A stretch of DNA of 64,000 nucleotides, taken from Zasmidium citrigriseum. Taxonomy: Eukaryota; Ascomycota; Dothideomycetes; Mycosphaerellales; Mycosphaerellaceae. The position numbers and the translations under genes were made by a program. The notes below the pieces were generated by a model. That model did no database searches, was not told the DNA's origin, and saw only the letters and a list, made by a program, of their open reading frames with translations. This document shows positions 1-64,000 of this stretch, piece by piece. The stretch covers positions 310,001 to 374,000 of the forward strand of contig NHNW01000039.1 of the NCBI GenBank assembly GCA_002786025.1. Reading direction: 5' to 3'. The stretch's first letter is position 1. Each line of letters opens with the position of its first letter.

Positions 1-2687
1 ACTTTCTGTCGTCTTCACGGTCAGCTGTCAAGCCTATCTGGTTGTATACACTCCTGTCGTCAGCGCTGGACCACAAACTCCAGGAGTCGAACCGCAAGTG
101 GATCGGAGCCTGGATCATGCGTTCCAACCCACGGACTGATGATATCAGTGGCTACCTAGCGTTCTTCCGGACTGCCTTCCTACCGTGGGTCACCGGAGGT
201 TCAATGTTCACTTCGACCCTGCGTAGAACGGGCAATGGTATGCGCTGCGAACATGGCGAGTCACTGGCGTCATACATTTGCCATCTGCTTCAGAGCAATC
301 ATGATATTGCGAGTGGCATAGTCGACTCGATCCTGGACTCGATCATTGGAAGACATGGGAACAACTTTGCATATGCAGTGGTCTATTTGGTCGACGGCAT
401 TGGCAAAGCATACGACGCTGAAGACGCTTCGATTTTGAAGGACGACCAGCTTGAGAAGCTGGCACGAATAGCGACCTGGGCTGGACTTCCGGAGGTCGCC
501 CGAGATACCATACTTGCCCGTGCATGGAAGCTATGCTATGACCACGTCCAGAAAGATTCAGAGAGCCAACACAGTGCACTTGTGGTTTCTACCGCCAACG
601 AATGGAAGAAGCTTAAGGAATGGCTTCGCTCTCTCAAACCAGAGGCATCTGCCCACGTCGATGGAAACATAGCATCTTTGGCACTCGATCCGTCCAAACG
701 AGAAATTTACGAGCAAAAGGCCATCGACAAATGTGTCAAGTTCGCTGAGGGACTCGAGCAAGAAAACGATCGTTCCAAGCAGCACGAGGACGCGATCGAA
801 GACATCTTCGGTGATCTGGACTATCTTGAGTATCCAAAGTCTCTTTCAGTCATTTTGCCGACAGTCGTCGCCAACAAAGCACTGATCAAGACAGCATCGG
901 CTGAGAAGACTGCTGGACTTGCTGATCTCGTTTCAGCAAAGATTGAGGATGTCGTTGGTCTTGCAGAAGTCAGATCATACATGTTCTCGCCATTTGCTTC
1001 GGCCATAAGAGACACGCTCTTGAAAATACCTTCTGCTACCTCAGTCGTGCCCGTTGAGGAGTTCGTCATCCGCCTGTCAGAGAAGCCGCCGTCACCGACT
1101 CCGGATGCTTTGCTCGAGGATGCCACAGTCCCAGTTTTGCAGTCACTGGATCCGGAGTTGTCGAGACTCGGCTATGAATTCTACTTTAGCCCTCGTGAAA
1201 GCAACGGATTTGCCGCTTTACTAGACCTCACTAGTCGTATCGGTAGCATCGATCCTGACCTCAATCGCCGAATCTTCGACCGTCTACTGCAACGATGGGC
1301 AACGCAAAAGATACCTCCACCCACAGTCAGCGTTTGGAAGACTTCACTGCAGCTACAAGTGATGCTTCTCTGCCTCGAGCAGCTGCTACCACACGCATCA
1401 ACATCAGAAATGGCGAAGACGCTGAAAGATCTCCATCACGTTCTAGCTGTTGAACCGTTGCCTACATATCGATACTTGGTGGAATGGATGATCGCTCGGA
1501 TCTACATACACGCCCCTGAGCTGAGGAAGAACATCTTCGACGAACTTGGGACCAAGGACCATCATTCCAATCCGAAGTTCCTGGCTTCGTTGATGAAGCT
1601 CGGAGTGATGATTGCAAAGACTGACGGAACCGACGAAGCTTTCGCCAGAGACCTTGCTGCAGTATTCGTGCCTTTAGCAGCGTCTTCGAAGGTGGTCATC
1701 CGCCATGAAGCTCAATGGCAAGTGCCACTGCTCATGGATCATGCGAGACAACGGCAGTGGACCGCGATCATGGAAGACTCTGCATTCAAGGCTCTTGACG
1801 ACTTCATTCGCAGCCTCGAGCGCTTTGATGATCCTCCACTTGAGCGTCAAATCGACAGGCTGGACCCCATCAAGGACAATAATCTGACACATCTGGTAGA
1901 GGGTCCTTGGTGGGATCTCGATACAGTGGAACAGCGTCAGACCAGTCGCGAAGATTTTGTCAGACTGTATGCCACCGATGAAGGAGACAAGACCCCGCTC
2001 CCGAAAGCCTGTATGTCTCTGGGAGAAGCCGTGGTACGTCGAGCAGCCAAGAAAGAAGAGGACAGCGCCGCCGCCGCCATAAACGAGCGCAAGATCCTTC
2101 AAAACATCGACAACATCTCCCGAGCTCTCGGCTCTGGACCTGTCGCTGTTCCTGCTGCAGCCTCCACGGCTCTCCAAACGAAAGGCGCCGCTTACCTCGA
2201 AAGCTCACGAACTCGATTTTCCAACCTGTTGGTCGTGGCATCTCTCGTAGACAATCCATACAATCTCGGCGGTCTCTCCAGAGTTTCAGAGATCTTCGGC
2301 TCGGGAGGCATGTTCGTCACAAACCCCAACGTGACCTCCAACAAAGACTTTACCGGTGTGAGCGTCTCTTCGCATCTACACTTCCCAATCCAGGCGTTGT
2401 CCGCAGAGGGGATACCGGAGTTCCTGGCAAAGAAGAAGCAAGAGGAGGGCTTCAAAGTCGTTGGTATCGAGCAGACGGATCGAAGCGTCCTTTTGGGCTT
2501 GAAGGAGTGTGTTCTGCCTGATAAGTGCATCTTGGTGATGGGAAGTGAGCGGGAAGGCATCCCGGCTCTGGTTCTCAGTGAGTGTGATGTGCTGGTGGAG
2601 ATTCGACAGGTTGGGGTTACGAGGAGTCTGAATGTGCAGACTGCTTGTGCGATTGTGCTCTCGGAGTGGGTGAGGCAGCATGGATAG
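1..2687 (+). CDS. TRM3: tRNA (guanosine-2'-O)-methyltransferase Trm3, 3' part
   Basis: The reading frame is open from base 3 with no start codon needed, so the gene begins upstream of the window and only its C-terminal ~895 codons are seen, ending at TAG 2685-2687. The last ~160 residues form a SpoU/TrmH-type SPOUT domain: an N/D-PxNLGG-like segment (VDNPYNLGGLSR), the motif GSEREGIP and the terminal RSLNVQTACAIVL motif that bind S-adenosylmethionine and build the knot. The long upstream part is helical-repeat-like, as in yeast Trm3 and human TARBP1. By family, it methylates the 2'-OH of G18 in the D-loop of cytosolic tRNAs. The stop lies only 48 bp from the stop of the convergent secreted-protein gene. 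No intron is apparent in the visible part. Confidence 0.9.
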   Translation, partial: FLSSSRSAVKPIWLYTLLSSALDHKLQESNRKWIGAWIMRSNPRTDDISGYLAFFRTAFLPWVTGGSMFTSTLRRTGNGMRCEHGESLASYICHLLQSNHDIASGIVDSILDSIIGRHGNNFAYAVVYLVDGIGKAYDAEDASILKDDQLEKLARIATWAGLPEVARDTILARAWKLCYDHVQKDSESQHSALVVSTANEWKKLKEWLRSLKPEASAHVDGNIASLALDPSKREIYEQKAIDKCVKFAEGLEQENDRSKQHEDAIEDIFGDLDYLEYPKSLSVILPTVVANKALIKTASAEKTAGLADLVSAKIEDVVGLAEVRSYMFSPFASAIRDTLLKIPSATSVVPVEEFVIRLSEKPPSPTPDALLEDATVPVLQSLDPELSRLGYEFYFSPRESNGFAALLDLTSRIGSIDPDLNRRIFDRLLQRWATQKIPPPTVSVWKTSLQLQVMLLCLEQLLPHASTSEMAKTLKDLHHVLAVEPLPTYRYLVEWMIARIYIHAPELRKNIFDELGTKDHHSNPKFLASLMKLGVMIAKTDGTDEAFARDLAAVFVPLAASSKVVIRHEAQWQVPLLMDHARQRQWTAIMEDSAFKALDDFIRSLERFDDPPLERQIDRLDPIKDNNLTHLVEGPWWDLDTVEQRQTSREDFVRLYATDEGDKTPLPKACMSLGEAVVRRAAKKEEDSAAAAINERKILQNIDNISRALGSGPVAVPAAASTALQTKGAAYLESSRTRFSNLLVVASLVDNPYNLGGLSRVSEIFGSGGMFVTNPNVTSNKDFTGVSVSSHLHFPIQALSAEGIPEFLAKKKQEEGFKVVGIEQTDRSVLLGLKECVLPDKCILVMGSEREGIPALVLSECDVLVEIRQVGVTRSLNVQTACAIVLSEWVRQHG

Positions 2688-2735
2688 AAGCTTTTGGCAT
2701 GGCTGCTTCGAGTCGCAGTCTTCTACACTTGAAGC

Positions 2736-3179
2736 CTAACAAACATACTTCACACTCTCATACCCACTAACGCAACGCCCAGCCAGTGTCCCCGTCACAC
2801 CACTCGGCGGAAGAACGAGTCTTGTTCCATCGCACTCATCACCTTTGAATGCGATAAGACGACAGGTGTTGCCCGATCGCAAGGAGGTCTTGTAGGTGAA
2901 GGACTCGCCGCGACGGATTTCGATGCAGGAGTTTTGCGTTGAGGGTGGGACTTTGAGCTGCCATTCGTATTCGTCGCAGCCTTTTTCGTCGTACATCGAG
3001 AGAGTGCTGATGAAGAATACTGAGTTTGATGTGGGATGAGGGGATAGGGGTGTTGTTGGCGTACTAGGTTGGCTTCTGTGCGAGTGCGAGGCCTATGGAG
3101 GCGAAGGCAACGAATGCCTGTCCAAGTCTCAGTCCAATGCACACTCCATAGTTTTACGACTGCATACTGTCAACTGCAT
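2736..3179 (-). CDS. Small secreted cysteine-rich protein (effector-like), 3 exons
   Basis: Exons, in transcript order, are 3168..3179, 3065..3117 and 2736..3006; introns are 50 and 58 bp, both GT-AG. They join in phase to give 111 residues. The N-terminus MQLTAFVAFASIGLALA is a clear signal peptide that exists only after splicing of the 12-nt first coding exon. The mature part has six cysteines, several in N-x-C or E-C contexts, and ends in Cys (KYVC). This is the size and cysteine count of many secreted fungal effectors or apoplastic proteins, but I recognise no family. It converges on TRM3 with 48 bp between stops. The splice sites are inferred by eye; the strongest support is that the signal peptide appears in frame with the Cys-rich exon. 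Confidence 0.72.
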
Positions 3180-4018
3180 ATCATCGTTTTCAATCGTACG
3201 TATAGGTTGGTCTACGGTCGCAGAGTAGCAGAGAATGGCTATAAAGGTAGATGAAGACAAACTCTCGGTCCAGGAGAGGGAGAGGTGCTTTAACGACCGG
3301 CATCGCGACCGATCATGTTTATATCTCCTATGTCCCGTCTTCGAGCGCTATACTTTGATTCCGACGTCGCGTTCTGAGGGGCTGCAAACTCGATTCGCTG
3401 GCCAAGTTCAGCCAAGTCGTCTGGACCGTTGTGATTTCATCTCTCACGCAGGCAAAGGTTCGTGGCTGCAGCAGAAGAAACAACATGATCGGGGCTGGAA
3501 GTTCTTGAGGATCTCGATGCCATGATGGACTTTTGCACCTTCTCTGGACATACGTAGTCGTCTGCCGTAAGTTAAAGTGTGTGGTAAGAGTGGTGCTTCA
3601 AAAGTGTGAGGTTCGAGATCTCGAGGCGTTGCTGTAGATCAGCTCCCTGCATCTCAACACTCACGACTTTCGGTGCGAGTTTATGAACACAGAAGTAGAT
3701 CAAAGATCTTGTATAAAAGACCTTCTCCACGTGCAGGATGGGCTTGTAAGTTAATGTCGCATGAATAGAGTTCGGGCGCACAGACTTCCCCAGCTCGTTG
3801 CCATGGCGTTTGTATTTGCGTTTGACAACAATCAATCGCGACCAATTACGGATTTGGCAGGCCAGTCCCACGCGCACTGTGCAGCTCTCGCCCCAGCACC
3901 ATGCAGATCATCCAGTAGTAGCTGCTAGATGTACGCCTTCCTTCGTCTGCGCTCACAGGAATCGCTCGAAGACGTTGTCGCCGATTTTGCTGAGTTGACT
4001 TGGCTGCTCCCGACCGAC
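3180..4018. other. Intergenic, no gene seen
   Basis: The stretch lies between the divergent secreted-protein and kinesin genes. Short ORFs here have no recognisable features. One TATAAAA lies at 3712-3718, about 300 bp upstream of the chosen kinesin start; its role is uncertain. Confidence 0.5.
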
Positions 4019-5888
4019 ATGGCTACCCGAGCCCTCACCACTCCCGATTTGCAGAACTACCAGTCCACCGCCAGCGCCCCGAGTTTGAGAAGCAGAGAAC
4101 CAGTCGAGGTCATGGAGCGACCATACACACCGCCAGACAGTGATGCTGGAAATGTGAAGGTCGTTGTACGAGTACGCAAGTTTATCAAGAGAGGTGGGAA
4201 ATATACAAACGCAATACTTGCGACAAACGCTGATACAAGATACAGAGTTGGACAAGCGGTCGCCGTGCATTATTCGCATGAACCCGATAAATCAAGAGAC
4301 GACTATCCTTCCGCCTGAGATCGCACCAGAAGAAGCAAAGACCTCGAGAAAGGTGTACGAGGAGAGGAAGTTCACATTCGACAAATCGTTCTGGTCACAC
4401 CAAGAGTCGGACGCCCATTATGCTGGCCAACAAGACGTCTACGCATCGTTTGGCGAGGAGTTCCTCGACCACAACTTCGATGGCTATCACACATGTATCT
4501 TCGCATACGGCCAGACTGGAAGCGGCAAATCGTACACGATGATGGGCACTCTCGATCAACCAGGCCTTATCCCGCGCACATGTCGAGGATTGTTCGAGCG
4601 GATCGAGTCGGAGCAGAACAGCAGTATAACGTACAACGTCCATGTCTCCTACTTCGAAATCTACAACGAGCATGTCAAAGACTTGCTTGCACCTCGCACC
4701 AATCCGCCAACGTACCTCAAGATTCGGGAGAGCAAGAGTGATGGAGTATACGTACAGAACCTGACTGATGAGCCGGTGAAGAGCTATGAGGATATCGAAC
4801 GCTTGATGAAGGTCGGCGATATGAATCGAACTACGGCCAGCACCAAGATGAATGATACGTCGTCCCGTTCGCACGCCGTATTCACACTCACCCTCAAGCA
4901 AATCCAACACGATATTGCCACGGACAGCACGATTGAGCGCCTCGCACGTATGCGTCTGGTCGATCTGGCGGGATCCGAGAGAGCGAACAGAACGGAGGCA
5001 ACAGGCCAACGACTGAGAGAGGGAGGCAACATCAATCAGTCCCTCACCACACTTGGTCGAGTCATTGCCGCCCTGGCAGACCCGAAGCGCCAACGTGCGT
5101 CGCGAATGACCGGCCTTCAGAACCAGTCCAAGCGTCGAGCGGAAGTCGTTCCATATCGAGACTCAGTCCTGACTTGGCTCCTCAAAGACTCACTCGGAGG
5201 CAACTCCAAAACTGCCATGGTAGCCTGCATTTCACCCACCGACTATGAAGAGACACTGTCCACACTCCGCTACGCCGACCAAGCGAAACGCATCCGCACT
5301 AAGGCTCATGTCAACCAGGACGCCGTCTCTGCCGCCGAGCGTGATGCGAAGATCATGGAGATGCAAGAAACCATCAAGTCTTTGCAACTCTCCGTCAACG
5401 CCGCAGCCGTTCGCAAGAGGGACGAAGCAGACCGCGCCCGCGACGAATTGGAAGACTACCAACGCCAAGTCAGCAAGATGCAGCGCGCAATGGAAGAGTC
5501 CCGCGCAGTCAGCGACGTAAAGATCCGTGCCCTGACCCAAGAAGTCGACGAACTGCGGCCCCAGAACGAAGCCCTCCGAACCGAAATCGAAGCTCTTCGA
5601 CGCCATTTGGCGCTCGCGGTCGGTGAGCTGAAGAATCCAATCGTGCTGCCTGAAGGGTTTGGTCTGGACGAGGATGAGGAGAACCGTTCGGTCAGCGATG
5701 GCGCCTATGATAGCGGCATGGGCGATGAGTATGAAGGCGAGTTTGAGCATGATGCCTGGCAGGCGGACGTGGATGATTTGATGAAGGATTTGGGGTTGTT
5801 TAAGCGTAAGGTGGCGGATGATAAGACGAGGTTTCCGCATCAGGAGAAGGGGGCCAGACCGGTCATGGCTGAGATCAGTGGGAATTGA
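4019..5888 (+). CDS. Short kinesin-3-like motor protein (Unc104/KIF1-related, tail-less)
   Basis: Exons 4019..4193 and 4246..5888 (52-bp intron) give 605 residues. The join restores the first motor strand and the following CIIRM segment. The motor domain shows the P-loop GQTGSGKSYT (about residue 147), switch I NDTSSRSH (about 260) and switch II VDLAGSE (about 296). A basic insert at loop 12 (about 338-360, PKRQRASRM...KRR) resembles the kinesin-3 K-loop. A coiled coil follows (about 420-515), then an acidic tail and stop. Full Unc104 motors run to ~1600 residues with FHA and PH domains, all absent here. Filamentous fungi have a second, short Unc104 relative (Nkin3/UncB type) that this may match. 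The usual VRVRPF start of the motor reads VRVRKF. An upstream in-frame ATG at 3929 is possible but less likely. Confidence 0.85.
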
Positions 5889-6153
5889 ATGAGCTGGGAA
5901 TGTGTTGGAGACGTTGTTGTGGTTTCTTGAAAATAGCGTACGGAGCGTGTTGAGAATCGGCGTTGGATGGCGATTGATGACTTGACGAGAACTTGTATGT
6001 GTTCAGGGCTTTGTCGAGGTCATGGAGCGCTAGATATCAGTATAGCTTAACGAATTGTACGAGAATGCGTCCACATGGTTGTTGTACAGCGACGAGCTTC
6101 CGCATTCTCATCTATGAAGTGCACATACCTGTACATTTGGTTTCATTTCCTTT

Positions 6154-7720
6154 TTACCTCTTCCATTGCAATCTCCCTTCAACGTCCTCAGCTTTCCTCT
6201 TCAAGATATCTTCCACCTTCTCCTTCACGCCAAGCTTGCCATTCTTCTGCTTCTCGAAGAATTCCATGATCGCCTCCTTTGACTTACCCTCACGGACTTG
6301 GTTGTAGACCTCATGCTCTCGCGGGAGACCAATCCAAGCATGCGGGTAGTTGTTGTAGTCTTGACCGTTGCTACCGGCTTCAGTGCCGAGAAGCTCGAAG
6401 TCTGTCTGATGCGTGAAGAAACCATCGACATCGCGGTTGGAGACTTCTTCAAAAGAGGCAGGGCTCCAGTTCGGTGTGCGCTTGGGCTTATCGACGAGGA
6501 GCGCAGTCACGCCCTCGATGAAATCAGGGTGTTCCATGAAGCGGGAGGCTATGGCATGTTCTTTCTTAAATGTTTCCGCGATCGTCCACTTCTTTCCTTC
6601 GCGGAGTTGTTTGAGCGAGACGAGCACGGAGGTTGGCGAGCGTTGTAGAATGGTCTTGCGGGTCTTTTGGGCCCATGGGACGACTTCTGAGGCGGCCGGG
6701 TTGTCGGAGCCAAGCTTCGAAAGGGTATCCAGGGCTTCGAGGATCTCGTTAATGTCGAAGGCCGGCTGGAAGGCGTAGTCGATTGCTGCACGTACGTTTC
6801 CAGCGACCGGCGCAGAAATTGGCTGGTCGTGAGGAAGGCCAGTGACGAATTCTTCGATAGTCGAGTTGATGATCTTGTATCGTTGCTGCAGGTCGTCGTA
6901 GTCCTTGAATTCAAGTTCGGCCAGGCGAGCCTCAAGATCGGGGAGTGAGGAGGAGTGCAAGTAATGAGTCGCAACACCTGCGTAGTAGACCTGTACACCC
7001 TTGATCTGCTCCGATGTCAGGGCACAATAAGTGCCCAACTCGCCGTCCATTCGTGGAAGGAAGAAGGAAGCTCCAACGTCAGGGAAGAATCCAATGTTGG
7101 TCTCTGGCATAGCAAAGACGGTGTTCTCCGTCGCTATCCTGAACGGAGCATGCAGCGAAAGTCCAACACCACCGCCCATGGTAATGCCATCGATGAAGGC
7201 GACATATGGCTTGCTGTATGTCGAGATGAGGTGGTCCAGCTTGTATTCCAGTGCGAAGTAGTCCTTGCTCTCTTGCTGCCCCTCAGTCCCCTCTCTGTTC
7301 CTCTGAGCCAGCCATGCGACATCTCCTCCCGCGCAGAATGCCCTTCCTTCACCCTTGATAACAACCACATTCGCCAGATCACTCTTGCTCCACTCCTTCA
7401 TTCGTGGAATGATCTTCCTCGCCATGCTGCCATTGAGAGAATTGAGCTTCTTCGGCCTGTTGAGGGTGATGTTCCGGACACCACCTTGGTTACCGAAGAG
7501 GACATCGTTGGGTTCGTCGCCAGGCTGTTCTTTGATCTCTGATACGGTGGAGAACTAGGGAGGCTGAGGTCAGTCAGCGGCCGGGATCGATCAGTCGCAA
7601 GACTTCACTCACTTGTCGGGATGCGCTCTGCTGCATCGCCGGGCTTAGGATCTTGGCCCGGAGAGGCATTGTCGACGGCCGAGCAGATGCGATCCGTCGA
7701 GAGCAGGTTTGCAGAAACAT
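6154..7720 (-). CDS. EHD3: Mitochondrial 3-hydroxyisobutyryl-CoA hydrolase
   Basis: Exons 7613..7720 and 6154..7554 (58-bp intron 7555..7612, phase 0) give 502 residues. Exon 1 encodes a basic, Ser/Arg-rich leader (MFLQTCSRRIASARPS) typical of mitochondrial import; exon 2 starts at FSTVSEI. The crotonase fold is clear: GRAFCAGGD, the oxyanion segment DGITMGGGVGLS, and the HIBCH signature MPETNIGFFPDVGAS, followed by the long C-terminal HIBCH region. By family it hydrolyses 3-hydroxyisobutyryl-CoA in valine catabolism in the mitochondrial matrix. It is divergent from TUF1 across about 390 bp. The enzyme could have broader short-chain acyl-CoA specificity; family assignment is firm. Confidence 0.9.
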
Positions 7721-8110
7721 TTGCGGGTATGTGTACGCGGGAAGGTTTATCAACAAAGTGGATTGGAGCTACTCAAGCTACCATTGGAGAGGCCTGCAGA
7801 CCTCGGTTGGTCGTATGAAACGCGAGTAAATGTGGGTTGGATGGTCGTCTTGAGTAGTTGAAAGGATTGGGGGAAGCAGAATCAAATCAATGATTCTGAA
7901 TGTCAGTAAAAGAACAGTCAATGTGTTCGGGAATAGAGAGCAATGCGGAGATGGAGGTGGTGCTTCGGGAGAGCATCTCCATCGAGAGGCCGCACGTGAC
8001 CTGGAAAAATGTATCTCGTCAAGAGCTTTGGCGATCGATGAAACCGAACTCCATCTCACGCCCATCCCAACTCTCGCCCTTTTTCCTTTCTCTTGTGGTG
8101 TGCCGGCATA
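7721..8110. promoter_or_regulatory. Shared divergent promoter region of EHD3 and TUF1
   Basis: About 390 bp separate the two start codons, and both products carry mitochondrial leaders, so one bidirectional promoter is plausible. A CACGTGAC E-box-like site is visible near 7991. No TATA box is obvious. Confidence 0.45.
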
Positions 8111-9510
8111 ATGTCTTTCGCTCAGGCCTTCCTTCGCACCTCGCGCGCTCTGCGCACCCAGTCGTCCAACCCGATCCAATGCGCCTTGAGCACCAGGGGC
8201 CAGTCGCAGTTCCTGGCCACCGCGAGAGGATATGCCACCGCATTCGAGCGAAACAAGCCGCACGTCAACATCGGTACCATTGGCCACGTCGATCACGGAA
8301 AGGTACGCAAAAGACGGAAATAGCCAATAGACGGCCGGATGATAGTAATGGGGATACTGATCCATCGATATAGACAACCCTCACAGCCGCCATCACCAAG
8401 CGACAAGCAGAGAAGGGCTACGCCAACTTCCTCGAGTATGGCGCCATTGACAAGGCTCCCGAAGAGCGGAAGCGTGGTATCACCATCTCGACCGCCCACA
8501 TCGAGTACCAAACCGACAACCGCCACTACGCCCACGTCGACTGTCCCGGTCACGCCGATTACATCAAGAACATGATTACTGGTGCTGCTTCTATGGACGG
8601 TGCTATCATTGTTGTTGCTGCTAGCGACGGGCAGATGCCCCAGACAAGAGAACACTTGCTCCTTGCACGACAGGTCGGTGTCAAGAGAATCGTCGTTTTC
8701 GTCAACAAGGTCGATGCGATTGAGGACAAGGAGATGTTGGAATTGGTCGAGATGGAGATGAGAGAGCTTCTTTCATCCTACGGCTTCGAGGGCGACGAGA
8801 CTCCAATCGTCATGGGTTCTGCTCTGTGCGCCCTTGAGAACCGTCAGGACGACATTGGTGTGACCAAGATCGACGAGCTTCTCGGCGCCGTTGACGAGTG
8901 GATCCCAACTCCTGAGCGTGACATCTCGAAGCCTTTCCTCATGTCCGTCGAGGATGTCTTCTCCATTCCCGGCCGTGGAACCGTCGCCTCTGGCCGTGTC
9001 GAGCGTGGTGTGCTGAAGAAGGATTCGGAAGTCGAGCTTGTTGGAAAGAACGGCACCCCAATCAAGACCAAGGTCACCGATATTGAGACTTTCAAGAAGT
9101 CTTGCGACGAGTCCCGCGCTGGTGACAACTCCGGTCTCTTGCTCCGTGGTGTCAAGCGTGACGATGTGCTCCGTGGCATGGTTGTCACCGCTCCTGGCAC
9201 TGCTAAGGCCCACAAGAAATTCCTCGCATCGATGTACGTCCTGACCAAGGAGGAGGGTGGCCGTCACACCGGTTTCGCCAACAACTACAAGCCCCAGGTC
9301 TTCATCAGAACTGCCGACGAGTCCGCCAAGTTGACCTGGCCAGAGGGCAGTGAGGGCGAGAAGGAGGGCAAGCTGGTGATGCCCGGTGACAACGTTGAGA
9401 TGGTCGTCGACATCCACAAGCCACTTGCCGTTGAGCAGGGACAGCGCTTCAACATCCGTGAGGGTGGCCGAACCGTTGCCACTGGTTTGATCACCAGACT
9501 GATGGACTAA
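8111..9510 (+). CDS. TUF1: Mitochondrial translation elongation factor Tu
   Basis: Exons 8111..8302 and 8374..9510 (71-bp intron, phase 0) give 442 residues. The N-terminus ([17 protein letters not shown]...) is a mitochondrial presequence ending near [10 protein letters not shown]. GTPase motifs are G1 GHVDHGK, split from its following Thr by the intron (K|TT), G2 with RGITIS, G3 DCPGH and G4 NKVD. The beta-barrel domains 2 and 3 follow, ending [12 protein letters not shown]. By family it delivers aminoacyl-tRNA to the mitochondrial ribosome. The intron position exactly after the P-loop Lys is worth noting. Identification is certain. Confidence 0.96.
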
Positions 9511-10031
9511 AGTCGGCAACACGACATGACAATCTGGACTTTGCTGGAGATCCGGCAAGGCTTTAACGACGCATCCGGCTCGGCTTCGACCGATGGAGGA
9601 AGAAGGTGGATTGTAAGATGCCATGTACAGCTAAAGGCCCCAAGAAGGGGCCCACTCAGCTTCGATGACTGTATTCACTGTACTTTAGCATCATTGGAAA
9701 CCTGGCGCATAGATGGCGGACGGGTAGAGGGGAAGAGGAAAGCGATGCATAGCCCGGCGTTGATTTGAAGGACTCTACTGTACTGTAGCGTCGTTTTTGA
9801 TACCACAAAAAGCAACCGATCCCAGCTCTATCAAGCAGTAATAAATCATTCAAATCACTCATCGTTATTCTCCTCAATTTTCGTCGTGCCTGAGGCTCCA
9901 ATTTTCACGAGCATCGACTTCAGAAAGTTTAAATGGCGGGGTCCATTGACTCGACTCTCAAAACTTCTGACTGCCACATCACTTCCTCACACCAACCCAA
10001 CTCGATGGACCGCCGATAGCACTCGCCAAAC
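9511..10031. other. Intergenic, no gene seen
   Basis: The 3' region of TUF1 and the promoter of RPC53 (same strand). No convincing ORF, tRNA or repeat was found. Confidence 0.5.
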
Positions 10032-11912
10032 ATGCCTCCAAAGGAACCACCTGCGCCGCCGCAGGATACTGGCGACCAGCCGGTCAAGGTAGAAAGCACA
10101 TCGACCCAAGAACAAGCCACCGCAGGCGCTTCACAATCAGCGGCCTCGACACCCACGACCGGATCTCCAGCAGCCACAGGACCTCCAAGAGCACCTCTCC
10201 AATCACTCTCCCGATCAAACTCGGCATCCACACGAGGCGGCAAACCCGGCGTTCCAGCCCGAGCACCGAAATTCGTTGGTCGACGATCGCAGACTGCGCG
10301 ACAAGAGCTAGCAGAAGCAGAGGCGAAGAAGAAGGAGGCAGAAGCGAAAGCTGCTGCTGCAGAAGCTAAGAAAGATGCAAGAGAGGCGAAGAAGTTCGGT
10401 TATCGTAGCGGTGGAGATAGAGGTGGAAGAGGGGGGAGAGGGAGGGGACGGGGTAGAGGTGGGCATATGGGAGATGATCGGAGGAAAGGAGGAGACGTTG
10501 TGCCGAGCGGTCCTTTCAGTGCTGGACAGGCAAGTAGTGATGGTGGTTTGAGGAGGTCGGGATGGAGTTCTGGCGGTGGTGGAGGGTCTGGTGCTTTTGG
10601 GAGTGGGATGGCGTCTGGAGGTGGAGGTGGTGGAGGAAGATCGTATGGAGGCGGAGGCGGCGGTGGAGGTGGAAGATCCTACGGAGGAGGAAGTTCTGGT
10701 GGTGTCAAGATGGAGCCTGGCATGGGAGGTGGAATGCCATACATCAAGCCAGAAGACGGTGGCTACATCTCCAGCGACGACGATGAGGGGGACAGTGGTG
10801 GACCGAAGCAGAACATCGATCAACTTCAAGTGATTGATCTCACTGGAGAGGACAACGAACAGCTTGCGCCTGTACGGTTACAGAGACAAGAGCACAAGGA
10901 CCGAACTGTTGGCCTTAGTGTTGAGGAGGAAATGGAAAACGCAGAGGACGACTCCACTGAGAACGCTGCTGCAGACAAGAAGAAGGGCAAGCAGCGAGCT
11001 AAGGATGTTGAAGTCACAGGGGCGACCGAGCGAGCAAAGAGACCAACTGCATACAGTTCGTCCGATACAGACGGCGAGCCTTACATCAAAGAGGAACCTG
11101 TGGACGATGATTCAACTCGGCCTACGACGCCAGAGCCAGCGCCAGCGCCTGCAGACGGAACGATCACGAGTCCGCTATCTTCGCCGGAGAGTAGACGCAA
11201 AGCGAAGGAGAAGATCAAATCCACTGCCGATGCAGTTGCTGCAGATGAAGAAGACGGCTTCCCACTACCCGACCCGCCGAAGTTCCAGACGCAGGCAGAA
11301 AAGGACGAATGGGAGCGTCAATACGATGATTTGAGAGACATCCGCAACGAACTTGGTCGCCTTATGCCAAAGACTGCACCAGACGCAGACGGAGATGCGC
11401 CCATGACAGAGAACACACCCGCTTTGGAAAGAATCAAGGAGCAGCAGAAAGTAAGGGAAGAGCACGTCTATCTCTTCCAGTTCCCGCCGGTCCTCCCGGA
11501 TCTCTCGGCCGTGTCAGTCAAGCCAGATCCTGACACAATCCGTGTCTCGCATCCGGATGACCCTATGGATGTTGATGAGCAACAGCCAACACAAGAGGCG
11601 GCTAAGGATGCCAAGAAAGACGAGCCTCATGCTGGTGGTCAGCCCAAGTTACCCGCCGGAGCGGTCGGCAAGCTGAGAGTCCACAAGTCTGGCAAGACGA
11701 CATTGGACTGGGGAGGCACCAGCTTGGTGCTGGGCATGGGCGCTGAGGCGACATTCTTGCAAAACATCATGATTGCCAAGATGCCAGAGAAGAAGCCACT
11801 CGATGACGATGCTGCAGCTGACGAGGACCAGGAGCCTGCAATTGGAATGGGCATGGGTCAGATCAGGTCCAAGTTCGTCGTCACGCCGGATTGGGATGAG
11901 ATTTTGAAGTGA
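10032..11912 (+). CDS. RPC53: RNA polymerase III subunit Rpc4/Rpc53
   Basis: A single exon gives 626 residues. The C-terminal ~80 residues match the RPC4 family: GKLRVHKSGKTTLDWGG, then a hydrophobic core and the terminal FVVTPDWDEI. The rest is low complexity, as usual for Rpc53: a Pro/Ser-rich start, a Lys/Ala/Glu helix (residues ~90-130), a very Gly-rich RGG and GGGG tract (~130-235) and acidic linkers. By family, Rpc53 pairs with Rpc37 on Pol III and acts in initiation, termination and reinitiation. The Gly-rich tract is encoded by imperfect purine-rich repeats around 10,420-10,700, a likely place for length polymorphism. Confidence 0.92.
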   Translation: MPPKEPPAPPQDTGDQPVKVESTSTQEQATAGASQSAASTPTTGSPAATGPPRAPLQSLSRSNSASTRGGKPGVPARAPKFVGRRSQTARQELAEAEAKKKEAEAKAAAAEAKKDAREAKKFGYRSGGDRGGRGGRGRGRGRGGHMGDDRRKGGDVVPSGPFSAGQASSDGGLRRSGWSSGGGGGSGAFGSGMASGGGGGGGRSYGGGGGGGGGRSYGGGSSGGVKMEPGMGGGMPYIKPEDGGYISSDDDEGDSGGPKQNIDQLQVIDLTGEDNEQLAPVRLQRQEHKDRTVGLSVEEEMENAEDDSTENAAADKKKGKQRAKDVEVTGATERAKRPTAYSSSDTDGEPYIKEEPVDDDSTRPTTPEPAPAPADGTITSPLSSPESRRKAKEKIKSTADAVAADEEDGFPLPDPPKFQTQAEKDEWERQYDDLRDIRNELGRLMPKTAPDADGDAPMTENTPALERIKEQQKVREEHVYLFQFPPVLPDLSAVSVKPDPDTIRVSHPDDPMDVDEQQPTQEAAKDAKKDEPHAGGQPKLPAGAVGKLRVHKSGKTTLDWGGTSLVLGMGAEATFLQNIMIAKMPEKKPLDDDAAADEDQEPAIGMGMGQIRSKFVVTPDWDEILK

Positions 11913-12027
11913 AATCAGTTGGGAAATGTAACAAAAGGTGTGCGAATTCAGGGGTTGAACTTGATGCATTAGCGAGGCGTCCCGGAACCCAGATACCCAG
12001 ACAGACAGGCCAAATATCTTCCAACAC

Positions 12028-13776
12028 CTATGAGCGTTGTCCGCTGTAGTATGCTTCCAGCCACTCGATCATTTCTCTCTTCATGATCTTGCCAGTGGCG
12101 TTCAGGGGAAACTCGGCTTTTCCCAACTGCCCCAACGTGACCACAGATCCCACCTCGTAGTCCTTCCCAAACATCTCCAACACCCTCTCCTTGACCTCCC
12201 CCTCCGTCTTGCCATTCAAAGACCTTACCACCACAAGCGGCTCCTGTCCCAACACCGGATGCGGCCACGCCACAACACTCGTCTGACTCCCGGTAAACTT
12301 CTCAATACAGCTCTCCAGCGCCGCAGGCGTGATAGGGATCCCACTCCGTTTGATCACATCCTTGATCCTCCCAAGAATATAGATAACTCCTTCGCTATTA
12401 ATCATACCCAGATCTCCTGTGCGGAACCACTGAGTGTCATCTGCATCTCGGAAGAAAGCGTCTTGATTCGTGTTGTTCAAATAGTGCTTGATCACACTTT
12501 CAGATGAGACACAGAGTTCACCAGCCTCATTCCTCTTCACGATCTCACCAGTCTCAGGGTCTCGAATCCGGATTCTCGAGCCTGGCGTCACAAGTCCTAG
12601 AGGCGAGATCTCGCCAAAGAACGGAATCTCATCGAACGGCCTGGCAAAGAACGGCCATCGAAAGAGTCCCCCACCCTCCGTCATCCCATGCGAAGTCGAC
12701 ACAGAAGCACTCGGAAAAGCCGCCCTCGCGCGAGTATGGATATCCTTCGTGATCATATCCCCTCCCAGAACAACATTCCTCACACAACTCACATCCAGAT
12801 CCCTAAATTCAGGGTCCGAGACGACGCCGTACATCAACGCGGGTATGAAAACCACATACGTTATCCTGTGCTCCCTAATTGCAGCAATCGTCCCCTTTCC
12901 CCCAAGCGAGGGGTCGGGCATAATGCCCGTGGCGCCTTTCTGCCAGATACTGTTATGCAGCGCTGGCGAGATTATGCGGAAATTGGCGCTGGAGGTTAGG
13001 ATGCGGTGCCCGGGTTGGAAATCGCTGGACCAGTGGTTTTTGTTGTAGAAACTATGGTTTATGCTGCCGACGTGGCGGGCGCAGCCTTTCGGTGTGCCGG
13101 TTGAGGTGCCGGAGGTGAAGAGGATGAGGGAGGTGCGGGTTGTGTCGTCTGGGCTGCGGGCTTCGGAGACGAGTTTGGTCGTGTCTATGGAGGCTTTGAG
13201 GCCGTCCGCGGCGAGGGCTGGGATGTTCGTCCAGCCGGGGGTGGTGCCTTCGAGGAGAATTTTGATTTCGGGCGGTAGGTGGTCGGTGAAGACTGAGTCG
13301 ATGGCTTCGGCCCCTTTTTCGTCGAGCACGATTATGATGTCGGGTTTCGTGGCTTCCATTAATTTTGTGAGTTCTTCTCTCCGTGGAGGGGTCACGGCGC
13401 CGGGGTCGATGGAAATGAGCGTCAACCGGAGAAGGGTGTACATCCAGAGCGTGAGGGGATACTCGACGCGGTTGGGGATCAAGGTGGCGATTCGCATGCC
13501 GGGTTGGACTCCGTGGGCTAGGAGACCGGCTGCGAATCTCACGGCAGCTCGATGGAGTTGGGTGTATGTCCATTGAAGGCATTGTCCGTCTGCAGGTGGA
13601 GCGTCGTTCTCGCCGTCAGCTGTGAGGACTGAGAGGTGATCCGCTGGCTGGTGCATCACGATCGTTGCGAGTCCATGGGGATTGGTTGTCAAACCCTCTT
13701 CGATGTGTGAGAAGATCGAGCTTCTCTCTTGCTTTAGAGGACCGCCGTCCAGATCTGCGAGCTCTTGCTCTGCCAT
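12028..13776 (-). CDS. AMP-binding acyl-CoA synthetase/ligase-like enzyme
   Basis: One uninterrupted exon of 582 residues, start at the first ATG (13776). ANL-superfamily motifs appear in order: A3 LILFTSGTSTGTPKG, A5 SHGMTE, A7 WFRTGDLGMINSEGVIYILGRIKDVI and A10 PLNATGKIMKREM near the C-terminus. Enzymes of this class activate a carboxylic acid as acyl-adenylate, then form the CoA thioester. The substrate cannot be read from the sequence; medium-chain or aryl acids, or a 4-coumarate-like substrate, are possible. No PTS1 peroxisomal tripeptide (it ends GQRS). The lack of introns contrasts with the intron-rich transporters nearby. Confidence 0.88.
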   Translation of the reverse strand: MAEQELADLDGGPLKQERSSIFSHIEEGLTTNPHGLATIVMHQPADHLSVLTADGENDAPPADGQCLQWTYTQLHRAAVRFAAGLLAHGVQPGMRIATLIPNRVEYPLTLWMYTLLRLTLISIDPGAVTPPRREELTKLMEATKPDIIIVLDEKGAEAIDSVFTDHLPPEIKILLEGTTPGWTNIPALAADGLKASIDTTKLVSEARSPDDTTRTSLILFTSGTSTGTPKGCARHVGSINHSFYNKNHWSSDFQPGHRILTSSANFRIISPALHNSIWQKGATGIMPDPSLGGKGTIAAIREHRITYVVFIPALMYGVVSDPEFRDLDVSCVRNVVLGGDMITKDIHTRARAAFPSASVSTSHGMTEGGGLFRWPFFARPFDEIPFFGEISPLGLVTPGSRIRIRDPETGEIVKRNEAGELCVSSESVIKHYLNNTNQDAFFRDADDTQWFRTGDLGMINSEGVIYILGRIKDVIKRSGIPITPAALESCIEKFTGSQTSVVAWPHPVLGQEPLVVVRSLNGKTEGEVKERVLEMFGKDYEVGSVVTLGQLGKAEFPLNATGKIMKREMIEWLEAYYSGQRS

Positions 13777-14687
13777 ACTGTCGTGTCCGTGTGGCAGTCG
13801 GATCCAATTGCTATAGGTTAAATGCTTTCAAAGCCGGGTCAAGCTGGCGATACCGTAATGATGGTTTGAAAAGAGAGTGTCGTAGAGCATTGACCTCCCT
13901 TCCTTTGGATCGTCCGAACGTCGATGCAATCGATGAGAGATACGTATCTTAACGGCATACCGGCACGGCATCATCATGGTGCGGCTGACTAGACTGCCGG
14001 CATAATGATACAAATCACATCCATCGCCGCGAACTCAAAGTAGTAGGAGCCTCACGTGCCGGCCGCTCTCGGCTTCCAGTGGTATGCTGCCCGAGATACG
14101 ATTGGATCTCCATCTTGCATACTGCTATCCTGATTCGTATCTGGTACCCGGTCTAGTTCGATGTTGCTTATTAGCTTTCTATTAGTGACTCTAGCAGGTC
14201 ATCGTGCAGTATCGAAGTTAATCTCCCCGTTGTGTGAAGTTGTAAATTTGAATTCAGCATTGGAAGTGTTGCCTCTGCTTCAGCATTATTTCGTTGATGT
14301 GTCTGGTTGGGAGATAGTCTGTCGAATCTGCGTTGAATGTCGAGATAGGAGACGATGGTCGTAGTTGCTACAGTTCCACTCAGTAAGTGTCGAAACATGA
14401 TTGAATTGATGACCGCAATCATCCTCTGCAGTCTTGACCGAACGTCCATTATCCCCGGACGACTCGCACACTGCTTCATGGCTCCTCATTTGGATGTCTC
14501 TCCCCGAGGTCAACATAGCAATCCTTCGGCGGGGTGTTGCAGATCGCCACGCGAGAAAATGTACGTCTCGAGAGCTTGATTCGAAACTTCTGGGCCTTTC
14601 AATTTATTTTCAATGTCGCTTGAGTTGTCTCATTGAGTAGTCGATGCGAGTCTTCAATTGCCCTTCGATCCGCAAGTTGGAAGCAAA
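13777..14687. other. Intergenic, no gene seen
   Basis: Divergent promoter space between the acyl-CoA synthetase-like gene and the sugar transporter. Short ORFs on both strands lack features. It could coordinate both genes, but no motif supports that. Confidence 0.45.
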
Positions 14688-16574
14688 ATGCAACCAGATA
14701 GCAGTCGCAAGTACGTTGTGCCGAGACCAAGAAATCTTTACAATTTTGGAGTCGCGCTATTCGTAGCTGTTGGAAGCCTTTGCTATGGCTGTAAGTGTTG
14801 ACCAATTCTTCCTTGAGAGACGCAGAGCTGATCGCTTTCAAGATGCATCATCCATCTCTGCTGCTTTGATTGGCCAACCATCGTGGTATGACTACATGGG
14901 CCTGGAAGAAGGGACGTCTCATACCAATGCCATTCTCGGGGCAATCAATGGCGTCTATGCTGCCGGCGGTGCCATCGGTTGCCTCTTCAACATGTGGAGT
15001 TCAGAGAAGCTCGGTCGAAAGCGTAGCATCCAACTCGGTTGTGTCATCTCCATCGTCGGCGCAGCGATCATGACTGGTTCCGTGGACATTCCGATGTTCA
15101 TCGTGAGCCGGTTCATCATGGGCTTCGGAATTGGTGTACTGGTGACCTTGGTGCCGTTATACCAATCGGAGGTATCTCCTGCAGAGAGTAGAGGCCTCAT
15201 GTAAGCTCCTCGACTCTGAATGCCTTGTGTTCTGCTAATCGAAATGAGGGTTGGTCTCCATGGCGTTCTGATCGGGTTCTCGTACTCCCTGACCGGCTTC
15301 ATCACATACGCCTGCTATTTCGCCCCATATGGCCAATTCCAGTGGCGATTCCCGCTTTCGGTGCAGCTCATACCGACAATCATCCTCTTGATCGGATCAA
15401 TCTGGCTCCCGTTCTCTCCTCGTTGGCTCCTATCCCGGGGGAAAGCAGACCAGGCATGGCAGATCACCCAAAGGCTCCACGCCAATAAGAGCGACCCAGA
15501 GGACAACTTCGCTCGAGCTGAGTATCGTCAGATGCAGGCTCAGATCGAATTTGAACAGCAAAAGAACGCAGTCGGTGCTTTGGCCCAGGCGAAACTCGCC
15601 TGGAGCCAAGCCAGCTTCAGGAAGCGGCTTGGGCTGGGGTGAGTCCGAAAGCGCGTGTGAGACGTGTAACATCCAAGCTGACTTCTCTCGACTGCGCAGC
15701 TTCTTGGTACAGTTCGGTAATCAGACGACTGGAGCCCTCGTCATCAACAACTATGCTGCTCAGATCTTCTCGCGATTGAACATCACTGGAGGCACGCCCT
15801 TGTTGTTGATCGGTTTTTACAACCTGTGTACGGTGCCCGGAAATCTATGCAATGGACTGTTCATCGATCGGTATGCTCTCAAAGAATGAGTGGTACTGTG
15901 GCACCCACAGGCTGTGACTGATCGTTTAATCGCAGTATCGGAAGGAGAAAGTTCGTACTTGTCGGTTGCATAGGCATCATCATCTGCCTTTCTGGCGAGG
16001 CCGCCATGACTGCCGAATTCGTGCAGACAGGGTCCACCAATCGTATTGGCCTGGGATGGGGTGTGGCATTCATCTTTCTCTACGTGGTCTTTTACAGCTC
16101 CTGCCTGGACGCGACAATGTACCTAATCCCCTCCGAGATGTGAGTTGACTCCGGTCCAAACCAATGGCTGCCAGCTGACCTCAATGGCTAGATTTCCGAT
16201 GGTGATTCGTAGTTTCGGAGTGTCCTTCAGCATCATGGGCCAATTCATCGCGACTGTCATACTGCTCGAAGCGGCACCGACGGCGTTTCAAACGATTGGA
16301 TACAAATTCTGGATCATTCTCATTTGCTTGACTGTAGTATATGCAGTCCTTGTCTATTTTTTCCTTCCGGAGGTAGGTGTAGCGAAGCCCGTCGTAGGAA
16401 GACGCCGATAACCGTTGATAGACCAAAGGAATGACGCTGGAGGACATCAGCGTTTTGTTCGGAGACCCCGTCGAGCTCAGTTTCGAGCAAGCCATGTGCA
16501 AGCAGGATGATGAAATCGCCGAGGAAACCAAGACGGATGTGGCTTATGTTGAGAGCCTGGCCGAGAAGGTGTAA
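14688..16574 (+). CDS. MFS sugar (hexose-type) transporter, 7 exons
   Basis: Exons 14688..14790, 14843..15200, 15249..15638, 15700..15870, 15936..16139, 16192..16372 and 16422..16574 join in phase to 519 residues; six introns of 48-65 bp. Sugar-porter signatures are present: KLGRKR after TM2, SRFIMGFGIG in TM4, FSPRWLLSRGK (form of PESPRWL), the TM7 region FGNQTTGALVINNYAAQIF, DRIGRRK after TM8 and the C-terminal PETKGMTLEDI, which is made by joining exons 6 and 7. By family it is a plasma-membrane proton-coupled or facilitative sugar carrier; the sugar is unknown. QTTG instead of the usual QxxGxN spacing is consistent with fungal sugar porters. Confidence 0.88.
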
Positions 16575-17027
16575 TGTTGGCGTATGTACCCGATCCTAAG
16601 GAGCGTCCACAAAACCAGGGCGCATCCTTGAAAGCAGGGCATCAGTTGTCTGTCAAAGCAAGTCAGCGATTGAATCGTCATCATATCTCAGTTCTTGACG
16701 GTGCGTTGTGTTGGGTTCAGTAAAGTTGCGTATACGGTAAGTTTTCTCCTCAAACCGCGCGAACGGCAATAGGACAGCTCCAATAATAAGGATATCATCA
16801 TGTAAAGATGTGCGATGGTATGTCTGTTAAAAGGATTGGCTTACCTGCATCATCCAAGTCCTCGCCTTTCCTCCAATCCGTGAGGCTATCCCTAGAGACA
16901 GTGCAAGACCGCAGCCTCACATCGAGTCGAGCAGGAGCTCGGTCAGGTGTCATTGCGTCGAGATGGCTCGATTTCCTCGGATCGCACTCAGGAGAGTGGT
17001 GGTCGTCTGGTAGGCTTCTCGTGCTTC
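16575..17027. other. Intergenic, no gene seen
   Basis: Convergent 3' regions of the sugar transporter and the DUF4604 gene. No gene or repeat was recognised. Confidence 0.5.
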
Positions 17028-17543
17028 TCAGGTCTCTTCATCGTCATCGAATGCGAGTTTGACAGGCTTTGCCTTCTTCTTCGCTTTCTTCACGGCTTTG
17101 TTGATTCCTTTCTTTGGCTCACCCTCTGCCTCCTCCTCGTCGTCGTCTTCCTGGCCAATGGCTTTGGCGACTTTGCGTTTCTTCGTTGCAGTCCCATCTG
17201 TAACAGTAGCATCTGAGGCCTTGACATCAGGTAGAGCACCAGAAGCTGTCGGTTCCGTGGCGGGATCCAGGTCACCCTTTACACTCTCCGTGTCTCCTAT
17301 ACCTGGTTCCTGTGGTTTGCTGAGCTTCTCGACTTCTTCCTTAGTCAGGGTCTCGCCAGTCTAGTCCACTACAGTCGGCCCATCGTCATCATTCGGGTCC
17401 TTGGTCTTCTTCGGACGGGCAATTGGCGTCTCATGGCGGTCGGTGTCCCCGCGACCAGCGTTCTGATTATGCAGTCTTTGCAGGAAAGGCGGCAAAGAGG
17501 AATCGTAGCTCAGGTCCTTCGCCTTGATTTTCTTCTCGGCCAT
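17028..17543 (-). pseudogene. DUF4604 (KIAA1143-like) gene interrupted by an in-frame TAG
   Basis: The frame starts MAEKKIKAKDLSYDSSLPPFL, the typical start of the small fungal DUF4604 family. It reaches PTVVD and then meets TAG (17361-17363 on the minus strand). The same frame continues with TGETLTKEEVEKLSKP and an acidic then Lys-rich tail, ending at a second stop (17028-17030). Without the TAG the product would be 171 residues, a normal size, with continuous domain similarity on both sides. No credible intron removes the TAG: the nearest GT...AG pair spans only 12 or 33 bp. It may be a pseudogene, a readthrough gene, a strain-specific nonsense allele or a sequencing error. It is divergent from RPS29. 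Confidence 0.75.
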
Positions 17544-17856
17544 TGTCGCGCAAGAACTTTATGATCAGTCACATAGCAAATCCAAAGAGGGCACCGGTCG
17601 CATCAGAAATGGGCAGGTTTTCATCTGCTACGACTGGAGGTGTTTGTTGAGAGCGAGGGCGCAGAAATCGAAGTCGATCTCGCGAGAGAAAGAGCGTTGT
17701 GGCGGAAAAGGAACGGCCCGCTTTAGCGCCCGGCCTTCGCACTGCTGTATCGAAAATCTAGCGACTTCAAATACGCCCGACCGACAACGACGACGACCAG
17801 CGCAACACCCAGTGCATCCAGCTTCCACCGATACCTCGAAGCATCAAACCGCAATC
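17544..17856. promoter_or_regulatory. Divergent promoter of the DUF4604 gene and RPS29
   Basis: The 313 bp between the two start codons must hold the RPS29 promoter. The sequence is rich in CGA/GCG runs close to the RPS29 start. No defined element was identified. Confidence 0.4.
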
Positions 17857-18148
17857 ATGTCGCACGAATCCGTCTGGTACTCGCGCCCACGCACCTACGG
17901 CAAGGGATCAAGAGCTTGGTATGTCGGGATAGATGGCAGTGGAAGGAAGAAAGAAGATGGACACTAACAGATAATATAGCCGTGTCTGCACCCACAAGGC
18001 CGGTCTCATCCGCAAGTACGGCCTGAACATCTGCCGTCAGTGCTTCAGAGAGAAGTCCAATGACATCGGCTTCACTAAGGTATGGCCCTGGACTGAGATG
18101 GCCGCACCTTGATGGCCTTTACTAACCTGGCACTTCCAGCATCGGTAA
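17857..18148 (+). CDS. RPS29: 40S ribosomal protein S29 (uS14), 3 exons
   Basis: Exons 17857..17918, 17980..18079 and 18140..18148 give exactly 56 residues, the eukaryotic length. The protein starts [19 protein letters not shown] and carries the zinc ribbon CRVC...CRQC; the first Cys codon is split by intron 1. The last exon holds only the His and Arg codons and the stop. By family it sits in the head of the 40S subunit. Introns are 61 and 60 bp. The gene is too short and split for simple ORF finding. Confidence 0.96.
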
Positions 18149-19962
18149 ATTCTTCTTCTACACGACCGAGGATGGAGAACGAGAGAGGGACGGTTGCTAT
18201 GGCGCTGAACATGACTATGGATGCGGATTGCGGCATTCCAGGCATCGGCGTTCTGGAGGTTCATGATTGCTGAACTGGGAATGAGCGAAGCAGAGATCAG
18301 ACCGACTCCGCAGCTGCAAATGACACGAGAATCGAGTTCTTCTCACACTTCACATGTCCTCAAAATACTCAACACTTTGCTGGAGGCCTACATGTCCCAT
18401 GTCCCATTGCGAGACTCCTCAGTATATCGAGCCCGACGCGTCTGACTCCGTTGGATCGCATGAAAGCCCGAACTAACATCCAATCTGCCACCATGTACCT
18501 TCAGGCCCTGCTTCTAGAAGAAGTTGATTGTTCACACCATACCGTCCTACGGCCGACACTCCTTTTCCCTTAACATGGGCAAAATGGTCTGGCCACATCA
18601 TGGCCCCAGCAGTAAAGCTTGACCAGCGCTTTCGCTTTAAACCATGTCTATCTGAAAAGCACGGGAGAATTGTCGATGAGGTCGCGCGACCACAATCATT
18701 CTCCAAAAACTAGCAATTGCCGTGGATGAGGTAACGGTGACAACGCATACATGTGTCGAGTCCCAAAAAGCTTGAGTCTGTCACGCAACGGGGATTGGCA
18801 TGGAACGAGTGCGAAAGTGCCTGTCTCGACAACCATGGATTGTCCTGCAGAAGGGTCGTTCTGGAAATCGCTTGGGCGAGAGCTATGCAATGATGGTATG
18901 GCTTGCAGCAAGCCGACTCTTAATCTTTGCCTGGCGGTCGCAAACAGACGCCCAGGCAATGCCACCTGTTGCAGAACCTGCTGCAATTTGACTGGGCGTG
19001 TCGATCCTCGGATCACTGCTTCTCATCCTTCCCTGTTCCTTGTCGTGCCAGTTTGTGGGGTCCGAAAGAGGAACCAGGCTCGTCAGCGCGTGCGGTGCCT
19101 CGCTGATGACAACAGCGCTCTCTCTGAAGTGAAGAAGGTTGTGTGGAGCGTGAGGCCTGGCGACGAGCCGGCTGCCGGGCAGACGGAGTGCGCCTTGGGT
19201 TATTAGTTTTGGGGGGCGTTATCTCGCTGGCGGAGCTTCATTGACGACCCCGGCCAGGGCGAAATTCGAACATTGTGCCTGAGTCAGCGGGCAGCCGCCG
19301 TTCTGCAAACACGCAAGCGAAGCGCAGTCATGGACGGAGCAATGGAGCGCCGACGGGAACGCTGCGTGCGCGGCGAGAGCGTTGGGGCCCTTGTGCGACG
19401 GCGGCCATGGCAGGCAAATATTGTAGGGGCGGTGGTGGGAGGGGAGGGCATTTGATGCACAATTGAAAGCCCACCCGTTTCCGGCATGAAATGTGGAGAA
19501 GGGCCGTGCGCGAGATTAGCTGGGAGCTTGGCTTCTGTCCTTCCTTTCTCTACCACGGAGGAGGCAGCGAACAACTCGCTCCAGCTCCAGCAGCAGCCAG
19601 GGTGCCCATCCATCCATCCCATTGCCAGTCCGCCGCCAGTCCGCACCCGCCGCCGCCGCACCCTCCGCCGTCACCGCCGACCGCCGACACCTCTGCTGCG
19701 AGTGTCGCTTGCCTGTCCGCCCGTGCCTGACCACCGCCCCGTGCCGCCCTCGCTCGGTGTGCGCTGCTGCCGACGTTTGCAGAGAGAGCTGCGCGGCGCA
19801 GCCAAAGCCCAGCCAAACCAAAGCAAACCAAAGCCCGACCACCGTTCACCACCCACGCTGCTCGACTTCCGCCCTTGCTCGCACGCCCCGTCTCCTGCCT
19901 CTGTATTCCTCGCCGGCTGCTGGTGACCATCGCTGCGAGCTGCGGCCTCGCTCCACGGCGGA
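18149..19962. other. Long intergenic region and G-beta 5' leader
   Basis: About 1.8 kb without a supportable gene. The right part (about 19,480-19,960) is GC-rich and very C-rich on the plus strand, with CCG/CCGCC runs near 19,640-19,700, and probably holds the promoter and 5' UTR of the G-beta gene. Overlapping ORFs in all frames there reflect base composition. Confidence 0.45.
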
Positions 19963-21301
19963 ATGGCGGACGCCAACTCGGAGAGCATCCAGCAGAAGGC
20001 AAGCCAGCCCCCAATGCCGCCGCCCGCTGCGCTCCAGAGCTAACCTCCACCCCAGATCCAAATCGCACGGCGAGATGCGGAAGCCCTCAAGGACCGGATC
20101 AAGAGGAAAAAGGACGAGCTCGCCGACACCACACGTAAGTCGATACCGCGTGTCGCGCTCCGTGTGCGACGTGCGCCGGACACTGGCTAACCCTCTGCAG
20201 TCCGCGATGTCGCGCGACAACGCACCGAACAGCTGCCGCGCCTGGCGATGAAGACCAAGCGCACCCTCAAGGGCCATCTCGCCAAAATATACGCCATGCA
20301 CTGGTCCACCGACCGAAGACATCTGGTTTCCGCTTCGCAAGATGGCAAGCTCATCATCTGGGACGCTTACACCACAAACAAAGTACACGCAATTCCTCTG
20401 CGGTCATCATGGGTCATGACATGCGCCTACTCGCCCAGCGGCAACTACGTCGCATGTGGTGGTTTGGACAACATCTGCTCAATCTACAACCTCTCCGCAC
20501 GGGAAGGGCCAACTCGAGTCGCCCGGGAGCTTAGTGGCCACTCAGGGTACCTCAGTTGCTGCCGTTTCATCAATGATCGACGCATCTTGACCTCATCTGG
20601 CGACATGACTTGCGTGCTGTGGGACATTGAGACAGGTCAGAAGATCACTGAGTTTGCGGACCATCTTGGCGACGTGATGAGCTTGAGCATCAACCCACTG
20701 GATAACAACCAGTTCGTATCTGGTGCCTGCGACGCTTTTGCCAAACTATGGGATATCCGAGCGCAGAAGTGCACACAGACCTTTGCTGCACACGACTCGG
20801 ATATCAACGCCATCCAATTCTTCCCTAACGGAAATGCCTTTGGGACGGGATCCGACGACGCATCATGTCGGTTGTTTGACATTCGAGCTGATCGCGAACT
20901 TCAAAGCTACACAGTAAGTTTTGGAAACGGGTGCAAAGAGCTAGACGAATACTAATACTTGACAGATTGGCGAGCCTGTATGCGGTATCACATCGGTCGC
21001 TTTCTCCGTATCTGGTAGACTTCTCTTTGCTGGCTACGACGACTTCGAGTGCAAGGTACGGCCGAGACCACTTTCCCGCGTATGTGAGACGAGCGGCTAA
21101 TGTTTCAATGCAGGTCTGGGACGTATTGCGCGGCGAGAGAGTTGGCACTCTGCAAGGGCACGACAACAGAGTGAGCTGCCTGGGAGTGAGCAACGACGCC
21201 ATGTCGTTATGCACCGGGTCGTGGGATTCAATGGTGAGCATTTTGACATCTGCATACTCTAGCCTCGCTAACCTCGCCCTCAGCTCCGGATCTGGGCATG
21301 A
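19963..21301 (+). CDS. Heterotrimeric G protein beta subunit, 6 exons
   Basis: Exons 19963..19998, 20056..20134, 20201..20913, 20966..21055, 21114..21233 and 21284..21301 give 351 residues. The N-terminal coiled coil ([22 protein letters not shown]), which binds gamma, is split by the first two introns. Seven WD40 repeats follow, with strong segments such as [14 protein letters not shown] and [12 protein letters not shown], and the product ends LRIWA. The first intron uses a GC donor (AAG|GCAAGC...CCAG). By family (SfaD/GNB-1/MGB1) it pairs with G-gamma to control growth, conidiation and mating. The phosducin-like gene follows about 1.3 kb downstream on the same strand. Confidence 0.95.
19999..20055 (+). 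other. GC-AG intron in the G-beta gene
   Basis: The intron is 57 bp. The donor is AAG|GCAAGC, the usual form of functional GC donors, with a GCTAACC branch site and CCCCAG acceptor. Splicing here joins QQK to IQIARRD in frame and gives the conserved N-terminal helix. No GT donor nearby does so. Confidence 0.85.
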
Positions 21302-22610
21302 TCGACACCTTTATAGCGCTGCACAGGATACCGACGCTTCGGGACCGAACCGAGAGCACGAGACACGAAAACTCATAGGCGTCGTGCCATTCGATACAGT
21401 GGTCGCCGGAGGACGGATCCTGCGGCGTGGATTTCCTTGATACCTCGACAGACAGGACGTTGATGTAAGATGCGGCGCTGAGCCACCAGGCTTCTCTAAT
21501 CTGGATGAAGCAACAATGTGAACTTTTCTACCTCGCCAGTGCGACGAATCCGAACGATGGTGCGCGAGCGCGATGGTGACCTACCTAACACGACCTCCCA
21601 GACGGGATCCTCTTTCTTCAAAACCGATGTGATTGAGTACTCTAGCCAAAGGAGTAACGGAGCGAGCGCCAGGGGCGCAAGACATTGCGGGCCTTGTGGC
21701 ATTATTGGGCGGAGGGCTTTCTTATTCTGTGCAAGCTGGCTGCATACCAACCCGGCGTGGTCAAGGTTGTTTCTAGTAGCTGTACGTGGGACACTCTCAA
21801 GCAAACGGATTCAAAAGCTGGGCCTCTTTCTAGCACAGCATCTAAAGCGTTGTGTACCGTATTCTGGGGACTGAGAGGCGGATAGTAGTAGGAGCAGCGG
21901 AGAGATGGGATTGGCATTTCAGAATTGTATCGTCATCAGTTGCACGCTCTTTTTTTTCTTCACGATGGTCTCTCGGCATGTGGCTTCAATAGACCCGCAG
22001 CCCCCTTACGTTGGCTCTTGCTGGTGAAGGAACGTCATCTCCCCTTTCCACCGCACAGCTGCTTATGGACAGCTTCATCTACGAGGTTTGCTCGATCAAT
22101 CACCGCCGTAGATACGCGAGGCCTGCCCAACGGCTGCTCGTCCGTGACAGGCCTGGCGCGAACTCTCCCGCCGGCAGGCAAAGCGAAGCGCACATGCCGC
22201 AGTGGGGCGTCGCTGGCAGCAGCCGAACTTCTCACACCGCGCGCCGGCCTCACCTGACGGCCATCCTGGACGTTTGCAGGCGCTGAAACACGAACGCGGT
22301 CCAGCCTGGGCTGCAACATGCTCTGTTTCAAGCGTTTCAAGCTCTTCGCCCAGGGGCCGGTGGCAGACCTCCCCGGCAGGTAGGGCTCGCGCGGCCTTTC
22401 CCAGCACGCACTGGCTATGAATAGGAGTCTGCCAAAAATTGGACAGCCGCTACCAGAGTAGGCCCTGCAACTTTCGCAGAGTTAAAATACTAGCACCCGT
22501 CCGAGTCGACCACCTCTGCGCGCCATTGACTCTGCAGTCGCCTTTTCTGCACCGCGAAACTTCGAGTCATTCGCGGCCTCAGACCGCCCTCTCACATCCG
22601 ACTGTTCAAC
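21302..22610. other. Intergenic, no gene seen
   Basis: 3' region of G-beta and promoter of the phosducin-like gene. CpG-rich around 22,120-22,400, giving many overlapping ORFs without family features. Confidence 0.45.
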
Positions 22611-23554
22611 ATGTCGGCCGCTCAGGAGGAGTTCACTGAGCTCATGAGAGATAAGGATCGAAGGTCCAGGCATCCGGAGGACGACAACGACGACGATGGC
22701 AGGTCCTTCCTCAACCTGTCGGACGACGAAGCCACGCCTTCATCCTCGCGGTATCCCGACATGGACGCTCCAAGACCCAGCATGAGCAGTGCGCGAAGCA
22801 CTATTCCAATGAAGCGATATGGGGCCAACACCGGCCCAAAGGGCGTCATATCCGACGCGCAAGATTTCAGGGATTCGCGACGCAGCCAGCGAATGTCAAT
22901 GCGGAACTCTCCCGGACTTGCAGCCAACACGCAGACACTTTCGTTGAAAGACCGAGCAACGCCCGAGAAGGTCGAGGAAGAGGAAGAGGAGGATTTGGAG
23001 GACGATGACTTCATGCAGACATGGCGGCAGAGTCGGTTAAAGGAGATGCAGAATGGACCGCGCGAGAGCTACATGCACAAGAATGGACGGCAGAGGAGAC
23101 TTTTTGGTGGCCTTACGACGGTGGATGGAGAGGGATACCTTGATGCAGTGGACAACTCGCCGTCCGATACAGTGGTGATTGTCTACATTTACGATGACTA
23201 CGTGAGTGATTCCAACCGTCAGTGGGCAATATTGCAGATGCTAACATGTGGTAGTCGCAAGTCAGTGACCTTATTGAGCGGTGCATACGGACTCTGGCCA
23301 GCAAACATCAGGATACGCGATTCGTCAAACTGCATTATGAGGATGCGCAGATGGAACCTGCCGGTGTGCCTGCACTCCTTGCATACAAAGGCGGCGACAA
23401 ATTCGCAGGTCTAGTGCCTGTGATCGACGAGATACCGGACGATGCTGAATTGAGCGCCTTGACTCTAGAGACCGTGATGAAGAGGTGAGTATCTGTTCGA
23501 CCCGGCAGGATCTATGTCATCTAACAGCTCTCCAGGCACCAGATCCTTGTATGA
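22611..23554 (+). CDS. Phosducin-like protein (putative G beta-gamma chaperone)
   Basis: Exons 22611..23201, 23255..23484 and 23536..23554 give 279 residues. The N-terminal half is acidic and disordered with a Glu/Asp run; a helix DDDFMQTWRQSRLKEMQ and the segment RRLFGGLTTVDGEGYLDAVD lead into a thioredoxin-like domain (VVIVYIYDDY, RFVKLHYEDAQMEPAGVPALLAYKGGDKFAGLVPV) without a CxxC site. This is the phosducin architecture (fungal PhnA/Bdm-1). By family it stabilises or helps fold the G beta-gamma dimer with the CCT chaperonin. Its position next to G-beta fits that role. The last exon encodes only the final residues. Confidence 0.9.
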
Positions 23555-24650
23555 GGCCTCGTGCTCTTTTCTGCCCTGGTCCTCGACACACGGCCCGGTC
23601 TCTCGATTTCTTCTCAGATGAGCCACACTCGTTATGAGATACGCCCACTCTCATCGCCAAGCTCAGGCTTCGTGTCGATCAGTCAGTCCTGAGACACAAG
23701 CCGTCATGTGTACGAGCATGTGGCTTGAAGATGGCGAGCAACAGCGTTGGACGCTCGTTTATGCTTATCCTAAGTGATGTGGCAAGGCAGATGGCAGGAT
23801 GGATCGGCAGATGTGACAAGACACCGAGGATGATCGCACCGAGAGCGCCGAATGCCAGGGCCAGCACACCTCGTGGCTCGTTTCATGAGCTCAGCGATTT
23901 GGTTGCCAGTTGGGCCGCGATCCACCTGTTCGATTGAGCAAGGCTGGGACACAGCTTTGCGGAGGGAAGGAATCTTGCTTGATGATACCGGCGAGCCTAA
24001 CGGCAAAGCGACTGTCGTTACGATAGCGTTCGAGAGACCTGAATGACAGTTCATATTCACCAAGGCTACGACGATCGACCCCGGGAAGAGGTGTATGTTT
24101 GAAAGATGGAAATAGAGTCGTTGTTGGCGCCTGGCCCGGCATCTGACGGGACTGAGATAGCTGCTATTCTATGATGCTCAACCCGGTTCAAACTCTCGGC
24201 GACACAGGGGAGCTTCGTAGCGGCTCGACTGGCCTGCAACATCCTGGGCTCGACTGCACGGCAGCAACCTACAGCTAGCCTGAATGGCCGCTGACCGTCG
24301 GACACATCCGGTTTGCTCGACGAAACATGCAGCTTGCGTCGATGTTTCCGCACGTGATACCGTGACATAACGGGCTTGGCGCCAACGAAGTGAAAGTCGA
24401 AAGTCCTCGTTCATTGATCTGCCTCGAAAAGTGTGTACATATGCGCCACAGAGTGACCACATGAAGGCCGGCTGTGGATCAATCGCTCAATGCCGTCTTG
24501 AACACATAGAACGCCTGTGACGCATTTGTCTTCCATTGGTGAAGCCTCATGCTTGGCAGTGGCACGCGACAAGGTTGGAACCTCACGTCTTCTCGACTTC
24601 AGCTAGGTTGACTTTTCCAACAACATCCTCTGCACATACCCAACCACATC
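23555..24650. other. Intergenic, no gene seen
   Basis: 3' region of the phosducin-like gene and the promoter of the phospholipase D gene. Nothing supportable was found on either strand. Confidence 0.5.
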
Positions 24651-27559
24651 ATGTCGTTCCTTTTCGACAAGGTCAAAGACGCCGTCAACGAGGTCGGCGA
24701 CAAGATCAGAACATCCACTGCCGCCGCTGCAGAGCCTACACATGCCCACACACACCATTCGAACGAGTGCTCCGACAATGACAGCCATCACATGCACCGC
24801 TTCCAGAGCTTTGCTCCGCAGCGCGAGGGCAATGAGGTAAAGTGGTATGTCGACGGCTGCTCGTACATGTACGCCGTTTCTATGGCATTGGAGCATGCCC
24901 AGCACGAAATTTACATCTTGGACTGGTGGCTCTCGCCCGAGCTGTACTTGCGGCGGCCGCCAGCTCAGAACGAGCAGTACCGCCTCGATAAGCTGCTCTT
25001 TGCGGCCGCGGAGCGTGGTGTCAAGGTCTACATTATCGTTTACAAAGAGGTCACCCAAGCTTTGACGCTTTCGAGTTCGCACACAAAGCATCATCTCGAG
25101 GATCAGGATAAGACGGGCAATATCAAGGTCTTCAGGCACCCAGACCATATCCCAGATCGACAAACCGTTGCTTCGAATATCATTTCTTCTATTCGGCAGA
25201 GCGGCTTGAACGCTGCGAAGCTGGCGCAGTTGCCGGGTGATGCAATTAAGGGCATCTATGGCATGAACGATGGCACGGTAATCACATCCATCCTGTTGAT
25301 ATGCTGGGGATCTGGCTGTTGATCTTCGTTAGGTACTTTACTGGGCGCACCACGAGAAGCTTTGCCTTGTCGATGGTCATGTGGCTTTCATGGGAGGCCT
25401 CGATCTTTGCTACGGACGCTGGGATACGAACCAACACTCGATCGCTGATGTGCATCCAGGCGATCTTAAGCAGATTGTTTTCCCTGGACAGGACTGTAAG
25501 TACACCCCTGACCAGTACCTCATCTGAGACATTTACTGATACTAGTCCTCGTTTCTAGATAACAACGCTCGAATCATGGACTTTGCAGACGTCCAACACT
25601 GGGTCTGTCAAGTCATTGCTCTACAATGCTCGCCGTTTGCTGATTGACCTTTGATTTCTAGGAAAACAATAAGCTGGATCGTAAGTACAACAGCAGGATG
25701 GGATGGTCGGATGTCGCCCTTTCAGCCAAGGGTCCGATCGTGGAAGACCTGAAAGCCCACTTCACACAACGCTGGAACTTCATCTATTACGAGAAGTATG
25801 ACGTCCGTAGGGACGAGCGCTACCAGCCACTGGTATACTCACCCATGCGGGCCGGAATCATTGGTCATCCGTATCAACAGTCCGAAGATGGTGAGGGCAT
25901 AGAAGGCGAGGGTCAGTATCACGGCTTCCGAGAGCGTATGCGGAGGCAATTCGAAGAAGGAAGAGAGCGACTCCGTGACGAGATCTCTGGCATGCAGCGC
26001 GAGTTTCCTTCCGGGCCACTCAGCGGTGCCCACTGTCAGATCGCACGTTCGTGCGCCAAGTGGAGCCACGGAGTCGCTGTTGAGCACAGTATTGCCAATG
26101 CTTACATTCAGATTATCAAGGAGAGCCAGCACTTCGTCTATATGGGTGAGTGGGGAATGAGAGAGATGGAATGGCTATGGCTGACATGCTTCAGAAAACC
26201 AATTCTTCATCACGGCTACGTGCGACAAGCAAGGACCCGTGAAGAACCGAGTGGGAGCCGCAATCGTCGAGCGTATTCTGCGTGCCGCGAGGAATGGAGA
26301 GAACTGGCACATGATCATCAACATTCCGTCGGTACCTGCATTCGCGGGAGATCTCAAGGCCGATGAAGCTCTTGGCACGAGAGCAATCATGGAGTTCCAG
26401 TACTTCAGCATCAATCGTGGCGGCAACAGTATCATGGAGTAAGTGCGGACATGTGTATCAAGAAAGAACAGTGCTGACACTCTTTACCTCGTACAGGGCC
26501 GTGGCACGCGAAGGCGTTGATCCAATGCAGTACATCCGGTTCTACAACTTGAGAAGCTACGATCGCATCAACATTAGCTCTGCTGTCTCACAGGTTGAAC
26601 AACAAGCTGGAGTATCATACGACGAAGCACGGCAGGGCCACGATCAGTACTATGCCGGAGAATCGCAAGTCTCTGAGGGCTTCAATCGATACCAGGAGGC
26701 TGCTCAGCAGGTGTACGGCCAGTCTTCGAACGAGATGGCTTCCGGCCGCTGGGACAGCGTTGCCGAGTGCTACATGCTCAACGGACCTGACATTCGCTCC
26801 GTGCCGTGGGAAGGCGACGCCGAATCTGAGATGAACGCTTTCGTCAGCGAGGAGTTGTACATTCACTCCAAACTTCTCATTGCCGATGATAGGGTCGTCA
26901 TCTGTGGCAGCGCCAACATGAACGACCGATCTCAGCTCGGAACGCACGACTCAGAGATCGCCATGATCATCGAAGACCCAGTCGAGATCCAGTCTTATAT
27001 GGCCGGCCAACCATGGACTGCTACTCGCTTTGCCGCCAGTCTCAGACGTCAAATCTTCCGCAAGCATCTTGGCCTTATTCCTCCACAGGACCCGCAGCGT
27101 CCAGACGCCAACTTCACGCCCGTCGGCGCAGACGAGAACATCTACGATTGGGGATCCCGTAAAGACCACGCCGTGGCCGATCCTCTGGACCCGAGCTTCA
27201 TGAACCTGTGGAAGACAACAGCCCGTAACAACACCGAAGCATTCGCCAAGGTCTTCCACCCTGTCCCCGACGATAAGGTGCAGAACTGGAAGCAGTACGA
27301 CGAGTACTACGAGCGATTCTTCAAGGCCGAGGAGGCGCAGAAGGACGGCAAGGACATGCAGAAGCCAAGTTCGTGGAAGTGGGGCCATGTCGTGAGGGAG
27401 GAGTTCTCGGAGGGCGAGCAAGGTGTTCAGGAGATGAAGGAGGTGCTGAGTCGGATCAAAGGCAATCTGGTTGAGATGCCGTTGTTGTTCTTGAAGGACG
27501 AGGATATTGCGAAGGAGGGCCTCGGGTTGAATGCGCTGACGGAGGAGGTCTATACTTGA
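24651..27559 (+). CDS. Phospholipase D, 6 exons
   Basis: Exons 24651..25277, 25333..25495, 25559..25602, 25662..26145, 26195..26438 and 26497..27559 give 874 residues. Two HKD catalytic motifs are intact: HHEKLCLVDG (start of exon 2, about residue 214) and IHSKLLIADD with GSANMNDRS (about 643). The protein has the PLD core layout; no PX or PH domain is visible before the core, unlike yeast Spo14, so it fits the short PldA-like class of filamentous fungi. By family it hydrolyses phosphatidylcholine to phosphatidic acid and choline. The intron 3 donor is a weak GTCTGT; the frame and conserved Trp before it support the join. Confidence 0.9.
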
Positions 27560-28242
27560 TCTGGTGATACGAAAAAAAAGGGCATGAGGAATGCGGGAAT
27601 GAGTTCACGACTCTGTGTGAAGTAACGAACAGAAGATACATAGTCTATGAGACTACGATTGGATTTCAAATGACCTTCAGGCTTCACAGAACGCTCGCGG
27701 GTGCTTCTCAATAGTTTGCGCCTATCGTTATTGGGGGTGGCATCGGCTTTGCCTTCTGCCTTCAGGGCGGTAGCAATTCTCATTGTCTAACCCTAGTAAC
27801 GACGCATCTCTAAACATGGAGAGGCCAAACTGTCTAGGCAGCTGCGTGTTGGGCTCGACGGGCTTTGCATTGCACCTGCTAACCCTTTGCCGCCTGGACA
27901 CATCGAGGCGTGCTAGATGCACTGTCGCTCATGCCTATTGAGTCTGGTCTGTATGTCGCGTACTCTCAGTGGTATGATCTAGCGAGGCTTGGGCCTGTTA
28001 TCGCTAGCGGCGGAATCTATGCTTGCTTTGTCAACGACTGTGGAACAAATGAGGTGGATCTATGCCTACCATTTTGCAGATGATTGCTATTTGGTAAGCG
28101 GCTCCTTGACTGAAGCAAAGACCTGGGTGACAATGTCTTTTTGGTGGGCATGCAAAAGATCTCATGGATAGATCTCGGGTCACATTAGATCTTGGAACAT
28201 GTCAGAGAACGCCTGATAAAAGGGACTGAATTGAATGCAAAC
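27560..28242. other. Intergenic, no gene seen
   Basis: Convergent 3' ends of the phospholipase D gene and the next gene. Nothing recognised. Confidence 0.5.
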
Positions 28243-29093
28243 TCACCACTTGACCGTTTTGTCTACCTTGAAGACATTCTGCCAAGCTACTGCACCCACG
28301 CTAGATGTCACACGGTGTCTGATTGAAAGGCTTGACCGGGCCAGCTTGCCCTGTAGTGCGCCTCCCAGAGATTCGGCGCCTACATTGTCAGCATCAGATT
28401 GATATGAAGCGAGGTCTATCAGAACTTACCTTTCCAGATGTCTCTAGCCGTAGGAGGTTCAGAAGAAGCTCTGCCATGGCTAGTGGGGTCCGCAACCCAA
28501 GGCCGGAGGAGAACATGTTGCTCAGCATTTTGAGCAGCGACAAAGTCCGCATCTCGGTACTCTCTGAAGTTCCAGGAGCCCTTGAGCCAATACTTTGCTT
28601 GGTCCGGAATGGGAAGCTGGTCGATGGATGGTGACTTTGGCTCTGGGGGAACTTCAAGATCGGCCGAGATTGGGATGCGTCCAGCCTCCAGCTCATCGAT
28701 GAGAGCCATTACCTCGTCGTAATGCCGTTGATTGTCCTCAAGCCATGCATCATTCGTTCGATTCGTGATCTCGTAGCCTCGCATCCAAGCTTCTGCGTTG
28801 TTCTTCTCGGCTTGTTCAGAAGGCGTAAGCTTTTCCGGCGCAACGCAGGCTTTGGCAAGCTGTTCGTTGGCATCTTGCAGCATTCGATTCGATGATGCGA
28901 GTGCACGGTCGAGACGCTCGTCGTAATCCAGCTCTTCCGGAGTGGGAATTTTCTTGGGAAGGCGAATAGGTTCGACGAGTTGCGGGTTGGCCCGGTACTT
29001 TTGACGAGCCTTGTCCATGAAGTAAAACGACGCATTGACGCCTGGTGAAGGCATGTCCTGCTCAGAGGAAGTGCTGGAACCTTCGCGAGCCAT
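28243..29093 (-). CDS. Uncharacterised protein, 2 exons
   Basis: Exons 28430..29093 and 28243..28379 (50-bp intron with a GCTGAC branch site) give 266 residues. I do not recognise a family. The protein is hydrophilic and helix-rich, with Glu/Asp/Gln-rich stretches (DERLDRALASSNRMLQDANEQLAKA; DNQRHYDEVMALIDELEAG). The second exon reads GAESLGGALQGKLARSS and ends VDKTVKW. No signal peptide or clear membrane segment. The intron is likely because unspliced translation stops just after a strong GTAAGT donor, while splicing adds 45 residues in frame. Confidence 0.65.
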
Positions 29094-29976
29094 ACCGGAT
29101 GGTTTTCGAAAGTTTGTTGAGCGATTGATTGTTGTTGGTAAGTAAAGATGTTGTTGACGCTAGATCGCTGCCTCAAGAAATGTTTGGAAATGCGGATCAG
29201 ACATCAGATCCAGATACAATAGCAAATAAATATGCTGGGTTCTTTTCAGGTCTTCTTTGTGCTCCAACAAGGCATTCTTTTGCTTTGTTCTTTGTCCTCG
29301 GGTTCAAAGTCCGCGATGGCCTCCATATCGGTTCAGGGTTCGGAAGCTGACGGCGTCCGGGCGCAATGACAGGAATCAATTGGTGTCAAAGAGAATTCGA
29401 AGAATTGCACGAAACGCTCATCGGCCATAGCCAGGCAGTGTTGAGAAAGGAGGAGAGTTGACACGAGCGATCAGAGGAATTTTGGGGCAGTCGCGACTCG
29501 CGTCCCCTCGACGCTGATTGGTCAGATTGGTCAGTCGCGACCTCACCTCGTCAACGCGACTTCACCCTTCTGCCTTCCTCCTTCACACCCACTTCACTTT
29601 CACGTCACATCACACGGAATACACAGTATCGGCAGCGATCTCACGCGGGACACTCAAGACTGCGAGAATCGAAGATGGGGTTATCAATTGCATTCATTGC
29701 GCCTCGCGGCTGCTTCCAGAGCTGTGGCCATATGGCCACCTAGTAAGTGCATCTGCATCTGCAGACCCAACAATAGTATCCTCGCTTCTCATTGTCATCC
29801 TGATCATCGCACTTCAAAATCATACGCCTCCAGTCAAAAGAAAATATCGCACTCAAGCATCATGCCAACCTCCAATCTCTGGCCTCCTTTGGAATACCAC
29901 GACCACCATTTCCGACTTCGAATCTCTGATGTCTCCCCCTTCTCGAATGCAGCGACAGAACTCTTCATTTACCCTC
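29094..29976. other. Intergenic, no gene seen
   Basis: Between two minus-strand genes; includes the promoter of the 29.1-kb gene. Short plus-strand ORFs look random. Confidence 0.45.
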
Positions 29977-30825
29977 TCAAGCAAAACCACGAGCGGCCTC
30001 CTCTTCCTCTGCGATGGCGCGAAAGGCGGCGTCCAGGCAGCCTGAGCAGTAGAAGGCCTCGCTGTCAATGTCCTTGGCGAAACGACTGGCACAGCCGATA
30101 TGGAACCACTCGTCACAAGCACCGCACAGAGCCATCTCGTCCAAGCGTGAGCTGAAGGTAGCGTAGCACACGCAGTGAGGGGTCGCGTCCTTTGGCTTGA
30201 AGCAGCTGGTGTCTGAGTTGACGGTGTCGCTTGAGGAAGTGGCGTCGATGCCGGAAGAGCAGGGCGAGAGTTGGCCATCGCTGAGGTAGAGGAGTGGTGC
30301 GACTGGTGGGAGGTAGCGAGGCTTTGGTTCGTCGCTCGCAAAGTCCGATCTCAGATCCTGGGACTTGTTCTTGTGGTGCAGGCGAATGCCCTTGTTGGAG
30401 AAGGTGTTGAGGTACTCGATCGATGGAACACCACGCAGCTGCTGCGCCATGTCTTCGGCACTCTCCTTGTCGACGAGAATACTCTTGGCCTTGGCGACCG
30501 ACTCCTCGAGCCAGCTATCCTTCGAGACCGAGACCGACACGACTGGAGCGAAGTTCGGGCGGTCAGAGTCTTGGAGGTCCGGGAAGGCTTGGGTGCGACG
30601 GAGGCGCGGCCACGTGTGTGGTGCGTTGCTGCCGGTGGAGCTGTCGAGCATTGTGGAGCGGGAACCGAGCTGGACGCTGCGATGCTTGCGCGAATGCGAG
30701 CGGAGAGGATGGAATGGCGGGTTGTAGTCGGTGGGGTAGGCGGTGATGCGCGCGCAGTCCGATGCGATATCCTCGAGGAAGGTCTGCATTGGTGCGTACT
30801 CGCCGAAGGATGTGATAGACTCCAT
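29977..30825 (-). CDS. PHD-finger protein
   Basis: A single exon of 282 residues from a true ATG. Near the C-terminus (about residues 218-265) the pattern CVCYATFSS...MALCGACDEWFHIGCASRF...FYCSGC has the Cys4-His-Cys3 order and the conserved Trp before His of a PHD finger. The rest is Ser/Pro-rich and probably disordered. PHD fingers commonly read histone H3 tails, so a chromatin role is likely, but the partner complex cannot be told. It is one of three zinc-finger genes in a row here. Confidence 0.75.
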   Translation of the reverse strand: MESITSFGEYAPMQTFLEDIASDCARITAYPTDYNPPFHPLRSHSRKHRSVQLGSRSTMLDSSTGSNAPHTWPRLRRTQAFPDLQDSDRPNFAPVVSVSVSKDSWLEESVAKAKSILVDKESAEDMAQQLRGVPSIEYLNTFSNKGIRLHHKNKSQDLRSDFASDEPKPRYLPPVAPLLYLSDGQLSPCSSGIDATSSSDTVNSDTSCFKPKDATPHCVCYATFSSRLDEMALCGACDEWFHIGCASRFAKDIDSEAFYCSGCLDAAFRAIAEEEEAARGFA

Positions 30826-31252
30826 GTTCGAGTATGGCCGACGGGGCCTCGGATTTGGACAGAAGGTATGGGATGCGATGAATAGGAAGTTGGCGGATTT
30901 CGAGGGAAGAATGAAGTTGCAAATGAATGGAGGGGAGTGGAAGCGAAGCGACTATTTGAAGAGAGCGGGATCTTTTCGGCACTACCCGCAAATGTGGGTC
31001 GAGGTGAGGTGAATCTTTCACACTCGAGATTCACTAAATGCTGGCTAGGACGTCTCGAACTTCGAGGATTGTACTTTTGCGAAACTGCCTGGCTGGACTC
31101 GACGATTGCAATAACAGTCTGATCAATGAAGTACTCCACGCTTTACACAAACTCCGTCTCTCAAGTGCGGTGACGCCGCAATGCTTCCATGACTGCCAAC
31201 GAAACCCAGAAACCGCACGCATCTTCTCTCAGCAAATCCTGACGCCAAAGCT
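30826..31252. other. Intergenic between two minus-strand zinc-finger genes
   Basis: Promoter of the PHD gene and 3' region of the ZZ gene. Nothing else seen. Confidence 0.45.
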
Positions 31253-32773
31253 TTACCAGCCTGTGGTTGCCCTGAAGCGCATGGGCAGGTCAAACCTGAA
31301 GCGCTTCGCATTAGGTGGCATGCCGTCATCATCACGGCCTTCTTCCTCGCCATCACCCTCTCCGTCTTTGGCCTCTGTCATCTCTGTCTCCACCACAGAC
31401 AGGGCTCTCACGCTTTCGGCCTCACTCTCTCCAAATAGCGAGGCTAGGTCATCCTCGACGCTCTGCGCCGCCCGCTTCTTTGGCCGAGGCTCTGGCTCTG
31501 GCGACCGAATGCCTTGCTTCGCGTTTTCCAGCCGCTTGTTGGCGCGCTCGATCATTCGAAGTTCGCGAGTTGTCTTGGTGTTGGCCACGATATCGACAGC
31601 CTCCTGGCACGGCTTGCATCTAAACGCCTTCCCTCCCTTCCAGTTTAGATAATCCCACCTCATGCAGCCGCCGCGAGACAAGTACTTCAACTCGTAATCT
31701 TCCTCTCTAAATGCACCGGCGCCTATGCATCCCGGATGGAACGGGATCTCGCAGTCCGTGCACAACACTAGGAAGGAAGTGCTGGTCGTCCCGCACTCGC
31801 AGAAAGTAGCTTGCGTTCCGGACTCACCACCACGCCAGCCGTCAGACGAACAGTCAAGAGCCTTGAAGCGATGCTGGGCGGTATGCTTGTGGGTGCCATC
31901 CTCAAAGCACTCGGTGCAAAGGTCGAAGTCTGCACAATCGAAGCAGTGTTGGCGCACGTTGTTGATGGGATGCTTGCAGTCGGCACACTGATGAGTGAAG
32001 TCCAGCACGGGCTCATACTCGGCCTCTTGCAGAGCTTCGAAAACTTCGTCCGGCACCACATCCTCCTCTGCTTCGATATCGGCGGTCCTCTTCGCAAGCT
32101 CTCTTCGCTCTTCCCTCGTGGCCATTTGAGACTTGTCCATGTCTCGAGTCATCTTCAGCATCTCAAGTTCGACATTAACCGCCTTTGCCTTGGTTTTCTT
32201 GATCATCCGGCCCTTGGGAGACATGCTTCTCACACGACCCGTGGGAGCTGTGCGTGGGTGAGGGATCTTGCGGTTTCTGAGCTCGATGCCCGTGGCCTCG
32301 AGTTCCGCAACCACTTGCTCGTCCTTCTCCCGCATCCGAGTCTGGTCGGCTTCGAGGTCTCGGCCGTAGACATGGCTGAGTTTGCAGCGTCGAGGCTGCG
32401 GCTCGCCTCGCTTGCGCATGAACAGTGTCGGCTGTCGTCTGCATGCGGTGTGTGGACAGAGAAAGCCCACGCCGGGGACCTTCTTGTCTTCGGTCATGGC
32501 GCAGTTGCGCCCACATCTCTCGATCTTGGAAGTCACAATGTCGTGGCCGCAGATTAGATGATGGTGATGCGGATGGCCGAGGTGTGGTTGCTGAAAGCAG
32601 ACAGTCGGAAAGGGACGACCTTCATGGTTCGGCGCACGCTGTAAGATCGTCGCCGGGTCCACGAATGCGGGCTCATCGTCTTCCTCGATGCTGTCAACGG
32701 GGACAAACAAAGAGCTGCTTTGAAAGTCGTCGTCGAAAGGCTCCTGCTTGATCGCAGTATTGAATCCAGACAT
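31253..32773 (-). CDS. ZZ-type plus PHD-like zinc-finger protein
   Basis: A single exon of 506 residues. Three Cys/His modules are visible. An N-terminal one (~75-115) reads HHHLICGHDIVT...CGRNC, followed by FLCPHTACRR. A ZZ finger (~265-310) reads QCADCKHPI...HCFDCADFDLCTECFEDGTHKHTAQHRF. A PHD-like segment (~330-390) reads FCECGTT...VLCTDCEIPFHPGC...FRCKPC. The C-terminal part is acidic with KKRAAQ and Arg-rich patches. ZZ fingers often bind protein N-termini such as those of H3 or SUMO; the role here is unknown, possibly chromatin. It is divergent from the 33.5-kb gene, which carries a version of the first module. Confidence 0.8.
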   Translation of the reverse strand: MSGFNTAIKQEPFDDDFQSSSLFVPVDSIEEDDEPAFVDPATILQRAPNHEGRPFPTVCFQQPHLGHPHHHHLICGHDIVTSKIERCGRNCAMTEDKKVPGVGFLCPHTACRRQPTLFMRKRGEPQPRRCKLSHVYGRDLEADQTRMREKDEQVVAELEATGIELRNRKIPHPRTAPTGRVRSMSPKGRMIKKTKAKAVNVELEMLKMTRDMDKSQMATREERRELAKRTADIEAEEDVVPDEVFEALQEAEYEPVLDFTHQCADCKHPINNVRQHCFDCADFDLCTECFEDGTHKHTAQHRFKALDCSSDGWRGGESGTQATFCECGTTSTSFLVLCTDCEIPFHPGCIGAGAFREEDYELKYLSRGGCMRWDYLNWKGGKAFRCKPCQEAVDIVANTKTTRELRMIERANKRLENAKQGIRSPEPEPRPKKRAAQSVEDDLASLFGESEAESVRALSVVETEMTEAKDGEGDGEEEGRDDDGMPPNAKRFRFDLPMRFRATTGW

Positions 32774-33526
32774 GATGTTGGCCTTTGCAGTGGTGTTGTT
32801 GGGTTGTTGACTCGGCTGCGTCCGGAGTAAACACCGTTACTGGGTCGAGTCGCAGTGGGAAGATTCAAGCGGGCGACGGTCGCTTTTTATAAGCTGCTCG
32901 GGTGAGCATCGGGAAGGCTGTGAAAATCACGCTAGGCAACGAAGCCTGCACCGAGTCACTTGACCACTATTCACGCTAAGCATGTGAAGTTCGCCTCCGA
33001 ATTAGGAAGGCACGTTGCATAGCAACTGCGGGAAGAGCCGCAGGCTGCGACATCCACGTCCCCGTTTGTAGTTGCCATTTCTCATCGCGGTTTATACCGA
33101 GTCCACGTCAACGCCCTATATGGGAGCAAATGAGCCTATACTGACAACGTAGGTGAGTCGCCTGTATGCCCGACAAGTCGCCATACTCTCTTACCACCGC
33201 AAGATTAATCTCCACCGGACGACGATTTTCATATGCTACTTTGCCTGCCGTCGCTGTCCTGGACGCTGATCCATTCGTGGGAAGTGAGTCGTTGAAAGAC
33301 AAGCTGACTTTTGTTCCACAGACCTTTGTCCCGGCCGTCTCGCGCCTTTCTTCCCCTGTCTCATCTTAAGCGAAGACAATGCGCTACTCTTGGAACAAGG
33401 AAAGTCTACGAAGAATATACTGAGCGGGTATCGACATGGCCCTCTGGCCCTGCTAGACGCACAATCGAAAAGAAATTGACAGTGAAGTTAGAGCTGGCTC
33501 TTGACTTCACACCTCCTACCTACATC
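32774..33526. promoter_or_regulatory. Divergent promoter region of two zinc-finger genes
   Basis: About 750 bp between the ATG of the ZZ protein (minus) and the chosen ATG of the CGH-motif protein (plus). A minus-strand TATAAAA lies at 32885-32891. The plus-strand gene frame stays open upstream to 33311, so its start could be further left. Confidence 0.45.
32885..32891 (-). promoter_or_regulatory. TATA box candidate for the ZZ/PHD-like gene
   Basis: TATAAAA on the minus strand, about 112 bp upstream of the start codon at 32773, a usual distance for a fungal core promoter. Confidence 0.4.
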
Positions 33527-34567
33527 ATGTCATCGAAGGTATCCGCTATTCCGAGACTACAGCCCTACAAGGCCGATATCAGCGACGCATCGAAGAAGAC
33601 AGTCGTATTACAGAACCCACGTCCCTCGTCGCTGGCGCTCAAGACTGGCACAAGACTCCCAGTACCGTCCCCACAACCATCTCCGACTTCAAGCACTCCC
33701 ACGAAGAGCCGCATCCGCAGTCGCGGTGCCGCTGTCGACAACACAAAGATCCCTCAATCAGCAAGGCCTCGATCCGTGCCCACGAAATCGACAGCGAAGA
33801 ACATCAGGACCACGACCAAATCCTTCACGCCAGAACCTCACGGCCTTCTGACGCCGACTTCAGTAGCACCTCGATCACCAAAATCGACAAGCCCTCCGGA
33901 AAGGCCATCGTCGCCAAAGGCTCCCAAGAAAGAAATCCAAGCCGCAGTATTACCCCAAATTGCTGCTCGACTGCCATCACCTACCTCGCCCGCCATCAGG
34001 TCGCCTTACTCGCATGTCCACGTTGCCGACGCCTGCATTCGTGGAGCTCTGATCCATCAACTTTCTTGCGGCCACAAGATCATCACTCCAGCGACAGCAG
34101 AGCACTGCAAGTCCAATTGCCAAAGGCCACTCCCGAAGCATGTCGAGAAGTACGCCAATTCGAAGGATGAGACTCACGCCTTCGTTTGCGCTACATGTGT
34201 TGAAGAGACAGTTCAGGAGCACCGTCGAGCAAAGCGGGCGATGTTTCTTGAGAGTCTTCGCAGCAGGGGAGGTCAGATGGGTGTTGTCTCGGAGGCTTGG
34301 TTAGAATCGCAGCTCGAGTATTGGGAGAGAGTCTGGGAGAACGATGTCCAAAAGGAGAGGGCAGAGTTCGCGAAGCTTGGAGATCATTGTAGCTACATTC
34401 CTGGTGAGCCAACGTCAGCGAATCTTGAGCCGCAAAAGGCAGTTGGAGAGTCGAAATCCTTGAGAACGCCTCTAAGGAAGACGCCTGAAAAGAAGACGCC
34501 TGAAAAGAAGACGCCGCAGAAACTCAGGACACCGTCAAAGGCCGTCAAAGTTGGGAAGAAGGCATGA
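33527..34567 (+). CDS. Uncharacterised basic protein with a CGH-type Cys/His module
   Basis: From the ATG at 33527 the frame gives 346 residues; it is open further upstream (ATG at 33311, 418 residues), but TCATG here follows a less coding-like stretch. The N-terminal half is Ser/Pro/Thr/Lys-rich with many SP/TP sites. The middle holds HQLSCGHKIITPATAEHCKSNCQ, then VCATC about 30 residues later, a probable zinc site like that of the neighbouring ZZ gene. The C-terminus has tandem KTPEKKTPEK repeats and a basic tail (KKA), suggesting a nuclear or nucleic-acid-associated protein with CDK-type phosphosites; that is inference. Confidence 0.65.
   Translation: MSSKVSAIPRLQPYKADISDASKKTVVLQNPRPSSLALKTGTRLPVPSPQPSPTSSTPTKSRIRSRGAAVDNTKIPQSARPRSVPTKSTAKNIRTTTKSFTPEPHGLLTPTSVAPRSPKSTSPPERPSSPKAPKKEIQAAVLPQIAARLPSPTSPAIRSPYSHVHVADACIRGALIHQLSCGHKIITPATAEHCKSNCQRPLPKHVEKYANSKDETHAFVCATCVEETVQEHRRAKRAMFLESLRSRGGQMGVVSEAWLESQLEYWERVWENDVQKERAEFAKLGDHCSYIPGEPTSANLEPQKAVGESKSLRTPLRKTPEKKTPEKKTPQKLRTPSKAVKVGKKA
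34481..34515 (+). repeat. 15-bp tandem repeat encoding TPEKK
   Basis: Unit ACGCCTGAAAAGAAG occurs twice in direct tandem plus a partial third copy, all in frame, encoding KTPEKKTPEKKTP in the C-terminal tail of the 33.5-kb protein. Confidence 0.8.
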
Positions 34568-34799
34568 GAGGGGTTGGATACTGTAGTATGTAACCTTCAG
34601 TTACGACGGAACTCGCTTCGGCGTTTGAGCGAACACAGAGAACTTCAAAGATATCCTCAGTATCGGGGGCCCCATTCAGATGAGCATCTTGTACGTCCCA
34701 CAACCCCGGTGATGAGCAGTGGCCGAGAGCTGTGGAGAGCTTTGATCATACCCTCGCAATTCTTGGGTGCAACTTGCTGTTTCTGTGTGCACGATTTCT

Positions 34800-36454
34800 C
34801 TAGAGTAGTTCCTGATTCTCCGCATCGGCCTGGCCTTGACATGGAGCGATCGGTCGCGGTTGCTGAACGTAATCGAAATGCCCCAGCCGCTTCGTGAAAA
34901 CAATATCCTGTGGGCCCTGTGGAGCTTTGTTCTGCCCAGCCGTGAAGTTGTGAGGGAAGCCGATCTGAAAGTCATAGGCTGATTCGATCTCCTCGATCTC
35001 TTCGGGTGACAGCCGGATACTCAATGCCTCGATGTTGCTCTTCAGATGTGAGACTTTTCGTCCGCCGAGAATTGGAAACACGTAGGGCGCTTCCCCCAGT
35101 CAGTGAAATCCAGCGAGAGCCTCCGTCGTGGACTCACCTTTGTGAAGAACGTATGCCAAGGCAACGCTGGTGATCAGAGTGTTCTTCGTTTTTGCGATGC
35201 CGTCCAGAACAATGGAGACCTCGGCTTCTTTGCCAGTACGAACGTTCAGCGAACGGCCACCCTCTTTAGCGTCTTGATCTGGTGACTTGAAGTACCCTTC
35301 GACAGCAGTAAGCAAGCAGACACAAATAAATGGATGTCTTGCGGCTTACCACCGCCCAGTGCTCCCTGTCGGATACAGCAGTTGTTAGACAACATTCAGT
35401 CGCTCGTCAAACATTCTCACAACGCGTAAGACATACCCAGGGCATCAGAGCCATTCCTTCGTCCTTGCACATCGGGATGATCTCTCGCTCGAAGTCTCGC
35501 TCAGCGGCGCTCCATCGGCCTTGATAGACAGAGAATTGGGCCAGACCGTGTTCTCGGGCATAGCAATTGGCCTTGACAACCACCCAACTATGAGTACATT
35601 TTAGCCACTGCTAGAAAAGACTTGGAAGGGAGTGATACGCGGGTGTGTCGCTGATTCCCAAATACAGAACCTTGTTCTGAGCCACCAAGTGGTTGAGTGA
35701 CTGCATCATTTCCGGAATTCCTGCGGCAAGGAAGATCAGCGGGTACTCAGATACTAAGGAGAGTGAGATCGTACCAGTCGAGAAGTCGAAATAATGGACG
35801 TAGAGCTGGAGAAGAATCAATATCGAAACGACTTCTCATGCCATCTAAACTCACCAAGTCGATGTAGTCAGTCTGCAGCTTCTTGAGGCTGGCCTCAACA
35901 CTGACGTGAAGGCTCTTCCTTGAATTGCCACCGAAGTTGCTTTGCTGAACTTCGTCTTTAAGGTGTGATTTCCAAGCGTTCGTGTACTTCGTCGCGAGCA
36001 CCATTTCGTGGCGTCGACCTCTGCTAGCCATCCACTCTCCGATCCATTGCTCAGATTCCTCGTTCTGGTAGGCGTTCGCTAAAAGAGGTCAGATTAATAG
36101 TTGTTATGGCCTTCGAAGAAAGGACTCACCAGTGTCAATGAAATTTCCTCCCATGTCATAGAAGAAGTCCAGAAGTTCAAAGCAAGTTTCTTTCGTGCAC
36201 TCGCCCATGAAGTCTTTCCTGTCCTGGCATAAGCACAATTCACTCCTGAGGATCAATAGACATACCAAGCGTCACCGAATGACATCCCACCAAGACACTG
36301 ACGCAGGAGGACATTAGCAGCCTGGTCCTCCGTGTCATAGTAGTGCCTTCGCCTTGAGACTTACTATTGGGGAGACATGAACTCCAGCTGTTGGGGCCAG
36401 GATACGATGGCGGCCGAGCAAGCTCTTCGGTGGTAGTGCGGCTGGTGCAGTCAT
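34800..36454 (-). CDS. Aldo/keto reductase, norsolorinic acid reductase-like, 10 exons
   Basis: Exons in order: 36365..36454, 36266..36297, 36130..36218, 35855..36078, 35775..35805, 35639..35720, 35437..35587, 35350..35365, 35138..35296, 34800..35089. All nine introns (47-71 bp) are GT-AG and all joins are in phase, giving 387 residues. Assembled landmarks are CLGGMSFGDAW, NFIDTANAYQNEESE (catalytic Asp and Tyr), VLATKYT (Lys), LYVHYFD (His), LGISDTPAWVVVKANCYA and FPILGGRKVSHLKSNIEAL. Length and motifs match the NorA/NorB/AAD group of NADPH-dependent aryl-alcohol or polyketide reductases. No polyketide synthase is nearby, so a role in a norsolorinate pathway is not implied. Exon 8 is only 16 nt. 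Confidence 0.9.
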
Positions 36455-37819
36455 TGTTGCAGGCAAGTTGGCTTGTTTTGCATGAAGACTTCGAGGAAAA
36501 GTTGCAAGACCGTGCTGTGTACCTTGGTTTTCAATGCAACGGCGAGATTATATACTCACCAACAGACTCACTGTTCACGGCTCTCAGCGGCGTTTAGGCT
36601 TCTTATCGCCTACGATGATCTCATAGCTCCATCTGTCAGTTGACTCAATGCAGACTCCGTGTTTGTTCGGATGCTGTGCGACGCAGCAATGAGGCTGACA
36701 TTGATGGTGTCGTTGGTGGAAAGGGGAAATGCTGCAATCAAGCAGGGACTGACGAGCGGCTGGAACAGCTTACTAATATCCGGAAAAGGTTAGCCTGCAC
36801 GCAGTGCATAGGAAGGGAACTCAGCGGCGACCACGATGCCATCTTCCTCTCTTCATCAACTTTCACCTGCCCATTCTCAAAGTCTGTCTGCGTTATTCGG
36901 ATCAAACTGGAGGTCCAGCTCTCTCCGGACAAGGACAAAATACCAAGTCCTTGAGGGACTCGTTGCACTCTTGACGCACGGCGGCAAAGTTGAGGATCGC
37001 TGTGTATGTCTTCCAGTCTGAGCAGAAGAAGGAGGATAGCGACGGCCTCACTGCTTAACATGATTCGCGAGATGGCGCGAGGTTGCTGTCGCTGGTAACA
37101 TGGCCGCCTGGGCCCAAGATTCCCCTACGTCCGTCCATGGCAGATTTCCTCAGGCATTGCCGTCCTCTCTTCCGACATCGAATCGTCTTGAACACGGGCT
37201 TGTCAAGACTCGTTATTGAGAATTCGAGACCAAGAACCTTTCCGACTGCCATGGAATCGAATTGTTCTCGCCCAACAGCCAAGGCCGTAGAAGTGTTCCG
37301 CAACGATGTGGGTGCCTCGCGTGCTCTGATGTGATCCGAGAGACTTGAATACAAGCTGTGTCTTTGACACGCACGTGGGTTCTAATTCAATCAATTTGCT
37401 AAGAATTTGCCCAGGTGTCTCGCCGACCGTTGTTCATGAAGTCTTGGGCGAACAAGAAAACGCCGAAGAAACGGACCAAGTCCTTCCCAAGTCGCTTGGC
37501 ACGCTGAAATCCCGATCACAAACTCATACAAGAAACGATGCCGAGAATTGCTTGACGAATGATTGGCATGCTTGCAAGCACGTTACGAAGAACGTGAACA
37601 GAAGTGGTTTCATGTGATTCCAGAGCTCAGTCCAACGTCAAGTCGATGTTACACTTTGAATCGACCACGTGGTGGGCTTCTAGCAGGCAAAATGCTAGCA
37701 CAATGTGCCGACACCGACATATAAAATCATGGGAGCCGACATAGGAATCAACATCAGGCACCACCAGCAACAACATTGAAGATCATCGCCAATCGTTGCT
37801 CTCACTCTTCTCCGACACC
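36455..37819. other. Divergent intergenic region, no gene seen
   Basis: 1.4 kb between the aldo/keto reductase (minus) and the secreted-protein gene (plus). ORFs on both strands lack recognisable features. TATAAAA at 37720-37726 probably serves the plus-strand gene. Confidence 0.45.
37720..37726 (+). promoter_or_regulatory. TATA box of the secreted-protein gene
   Basis: CATATAAAATC about 94-100 bp upstream of the ATG at 37820, followed by an A/C-rich leader, as in strongly expressed fungal secreted-protein genes. Confidence 0.5.
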
Positions 37820-38490
37820 ATGAAGTTTACCTTGGTCACCGCTGCTCTGGCTGGCATTGCCATCGCAGCTCCCGCAGCTTCAGTGCAGGAGAGAGATGCT
37901 CAAACGATGGAGAAGAGACAATGGGGCGCTCTCGTGGCTGCACTCGCCCCCAAGGTTGTCAGCGGTCTTGTCGGAGGAACGGTTGCTCAGACCATTATCA
38001 ACGCTTTTGGCAAGCGAGCCACCGCAGCTTGGGAGGTCAGTACACCCCGAACGATGTTGAGACTCTGGCTGACAGGAATCAGGCACGTGGTGATCTCGCT
38101 CAGCACATTGTCGACGGCATGAAGGAGATCGATGCCGCTCCTACAGAGGCTGCAGTCTGCGCGCTCCGTGGAGGCTTCACTCTTGACGACGACTCTCACC
38201 AGCGAGAGCTCGCAACGGTTGAGATGTCAAACGACGGAGACGTCGACGAGTAAGTTCTTCCATCATCTTCGATACTTCAGCGAGGACAGCTTTGTTGACA
38301 TGTGTTAGTTACGACTGCTTCTTCCTTGGTGGCCCAAGCAAGCTCACCCTGACCGTTGACAACCTGCCCATCAACGTACGTTTGATCTCGCCCGTGTTCG
38401 AAAACTGGTTCCAAACACTGACCTTTTGTCCAGGTCGCTATCCAAGCAGGCCCTTGTAGTTTCGAGAATGGCGTCCTCACCTGCTCCTGA
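37820..38490 (+). CDS. Secreted protein of unknown function, 4 exons
   Basis: Exons 37820..38035, 38083..38249, 38309..38375 and 38434..38490 give 168 residues. The N-terminus MKFTLVTAALAGIAIAAPAA is a signal peptide; a MEKR site at residues 31-34 could be a Kex2 cleavage point. The middle has a hydrophobic VVSGLVGGTVAQTIINAF stretch, and the last ~60 residues hold DDYDCFFLGGP and GPCSFENGVLTCS. It resembles small secreted proteins seen in many Pezizomycotina, but I cannot name the family. Intron 1 (47 bp, donor GTCAGT) is supported because both flanks are coding-like in different frames and a CTGAC branch lies near the acceptor. Confidence 0.7.
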
Positions 38491-38809
38491 GCGAAGTTGC
38501 AGGATATGCACACAGCTGTTGAACGCCACATACCGTACCTTGTTGAGCACTCATCGTCTCAGGTCGGCGCTTGGTTGACAGCGTAATAGACGCAGACACA
38601 AGATTCGGTTACTTGAAGAGGCCTACGGTACTGTTGAGGCCCCAGAGATGAAAGCATTGCAAGCATTACTCGCACTTGGTCAATCATAGAAAGACATTCA
38701 ACAACTCTGCACCGCCGGCGTCGCTGAAAGCACTACACATTCCACCGCAGACTAAGATCATGCCGAACAGAACTCCAGTCCGGTTGATGAACGCCGCTAC
38801 CTCGCCGCC
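38491..38809. other. Convergent intergenic region
   Basis: 3' ends of the secreted-protein gene and the hydrolase gene face each other across about 320 bp. Nothing else seen. Confidence 0.5.
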
Positions 38810-39955
38810 CTACAAACTCTTCGCGAATGCAGCCACATCTTTGATGGCCTTATTGTGAACCTCTGGCAGCAACTTTCGAAATAGAACCGCTGATCCATGC
38901 ACGACCCCAAGGTTCACTTGTGCTGTCACCTCAACGCAAGCAGCAAGGAGCTTTCGATAGTACGCCAGGCCTTCGTCTCGCAAAGGATCCAGTTCGTCCA
39001 TGGATAATACGTGAGGGGGCAGACCCCTGCATTCCTCGACAGACGCAAAGTACGGCCACGCCAAGGGATGCTCGGCTTCGTCTCCGCTGTAATAATAGCC
39101 CATACCGGCCATCATCGCCGTGTACAGCCAATAACCCTCGCACTCGTAGAGACTAGGTAACTCTTTGAGCTTTCTGGCATCTCCCCAGCCGTAAGCGTTG
39201 CTGATATATGGCACCAGGGCATAGACACCAGATATCTGGCTCACCCAGCCTTCTCTCTTGGCCTTCAAAGCCGTGGCAAGGGCAAGGTTGGCTCCGCCAT
39301 TGTCGCCGTGGAGAATGATTTTGTCGACTCCGAGTTCGCCTTTGTGCTGGACGATATACTGAAATGCCGAAGTACAGTCTTTCAGGCCGATTGGAAAGGG
39401 GTTGCTTCCTTGTGGCGTCCATGCGTTCCTGAAGTCAACAGCTACCACCACAACTCCTTGGACTGCCAATGAGCGACACCATCTGGAGTGGACCTTGTTT
39501 GCTGCGTCGAGGATGGTCATGCCGCCTCCGTGCGAATACAAAATAGCCGGTAGGGCTCTGCTGCTGAGATCCCTTCGCCGGAAAATGTAAAGAGACCGCT
39601 CTGTGCCGTCGAAACTCTTGAAGGTCCTCGTCGTCTCCTCCACTTCCGGCTCAAAGTCGTCCTCGGGCAAATCGTTGGGCAGCATGTTGTACAACTTTGC
39701 CATCGTGGCATGGTTCTGGGCCATCTGCCTGGTGGAAGAAAGGTCGTCCCATCTCATTCCAGCAAATGGGTTCGGTTGACTGCCATCGATGCCAAACGCC
39801 GTGAAAGTCTCGACGATCTTGGGGTGTGCTCTCGGTTCCTGGAAGAACTTCAAGTTCGGATCCCCTAGCCTTCCTGGTGGCTTGAAGTTGGATGTTATGA
39901 CCGTGTCTCTGAGCCTTTGCTTCTCGCCTGGGTTGAGGGCGAACTTCATCGCCAT
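38810..39955 (-). CDS. Alpha/beta hydrolase (HSL-like) with Asn at the nucleophile position
   Basis: From the ATG at 39955 the protein has 381 residues; the frame is open to 40150 (GTG), so an upstream exon is possible. The hormone-sensitive-lipase-type fold shows the oxyanion motif SHGGGMTI, the nucleophile elbow, DELDPLRDEG (acid) and GVVHGSA (His). In this family the elbow reads GDSAG or GESGG; here it is HGDNGGANLALA, with AAT (Asn) in place of the catalytic Ser. Acid and base residues remain. It is therefore predicted to lack normal esterase activity, unless the call is an error or an unusual mechanism applies. No signal peptide from the chosen start. Confidence 0.8.
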   Translation of the reverse strand: MAMKFALNPGEKQRLRDTVITSNFKPPGRLGDPNLKFFQEPRAHPKIVETFTAFGIDGSQPNPFAGMRWDDLSSTRQMAQNHATMAKLYNMLPNDLPEDDFEPEVEETTRTFKSFDGTERSLYIFRRRDLSSRALPAILYSHGGGMTILDAANKVHSRWCRSLAVQGVVVVAVDFRNAWTPQGSNPFPIGLKDCTSAFQYIVQHKGELGVDKIILHGDNGGANLALATALKAKREGWVSQISGVYALVPYISNAYGWGDARKLKELPSLYECEGYWLYTAMMAGMGYYYSGDEAEHPLAWPYFASVEECRGLPPHVLSMDELDPLRDEGLAYYRKLLAACVEVTAQVNLGVVHGSAVLFRKLLPEVHNKAIKDVAAFAKSL

Positions 39956-41125
39956 GGAGCCGGCAGCGCCGCTGCTGCCGCACCTGACTTGGGCAAGCCT
40001 CGTATGTTTGTCGTTGCAGGTCCGAAGTCCGTCTTGTGTCCTCTGCGAACTGAATACACTGCCGCTAGAGAGGTCTCGTGCTGTTCGCTTCAGCGGCTGA
40101 TGTTCCTCATGCAGGCAACGCAAACGTGCCCGCCAAAGCCGCGAGCTCACGAGTCCTTCATATGCAAGACAGCTGCAGCGGTTGTGAGCAATGGATGGCT
40201 ACTGCAGCTACCCGAGTGTGTCACGGGTACTTAATTCGCTGCAAAAGGCAGGTAGGTTTCGCTTCGCCGCTACTTTCATTGCTTCTAAGAAGACAGAGAA
40301 ATCAAATAGTCAACGGTCTATCCAGACGACTGTCGAATCTCGGCCTCTTCGGCGCATACTCAAGTCTTTGACATGGCGTCCATGGCGGACCGGGAATGAT
40401 CTGCGTCGTGATAAGCCTGTCCTGGAGGTACATGTCCAAAATCTGGCGCGGGGAGGATGGAAGGCTTTCGCAAAGGTCCCCTATTAAGGTTCAACTCGCT
40501 CCCTTCAGCCCCGCTTCTGGATGGGTTGTTCCTGAGCGGTGAAGTGAAGATGGGAAGGACTTCTGGGTGCTGAAATGTTATGCTCGAGCATCTCATACAA
40601 TTCTTGACTCGACAAGTCCTACTGTACTTGTTGGGTTCGCAAGCCTGGTCAAGATCAAGTCAATGGTTGACGCGATCCCGCCACGTTATCCGGAACCACG
40701 CAATAGAGAGGCAAACCCTCACAGCTGGCATATACGGTTCATGAGAATGCGTAGCAAGACCGAAGTGCCTCAATCTGATGAGCAAAGCCGATCAATGGCG
40801 ATTCATGAACAAATGCGATCGAAGGCGAGTCTTGGATCTTGCTTCTTCGAATCGTCGTAGCATCTTATGGCGTTCATGGCACGCAAAGATCTCTGCTCGC
40901 TTTCCATGGTTGAAGGTCGTCTGATAGTGGTGTTGGGTGCCGAGAAAGCCCGTCAACGGAACTTCGAAAATCGACCTGCGTTCAAACCCCGACCATTCCA
41001 ACCCAAATGATTGGCCGTCTTAGCGATGCACCTCCCACAGCGCTGTGATGAGTAGTCTTATACCAACATCAGCTGCACTTCGTTATCGCTTTTACGATGC
41101 CATTGTATAGCTCAGCTATGCGAAA
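39956..41125. other. Intergenic, no gene seen
   Basis: Upstream of the hydrolase gene (which may extend to 40150) and upstream of the tRNA gene. ORFs here show no features. Confidence 0.45.
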
Positions 41126-41150
41126 GCTTTCATGGCGCAGTGGTAACGCG

Positions 41151-41203
41151 GTAAGCAAAATTGACAACTCCTGCGTAGTTGAACACCCTCTGATTGTGCC
41201 CAG
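41151..41203 (+). other. 53-nt GT...AG insert in the tRNA D-arm/anticodon junction
   Basis: It begins GTAAGC and ends GTGCCCAG, with CTGAT 10 nt before the end, so it looks like the short spliceosomal introns of neighbouring protein genes (47-70 bp, some with GTAAGC donors). It interrupts the tRNA exactly between G26 and T27. Boundaries are ambiguous by one base (G at both ends). A CAACT...AGTTG hairpin lies inside it. Confidence 0.75.
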
Positions 41204-41214
41204 TCGCACTTGTA

Positions 41215-41236
41215 CATCCATCAAATGGATCAATCA
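41215..41236 (+). other. Canonical tRNA intron, position 37/38
   Basis: 22 nt immediately 3' of the base after the TGT anticodon, the universal eukaryotic tRNA intron site; it contains ATCCATCAAATGGAT, an internal hairpin. Confidence 0.8.
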
Positions 41237-41274
41237 ATGCGAAGATCCCTAGTTCAATTCTGGGTGGAAGCAAA

Positions 41275-41279
41275 TTTTT
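41275..41279 (+). terminator. Pol III terminator
   Basis: TTTTT starting 3 nt after the discriminator base of the tRNA-Thr gene. Confidence 0.85.
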
Positions 41280-41684
41280 GCTCTCAGTGGACTCGACGTG
41301 GTGTTAACACTAGCGGAGCTCTTTTTGGTGGTGATATGTTAGGTTGAATGTGGGAGGTATAGATGTGAAATGGTGATGGGGAGTGGCTTCTTTGTTGAAA
41401 ATCAGATTGGGCGTGCGAACGAAAGGTTGCCGTGGTCGTCCGATGAGGCCCTCATGAGCGCTAACTCATGTCCATCGAAACGTTCCTCTACGACAGTAGC
41501 TATATCATTTGTTTGTCTCCTAACACGCTGTAGTTTTGCCTTATTCAATTGCTCTAAACATCGTCTCTCGCCAGCATGATGTTCCACTTTTTGTTGTGCC
41601 GTCAAAGTTGGCTTCCGCCGGGCGTCGACGACCGTTGTTGCAACCCATCACCCACCACGCTGGAAATGAAGCTGCAACAATCCA

Positions 41685-41861
41685 ATGACCCAATCAAACG
41701 ACGCAATCGATCAGTACATCAAGAAGTGGAAATTCAAGGACATGGTGAAAGGCTATAGACCGCGGACCGAACGCCGGCTCGGAGTATGGAACGCATCTAC
41801 ATTTCCCATCCCCGCAGACGTTGAAACTCGTTTTGAAACGATCAAAACGCTTCCACAGTAA
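41685..41861 (+). CDS. Possible small ORF or gene fragment, 58 codons
   Basis: An ATG-started frame reads MTQSNDAIDQYIKKWKFKDM, then VKGYRPRTERRLGVW, ending at TAA. Composition (Lys/Arg/Trp/Tyr-rich, plausible codon use) is more coding-like than its surroundings, and CA|GTAACG at its end could be a donor. I could not find a convincing continuation; coding-like pieces near 42,000-42,170 lie in conflicting frames. It may be a decayed gene or chance. Confidence 0.25.
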   Translation: MTQSNDAIDQYIKKWKFKDMVKGYRPRTERRLGVWNASTFPIPADVETRFETIKTLPQ

Positions 41862-42415
41862 CGGGAAATGTCGTCTTCGTCGGACCGAGGAAGACCAGAC
41901 GAAGGTCATGAGGTCGACCGTTGACGATGATGATGCGATGATTAGCACGGCGAAGTCTGGACATTGACAAACCAGGTTTGAGAAATGTTCAAGGATTCCG
42001 GAGCGAGGTTGATGGCTCGGACGCATATCAAGACTGCGAGACTCTGATTGCAGCTTGTATAGTCGTGATGAGGTGACGTTGGGCAAAGCCATGACGGCCG
42101 GCTGCCAGCAGGAAGGTGCAACTTTCTGCGTGTATCCGTTCAACGACTCGGCCATGTCGTATGAAGAGTGCAGTGCTAAATCACGTTCTTCGATGAGAGG
42201 CGGTTTACGATCAAGGTGAGGAACCAGGCATTGTCATCAGAAGCGACCGTCATCGCGTTGCGTAGCTTTCTAAACTCATCTACATGCATCTATACCGTAC
42301 ATGAGTCCCAGCCCCCTTTGCAAAGCATGGTATCTTAAATCATATATCTCGTGAACACCTTTTCTGAAACTTCCCAATTCTCTGCAGAGTACGTCTCATC
42401 TCTCTCGATGATCAT

Positions 42416-44103
42416 CTAGATCATTGCCTCCATGCGGTGGAGATCGGAGTTCTTTGTCCATCGTCGCAAGCTCTTTCCGTAGAAGTAGAGTGGGATCGTG
42501 AGGACGACGGGGAACATGGACACGGCGAATTGGATCATGTAGACAGTGACCCAGCCGTCACGCGCCATGATGTCGAAGACCCAGTAGCTGAGACAGAAGC
42601 CGAGGACGTTCTTGAGAACAGTACCGACGACCATGATCTCACCGGAGATGGGCTTGTAGCAGTCGATAGCATACGCGATAGCGATGGCCGGGATCGAGGT
42701 GACGGCGAGACCAGAGAATCCGAACCCGCAGACAATGATGGCTTGCCATGGCCAGAGACGCTGGTAACCGACGGCGCCAACCACGTGAGAGATGATGAAG
42801 AAGCAGACGTATGGAATGAGAGCAGGAAGACGCATCTCAGCCTCACGAATGCCGTTATTCTTGAGAGTCATGCGGCGAGCCCACCAATCGGACAGAGGTC
42901 CAGCTGTCAACACACCGAAGATGCCGCCAACGAAGAATGCGAAGTTGCTGTAACCGACGGCTTGTGGAGACCAGCCATATGCAGGAGAGCCGAGAAGTCC
43001 AGACTCAGTGAGGTTGAACAGCAGGAGCAGATCGGCGGGACCAGCAAGCATCAAAGCGGACCAGAACACGATTGGGTTGAAGAAGACAATGATGGGTGTG
43101 GTAAGATCGCGAATGACGAAGGACATCCATCTGCGGTCTGGCTTCATCATTGGGGCGTACTGGGCCTTGCTCGGGCGGCCCTTGCGGACCCATTGTCCAT
43201 CAGCAGCATCGCTGTTGCTGTTCATCTCCGAATCGACTGTCTTCTCTTGCACTTTGCTCTGATCCTTCTCGCCAGACTTGGTACCGGCGTGGTTGGTGGA
43301 GTCGCGGTGATACTTGGTCTCTGGGTAGCAGAAGATCAGGAGGATTGTGACAAATCCAGCCAGGGCTGTTGACAACCAGAAGAAGCTGCGCCATCCGTGA
43401 CGGCTTCCGATCGACCCAGCCATGATGGGACCCAGAAATGCTCCAGAGAAGTAGAAGGTGAAGTACATGGCCATCCACGTGCCACGCTCGTGCAGGAAGA
43501 ACATGTCGGCAATGGTTTGTACCATAATCGTCTCGCTGGTCGCTGCAACGATACCGTTGCATGCACGGGCAGCAAGCAAACTTTCATGGCTAGACGCCAG
43601 CGCTTGCCAAACGTTGGTAAGTACCACGAGTACGCCGAAGAAGATGCTGGTGGGCCTTCGACCGAAGATGTTCGAGATTGGAACGATGAAGACGTTGGCG
43701 AAGCCGAGCGTGATCACGTTCAATCCTGTGAGAAGCGAGAGTTGTTGCTGATTGAGGTGGAACTCCTGGCCCAGGAAGGGGAACAGAGGCGCGAGCGATA
43801 GTGCTGAGCACACGAGCACCCAGACGTAGAGCAACTGAGAGAATGCCACTACAAGCTTCCAGGGTGTGCTCCAATTGAGTGGGTCGTTGCGGTTGTTCGA
43901 GGGCTGAGGCACAAGGCTGTAATCATTAGGAGGTTGTTCACGAGTTGCAAGAGGAAGACTTACACAGAGCCCTTGTCTGCGCCATTGGCATGTGCGAAGT
44001 GGACGTCGCCCACATCTTTCATGACCTCAGTTCCGGGGAGAATCTCATAGTCGAGTTGCTCCGCCACTCTTGTCTCTGACGCCTCCGCTGCATTGGTGGC
44101 CAT
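42416..44103 (-). CDS. MFS transporter, drug:H+ antiporter-like (12-TM), 2 exons
   Basis: Exons 43964..44103 and 42416..43916 (47-bp intron) give 546 residues. The protein has a hydrophilic N-terminus, then DPLNWSTPWK just before TM1, the DHA1-type fungal signature. NIFGRRP follows TM2, and ARACNGIVAATSETIMVQTIADMFFLHERG spans TM4. A central loop is Lys/Glu/Ser-rich (~240-290), with SDWWARR before the second half and six more helices. By family it exports small hydrophobic compounds from the cell. It lies at the left of a GFA/Dabb/lactonase group and may serve as its exporter, which is inference. Confidence 0.87.
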
Positions 44104-46047
44104 GATAGCTTCGTGTCAGGTCTCAAGTGAGACAGTGAAGGGTGAAGAGAGGTAAGGTGAAAGTAAGCAGCACCAGCTGAAGGGCGAACGAGGAGTTGAA
44201 GTACACCTTCGGTTCCACCGACGGAAAGTGTCTGGCGGTAAAGGGTACGAGTTGAAAGGTACCGTACCTGACTGCAGAGGTAGTGCAAATGATATGCCGG
44301 GAAGGTGGTGTGCCCTCGGCCTACATATAGACACTCTGCTCACATCGCAAAGAAGGTTCATCAGTGCTCATCACACCCACGAGGCTCTAGACTTTGGCAC
44401 CAGCTGCAGGCCGATCTGCCACGAACGGCGAAACCCCCTGAAAGTCAGTCGCAGACTCGAATCAAGCGACCACAACCGTGGCGCGATAGGATGGTGCGAG
44501 GATAGACGTGAAGCCATCCCATCATCCCTAACAGCCACGACAACTTGAGGGCAAAGCTCAACGCACAGTCCGCCGGTAAACCATGCCGTCCCGGTCAAGC
44601 AAAAGTCCAAGGACGAAACGTTGCCAATGATGGAGGAGCTCAACCGGCATGACGCAGAAGTCAACGGTGATGGAGTGCCGAAAGTTCTCAATTTTTGCAG
44701 AGGAAAAGCTCTCGGACATGCTTCAACTGCGAGAAGGATTCCCTGGCAGGGTCCAGCTCCAGTTGGTCTTCTGAAACAGAGGCGGAAAGGCGCTGATGGC
44801 CGCCCCTGATATGCAGCCCGGACACTTCATAGCGCGCTGATCGACAAGAGAGGCGTCTGCTAACAGAGCCAAAATATCATCAATGCTTCTTCCGCGTGAA
44901 CTCGTCCAAGCTTTCAAGTTTCATGGCGCCGCCGCCACGATGGGGCCTGCCTCGAGCACTTCCCGCGACAGGATGATGATGTTGAGCAGACACGATCGAT
45001 GCATGGGTCGGTTGCGTTGTGTCGGACTCGGGGGTGCCTCCTGCCCCAATATCCCGAACGTGCAGCGGTGTGCGACGCTCACCCTCAGTCAGCTGTTGAT
45101 TCGGCTCAGGGCTTACCTCAGGTCATGCATTGCCAGCGGTTCGGGGGCGGCTATGCAATGCAGATGCGGGCGGCCACTTGGACCTTGGTTGTATGCCGAA
45201 TGAGGAGATCGCGCGGAGGAAGAAGAAGAGGAGGAGGAAGAAGGAACAGACTGCAATGCGGCCCCTGAGCTCCATCACTCCTCCTCCAGGATCTGCAGCC
45301 GACAAATCTGGAGATGGCCGGCAGGGGTCGCAGCGCGAAAACACCACGCCTCGAGCTCCTGTACTCGCCATTTTCGTGTTGTTGAGATCTCGCGACAGGG
45401 TCCTTGAAAGCGGCTGCCCATCTTGTTCCTTCATGGTCGCCAGAGCGCATTCCTGATCCCCTCACTTCCCGCCGATCTCTCGACCGCTGTGTCTGGGCAC
45501 GGCACAGCAACGAAGACTCCATGTGAGGGCTCTCCGGTGCGAACGTCGCACCCGGCTGGGCAACGGAGGCACAGCGACACGGAACGGCTGACCACACCTC
45601 ACCTCACCCCGATTCACCTCACCATCACTGTACGATGGAAAGAACTTTCGATGCCGTACAATCATGATGATAGGTGAGCTTCGATGTAGTCGACCTCTCG
45701 GTACCGAATTTGAAGCTGCCGGAAAATTGATGAGCATTCGCACTTTTGGCCTATAGCTTTACCGCTACAAATCAAAGCTGACAGCTACAGGAATAGGCTT
45801 CGATGCTGCGTACAAATGCTGTCCCTTCTGGTACTTCGACGTTGCCTTCCGCACGCACACCGCTATACGAGCCAACCTTCCATCACGGCATCGAAAGCAT
45901 CGTCTGTCGGTCCCGACTGAAAGCGGCCAGCGTAGGCGCTCTGCGTTGTACCCACGACAAGACTGCGAACCTTTTGAACAAGATATCGAGCAGGATCAAG
46001 GATTCGCGCGTGGTTTGCAACAAATCTCGGATCCCGGAACTCTCTCA
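44104..46047. other. Long intergenic region, no gene seen
   Basis: 1.9 kb with no supportable gene on either strand. A purine-rich tract (GAGGAAGAAGAAGAGGAGGAGG-like) lies at about 45213-45246 and a run of CACCTCAC-type repeats near 45590-45625. Confidence 0.45.
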
Positions 46048-46599
46048 CTACGAGCCCTTACTTTGGCCATCCCAAGCTGCCATCTTCTCCTCGAACTTGC
46101 CACTGAATCGCTCGAACTTTGGCACACCGTCTTTTTCAATGTCAATCCACTGGACCTTTTGGCTTGTGAAGATGTGTTGATCAACCTGCAACAAGTCTTT
46201 CACGGTGGTGCTCGCTACCGAATCCTCGTCGATCGACCCAAGCGTGACCCCGACGTTGTCAGGCTCGTGCTTGTAACGCATGGCCAGCGGTGTATTGCAG
46301 GCTTTGCAGAAGGCTCTTTCACCGACGGACGATAATCGAAGGAAGGCGATTCCGCCAATGTTGTCTCTCGGCAGGCCTTCGTAGCGTAGATGGTCTTGGT
46401 TGTCGAAATACGTGAGAGCCTTGGATTCCACGTGCGCAAAGGCTTGATAGGGTCCACCGGACAATTTCCTGCATGTCACGCAGTGGCATGCGGTTGTCGA
46501 ACCATCGACGGGTGGGCTAGTGCATGTGTATGTGAGCCTGCCGCACGCACAGCTTCCTCTGAACTGAACTTCTGGAGCCGATGGTGCCTTTTCCGACAT
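46048..46599 (-). CDS. GFA/CENP-V-domain protein
   Basis: 183 residues from the ATG at 46599, single exon. Zinc-binding motifs of the GFA fold are present in order: GSCACGRLTYTC near the start, ACHCVTCRKLSG, and later AFCKACNTPLAM. The family was named after glutathione-dependent formaldehyde-activating enzyme; fungal members are often uncharacterised and can be thiol-dependent detoxification enzymes. The frame is open upstream to 46782, but that part lacks domain similarity. It lies between an MFS transporter and a Dabb protein. Confidence 0.85.
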   Translation of the reverse strand: MSEKAPSAPEVQFRGSCACGRLTYTCTSPPVDGSTTACHCVTCRKLSGGPYQAFAHVESKALTYFDNQDHLRYEGLPRDNIGGIAFLRLSSVGERAFCKACNTPLAMRYKHEPDNVGVTLGSIDEDSVASTTVKDLLQVDQHIFTSQKVQWIDIEKDGVPKFERFSGKFEEKMAAWDGQSKGS

Positions 46600-46989
46600 G
46601 CTTGGAGCCAGATGATTCGGCTTTGCGCTATACGACCTTGATGGATCTCGAGGGATGTGAGAATAAGTCTTCTCACGGCCTCCAATACCACAGCAACGAT
46701 ACCCATGTGCGTCAGATGTCGTGATACGTACATGAGGGGAGCCGATGGATCTCCGACATCGCATGGCTGTTTCGAGCTGCAAAGTTCTGTGTCATTTGCC
46801 TCGAAGTCTCTCTCTGGGGCAGCGAGAGCTGCCAACGAGTTTGTTTGATTCGACTATTTAAGAGCAAGGACGCTTACAAACTCGCGCAGGTGGCATGTGA
46901 CGAGGGCCAGGCGGCGGATGCCCCACTGCATTCTCCCTTTAAACCACGAATGCACCACCTCGACGAACGCCTGACAATCTGAACAATGC
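46600..46989. other. Intergenic between two minus-strand genes
   Basis: Promoter of the GFA gene and 3' region of the Dabb gene; no other element recognised. Confidence 0.45.
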
Positions 46990-47444
46990 TCAAAACTCAA
47001 AGTCATATGCCAGCGTGTCCTCGCAGATGGGCAGCCGAATGTCTTGCACTCTGCTCACCATTAGCCGCAAGCTTCATCTCGGACATTGGACAAACATACT
47101 TCAGGTGAGCCGGATGCTCTGCATACACCTTGAGGTCCTCTGCCTTGTCGAGAATGGCTATGAGACCATAATCGAACCCTTTGGCACGAGCTGCCGTGGC
47201 AGGGACCGGAGGGCCCAAGTCGATTTTCTGGAGGCCTTTGGCCGGAAACATCCTCAGCCTTGCACGAACTTGGAGCTACAAAATGCCGTACCTGGAATCT
47301 GGCCAACCATAGCAGACGCAGTCTCCTTCAGTTGCGAGATTGTGTCACCCGACGTGCCCGGCTTGAGCTTGAAAAGTACTATGAGGTGAGCATGCGTATG
47401 ATCTCCGCACATTTTCTGAACGTACCGATGTGATAGACCGGCAT
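46990..47444 (-). CDS. Stress-responsive A/B barrel (Dabb) domain protein, 4 exons
   Basis: Exons 47426..47444, 47292..47378, 47100..47235 and 46990..47050 give 100 residues; introns are 47, 56 and 49 bp. The assembled protein is MPVYHIVLFKLKPG..., then MVGQIPGLQKIDLGPP, DYGLIAILDKAEDLKVYAEHPAHL and the typical ending PICEDTLAYDFEF. This is the complete dimeric alpha-beta barrel of the Dabb family, to which small fungal and plant stress proteins and some polyketide or cannabinoid cyclases belong. The function here is unknown. The first exon holds only six codons plus one base. Confidence 0.88.
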
Positions 47445-47710
47445 GTTGAATCTCTGAGCAAGGCTGTAAGTGTAAACGTGCAGTCTTGGAAAGGCAAGTC
47501 GGTCTATTTCAATGTTCAGTGGCAGAAAGATCTTCCCGGTGATGTGGAGGACGAGATCGGGGCACCAGCGTGGAGTCAAGCACAAACGACCCCACCATGA
47601 CTTGCATGGGGGCAACAGCTTCGGCTTTTGAACATGAAGACCGGTAAGGAAAGGTCCTTTCTTCATCTCCTTGAGGGTCAACGATATTTGCATTTTTCAA
47701 GTTGTCAAGA

Positions 47711-49074
47711 ATGGATTTTATGGCGAATTTATTCCCGGGATCGTTCCAACCAAGTCTGCAGCCAGCGAGCACTTGTCTCGAAGCTCACGGGGCCATTCTC
47801 AATCCTTTGCCAGCTTCACATTCGGCGCTCAACGCCGTTTCGGTCGCCCAGAATCTTGCAGTCATTCCGGATTCATGGCAGAGCGGTGACGTGGGTAAGT
47901 TCAGAAGAAAAGACTTCAGCTGGTCGAGCGGCGTTTCTGAAACATATTGCAGCATCTCCCTTCTACGACATCGTCCCCACCGAGCCATGCGTATCAGCAG
48001 CCTTGGCTGAGATCAAGAATGCCGACTTCATCGCCCTGAACGATGCCTTCTTCGATGTCATAGGATCAGAGGCGAAGCTCGAACGAATACAATCGTTCCC
48101 GCCTGCCCAACATCATGTCCACGAAGCACCCGTGTATTTGCCCGAGACAAACGAGCTACTCTACTCCGATACCTCCCTGGCAGGCACTTTGTATGCGATC
48201 AACATCGATACTCATGAGGTGAGTCAAACCCTAGTGTTGGGAACAATGAAAGACTCACAATCGTCAGGTTCGCAAAGTGGCCTTGACCCCACCTCTGCAA
48301 AACATCAATGGCGGCACATACCATCGAGGAAGCGTTTACGTAGCCACGAACGGCGGCCCAGTACGTGGAATCTTCGAAGTCAACGTGACTACCGGACGAG
48401 CGGAAGCAATCGTCAACAACTACCGTGGCCGACACCTGAACAGTCCGAATGATTTGATCTTCGATTCCAGATCGAATATGTACTTCACGGACCCTACATA
48501 CGGGTACGATCAAAGCTGGCCGAGTGTACAAGCCCCCGAGCTGCCAAATGCCATCTACCGGTTTGATCCTCGCACAAAAGCGCTTCAAGCACTGTCGAAC
48601 TCTGCCATTTTGATGCCGAATGGGCTGGCTCTTTCCGCCGACGAGAAAACTCTCTACGTCGCTGACTCCAGTTCTTCGTCCATGGAGCTGGCCAGTCAAC
48701 GAGCCGTGTTCGCATTCGACATTCGACAAGGCGGTCTCCTGGACAGCCCGAGGCTGATATATCAGGTCGAATCAGGCTGGCCAGATGGGCTGCGCGTGAC
48801 TGAAAGCGGTCTTCTCCTTGTCGCAGTGGCTGGAGGAGTGGATATTGTTGATCCCAATACTGGGACTTTGCTCGGCAAGATCAACACGCCCGACGACATC
48901 ATCTTCAACCTGGAGCCGGCGAGAGGCAAAGGCGTCTGGCTCCTGACGGGAAAGAAGCATATCTACAAGGTGACGATCAAGGAAGAGCCGGTTCAGTCCT
49001 GGGTCGCAGGTAACCCTCCGTTCATTCACCGGATTTTGACGAGCGTTGCTGGCCTGTGGAAGAAGGAGCTCTGA
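47711..49074 (+). CDS. SMP-30/gluconolactonase-family lactonase, 3 exons
   Basis: Exons 47711..47894, 47953..48218 and 48268..49074 give 418 residues. Beta-propeller landmarks include HVHEAPVYLPETNELLYSDT, GRHLNSPNDLIFDSRSNMYFTDPTYG (metal-site Asn and Asp region) and PNGLALSADEKTLYVADS. By family it is a metal-dependent lactonase or related hydrolase of sugar or other lactones. No clear signal peptide at MDFMANLFPGSF, although fungal relatives are often secreted. It is divergent from the Dabb gene across about 270 bp, which suggests shared control. Confidence 0.87.
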
Positions 49075-49210
49075 CCGGCCTTGGGTAGTCCGACTCGATC
49101 ATTGATTGACGAGCCTTCTCCGCCGTGCCTGTTTTTCGACTTGTGTCTGGTGTCAGGGCCGTTTCTCTAAGGTCTTCCCACTTTCAGGCAATGAGATGTG
49201 GTGTAAAGCA

Positions 49211-49549
49211 TCAAGTCATGCTCCAAACCCTCGATGGCCTGATCCGCGATATCTTGAGAGCATCCGACTCAGCTCTCTTCCGACGCTTGTGCAGGCGCCG
49301 TAACAGCTGAATTCGAAGCCCTGGCTTCCGTTTCGGTTGCAAGTGGGCAATGTAGAGTTGGAAAGTTTTGGTGGGCTTCTGTCGGGCGGGCATGTTCTGG
49401 TCAGGACTTGAGATGGGTTTTGCTCGTTGCTCCTGCTTGGAATCGACTGCTCCCACGAGCTGGGATATCGAAAGCCTCCTTCGACGTTCCTGGTCTTGTA
49501 TCAAGTCGGCCAGGGCCTGGTGATAGCTCTGGACGGTAGTTGTGACCAT
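49211..49549 (-). CDS. Small uncharacterised basic protein
   Basis: 112 residues from a true ATG. Sequence features are a Gln/Arg-rich start (MVTTTVQSYHQALADLIQDQ) and a strongly basic C-terminal half (QLLRRLHKRRKRAES). Codon use looks coding-like. No family recognised and no introns needed. The downstream gene converges from the left. It could be a real small gene or a chance ORF. Confidence 0.4.
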   Translation of the reverse strand: MVTTTVQSYHQALADLIQDQERRRRLSISQLVGAVDSKQEQRAKPISSPDQNMPARQKPTKTFQLYIAHLQPKRKPGLRIQLLRRLHKRRKRAESDALKISRIRPSRVWSMT

Positions 49550-50790
49550 TGGACCGGGCCAGAGTAGAGAATGGACGGACCTATGATTTCAAGCTTCCAC
49601 TTTCGAGAGGTAAGGTAGATCACTCTATATCAATCAGCTCAATCCTTATGACGATGGTCCAGCCCATTGAGTTCGAACTCTTGCATCCAGGATAGCTCGC
49701 CGTCGGTACGGAGGTGCCGTCGATGCTATGACAGTTTCTTGCAGGGGGAAGAAAGTCAATGGCAAGTAAGCTTATTCAAAGTTGCCTGGCCCAAAGCCTT
49801 GAAGTGGTCCCGGGCCCGTAGGAACATTGGGATCACTGGCCCGCGTCACTTTTTGACGGTTGACGGAACGTATGCTGCAGCCACTGACTTCAGTGTGCCT
49901 CTTGGCTTCAGCTGGATGTCTCGCGCTGTCATATGAAGCTCGGCTGGTCACCAAATTCCCAATGTGGATGTTGTATGCGTTGACCAGAATAACAACTCCA
50001 TGGCCTCAAGTTCTTGTGCTGACCTGATATTGGATAGATGGCCTACTTTATGAGGTTGAATGGATGCGTCCGCAACTTTGTCGTTATCATCTCGATCTTT
50101 GCAAAATCTTCGTGCCTTGTGGATTGGAAAAGCAGCTCCTCGGCGTGAGTGTTTCCAGGCAACGTCCTTCGCCATTCATTCTCGGGATCGCCGTGGCCTC
50201 AGCCTCTTGTCGCCTGTATTGTTATTGATCGACAACGAAGGACAGAGCTGCACCAATGAATGGTGGCCGCCAGGTTCAGGCCAGAGGTCTTGCAGTGGTC
50301 CATCGGGTCTAGACCCAGCTTTGCCAAGTCTCAGCGCCGACCTCAGAAATCCTCCATACGGACAGCCTTGTCAGGCAAAGATCATCTATCTCGAGCTCTT
50401 CCTCGACGGCTCGGATCAGAGCTCGTCCGAGGCACTTTTGTTGCTGCTTTGCTCCAAGCAAAGCTTCCTCGTCTTTTGTTTGGCTCCGAGGATGGTTGCT
50501 CTTGACGTCGAACGATCACGTGGATTCTTGTGTACTGTCTCGCATGTCAGCCTTTCGTGCAAGCGAAACGATTCGTACTTTTTCCTCGATAGCTTAGAGA
50601 AGCTCTGAGACATGCTGTCAGCAAAATGAATTTCAATGATATGGACAGACCGCAACACATGTACTGGAAGTCCTCAATCTGGCGGCTGATTCTGGCTACC
50701 GCAGGCAAGTTGTCACATTCTCTTCTTGTGCCTCCCCCAAATTCCAGTCGACTTCGCAAGCATTCTTTCACAGGACCGCTCGGCGTGTGT
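49550..50790. other. Intergenic, no gene seen
   Basis: A 182-codon plus-strand ORF at 50060-50608 lacks family features and biased codon use and was not accepted. Palindrome GAGTTCGAACTC near 49668-49679. Confidence 0.4.
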
Positions 50791-51657
50791 TCAAGGGCCG
50801 ACACCTGCCGTATGTGCGTCTGGGTATTCGTTTGTTTGGCCGACCAAGCGACAGACCTCTTCACCACACTCAACGCCCTTTCCATCATGATCCATAAGGT
50901 ATGCTTTGAACCATTGATTCTGTTCCAGCTCGCTGCCTCCTGGCTGGAGCTCTCCGCTTTCAAATTTGATCCCACAGAGGCTGCCTCCCCAGCGCCACAG
51001 TCGGTAAACCAGGCTCCGGTAGAACAACCGCCAGACCACCTCATTGAAACAGCCGTTGTTCCTGACCTCCAGGCAATTGACCTTGCGCAAGCTCTTCAAT
51101 GTCTCGCAGAAGACATACGCCAGGGTGTGGGTTTGCGATAGGTCCGCGATCTCGGCGAAGGCTCGTGAGTGGCATTCTGGACGGCTGGGTATCACCGTCA
51201 ACGTGTCGAGCTGCACACTTGGATGTCCAAATGGCAAGCCGCACCAAGCCTCGTTCAAAGCTCTCAAGTGACTGATCCGAGCTGATAAGACGATGTGTCG
51301 AATGCCTCCCAATTTCGAAGGCGATAAGGCTCGCGAACGAAGGTCGAACACGTCAGGATACGCGCATTCTCCTTCAACGTAGAATGGGGTCAAGGACAGG
51401 GCGAGGAGGTGGCATTCGTCGTGGATCTGTCGACATGTCTCGAGGAGTGCCAGCTTCCGAGAAGGTAGATTGGCGCGTTCGTTGAGGTAATCGCTCGGAT
51501 CTCGCAACTTCAATGCAACGGCGAGCTCGTCTGGACGGGTAGGGACGTGTCGATAATGCTCTGATGCCTCTGGCTCAAAGATGTCCATGTAGATAGCATT
51601 ACGTAGCTCACAGGGAATGGTAAGAAGAGACGCCTTTTCTGTTGTTGTCGGCATCAT
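50791..51657 (-). CDS. Fungal F-box/2EXR-like protein of unknown function
   Basis: 288 residues from the ATG at 51657 (a TTG-started frame extends to 51693). The layout is common in Pezizomycotina: LLTIPCELRNAIYMDIFEPE near the start, then LALLETCRQIHDECHLLALSLTPFYVEGEC, then a long region about ridge and distance (GGIRHIVLSARISHLRALNEAW, LDTLTVIPSRP). The first segment resembles the F-box or 2EXR motif that opens such proteins, which are typically single-exon and species-variable. The molecular role is unknown; substrate recognition for ubiquitination is possible if the F-box is real. Confidence 0.6.
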   Translation of the reverse strand: MMPTTTEKASLLTIPCELRNAIYMDIFEPEASEHYRHVPTRPDELAVALKLRDPSDYLNERANLPSRKLALLETCRQIHDECHLLALSLTPFYVEGECAYPDVFDLRSRALSPSKLGGIRHIVLSARISHLRALNEAWCGLPFGHPSVQLDTLTVIPSRPECHSRAFAEIADLSQTHTLAYVFCETLKSLRKVNCLEVRNNGCFNEVVWRLFYRSLVYRLWRWGGSLCGIKFESGELQPGGSELEQNQWFKAYLMDHDGKGVECGEEVCRLVGQTNEYPDAHTAGVGP

Positions 51658-52130
51658 TGCTGTTGAAGCAAGGCCAGAATTGACTCTGTACAAGAGGAAG
51701 AGTTGATTATTAGAGGAGAGAGTAGGACATCATGGTGATGGCTTTCGTACGAGCCTGGGTCTCGTGTCGTCGGTTAATCAGTGCTCGGCCGGCAATAGGG
51801 GTCAATAGTGAGACATGATAAAGGAAATGATGGGCGTGGCAGGCACATGACGACGTGCAGCAGTCGGGCTGACTGATCGCCGATGCCGCCAACGCTGCCA
51901 AGTTCAAATCGCGGGCACTCCTTCTCATTCTCCCCAAAAGCTCGCGACACCCTTGATGCTTTCGATCGGAATGCACCGGAACATAAGCCTGCTGTCAGTG
52001 TTGAAGAAAAGCAGCCACAGCGAGATCCGCCATGCAGCCGCCGAGAGACACAATCTGCATGAGGCATGAGTCGACCGAGCAACCCAAACTTGTAAAGACA
52101 TTGCTCATTCTGTGTTCCATTTGAGGCAGC
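51658..52130. other. Divergent intergenic region
   Basis: Upstream of the F-box-like gene (minus) and the NADH dehydrogenase gene (plus). No specific element recognised. Confidence 0.45.
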
Positions 52131-53897
52131 ATGTACGTCCGCAGGCTTGCCGCTCGACAAGGCGTGCGTCATTGCCAACAGCCTTGCGGACCAGGTACCA
52201 GGTAAGAGTGGGAGAGTTTCCTCAGAACCCAGTCCTCAGCATTGCGGCGGGGTCGAATATATCACTCTCAGGTCTGACTGCACTCTTCTTTACTACCATT
52301 TCAAAGGCTTTTCTCAACGGCCATGGCCACACAGTACAGTACGGACAAGTCGACATCGCGTAACGGACGAGAACGAATAGTCATCATCGGCACCGGCTGG
52401 GCTGGCTACAATGTGTCTCAGAACCTGAATGACCGGAAATTTGACATCACGGTGATATCTCCAGAAGACACAAGTCCATACACACCACTTCTGGTATGCC
52501 ACCACAGATCTAGCTTTTCTGAGACTTCTACTCACAATTTGACAGGCCAGTGCGGCTTGCGGGCTCTTCGACTTTTCCTTAGCCGAAGAACCTATAAGGC
52601 ACAAGAGCAAACGAATCACGTACTACAAAGCGACTGTGGAAGACATCGACTTCAGCCTAAAGACTTGCAAGTGCCGATCGACTTGTGATACGGACGGAGC
52701 TGCCGAGAACAGAGACTTCGATGTGGAGTACGATCGCCTCATCTTGGCTCCAGGGTGAGTTCACTCTTCGATACACCCTCCACATCTTTCTCACACATCT
52801 CACAGATGTGTTACGAATACATTCCATACTCCCGGCGCGGATGAGAATGCGTTCTTTGTGAAGAACGTGAACGATGCCAAAAAGGTCCAGTATCGATTGA
52901 AGCAACTTCTGGAGCGGGCATCTCTTCCTGGTGTGAGCGAACAGGAGCAACGGGAGCTTTTGCACATCGTTGTCGTTGGTGGTGGTCCGACCGGTGTCGA
53001 AGTATCTGCTGAAATGAGTGATCTCCTGAACGACGACATGACGAAGCTGTATCCGAACTTGGAGGGCAAGATGTCTATTGCTATTCATGACGCTGCTCCG
53101 TTCATTCTGGGAGCATTTGAGGATGCTCTTCGACAGCATTCAATTCACAGCTTCTCGAAACGGGGAGTCACTGTGATCACGGACTCCAAGATCAAAAAGG
53201 TCGAAGCAGACAGCATCACCACGGAAGTCGATGGTCGAATTGGTTGTGGTATGGTCGTATGGACTGCTGGGTACGTATCTGAAGATCAAATTTGTGTTAA
53301 AGCAGAATAAATAGCTGACACTCTTCTGTAGGAACAAGCAATGTTCCCTGGTCGATCGATTGGATGTATGCAAAACCGACAAACTGCCACGCATCGTAAC
53401 CGATGGATATCTCCACGTGCTCGACAAGCAAAAGAATCCCATGAAAAATGTGTATGCTTTGGGAGACGCCGCCGATATCAAGAAATACTTCTTGCCAACG
53501 ACCGCCGAAGTTGCAGTCCAAAAGGTATGTGAACGGCCAGGCGTCGTTCTGTTCCATTGTTCAGACACGTGCTGACCGCTTGTCCTAGGCAGAGTATTTG
53601 GCCAAGGCCCTGAACAGGGATGCGGATGGTCAGCGAATCTTCGAGTACAAGCAGAAGCCGTTGGTCGCATATATCGGAGGTCATGATGGAGTCATCTCTG
53701 GCAGAGCTGGTACGATCAAGAGCCTCTTGCAGGTCTTTCAAATTTGCTGACTTTCTGTGGATTGGTCTGGCCCGAGAGCATGGGCTGCCTGGCGAAGCAA
53801 GAACTTGTTGTGGACCAGAAGCTGGAGGCGAAAGGTCATGATCATGATCTATTGGGGCTTGGATTGGATGGGAGGTAAGGAGATCGCGAGGCTCTAG
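52131..53897 (+). CDS. Alternative (type II) NADH dehydrogenase, last splice acceptor defective
   Basis: Exons 52131..52201, 52307..52493, 52546..52754, 52806..53270, 53332..53524, 53589..53709 and 53761..53897 would give 460 residues. Exon 1 adds a basic mitochondrial leader (MYVRRLAARQGVRHC... to LFSTAMA). Motifs are GTGWAG (FAD), HIVVVGGGPTGVEVSAE (NADH), YALGDAAD and the C-terminal membrane-anchor part WRRKVMIMIYWGLDWMGGKEIARL. The family oxidises NADH to quinone without proton pumping. The last intron starts GTACG and has a CTGAC branch, but the position that restores DWSGP ends in GG, not AG (53759-53760). If retained, translation stops at 53748-53750. An AG at 53777-53778 keeps frame but drops about six residues. 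Confidence 0.78.
53710..53760 (+). other. Intron with a non-AG 3' end in the NADH dehydrogenase gene
   Basis: GTACGATC at the start, GCTGAC branch-like site 13 nt from the end, and TTTCTGTGG at the expected acceptor. Family sequence resumes directly afterwards with (D)WSGPRAWAAWRS. A TAG to TGG change would explain it. Confidence 0.6.
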
Positions 53898-54589
53898 CTG
53901 GAGTGCAGTCGGCATTTCAGTGTCTGAAAAAGTTGTTGCTGGACAAGCTGGAGCAAAAAGCTGTGTGTGGAATCTTTGCTCGCTGTATACTAACCTCTCT
54001 ACATTCAATATCTCATCACGTGTCATAGTGGACCACCTTCTTGTTCGGGATGTGGAACAGAGTTCGGCTGTTACGACCCCGACTCCAACCAGATCTCCAT
54101 CAAACGCAGCCCCAGGATTGGAGGTGACACGACCTCACTCTGCTACCTGGCAGCGGCCGCGGCGGCCCTTGGCCTATCTGTAGCATACGCACAGTGCGTG
54201 ACACCTCAAGGTCGCATCCATCAGTTCGATTCCTGGCTGGCAATCCCACCTCGGTGTCAAGTGGTGCAACGATTGCCTCTCTGGACTCACATGGAGTGGT
54301 GAACGCTGACTTCCCGGGCCAAACCAATGGCGGCTAACGGCACGCTATCTCATGCTTACAGATTACCATTTTCCGAGCCACGGCCAACGAAGGAACAACA
54401 TCCTTTTCGTATCGGCACTACTGATTGGAGACGCGGGGTGTGGCCACGAGAGATCGGCACGCCAGGGTCTCGGACCAAAGTGATATGGACACCACATGAG
54501 CTTGGTCGTGAACCTTGACTTTGCCGCGTTCTTCTTGTCCTTGACCTCACCTTTTCGACTTTCCGCGGTTGTGGTGACGACAGGCCACG
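53898..54589. other. Intergenic, no gene seen
   Basis: 3' region of the NADH dehydrogenase and promoter of the second sugar transporter. A TTCGATT stretch near 54226 was considered as a tRNA and rejected. Confidence 0.45.
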
Positions 54590-56477
54590 ATGCTCAGAAC
54601 TGAGACGGGCACCTGGCTGCCCGCTTGGGTGCCAGATTCGTCTGTGGTGTTGGGGTTTCTGCTTATCATCTGCTCTGTTGTGCAGTCGACAGTGCGTTCC
54701 ATCAAGTCTTGAACAGATCTCAGTACTGACGATTCTGCAGACTGGCGGCTACGATGGTAAAGGATGACGATTGTCATACCCATGACACCTGCTAACATTC
54801 CTAAGGCTCCATGCTCAACGGGCTTAACATCTTGCCATCGTAAGTAAAGCGAACGGCACGCTTCTCAATTTTTGAGACACAACATCTGCTAACCTGGGTC
54901 TTGTCACTTCAGATACACGGATTACTTCAATCTCAATGCTGCCACGACCGGCTTGAACACAGCCTCCGTCTTCATCGGCGGTACGCTCGGGCCCCTCGTC
55001 TCAGGAGTCATTGCAGATAAATGTGGTCGACGACCCGCAGTCTTCTACGGCTCCGTGATCACCATCATTGGGGTCATCCTCCAAGCAGCCGCCCAAAACA
55101 TCGCAATGTTCGTCGTCGCCCGCATCATCCTCGGTTTCGGGTCTCAGATCTCTGGAATCGCGGCCGGAGTCTATCTCTCTGAGACATTCGCCAGCAGGTG
55201 GCGTGCTTGGGGCGTTGGTCTGCTCAATGACTTCTACTATATTGGAGCTTTGATCGCGGCTGGTATCACTCTCGGTACGGGCAAGTGGCAAACAACCTGG
55301 GCGTGGCGAGCACCGTCTCTTTTCCAGGGTATCTTCAGCCTGCTTTGCATATTGATTCTGCCGTTCATCCCGGAGAGTCCTCGATGGCTGGTCAACAAGG
55401 GATATTTTGATGCCGCTCGCACCACTGTTGCGCAAACGAATGCCAATGGTGATCTCAACAATCCGGTTGTGCTGACTGTCTACAAGGAGATTGTCGACAC
55501 TTTGAAATGGGAGAAAGAGGAGAAGAGGACTATGACGCCTATTGAGATCGCAAAGGATCCAGTTGCACGGAAGCGGCTTCTAATTGGAATGTCTGCTGGA
55601 CCTTTCAGTGCCATTGCTGGTACGGTGTCCCGTCACATGTCATGCTTCAAGCACATGCTAATAAGCTCTTACCATAGGAAACATCATCGCCTCTTACTAC
55701 CTCGGCGCCGAGCTCGACACAGCAGGAATTACGGACAGCACCGATCAACTCAAAGCAAACGTTGTCCTCAATGTTTGGTCACTACTGTGCTCAATCATAG
55801 GGACGTGGGGCTGCGCTAGATTGGGACGAAAGTCGACGGCCCTCGTCTCGCAGTTCTTGCTCATTGCATGCCTCTTCATCATCGGTGGGCTGTCGAAGTT
55901 GTACGCAGACAATCCCAATGGAGCTTCTGACAGCCTTATCTACGGCAACGTGGCGACGATGTTTTTGTTCCAAGGTACGATCAAGAAGACAATTACAGCG
56001 CTACGTGGAGGACTAACGTTGAAATAGGCTTCTACTCCGTAGCTTGGACTCCATTGCTCTATCTCTACCCTCCTGAGGTCATGAACTACTCAATCAGAGC
56101 CAATGGAGTGGCATTCTCGCAGCTGATGCTCAACTGCGTTGCGTAAGTCATTGAACCAACATTGCACATTGATTCCGGAATCACTGACGTCGAATAGAAT
56201 CGTCCTCGTCTTCGTCATGCCAATCGGTCTCGACAACATTGGCTGGAAGATGTACATGATCAACGGAGGCTGGGATATCGTGACATTCGCCCTGATCGCC
56301 ATCTTCTGGGTCGAGACGAAAGGCAAGACTTTGGAAGAAATCGACGCCATCTTCGAAGGCCATAAACACTCTGATGTTCCGGATGTCGAAGCTGTACGCC
56401 GTGGTAAAGAACATATCGATATTACGGGCGTGGAGAAGGAGTTGGAGAAGGAGGTTGTGGCGATGAAGACGGAGTAG
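54590..56477 (+). CDS. MFS sugar transporter (lactose/hexose-permease-like), 7 exons
   Basis: Exons 54590..54691, 54741..54756, 54806..54839, 54913..55619, 55678..55974, 56028..56142 and 56198..56477 give 516 residues. TM1 comes from exon 1 (VVLGFLLIICSVVQST), and the GGYDGSMLNGLN signature is made by the 16-nt exon 2 plus exon 3. Further signatures are DKCGRRP, RIILGFGSQI, PESPRWLVNKG, ARLGRKS and the C-terminal VETKGKTLEEID. The pattern TGGYDGSMLNGL is usual for fungal lactose-permease/quinate-type sugar porters. It is a plasma-membrane carrier of unknown specificity. The first exons were inferred from phase, branch sites and signature continuity. Confidence 0.86.
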
Positions 56478-56841
56478 TAGTGCGTGGTCGAGTGAAGTCT
56501 ACAGAGGTACGAATTGACGATTCTCTTTGCCCCTCTGGCAAGTGCTCTCCTTCGCTCTGAGACTGAGTAGGCATCGCTTTCCGTTCCTGGAGCCTGTTCT
56601 CTCCAAAGATCGAGGGGGTAGTCCTGACCAAATTTCACTGCCACTTCTCTTCTGCGGTTGGCTTCGCATGGAATGTGCGTGGCTTGAGATCTACGCAGGG
56701 AGGCCTCTCATGTTACAGATCTGATCGCCCCGTGGTCCTTCCCTGCTGTTGCAAGACAAGGTCTGACAGTACAATTGGTGATCCAGGTGGAAGTTCGTTC
56801 AAACCCCTTCGTTAACGCTCGAGCACAACAGGAGTCGCCTC
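56478..56841. other. Convergent intergenic region
   Basis: 3' ends of the sugar transporter and the SnoaL-like gene. Nothing else seen. Confidence 0.5.
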
Positions 56842-57381
56842 TCAAGTCATCCCACTGGCTACAGAAAGTCAGCCTCCATCAATCATCCCCTCAAACCAGA
56901 AAAAATACTCACGAAAAACCATCCCATCCCCACTCAACCCCTCAAAACTCACCATCTTCGTACAAACCCACCCACCTCCCTCCCCCTCAACAAACCTCCA
57001 ATCCAACGTCGCCATACACTGCCTCACAATCCCCTCCCCAAGCCCCGAATACTCCATACTCAGAATGCAACTCGCCTTCTTCCTCGAAATCGCACTCGCA
57101 TCAATAGAAAGTGGCGTGAGCTTGAACTCAGGAAAAAACTCGCAGAGACGCGAGAGGCCGTCGAGGTACTCAGTCAGGGACATGGGGACGGGGGGCGTGT
57201 TGAGGGGGTCGCCGGAGACTGCGGCTAGGCCGGTGAAGGTGGGGGACATGTGTGTCCAGGGGGCGGAGGTTGGGGAGAGGGTGCGGGTGTTTACGGCTGT
57301 GCAGAGAGAGGTTACGAGGTGGGTGATTTCAGATTCGATTTCGGGGGCGTTTGGGGGTGGATTCTTTGGTGGGTTCGTCAT
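56842..57381 (-). CDS. SnoaL/NTF2-like small protein, 2 exons
   Basis: Exons 56913..57381 and 56842..56858 (54-bp intron with GTGAGT, CTGAC and TAG) give 161 residues from MTNPPKNPPPNAPEIESE. Without the intron the frame would run on 15 more codons to 56869. The body has the pattern of fungal SnoaL-like proteins: an N-terminal helix (EIESEITHLVTSLCTAVNTR), SPTSAPWTHMSPTF, then EYLDGLSRLCEFFPEFKL and a C-terminal sheet with MATLDWRFVEGE. Such folds include ketosteroid-isomerase-like enzymes and many orphans; no activity can be assigned. The frame extends upstream to 57582, but the proline-rich start at 57381 is the more likely one. Confidence 0.6.
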
Positions 57382-58040
57382 GATGTGGTGTGGGTGAAGG
57401 AGTTGTGGCTTTGAGAAGAAGGACGAGAGGGAGAATTCAGGATTTGATAGGAAGGATTCGAAAGTGTTGTTGATGGAGGACGAATGCGCTTCTTCACTCG
57501 GAGGTGCCGTTCTTCCATAGAGGCGACGGAATGATGCCGTGGCAAAAGAGCAAGAGGAGAGCTCACCGTATGGTATAAGCATTCACCGGTGTTGCTTCCG
57601 TCCGAGTGCGAGATGTTAGTGCCACATTTTCTGGTTGGTTTCAACCTGATGAAGCTAGACTGACCGTGGCGGAAGGATCAAGGAGGAATGCCGCGTGGAA
57701 AAGAGTTCTGAAGCCAGAATATTGTCGCTTTGACTTTCCATCCTTCAGCCTCGGTTCCAAGCACATGTCGTTGATCCGGAAGCTACTTGTGCATGCCGTG
57801 TAGCTCACCGTTCCTCTGTGAGAGATGTTGCAAGAAAAGGCGTAGGCAGGCATCTCAGATCAAACTCCATTACATTCCGTCCGACATAAGATCTATCCGT
57901 AACGACTGATCCACCGCATTGCGCCTTCGTAAGTTCATTCTCATAACAATCATCGATCAGGTCTCTATTAGAAATCAGCCAGGTTCCCAAGGAACGCCAT
58001 TATCAGCTGCAACTCTCACCGTTGTGTCTCCTCGAAGCAT
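57382..58040. other. Intergenic, no gene seen
   Basis: Between two minus-strand genes. The left part may be 5' UTR of the SnoaL-like gene. Confidence 0.45.
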
Positions 58041-58572
58041 CTAGCACCACCAGCAGTTCAAAAGCTGCCTGCGGCGCCACCACCATGGCTGCTGTTGGAA
58101 CAAAAGCTGGTTCTGGAAGTTGAAACCAGCATTGAAGCGGAAGTTGCCTTGAGGCAAGAAGAATTGTTCTCCTGCAAAGCGGATCAGGCTTGCTCGCGAG
58201 GTTGTTGGGGTGATAGGGACTCACCCTGCTTGGCCTGTTGAGCCTGCTCAGCGCGCTTCACCATCTTCTCCTTGTCCTTGGGGCGATGTCAGTATGAGGT
58301 GTAATCGATGAGCAGGTGGGAAAGGGCTCACCCAGTGAAGGTCATCGTCCCACCATGCGGGGGCTTGTTGGATCTGCTCAGCACGAGCTTGGAGAGCCGC
58401 GTCTTGGAGAGCAGCATCCTGAAGAGCAGCGTCCATGGCCTAACATCTGTCAGTCACTTTGTATCGTTAGGCGTTCATCGTAGAGACGGACCTCAGCGTC
58501 CGGTACTGGAATGGCCAGAGCGCCGTTGACGGCCAGAGAGGCGATGAGGGCGGCGATGTACTTGAATTGCAT
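58041..58572 (-). CDS. Secreted small protein with DAALQ repeats and a Trp/Arg-rich tail, 4 exons
   Basis: Exons 58492..58572, 58332..58439, 58225..58276 and 58041..58171 give 123 residues; introns are 52, 55 and 53 bp. The signal peptide is MQFKYIAALIASLAVNGALA. Next come IPVPDAEAM, three tandem DAALQ units, QAPAWWDDDLHW and a Lys/Arg/Gln helix with one KR pair (KMVKR). The tail is rich in Phe, Asn and Gln and ends QQQPWWWRRRQLLNCWWC. Only two cysteines, both at the end. No family recognised. Intron 1 has an unusual GTCCGT donor but a good CTGAC branch and TAG acceptor. Continuous phase across four exons plus the signal peptide support a real gene. Confidence 0.7.
58389..58433 (-). repeat. 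Three tandem 15-bp units encoding DAALQ
   Basis: The units differ at third positions (GCTGCTCTTCAG, GCTGCTCTCCAA, GCGGCTCTCCAA), so the protein repeat is kept while the DNA has diverged, hinting at selection on the peptide. Confidence 0.75.
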
Positions 58573-59562
58573 TGTTGCTTAAGTCGGTTGTTTGATAAGG
58601 CGGTGAAGTTGGTGTGTTGGAGTGGCTTTGGGCGTTTGCTGGTGAGTGTTGTTGCTGTGCTTGATGATGGACTTTGGAAGTACTCGCAGCCTCCTTATAT
58701 ATTCTTTCCTCGAGCATTGTTCTCCATCATTCGGACTCGTCGGATGGTCTCCTCAAGCGAAAATCAGTAATCCGCAGTCTTCAGCCTGCTTTACCATCTT
58801 GGCCGTTCGGCGCCAATGTCTTGAGAACATCAATCAAGTAGTAAGTCACAGCGGTTCTGTCGATGCACTAAGGCGAAGCACATAAGGTTCGCATGACAGA
58901 TCCCGAAGACCAGGAATGCAGGTCCGACCAGGGGTCGACAGAACGATTTTGGAAGTTTCAGACAGGGACTTGCCTTCCATGTGAGCTGATCCTGGTGTGA
59001 TCGACACTGGTTGATTGGTATGAAACATGTGCATAAGATCTCGGCGTCGTCAATGCAAGTTGAACGTGCTGAACTGAGGCTGACAGGCACGGCGCCCACG
59101 TGTTGGCTTGGAATGCGCGTTTGACGTGCATCCCACGTACTCTGGTCGCTGTCAGAAGGTTATATGGCGGGTCTTGCGTGTTTCATGTCTGCAGTTCGTC
59201 CTGGTGCACGGAGCTCTGTCCTGGCTGCTGAGCTGGATACGAGTGAACATGATCTTGTTTGAAGGACATAGCAGGGGAGGGGGTCTGGGCATGTTGTTGG
59301 AAATGTTTGCATTGGCGAATCGTATTGTGTTCCTGTGGAGGCTTCATCGAGCTCGAGCTCACATACCATGCGGGTGTTCGATTCCGCTTCTCGAAGAGTC
59401 AGTGGTGCAATCCGCTACTTCCGGCATGGCGAGCAGTGAATAGCAATGTTGACGTCGATTCATCGCCTTGGACTTTATCCAAGAAGCGGAGATCGCTGTC
59501 GGGCCTCGCCACGTGGAGTCGGTGTGACGGGCAGGTGGAGAGCTGCAATGCCCTTTCGTACG
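58573..59562. other. Intergenic, no gene seen
   Basis: About 1 kb between two minus-strand genes. Apart from the TATA box of the secreted-protein gene nothing was recognised. Confidence 0.45.
58695..58701 (-). promoter_or_regulatory. TATA box candidate for the Trp/Arg-rich secreted protein gene
   Basis: TATATAA on the minus strand about 123-129 bp upstream of the start codon at 58572. Confidence 0.45.
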
Positions 59563-60527
59563 TTAGAAAGGCTGGTAGTACTTCCTCCAATTGTGCTCCT
59601 CCTCGAATCCAAGAACCTCTCGGATCTTGCGGTTGGAGAGCGGAGCCTCCCACTCATCCATCTTCCTGGTGATGGGTACGTTCGGACATGTTTCCTTGAG
59701 GAACTGCTCGGTCGGTATCTTGGTCGTGATGGTAGTGTTCGTGGCATTGAAGACTTGGAAGCCCAATCCTGACTTCTTGATGCAGAGATCGCAGATTTGG
59801 CCCAGGTCTCGCGCGTCGATGTACGACCAGGCATTTCGCTTCCTCGTTTCGGGCTTGTTGACCACTGTCTCAAAGAAGTCATACTCATGCGGCTCGAAGA
59901 CGTTGCCGATGCGCAGTGCATAGATGTCGTTTGCGAATCGTCGAGCAAACGTCCTCGCCGTCTTCTCTCCGCAAATCTTCGACAAAGCGTAGCTGTCCAT
60001 TGGATCGACATCGTAGTCCTCTTCCAGCGGGAAAGAGTGATAGTCCGTATCACCTTCAGAGAAGCAGACACCGTAAGTCGTCTCAGAGCTGGCAATGATG
60101 ATCTTCTTTACACCCAGCTTGCAGGCCGTCTCGATAACATTATAGGTCGACATTACGTTGGCTTTGAAACACTCGTTGTCAGGTACGAGCATATTGCGGG
60201 CGTATGCACCAAAGTGGATGACCGCATCAGGAGGCGGCTCCGGATAGCCTTGCTCGTAGCCTTTGCCCATGGTGAAGTGGGTCGTCATAGCATTGAAGAC
60301 CTGTCCTTGGTCTGTCAAGTCTGTCTTCAGAGTAAAGACTCCAGCATTTGGGTCTGGGAAAGGGACGAGGTCGAGATTGAGGACCTGCAAGATGTAAGTC
60401 TGAAGAACCTCCACGTGGTGTTGTGGCCGCCTACCTGATGCCCCTTCTTCAATAGCTCTGGAATGACATGTCGACCTGCTTTACCAGAGCCTCCGGTGAA
60501 GACGATTCGCTTGCCACCTGAAGACAT
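59563..60527 (-). CDS. NAD-dependent epimerase/dehydratase (extended SDR)
   Basis: Exons 60435..60527 and 59563..60384 (50-bp intron) give 304 residues. The N-terminal nucleotide site is VFTGGSGKAGRHV (GxxGxxG form). The catalytic set is Ser in IIASSETTYG and the YxxxK in DSYALSKICGE; ALRIGNVFEP and WSYIDARDLGQI follow, as in UDP-sugar epimerase-like enzymes. By family it is a cytosolic oxidoreductase or epimerase acting on a nucleotide-sugar or similar substrate; the exact reaction is not readable. It is divergent from the 60.9-kb gene. Confidence 0.88.
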
Positions 60528-60886
60528 AATTCTTCTCCTTTCAACGTACAGGTAGAGATTTTCGAGGAAGGCACGGTCTTGATACCAAGTATAATCTCCA
60601 AGAGGTAAAGTCTTCTCTCCAAAGAATATGGTCTGTATTGAGATCCATCTTGGCGGCAGTAGCGTTGATATATCTCCTCCAAAGGCGATCTCCAATCGTG
60701 CAGCTCTCGTGACATTCGATTGGATCCCTACGTCATTCACTCCCAGGCCCGTGCACAAAACCTTAAATCGACAGCTCCAGATTTCTCTCCACAAACCCCA
60801 TCGGCAGTTCAAGATCCTCAATCTTCCATCAATCATCACACACACCAAAATCCTGCAATGGAACAAACCCTCACACTCGACATCAG
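60528..60886. promoter_or_regulatory. Divergent promoter of the SDR gene and the 60.9-kb gene
   Basis: 359 bp between start codons. No specific element identified. Confidence 0.4.
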
Positions 60887-61858
60887 ATGACGCCAATAGG
60901 CCGGCTGACGCGAACGCTTCTGCCATTACGCCTCCGCGCGACGTCCAGCAATCACTATGCCGCCGCCGTGACCAAAACCACCGCACCGCAGCGACCTTGC
61001 AGCGATCCACGATCTTGTCTGCAGAACTGCCGGTGTTTTGCGCAGGTCAACGATATCGAGCCATGGAATCGCGACGTCTGGTTCAGCAGTTCGGCGCCCC
61101 GAACGCAAGAGATTCGGAGTGATCACAAACCGCCTGATGAACGAACAATCCAACTAGGAAAGACAGTAAGAGTGTTGCACGAGAGACTACCGACGCTGTT
61201 GAAAGAGCCGCTACCATCGGAGATCCTCTCGCCGAATATCTCGCTGCATCTCTTCCCTTCCACACATCCCCATCTTCCGACTGTTTCGGGCCGGTTGGCG
61301 TATATCGCGGCGTTGTGGACGGCGCCGGTGGCGTGGGGACGGATGCCGCTGATTGGGAATGTGCAGTTGGTCATACTTTCGGAAAGGATGGTGAGGAATG
61401 GAGGGACTGCTGTGGCGTTGGAAAACCGTGAAGAGAAGTTGATTGTGAAGTGGAAGACTTGTGGAAAGACGAACCATCGGGGACATCATGACGGGACGGG
61501 AGGGATATATCGCGGGATGGGGCTGGCGGTAGCCAAAGATCCTGTTGAGAAGATCAAAGGTTTCATTGCTGGGACTAAGGACGAAGCGGCGAGGGAGGCT
61601 GAGAAGAAGGATGCGGAGGAGTTCCAGGGGATTTTTATATTCGAGTTTGATGAGAAGGGACGGGTGGTTAAGCATACTATTGAGCATACGGAAGAGGGCG
61701 GACACTTTGATCGGATGACGAGGGTGGTGTCGGTCACGGATTGGTTGTTGGGGAGGTTTAATGGGAAGAGGAAGGATGATGAGCCTGCGCTGGCTTTGTG
61801 TGAGGAGAGGCCGTCGGGTGGGAGTATACGACTTGTGGATAGACGGTCGAGGTTTTGA
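60887..61858 (+). CDS. Conserved-looking mitochondrial-type protein of unknown function
   Basis: A single exon of 323 residues. The start MTPIGRLTRTLLPLRLRATSS is Arg-rich and lacks acidic residues, a probable mitochondrial targeting peptide. The middle reads ERTIQLGKTVRVLHERLPTLL, LSPNISLHLFPSTHPHLP and GRLAYIAALWTAPVAWGRMP, then a beta-rich part that ends FDRMTRVVSVTDWLLGRF. The size and strand pattern recall an NTF2-like fold, but I do not recognise a named family. I infer a mitochondrial location and nothing more. Confidence 0.65.
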   Translation: MTPIGRLTRTLLPLRLRATSSNHYAAAVTKTTAPQRPCSDPRSCLQNCRCFAQVNDIEPWNRDVWFSSSAPRTQEIRSDHKPPDERTIQLGKTVRVLHERLPTLLKEPLPSEILSPNISLHLFPSTHPHLPTVSGRLAYIAALWTAPVAWGRMPLIGNVQLVILSERMVRNGGTAVALENREEKLIVKWKTCGKTNHRGHHDGTGGIYRGMGLAVAKDPVEKIKGFIAGTKDEAAREAEKKDAEEFQGIFIFEFDEKGRVVKHTIEHTEEGGHFDRMTRVVSVTDWLLGRFNGKRKDDEPALALCEERPSGGSIRLVDRRSRF

Positions 61859-62065
61859 TGTAAGTTATGAGTGCACGATACCCTGGCGTTCTGGGATGGA
61901 ACGGGTTTGAGCGTTTGAAGAGCATTTGCACTCTACTCAACAAATACAGCTTCACTTCTTGTTGTAGACATGAACAGGACAGAGAACAAATGTTCAACCC
62001 ATCTATCATTCACACAGCGCTCCCATCAAACGCCTCCATCCTACTTAGTACATGGTATCATCCCA

Positions 62066-62874
62066 TCAAACAACACAACTCCACCCAAAACTCCCATCAA
62101 ACTCCCACGGCCCCCTCAAATCCACAAGACTAGGCACCTGATCCGGCGCATAAAACCCCAACAAACCCTCCATATCCTCCTCACTCATCTCACACAAATC
62201 CTCCAAACTCCACTGCACACACACCTTGCTCATCCACTGCATCCTCTTCGGCCCCTCCTCAACATTCGGCGCAACCTCTCTCAGCTTCTTCCTCAGCCGT
62301 CCCACCTTCTTGATCGCATCGCCCATATTCGGCGGGAGACTGCTTGCGATTCGTCGTCGAACGATATTCGCCATTTTCGGTCCGTTGCCATTCGTGCTCA
62401 CCATGATTTGTAAAGGCCCATCGCGATGGACACTGCCAAAGTAGAAATCGCACTCAGGCGGTACGTCGGCGATATTCGCCGCTATCCGTTTCTCTTTACA
62501 CAGTTTCCAAATCTGTGTCGAGGCTTCCGGGTCATCGATCGCCGTCAATACCATTGTGATATCTGGATCATCGAGATCGGACGGCTCGAACTTCTTGTCG
62601 AGGTACGTGACTTGGTTTCGCTCTATTCGGTGGGCGACTTCGGGGTTCAGGCCGGAGGAGGGGGAGATTACAGTTACGTTTGCGTCGGCGTTGAGGAGGT
62701 TGAGGATGCGGCCGGCGGCGACCTGTGCTGTGGGTGTTAATGTCAGTGCTGGTGGTGGTGATGGGGGTGGGCTCGTACCTCGCCGCCGCCTATGACGAGG
62801 ACTTTTTTGTTTTTGACTTGCCAGGCCAGGATTAGGGAGCCGCCGCCCTGGACTTCGGGGAAGGGGGATGCCAT
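62066..62874 (-). CDS. MET8: Siroheme synthase (precorrin-2 dehydrogenase/ferrochelatase)
   Basis: Exons 62779..62874 and 62066..62722 (56-bp intron) give 250 residues, close to yeast Met8 (274). The NAD-binding loop VLVIGGGEVAAGRILNLL is split by the intron between Glu and Val. Further features are the conserved AANIADVPPECDFYFGS segment that holds the active-site Asp, then TNGNGPKMANIVRRRI and a C-terminal helical dimerisation part. By family it oxidises precorrin-2 and inserts Fe to make siroheme, the cofactor of sulfite and nitrite reductases. Identification is firm. Confidence 0.92.
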
Positions 62875-63110
62875 TGTGATGGTGGTGAAGGTGGATGTTT
62901 GGGAGAAGGGAAGAGATTGTGTCATTGAGTTTCGGCATGTGAAAGCCGTCGATTGGGGCGGGTGGATCTCGGATTCGCCCCGCAAAGCTGCCTGACGAAT
63001 GCCTGAATCCTGTCGACTTCACTTGAGCTGCATCTTGACCACCAGCTGACGACGCCGTGCCGCATTCGACTTGCGCGCATCATGGACCAGAGGACATCGG
63101 AATAGTTGAT

Positions 63111-64000
63111 ATGGCCGCCCGCAGAAGCCTTGGAGGCGGGCGAGTTCTGGGCAACGGGAAAGGCCTCGCGGCACCCTCAGCGAATCCACAACCACCGCAA
63201 CCCAGGCAGATCGGGCTGCTATCGCCCTCCGAGAGCTCCGTCTCCTTAAGCTCACAAACATCGAGCACGCCGATATCGACAGACCATGAGGACCTCACCT
63301 CGCGGGTGGCTCTTGACGAGCATGGCTCTGCCCAAGCGGCAGCCGCCGCCAGCTCCCGCCTGGTCTGTCCCATATGCAATGAAGAGATGGTAGGCACAGG
63401 ACATACACAGATGAAGGCATATTCAACATGGCTAACATACGTACCAGTTGACGCTTCTCCAGCTGAACAGGTAGGTATGCATGTCGAAGAGCAACGATGG
63501 GTTCTTCCGGGGCATCCCTGACCATGGTCTAGACACATCGACGACAACCACGCCAACTTGGAGGAGATCGAACAGGACGAGGCCAAGACGTGGTTCAAAC
63601 AGCAGATGACCAAGGCAAAGAAGTTCCAGCCGCTTGCCCTCATCAACCAGAAGCTCCGTGGGTTGGAAGTGTTCGAATCGAATAACGATGCGCCGGCTCC
63701 TATCCAGGCCATTCAGGCTGCCGCTGCCAACGTTGTCCGCGATTCTTCACCTGCACCCGCACCGAAAGAGCCCGCTACGCCCGATCCCGATGAAGTGGTT
63801 ACACGCGCGCACTGGCAGCGCCCAAGAGGGTTCGATGACTGCTCGGATCCCATGTGTGGGAAGAAGCTAGGTACGGCGAATGGCCAGGTCAATTGTCGAC
63901 ACTGTGGAAAGCTGTTCTGCGACGAACATACCATGTACCAGATGAAGCTTTCGAGATCAGCCAAACATGAGCCTGTGCGGGGGTTGTGGTGTCGAGTCTG
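63111..64000 (+). CDS. PEP7: FYVE zinc-finger vesicle-tethering protein (Pep7/Vac1-like), 5' part
   Basis: Exons 63111..63389, 63448..63470 and 63533..>64000; the gene runs off the window. The start is MAARRSLGGGRVLGNGKG. Exon 1 ends and the 23-nt exon 2 continues a C2H2-like finger, CPICNEEMVTLLQLNRHIDDNH, a segment typical of fungal Pep7/Vac1. Later comes the start of a FYVE domain: RPRGFDDCSDPMCGKKLG, NCRHCGKLFCDEHT. By family it binds PI3P and Rab5-type GTPases in endosome-vacuole transport. The missing part should hold the rest of the FYVE finger and a coiled coil. Confidence 0.85.

Follow-up and report, generated by a model that had tools for sequence, protein, structure and literature searches.

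A tRNA-Thr(UGU) gene of Zasmidium citrigriseum carries an insert of 53 nt between its D arm and its anticodon stem. Is this insert removed from the transcript, and by which machinery, or has it killed the gene? tRNA splicing (by an endonuclease and a ligase) and mRNA splicing (by the spliceosome) are regarded as distinct processes, each with its own machinery and its own substrates. No earlier report of spliceosomal introns in tRNA genes was found among the matches listed for open-licence PMC papers, and the available portion of PMC11782384 names none. In 2017, frequent interruption by an intron was known among small structured RNAs for U3 and U6 only, according to the accessible part of PMC5832005. 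Analysis of the window (a stretch of 64,000 nt from contig NHNW01000039.1) and of the whole assembly (44.4 Mb in 148 contigs) indicates that the 53 nt are very probably a U2-type spliceosomal intron of a live nuclear tRNA gene, one of a large set of similar build, and that the spliceosome would be the first to process these Pol III pre-tRNAs.

The tRNA-Thr(UGU) gene of the window

The plus strand at 41126-41272 reads as a tRNA-Thr(UGU) gene with two inserts, of 53 and 22 nt (Table 1). As the first-pass annotation had described, a complete 72-nt tRNA-Thr(UGU) remains once both are taken out, according to the sequence and to ARAGORN after the cut; the gene has A and B boxes and a T5 run, and the D arm (GCGC/ACGC) has C13-A22 as its only mismatch. 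The other arms are sound, with 7/7 pairs in the acceptor (GCTTTCA/TGGAAGC), 5/5 pairs in the anticodon stem (TCGCA/TGCGA, with the loop CTTGTA/A) and 5/5 pairs, one of them G-U, in the T stem (CCTAG/CTGGG).

In the uncut window, no tRNA is found by ARAGORN without introns or by Rfam at the gathering score, and ARAGORN calls none at this locus even if introns of up to 300 nt are permitted. Once the 53 nt are cut out, the ARAGORN score is 108.7; the program then shifts the position of the 22-nt intron and labels the tRNA 'Ala tgc', the stems being unchanged from the Thr(UGU) reading. Among 1,581 alternative segments at this site, five score above the insert and nine (the insert included) equal it, and the insert is the sole GT..AG segment among these 14. 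Random cuts of the same length equal the observed score in one of 100 trials. Taken alone, the locus is suggestive and not decisive; it becomes decisive because 25 further inserts with the same grammar occur in 14 other genes.

Table 1. Features of the tRNA-Thr(UGU) locus, mRNA introns of the window, intron positions in interrupted tRNA genes, and U6 candidates.
Feature	Location	Strand	Basis
Exon 1, nt 1-26: acceptor 5' strand, A box (41133-41143), D arm	41126..41150	+	sequence, ARAGORN without insert
53-nt spliceosomal-type intron at 26/27 (G26/T27), GTAAGC ... CCCAG	41151..41203	+	same grammar as 25 further tRNA introns and 6 window mRNA introns
Branch-site-like CTGAT, A at 41193, 10 nt before intron end	41190..41194	+	sequence
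Exon 2, nt 27-37: anticodon stem 5' strand, anticodon UGU (41211-41213)	41204..41214	+	sequence
Canonical 22-nt tRNA intron at 37/38, after A37	41215..41236	+	sequence, ARAGORN
Exon 3, nt 38-73: anticodon stem 3' strand, variable loop, T arm and B box, acceptor 3' strand, A73	41237..41272	+	sequence, ARAGORN
T5 Pol III terminator, starting at third nt past A73	41275..41279	+	sequence
Stretch with five G-protein beta mRNA introns, 50-66 nt	19999..21283	+	Pfam, tblastn with P0122/P0126, sequence
mRNA intron of neighbouring MFS gene, 47 nt, GTAAGT..CTAAT..CAG	43917..43963	-	tblastn with P0001, sequence
Introns of Thr(UGU), window	26/27
Introns of Val(CAC)	46/47
Introns of Leu(CAG)	47/48
Introns of Lys(CUU) on C61 and of Lys(CUU) on C66	each 54/55, 70/71
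Introns of Lys(CUU) on C105	69/70
Introns of Arg(CCU)	4/5, 53/54, 68/69
Introns of His(GUG)	52/53, 63/64
Introns of Arg(UCU)	4/5, 62/63
Introns of Pro(CGG)	21/22, 47/48
Introns of Thr(CGU)	4/5, 62/63
Introns of Ala(UGC) on C77	54/55
Introns of Ala(UGC) on C94	4/5, 54/55
Introns of Pro(AGG)	4/5, 21/22, 61/62
Introns of Leu(CAA)	63/64
U6 candidates with intron (L120, L121)	C59:490950-491109, C72:164981-165035		30.7 and 40.4 bits, Rfam cut-off 44
U6 candidate without room for intron	C117:112082-112180		whole model over 99 nt, 42.2 bits, Rfam cut-off 44

Distribution of the inserts among tRNA genes

Thirty nuclear tRNA genes were read, which are a sample and not a census of this one genome. Spliceosomal-type inserts are present in 15 of them, with one to three per gene and a total of 26, located on 13 contigs. 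The proposal of the first-pass annotation that a spliceosomal-type intron had landed in a Pol III tRNA gene is thus supported, and it now covers 26 introns in 15 genes; a single freak event is not borne out, as the inserts recur in 14 other tRNA genes. The interrupted hosts are tRNA genes with 12 anticodons, specific for eight amino acids. Their inserts are found in the acceptor stem, the D loop, at 26/27, in the variable region, the T arm and the 3' acceptor strand (Table 1; positions follow our own numbering, derived from the stems). All five introns of the 5' acceptor strand lie exactly at 4/5, and exons between two introns have only 11-16 nt in 5 out of 11 cases. None of the 26 introns lies within 8-20, 27-43 or 55-60 (A-box core, anticodon arm and T-loop core).

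Two known classes of introns were rejected. Canonical endonuclease introns at 37/38 do not match inserts that all avoid 27-43, the separate 22-nt intron of the window gene being one that does qualify. Group I and group II introns have a large conserved ribozyme core, to be compared with the 50-58 nt of the inserts, and Rfam gave no match in the window at the gathering score.

The 15 interrupted genes were chosen because inserts had been spotted in them by eye. The 15 insert-free genes are those for Gly(UCC), Ser(AGA) (two), Ala(AGC) (two), Thr(AGU) (two), Ser(GCU), Asn, Glu, Thr(UGU) on C69, Tyr, Val(AAC), Cys and Arg(CCG), with ARAGORN's labels except for the Thr(AGU) on C98. The count of 30 leaves aside the tRNAs on C41 and C51 (clustered, and for this reason regarded as mitochondrial), one locus in an AT-rich stretch (L028) and multicopy tRNA-like repeats. 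Loci were collected by an Rfam tRNA search (63 of 1,309 candidates scored) and by D-arm patterns, of which all 44 matches of one set and some of the matches of two other sets (49 and 18) were retrieved. A B-box pattern gave 196 matches, compared with 158 in a reversed control, and the 30 loci among the matches listed (L038-L067) were run through ARAGORN only. A pattern combining a 4/5 intron and a D arm gave six places, compared with one in the reversed control. Five of the six are known interrupted genes; the sixth (C105:884557-884585) shows a branch site, an AG and a D arm at the distances expected for a 4/5 intron. From the 29 letters seen, its D arm resembles what we take to be that of initiator tRNA-Met, and this place is regarded as a candidate.

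Restoration of the tRNA fold

A script cut out all segments of 42-85 nt that run from GT to AG and have a CTRAH 4-20 nt before the AG, up to three segments together, and the cut loci were scored by ARAGORN with anticodon introns of up to 45 nt and anchored on the D arm. An anchored tRNA was obtained at 1/15 uncut loci (Lys(CUU) on C105) and at 15/15 loci after the cut, with a cloverleaf at all 15. The winning cuts share a length of 50-58 nt (26/26), a GTA start (24/26) and a branch A located 10-12 nt before the final AG (26/26), none of which was demanded by the search. Some cut tRNAs, when examined by eye, are imperfect: the Lys tRNA has a T-T mismatch in its anticodon stem and U73, the Ala tRNA has one acceptor mismatch, the Arg(CCU) tRNA has four G-U pairs in its acceptor and the His tRNA has an untidy anticodon stem and variable loop.

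The standard tools recover only part of these genes in their uncut state. The Rfam tRNA model places 4/15 above its cut-off (Val, Leu(CAG), Lys(CUU) on C105 and Arg(CCU)), and ARAGORN with the 300-nt limit calls Val, Leu(CAG) and Lys(CUU) on C105, with the insert shifted near the anticodon.

How strictly the fold fixes the borders was examined by scanning all starts and lengths (1,054-1,581 segments per intron). A GT..AG rival scores higher for 1 of the 26 introns, the variable-loop intron of Pro(CGG), for which the top choice of ARAGORN (GTCCAC, 114.1) was overridden by a GTAAGT segment scoring 2.2 lower (111.9), because the latter leaves a normal 5-nt loop. Segments with any ends outscore the chosen intron in 9/26 scans, in six of these by 2 to 12 segments. 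The variable-region scans gave 84 (Val), 63 (Leu(CAG)) and 129 (Pro(CGG)) such segments; in variable regions, the intron borders are hardly fixed by the fold.

Random cuts of the same number and lengths never reached the observed score in 100 trials at twelve loci. Besides the window gene, Val (3 of 100 trials) and Leu(CAG) (19 of 100) are the exceptions, so single-intron loci are weaker in this control. Some lower-scoring anchored tRNA arose from random cuts in 0-100 of 100 trials depending on the locus, for instance 79 for Leu(CAG), 69 for Pro(CGG) and 100 for Lys(CUU) on C105. When the search for intron-like cuts was applied to 51 D-arm-like places, nine were tRNA-like uncut, 13 only if cut and 29 never; the last group includes genuine or tRNA-like genes, such as that for Cys, with a middle part longer than the 45-nt limit. 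Of the 13 cut-dependent places, 12 are interrupted genes, and the remaining one is a tRNA-like repeat (L070) whose 5' splice site is poor.

Splice signals and comparison with other introns

All 26 tRNA introns measure 50-58 nt. Their 5' splice sites are GTRNGY-like: 24/26 start with GTA and 11 with GTAAGT, although the search required GT only. A CTRAY with its branch A 10-12 nt before the final AG is present in 26/26 (the search required CTRAH at 4-20 nt). The six mRNA introns of the window, five in a G-protein beta gene and one in a transporter gene, were delimited by homologous proteins. They measure 47-66 nt, carry CTAAY 9-13 nt from their end and start with GTAAGT (three), GTACGG, GTGAGC or GCAAGC. 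The remark of the first-pass annotation that the 53-nt insert has the size of introns in neighbouring genes is therefore correct, and the signals of both sets are similar.

Some features of these protein genes can be mentioned. The first G-protein beta intron (19999-20055, plus strand) is a GC-AG intron (GCAAGC..CTAAC..CAG). The neighbouring transporter (42416-44026, minus strand) is 95% identical to a Zasmidium cellare protein and shares 86% identity with proteins of Cercospora kikuchii and Lecanosticta acicola, which puts the genome in or near Mycosphaerellaceae (Dothideomycetes). Another gene of the window (10020-11909, plus strand) codes for RPC4, a subunit of RNA polymerase III (Pfam PF05132).

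tRNA introns located outside 37/38, several per gene, are known from archaea, Cyanidioschyzon merolae and nucleomorphs, and those of archaea and C. merolae rest on a bulge-helix-bulge structure (accessible part of PMC4090602). Removal of the inserts by the tRNA endonuclease at such structures, as in Cyanidioschyzon and perhaps nucleomorphs, would agree with their sites and with their number per gene. The inserts studied here differ by their GT-AG and branch signals, and the full central helix is missing at 24/26 junctions. It is complete at the 4/5 junctions of Arg(CCU) and Thr(CGU), i.e. at 2/26 compared with 2.35% of 2,000 random junctions; in both cases at least one flanking helix is incomplete. 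At the window junction, two of the four pairs of the central helix form. Since this helix would be the relevant type of pairing, the role in recognition that the first-pass annotation considered for the ACGC/GCGT and GTGC/GCAC pairings across the junctions is not supported on this evidence. To our knowledge, a conserved GTAAGT, a conserved CTAAC and a fixed branch distance play no role in the bulge-helix-bulge pathway. This explanation is extremely unlikely.

Introner-like elements are short spliceosomal introns gained in related Dothideomycetes (PMC4457414; the word tRNA is absent from its main text). The inserts could be recent mobile intron copies of this type that also struck tRNA genes, an explanation that bears on their origin and not on their present working. 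Such an origin, raised by the first-pass annotation, did not find support: a DNA search of the genome, as it had suggested, found no copy of the 53-nt insert and matched the 147 nt of the gene at the window locus only. The best pairwise identity among the 26 introns is 0.76 (between Lys paralogues) and is otherwise at most 0.74, so near-identical copies, as expected of introners, are missing among these 26. Shuffled introns, in which the shared splice signals are not kept, reach a mean identity of 0.56 and a maximum of 0.68 over 300 pairs; measured against them, weak kinship among the tRNA introns may exist. An origin from introner-like elements is unlikely. An assembly or strain artefact could be considered, since a single assembly of 148 contigs was used, but 26 inserts sharing one splice grammar on 13 contigs are an implausible product of misassembly, which makes this explanation almost inconceivable.

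Pol III anatomy of the interrupted genes

All 15 interrupted genes combine a cloverleaf after the cut, A and B boxes (recognized by eye) and a terminator, a run of at least five T that starts 3-52 nt past the 3' end. No such run is found inside any of the 15 gene bodies, introns included. TTTT occurs in 1/26 introns, compared with 5.5 in shuffles (P about 0.01), and TTTTT in 0/26, compared with 1.6 in shuffles, which is not significant. The 54/55 introns (4/26) change the first letters of the B box in the DNA.

In the five genes with a 4/5 intron, this intron displaces the A box by 52-54 nt from exon 1. A TATA-like word is located 39-58 nt upstream of exon 1 in 5/5 of these genes, and none is found within their 4/5 introns (0/5); these data suggest that the promoter element keeps to exon 1 and not to the displaced A box. 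The same word list, drawn up by eye, matched 7/10 other intron-bearing genes (the window gene not among them) and 5/13 genes without such introns.

Paralogues and the search for intron-free copies

In two sets of paralogues, the copies are distinguished by exactly one unit with GT and AG as its borders. The Lys(CUU) gene on C105 is without precisely the intron that the C61 and C66 copies have in their T loop: it reads GCGGGTTCGAGCC, and the counterpart in the two others is GCGGGT-intron-TCGAGCC. Likewise, the Ala(UGC) gene on C77 lacks precisely the 4/5 intron of the copy on C94 (GGGCGTG compared with GGGC-intron-GTG). The three Lys(CUU) genes (L034, L110 and L111) have different upstream flanks and a common conserved trailer in which two small hairpins precede the terminator; the second hairpin of the C105 copy shows a paired change, CTCTATC/GATAGA for CTCTGTC/GACAGA.

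For tRNA-His, which has one anticodon, a single locus was found and it carries two introns. A search of the genome with the 71-nt intron-free tRNA-His returned only pieces of the source locus. With the intron-free Lys(CUU), only the three interrupted copies were matched, and with the intron-free Thr(UGU) only pieces of the window gene. The intron-free Pro(AGG) query gave zero matches, its own exons, which are too short, included, and speaks only against an intron-free twin.

The interrupted genes might be dead, i.e. pseudogenes killed by insertion beside intact copies. Another Thr(UGU) gene, without an insert, does exist (C69:219906-219990; divergent body, U73), and the imperfections of some cut tRNAs also agree with decay. 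The first-pass annotation had regarded an intact Thr(UGU) copy elsewhere, combined with a transcript that retains the 53 nt or is absent, as the mark of a gene killed by insertion; the copy was found, and the other half of this combination is a property of the RNA. As the C69 gene exists, the window gene need not be indispensable and might be dispensable. Nevertheless, inserts occur in 15/30 genes read, all 15 yield a cloverleaf once cut and have a terminator behind them, the His, Thr(UGU) and Lys(CUU) queries returned interrupted loci only, and decay would not produce 26 inserts sharing one splice grammar. Death of these genes is thus very unlikely, and, of the two outcomes considered in the first-pass annotation, splicing is better supported than a newly dead gene by the 15/30 genes, the tRNA-His locus and the 15/15 cloverleaves.

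A model for the processing of interrupted pre-tRNAs

If the inserts are spliceosomal introns of live genes, the following order of steps, which we infer from established tRNA processing, can be proposed. Pol III would transcribe the whole gene from the A and B boxes and the upstream TATA-like element and would stop at the run of five or more T. The spliceosome, as the presumed cutter, would remove the GT-AG intron or introns in the nucleus from this uncapped Pol III transcript, and the interrupted arms would fold only after this cut. The acceptor stem is divided by the introns at 4/5 and 68-71, so that in these cases end trimming by RNase P and RNase Z should come after the splicing. The tRNA endonuclease would take out the 37/38 intron last, and the presumed products would be working mature tRNAs.

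Several known systems resemble parts of this model. The introns of fungal U6 snRNA, a Pol III transcript, and of U3 snoRNA also combine GT-AG ends and a branch site within small structured RNAs. In contrast, the hosts described here are tRNAs, with up to three introns per gene at many positions and with endonuclease-type introns in the same RNA. The canonical 37/38 introns (Sen endonuclease, Trl1 ligase) exist beside the new introns, as in the window gene, but need no spliceosome and differ from them in position, length class and lack of conserved splice signals.

It is quite likely that the spliceosome is an obligatory tRNA-processing enzyme in this lineage: tRNA-His, Pro, Lys(CUU), Arg(CCU, UCU), Thr(CGU) and perhaps initiator Met would be made only via it, before trimming by RNase P and RNase Z (for the split acceptors) and before endonuclease splicing. 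This would tie protein synthesis directly to mRNA splicing. One pre-tRNA would need both splicing machines in a forced order, and the tRNA supply would depend on the activity of the spliceosome. The recognition of uncapped Pol III transcripts by the spliceosome, its handling of 11-16-nt exons and the gain of introns in genes without a reading frame would all become testable in such a system. In such genomes, tRNA finders can miss genes that are needed, as illustrated by the blank results of ARAGORN and Rfam at the window locus.

U6 candidates and tRNA-like genes

Two out of three U6 candidates (Table 1) carry a GTAAGT..CTAAC..AG intron at the same point, after AGCWTGGCC.

Multicopy and often clustered tRNA-like genes (L075, L076, L080-L082, L091-L093, L103, L104, L115 and L122) are located on contigs C61, C70, C78, C94, C118 and C124. 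Their acceptor, D and T arms are sound, T runs follow them as terminators, and a long hypervariable stretch, often without U33, replaces their anticodon loop (all by eye). At least two families can be distinguished, GGTCTCG../CGAGACCA and GCTGATC../GGTCAGCA. Together, they appear to form a class of tRNA-shaped RNAs made by Pol III. In L070 (C1:970111), another tRNA-like gene, the variable stretch includes an intron-like GTAAGC..TACTAACGTTTCCTTAG.
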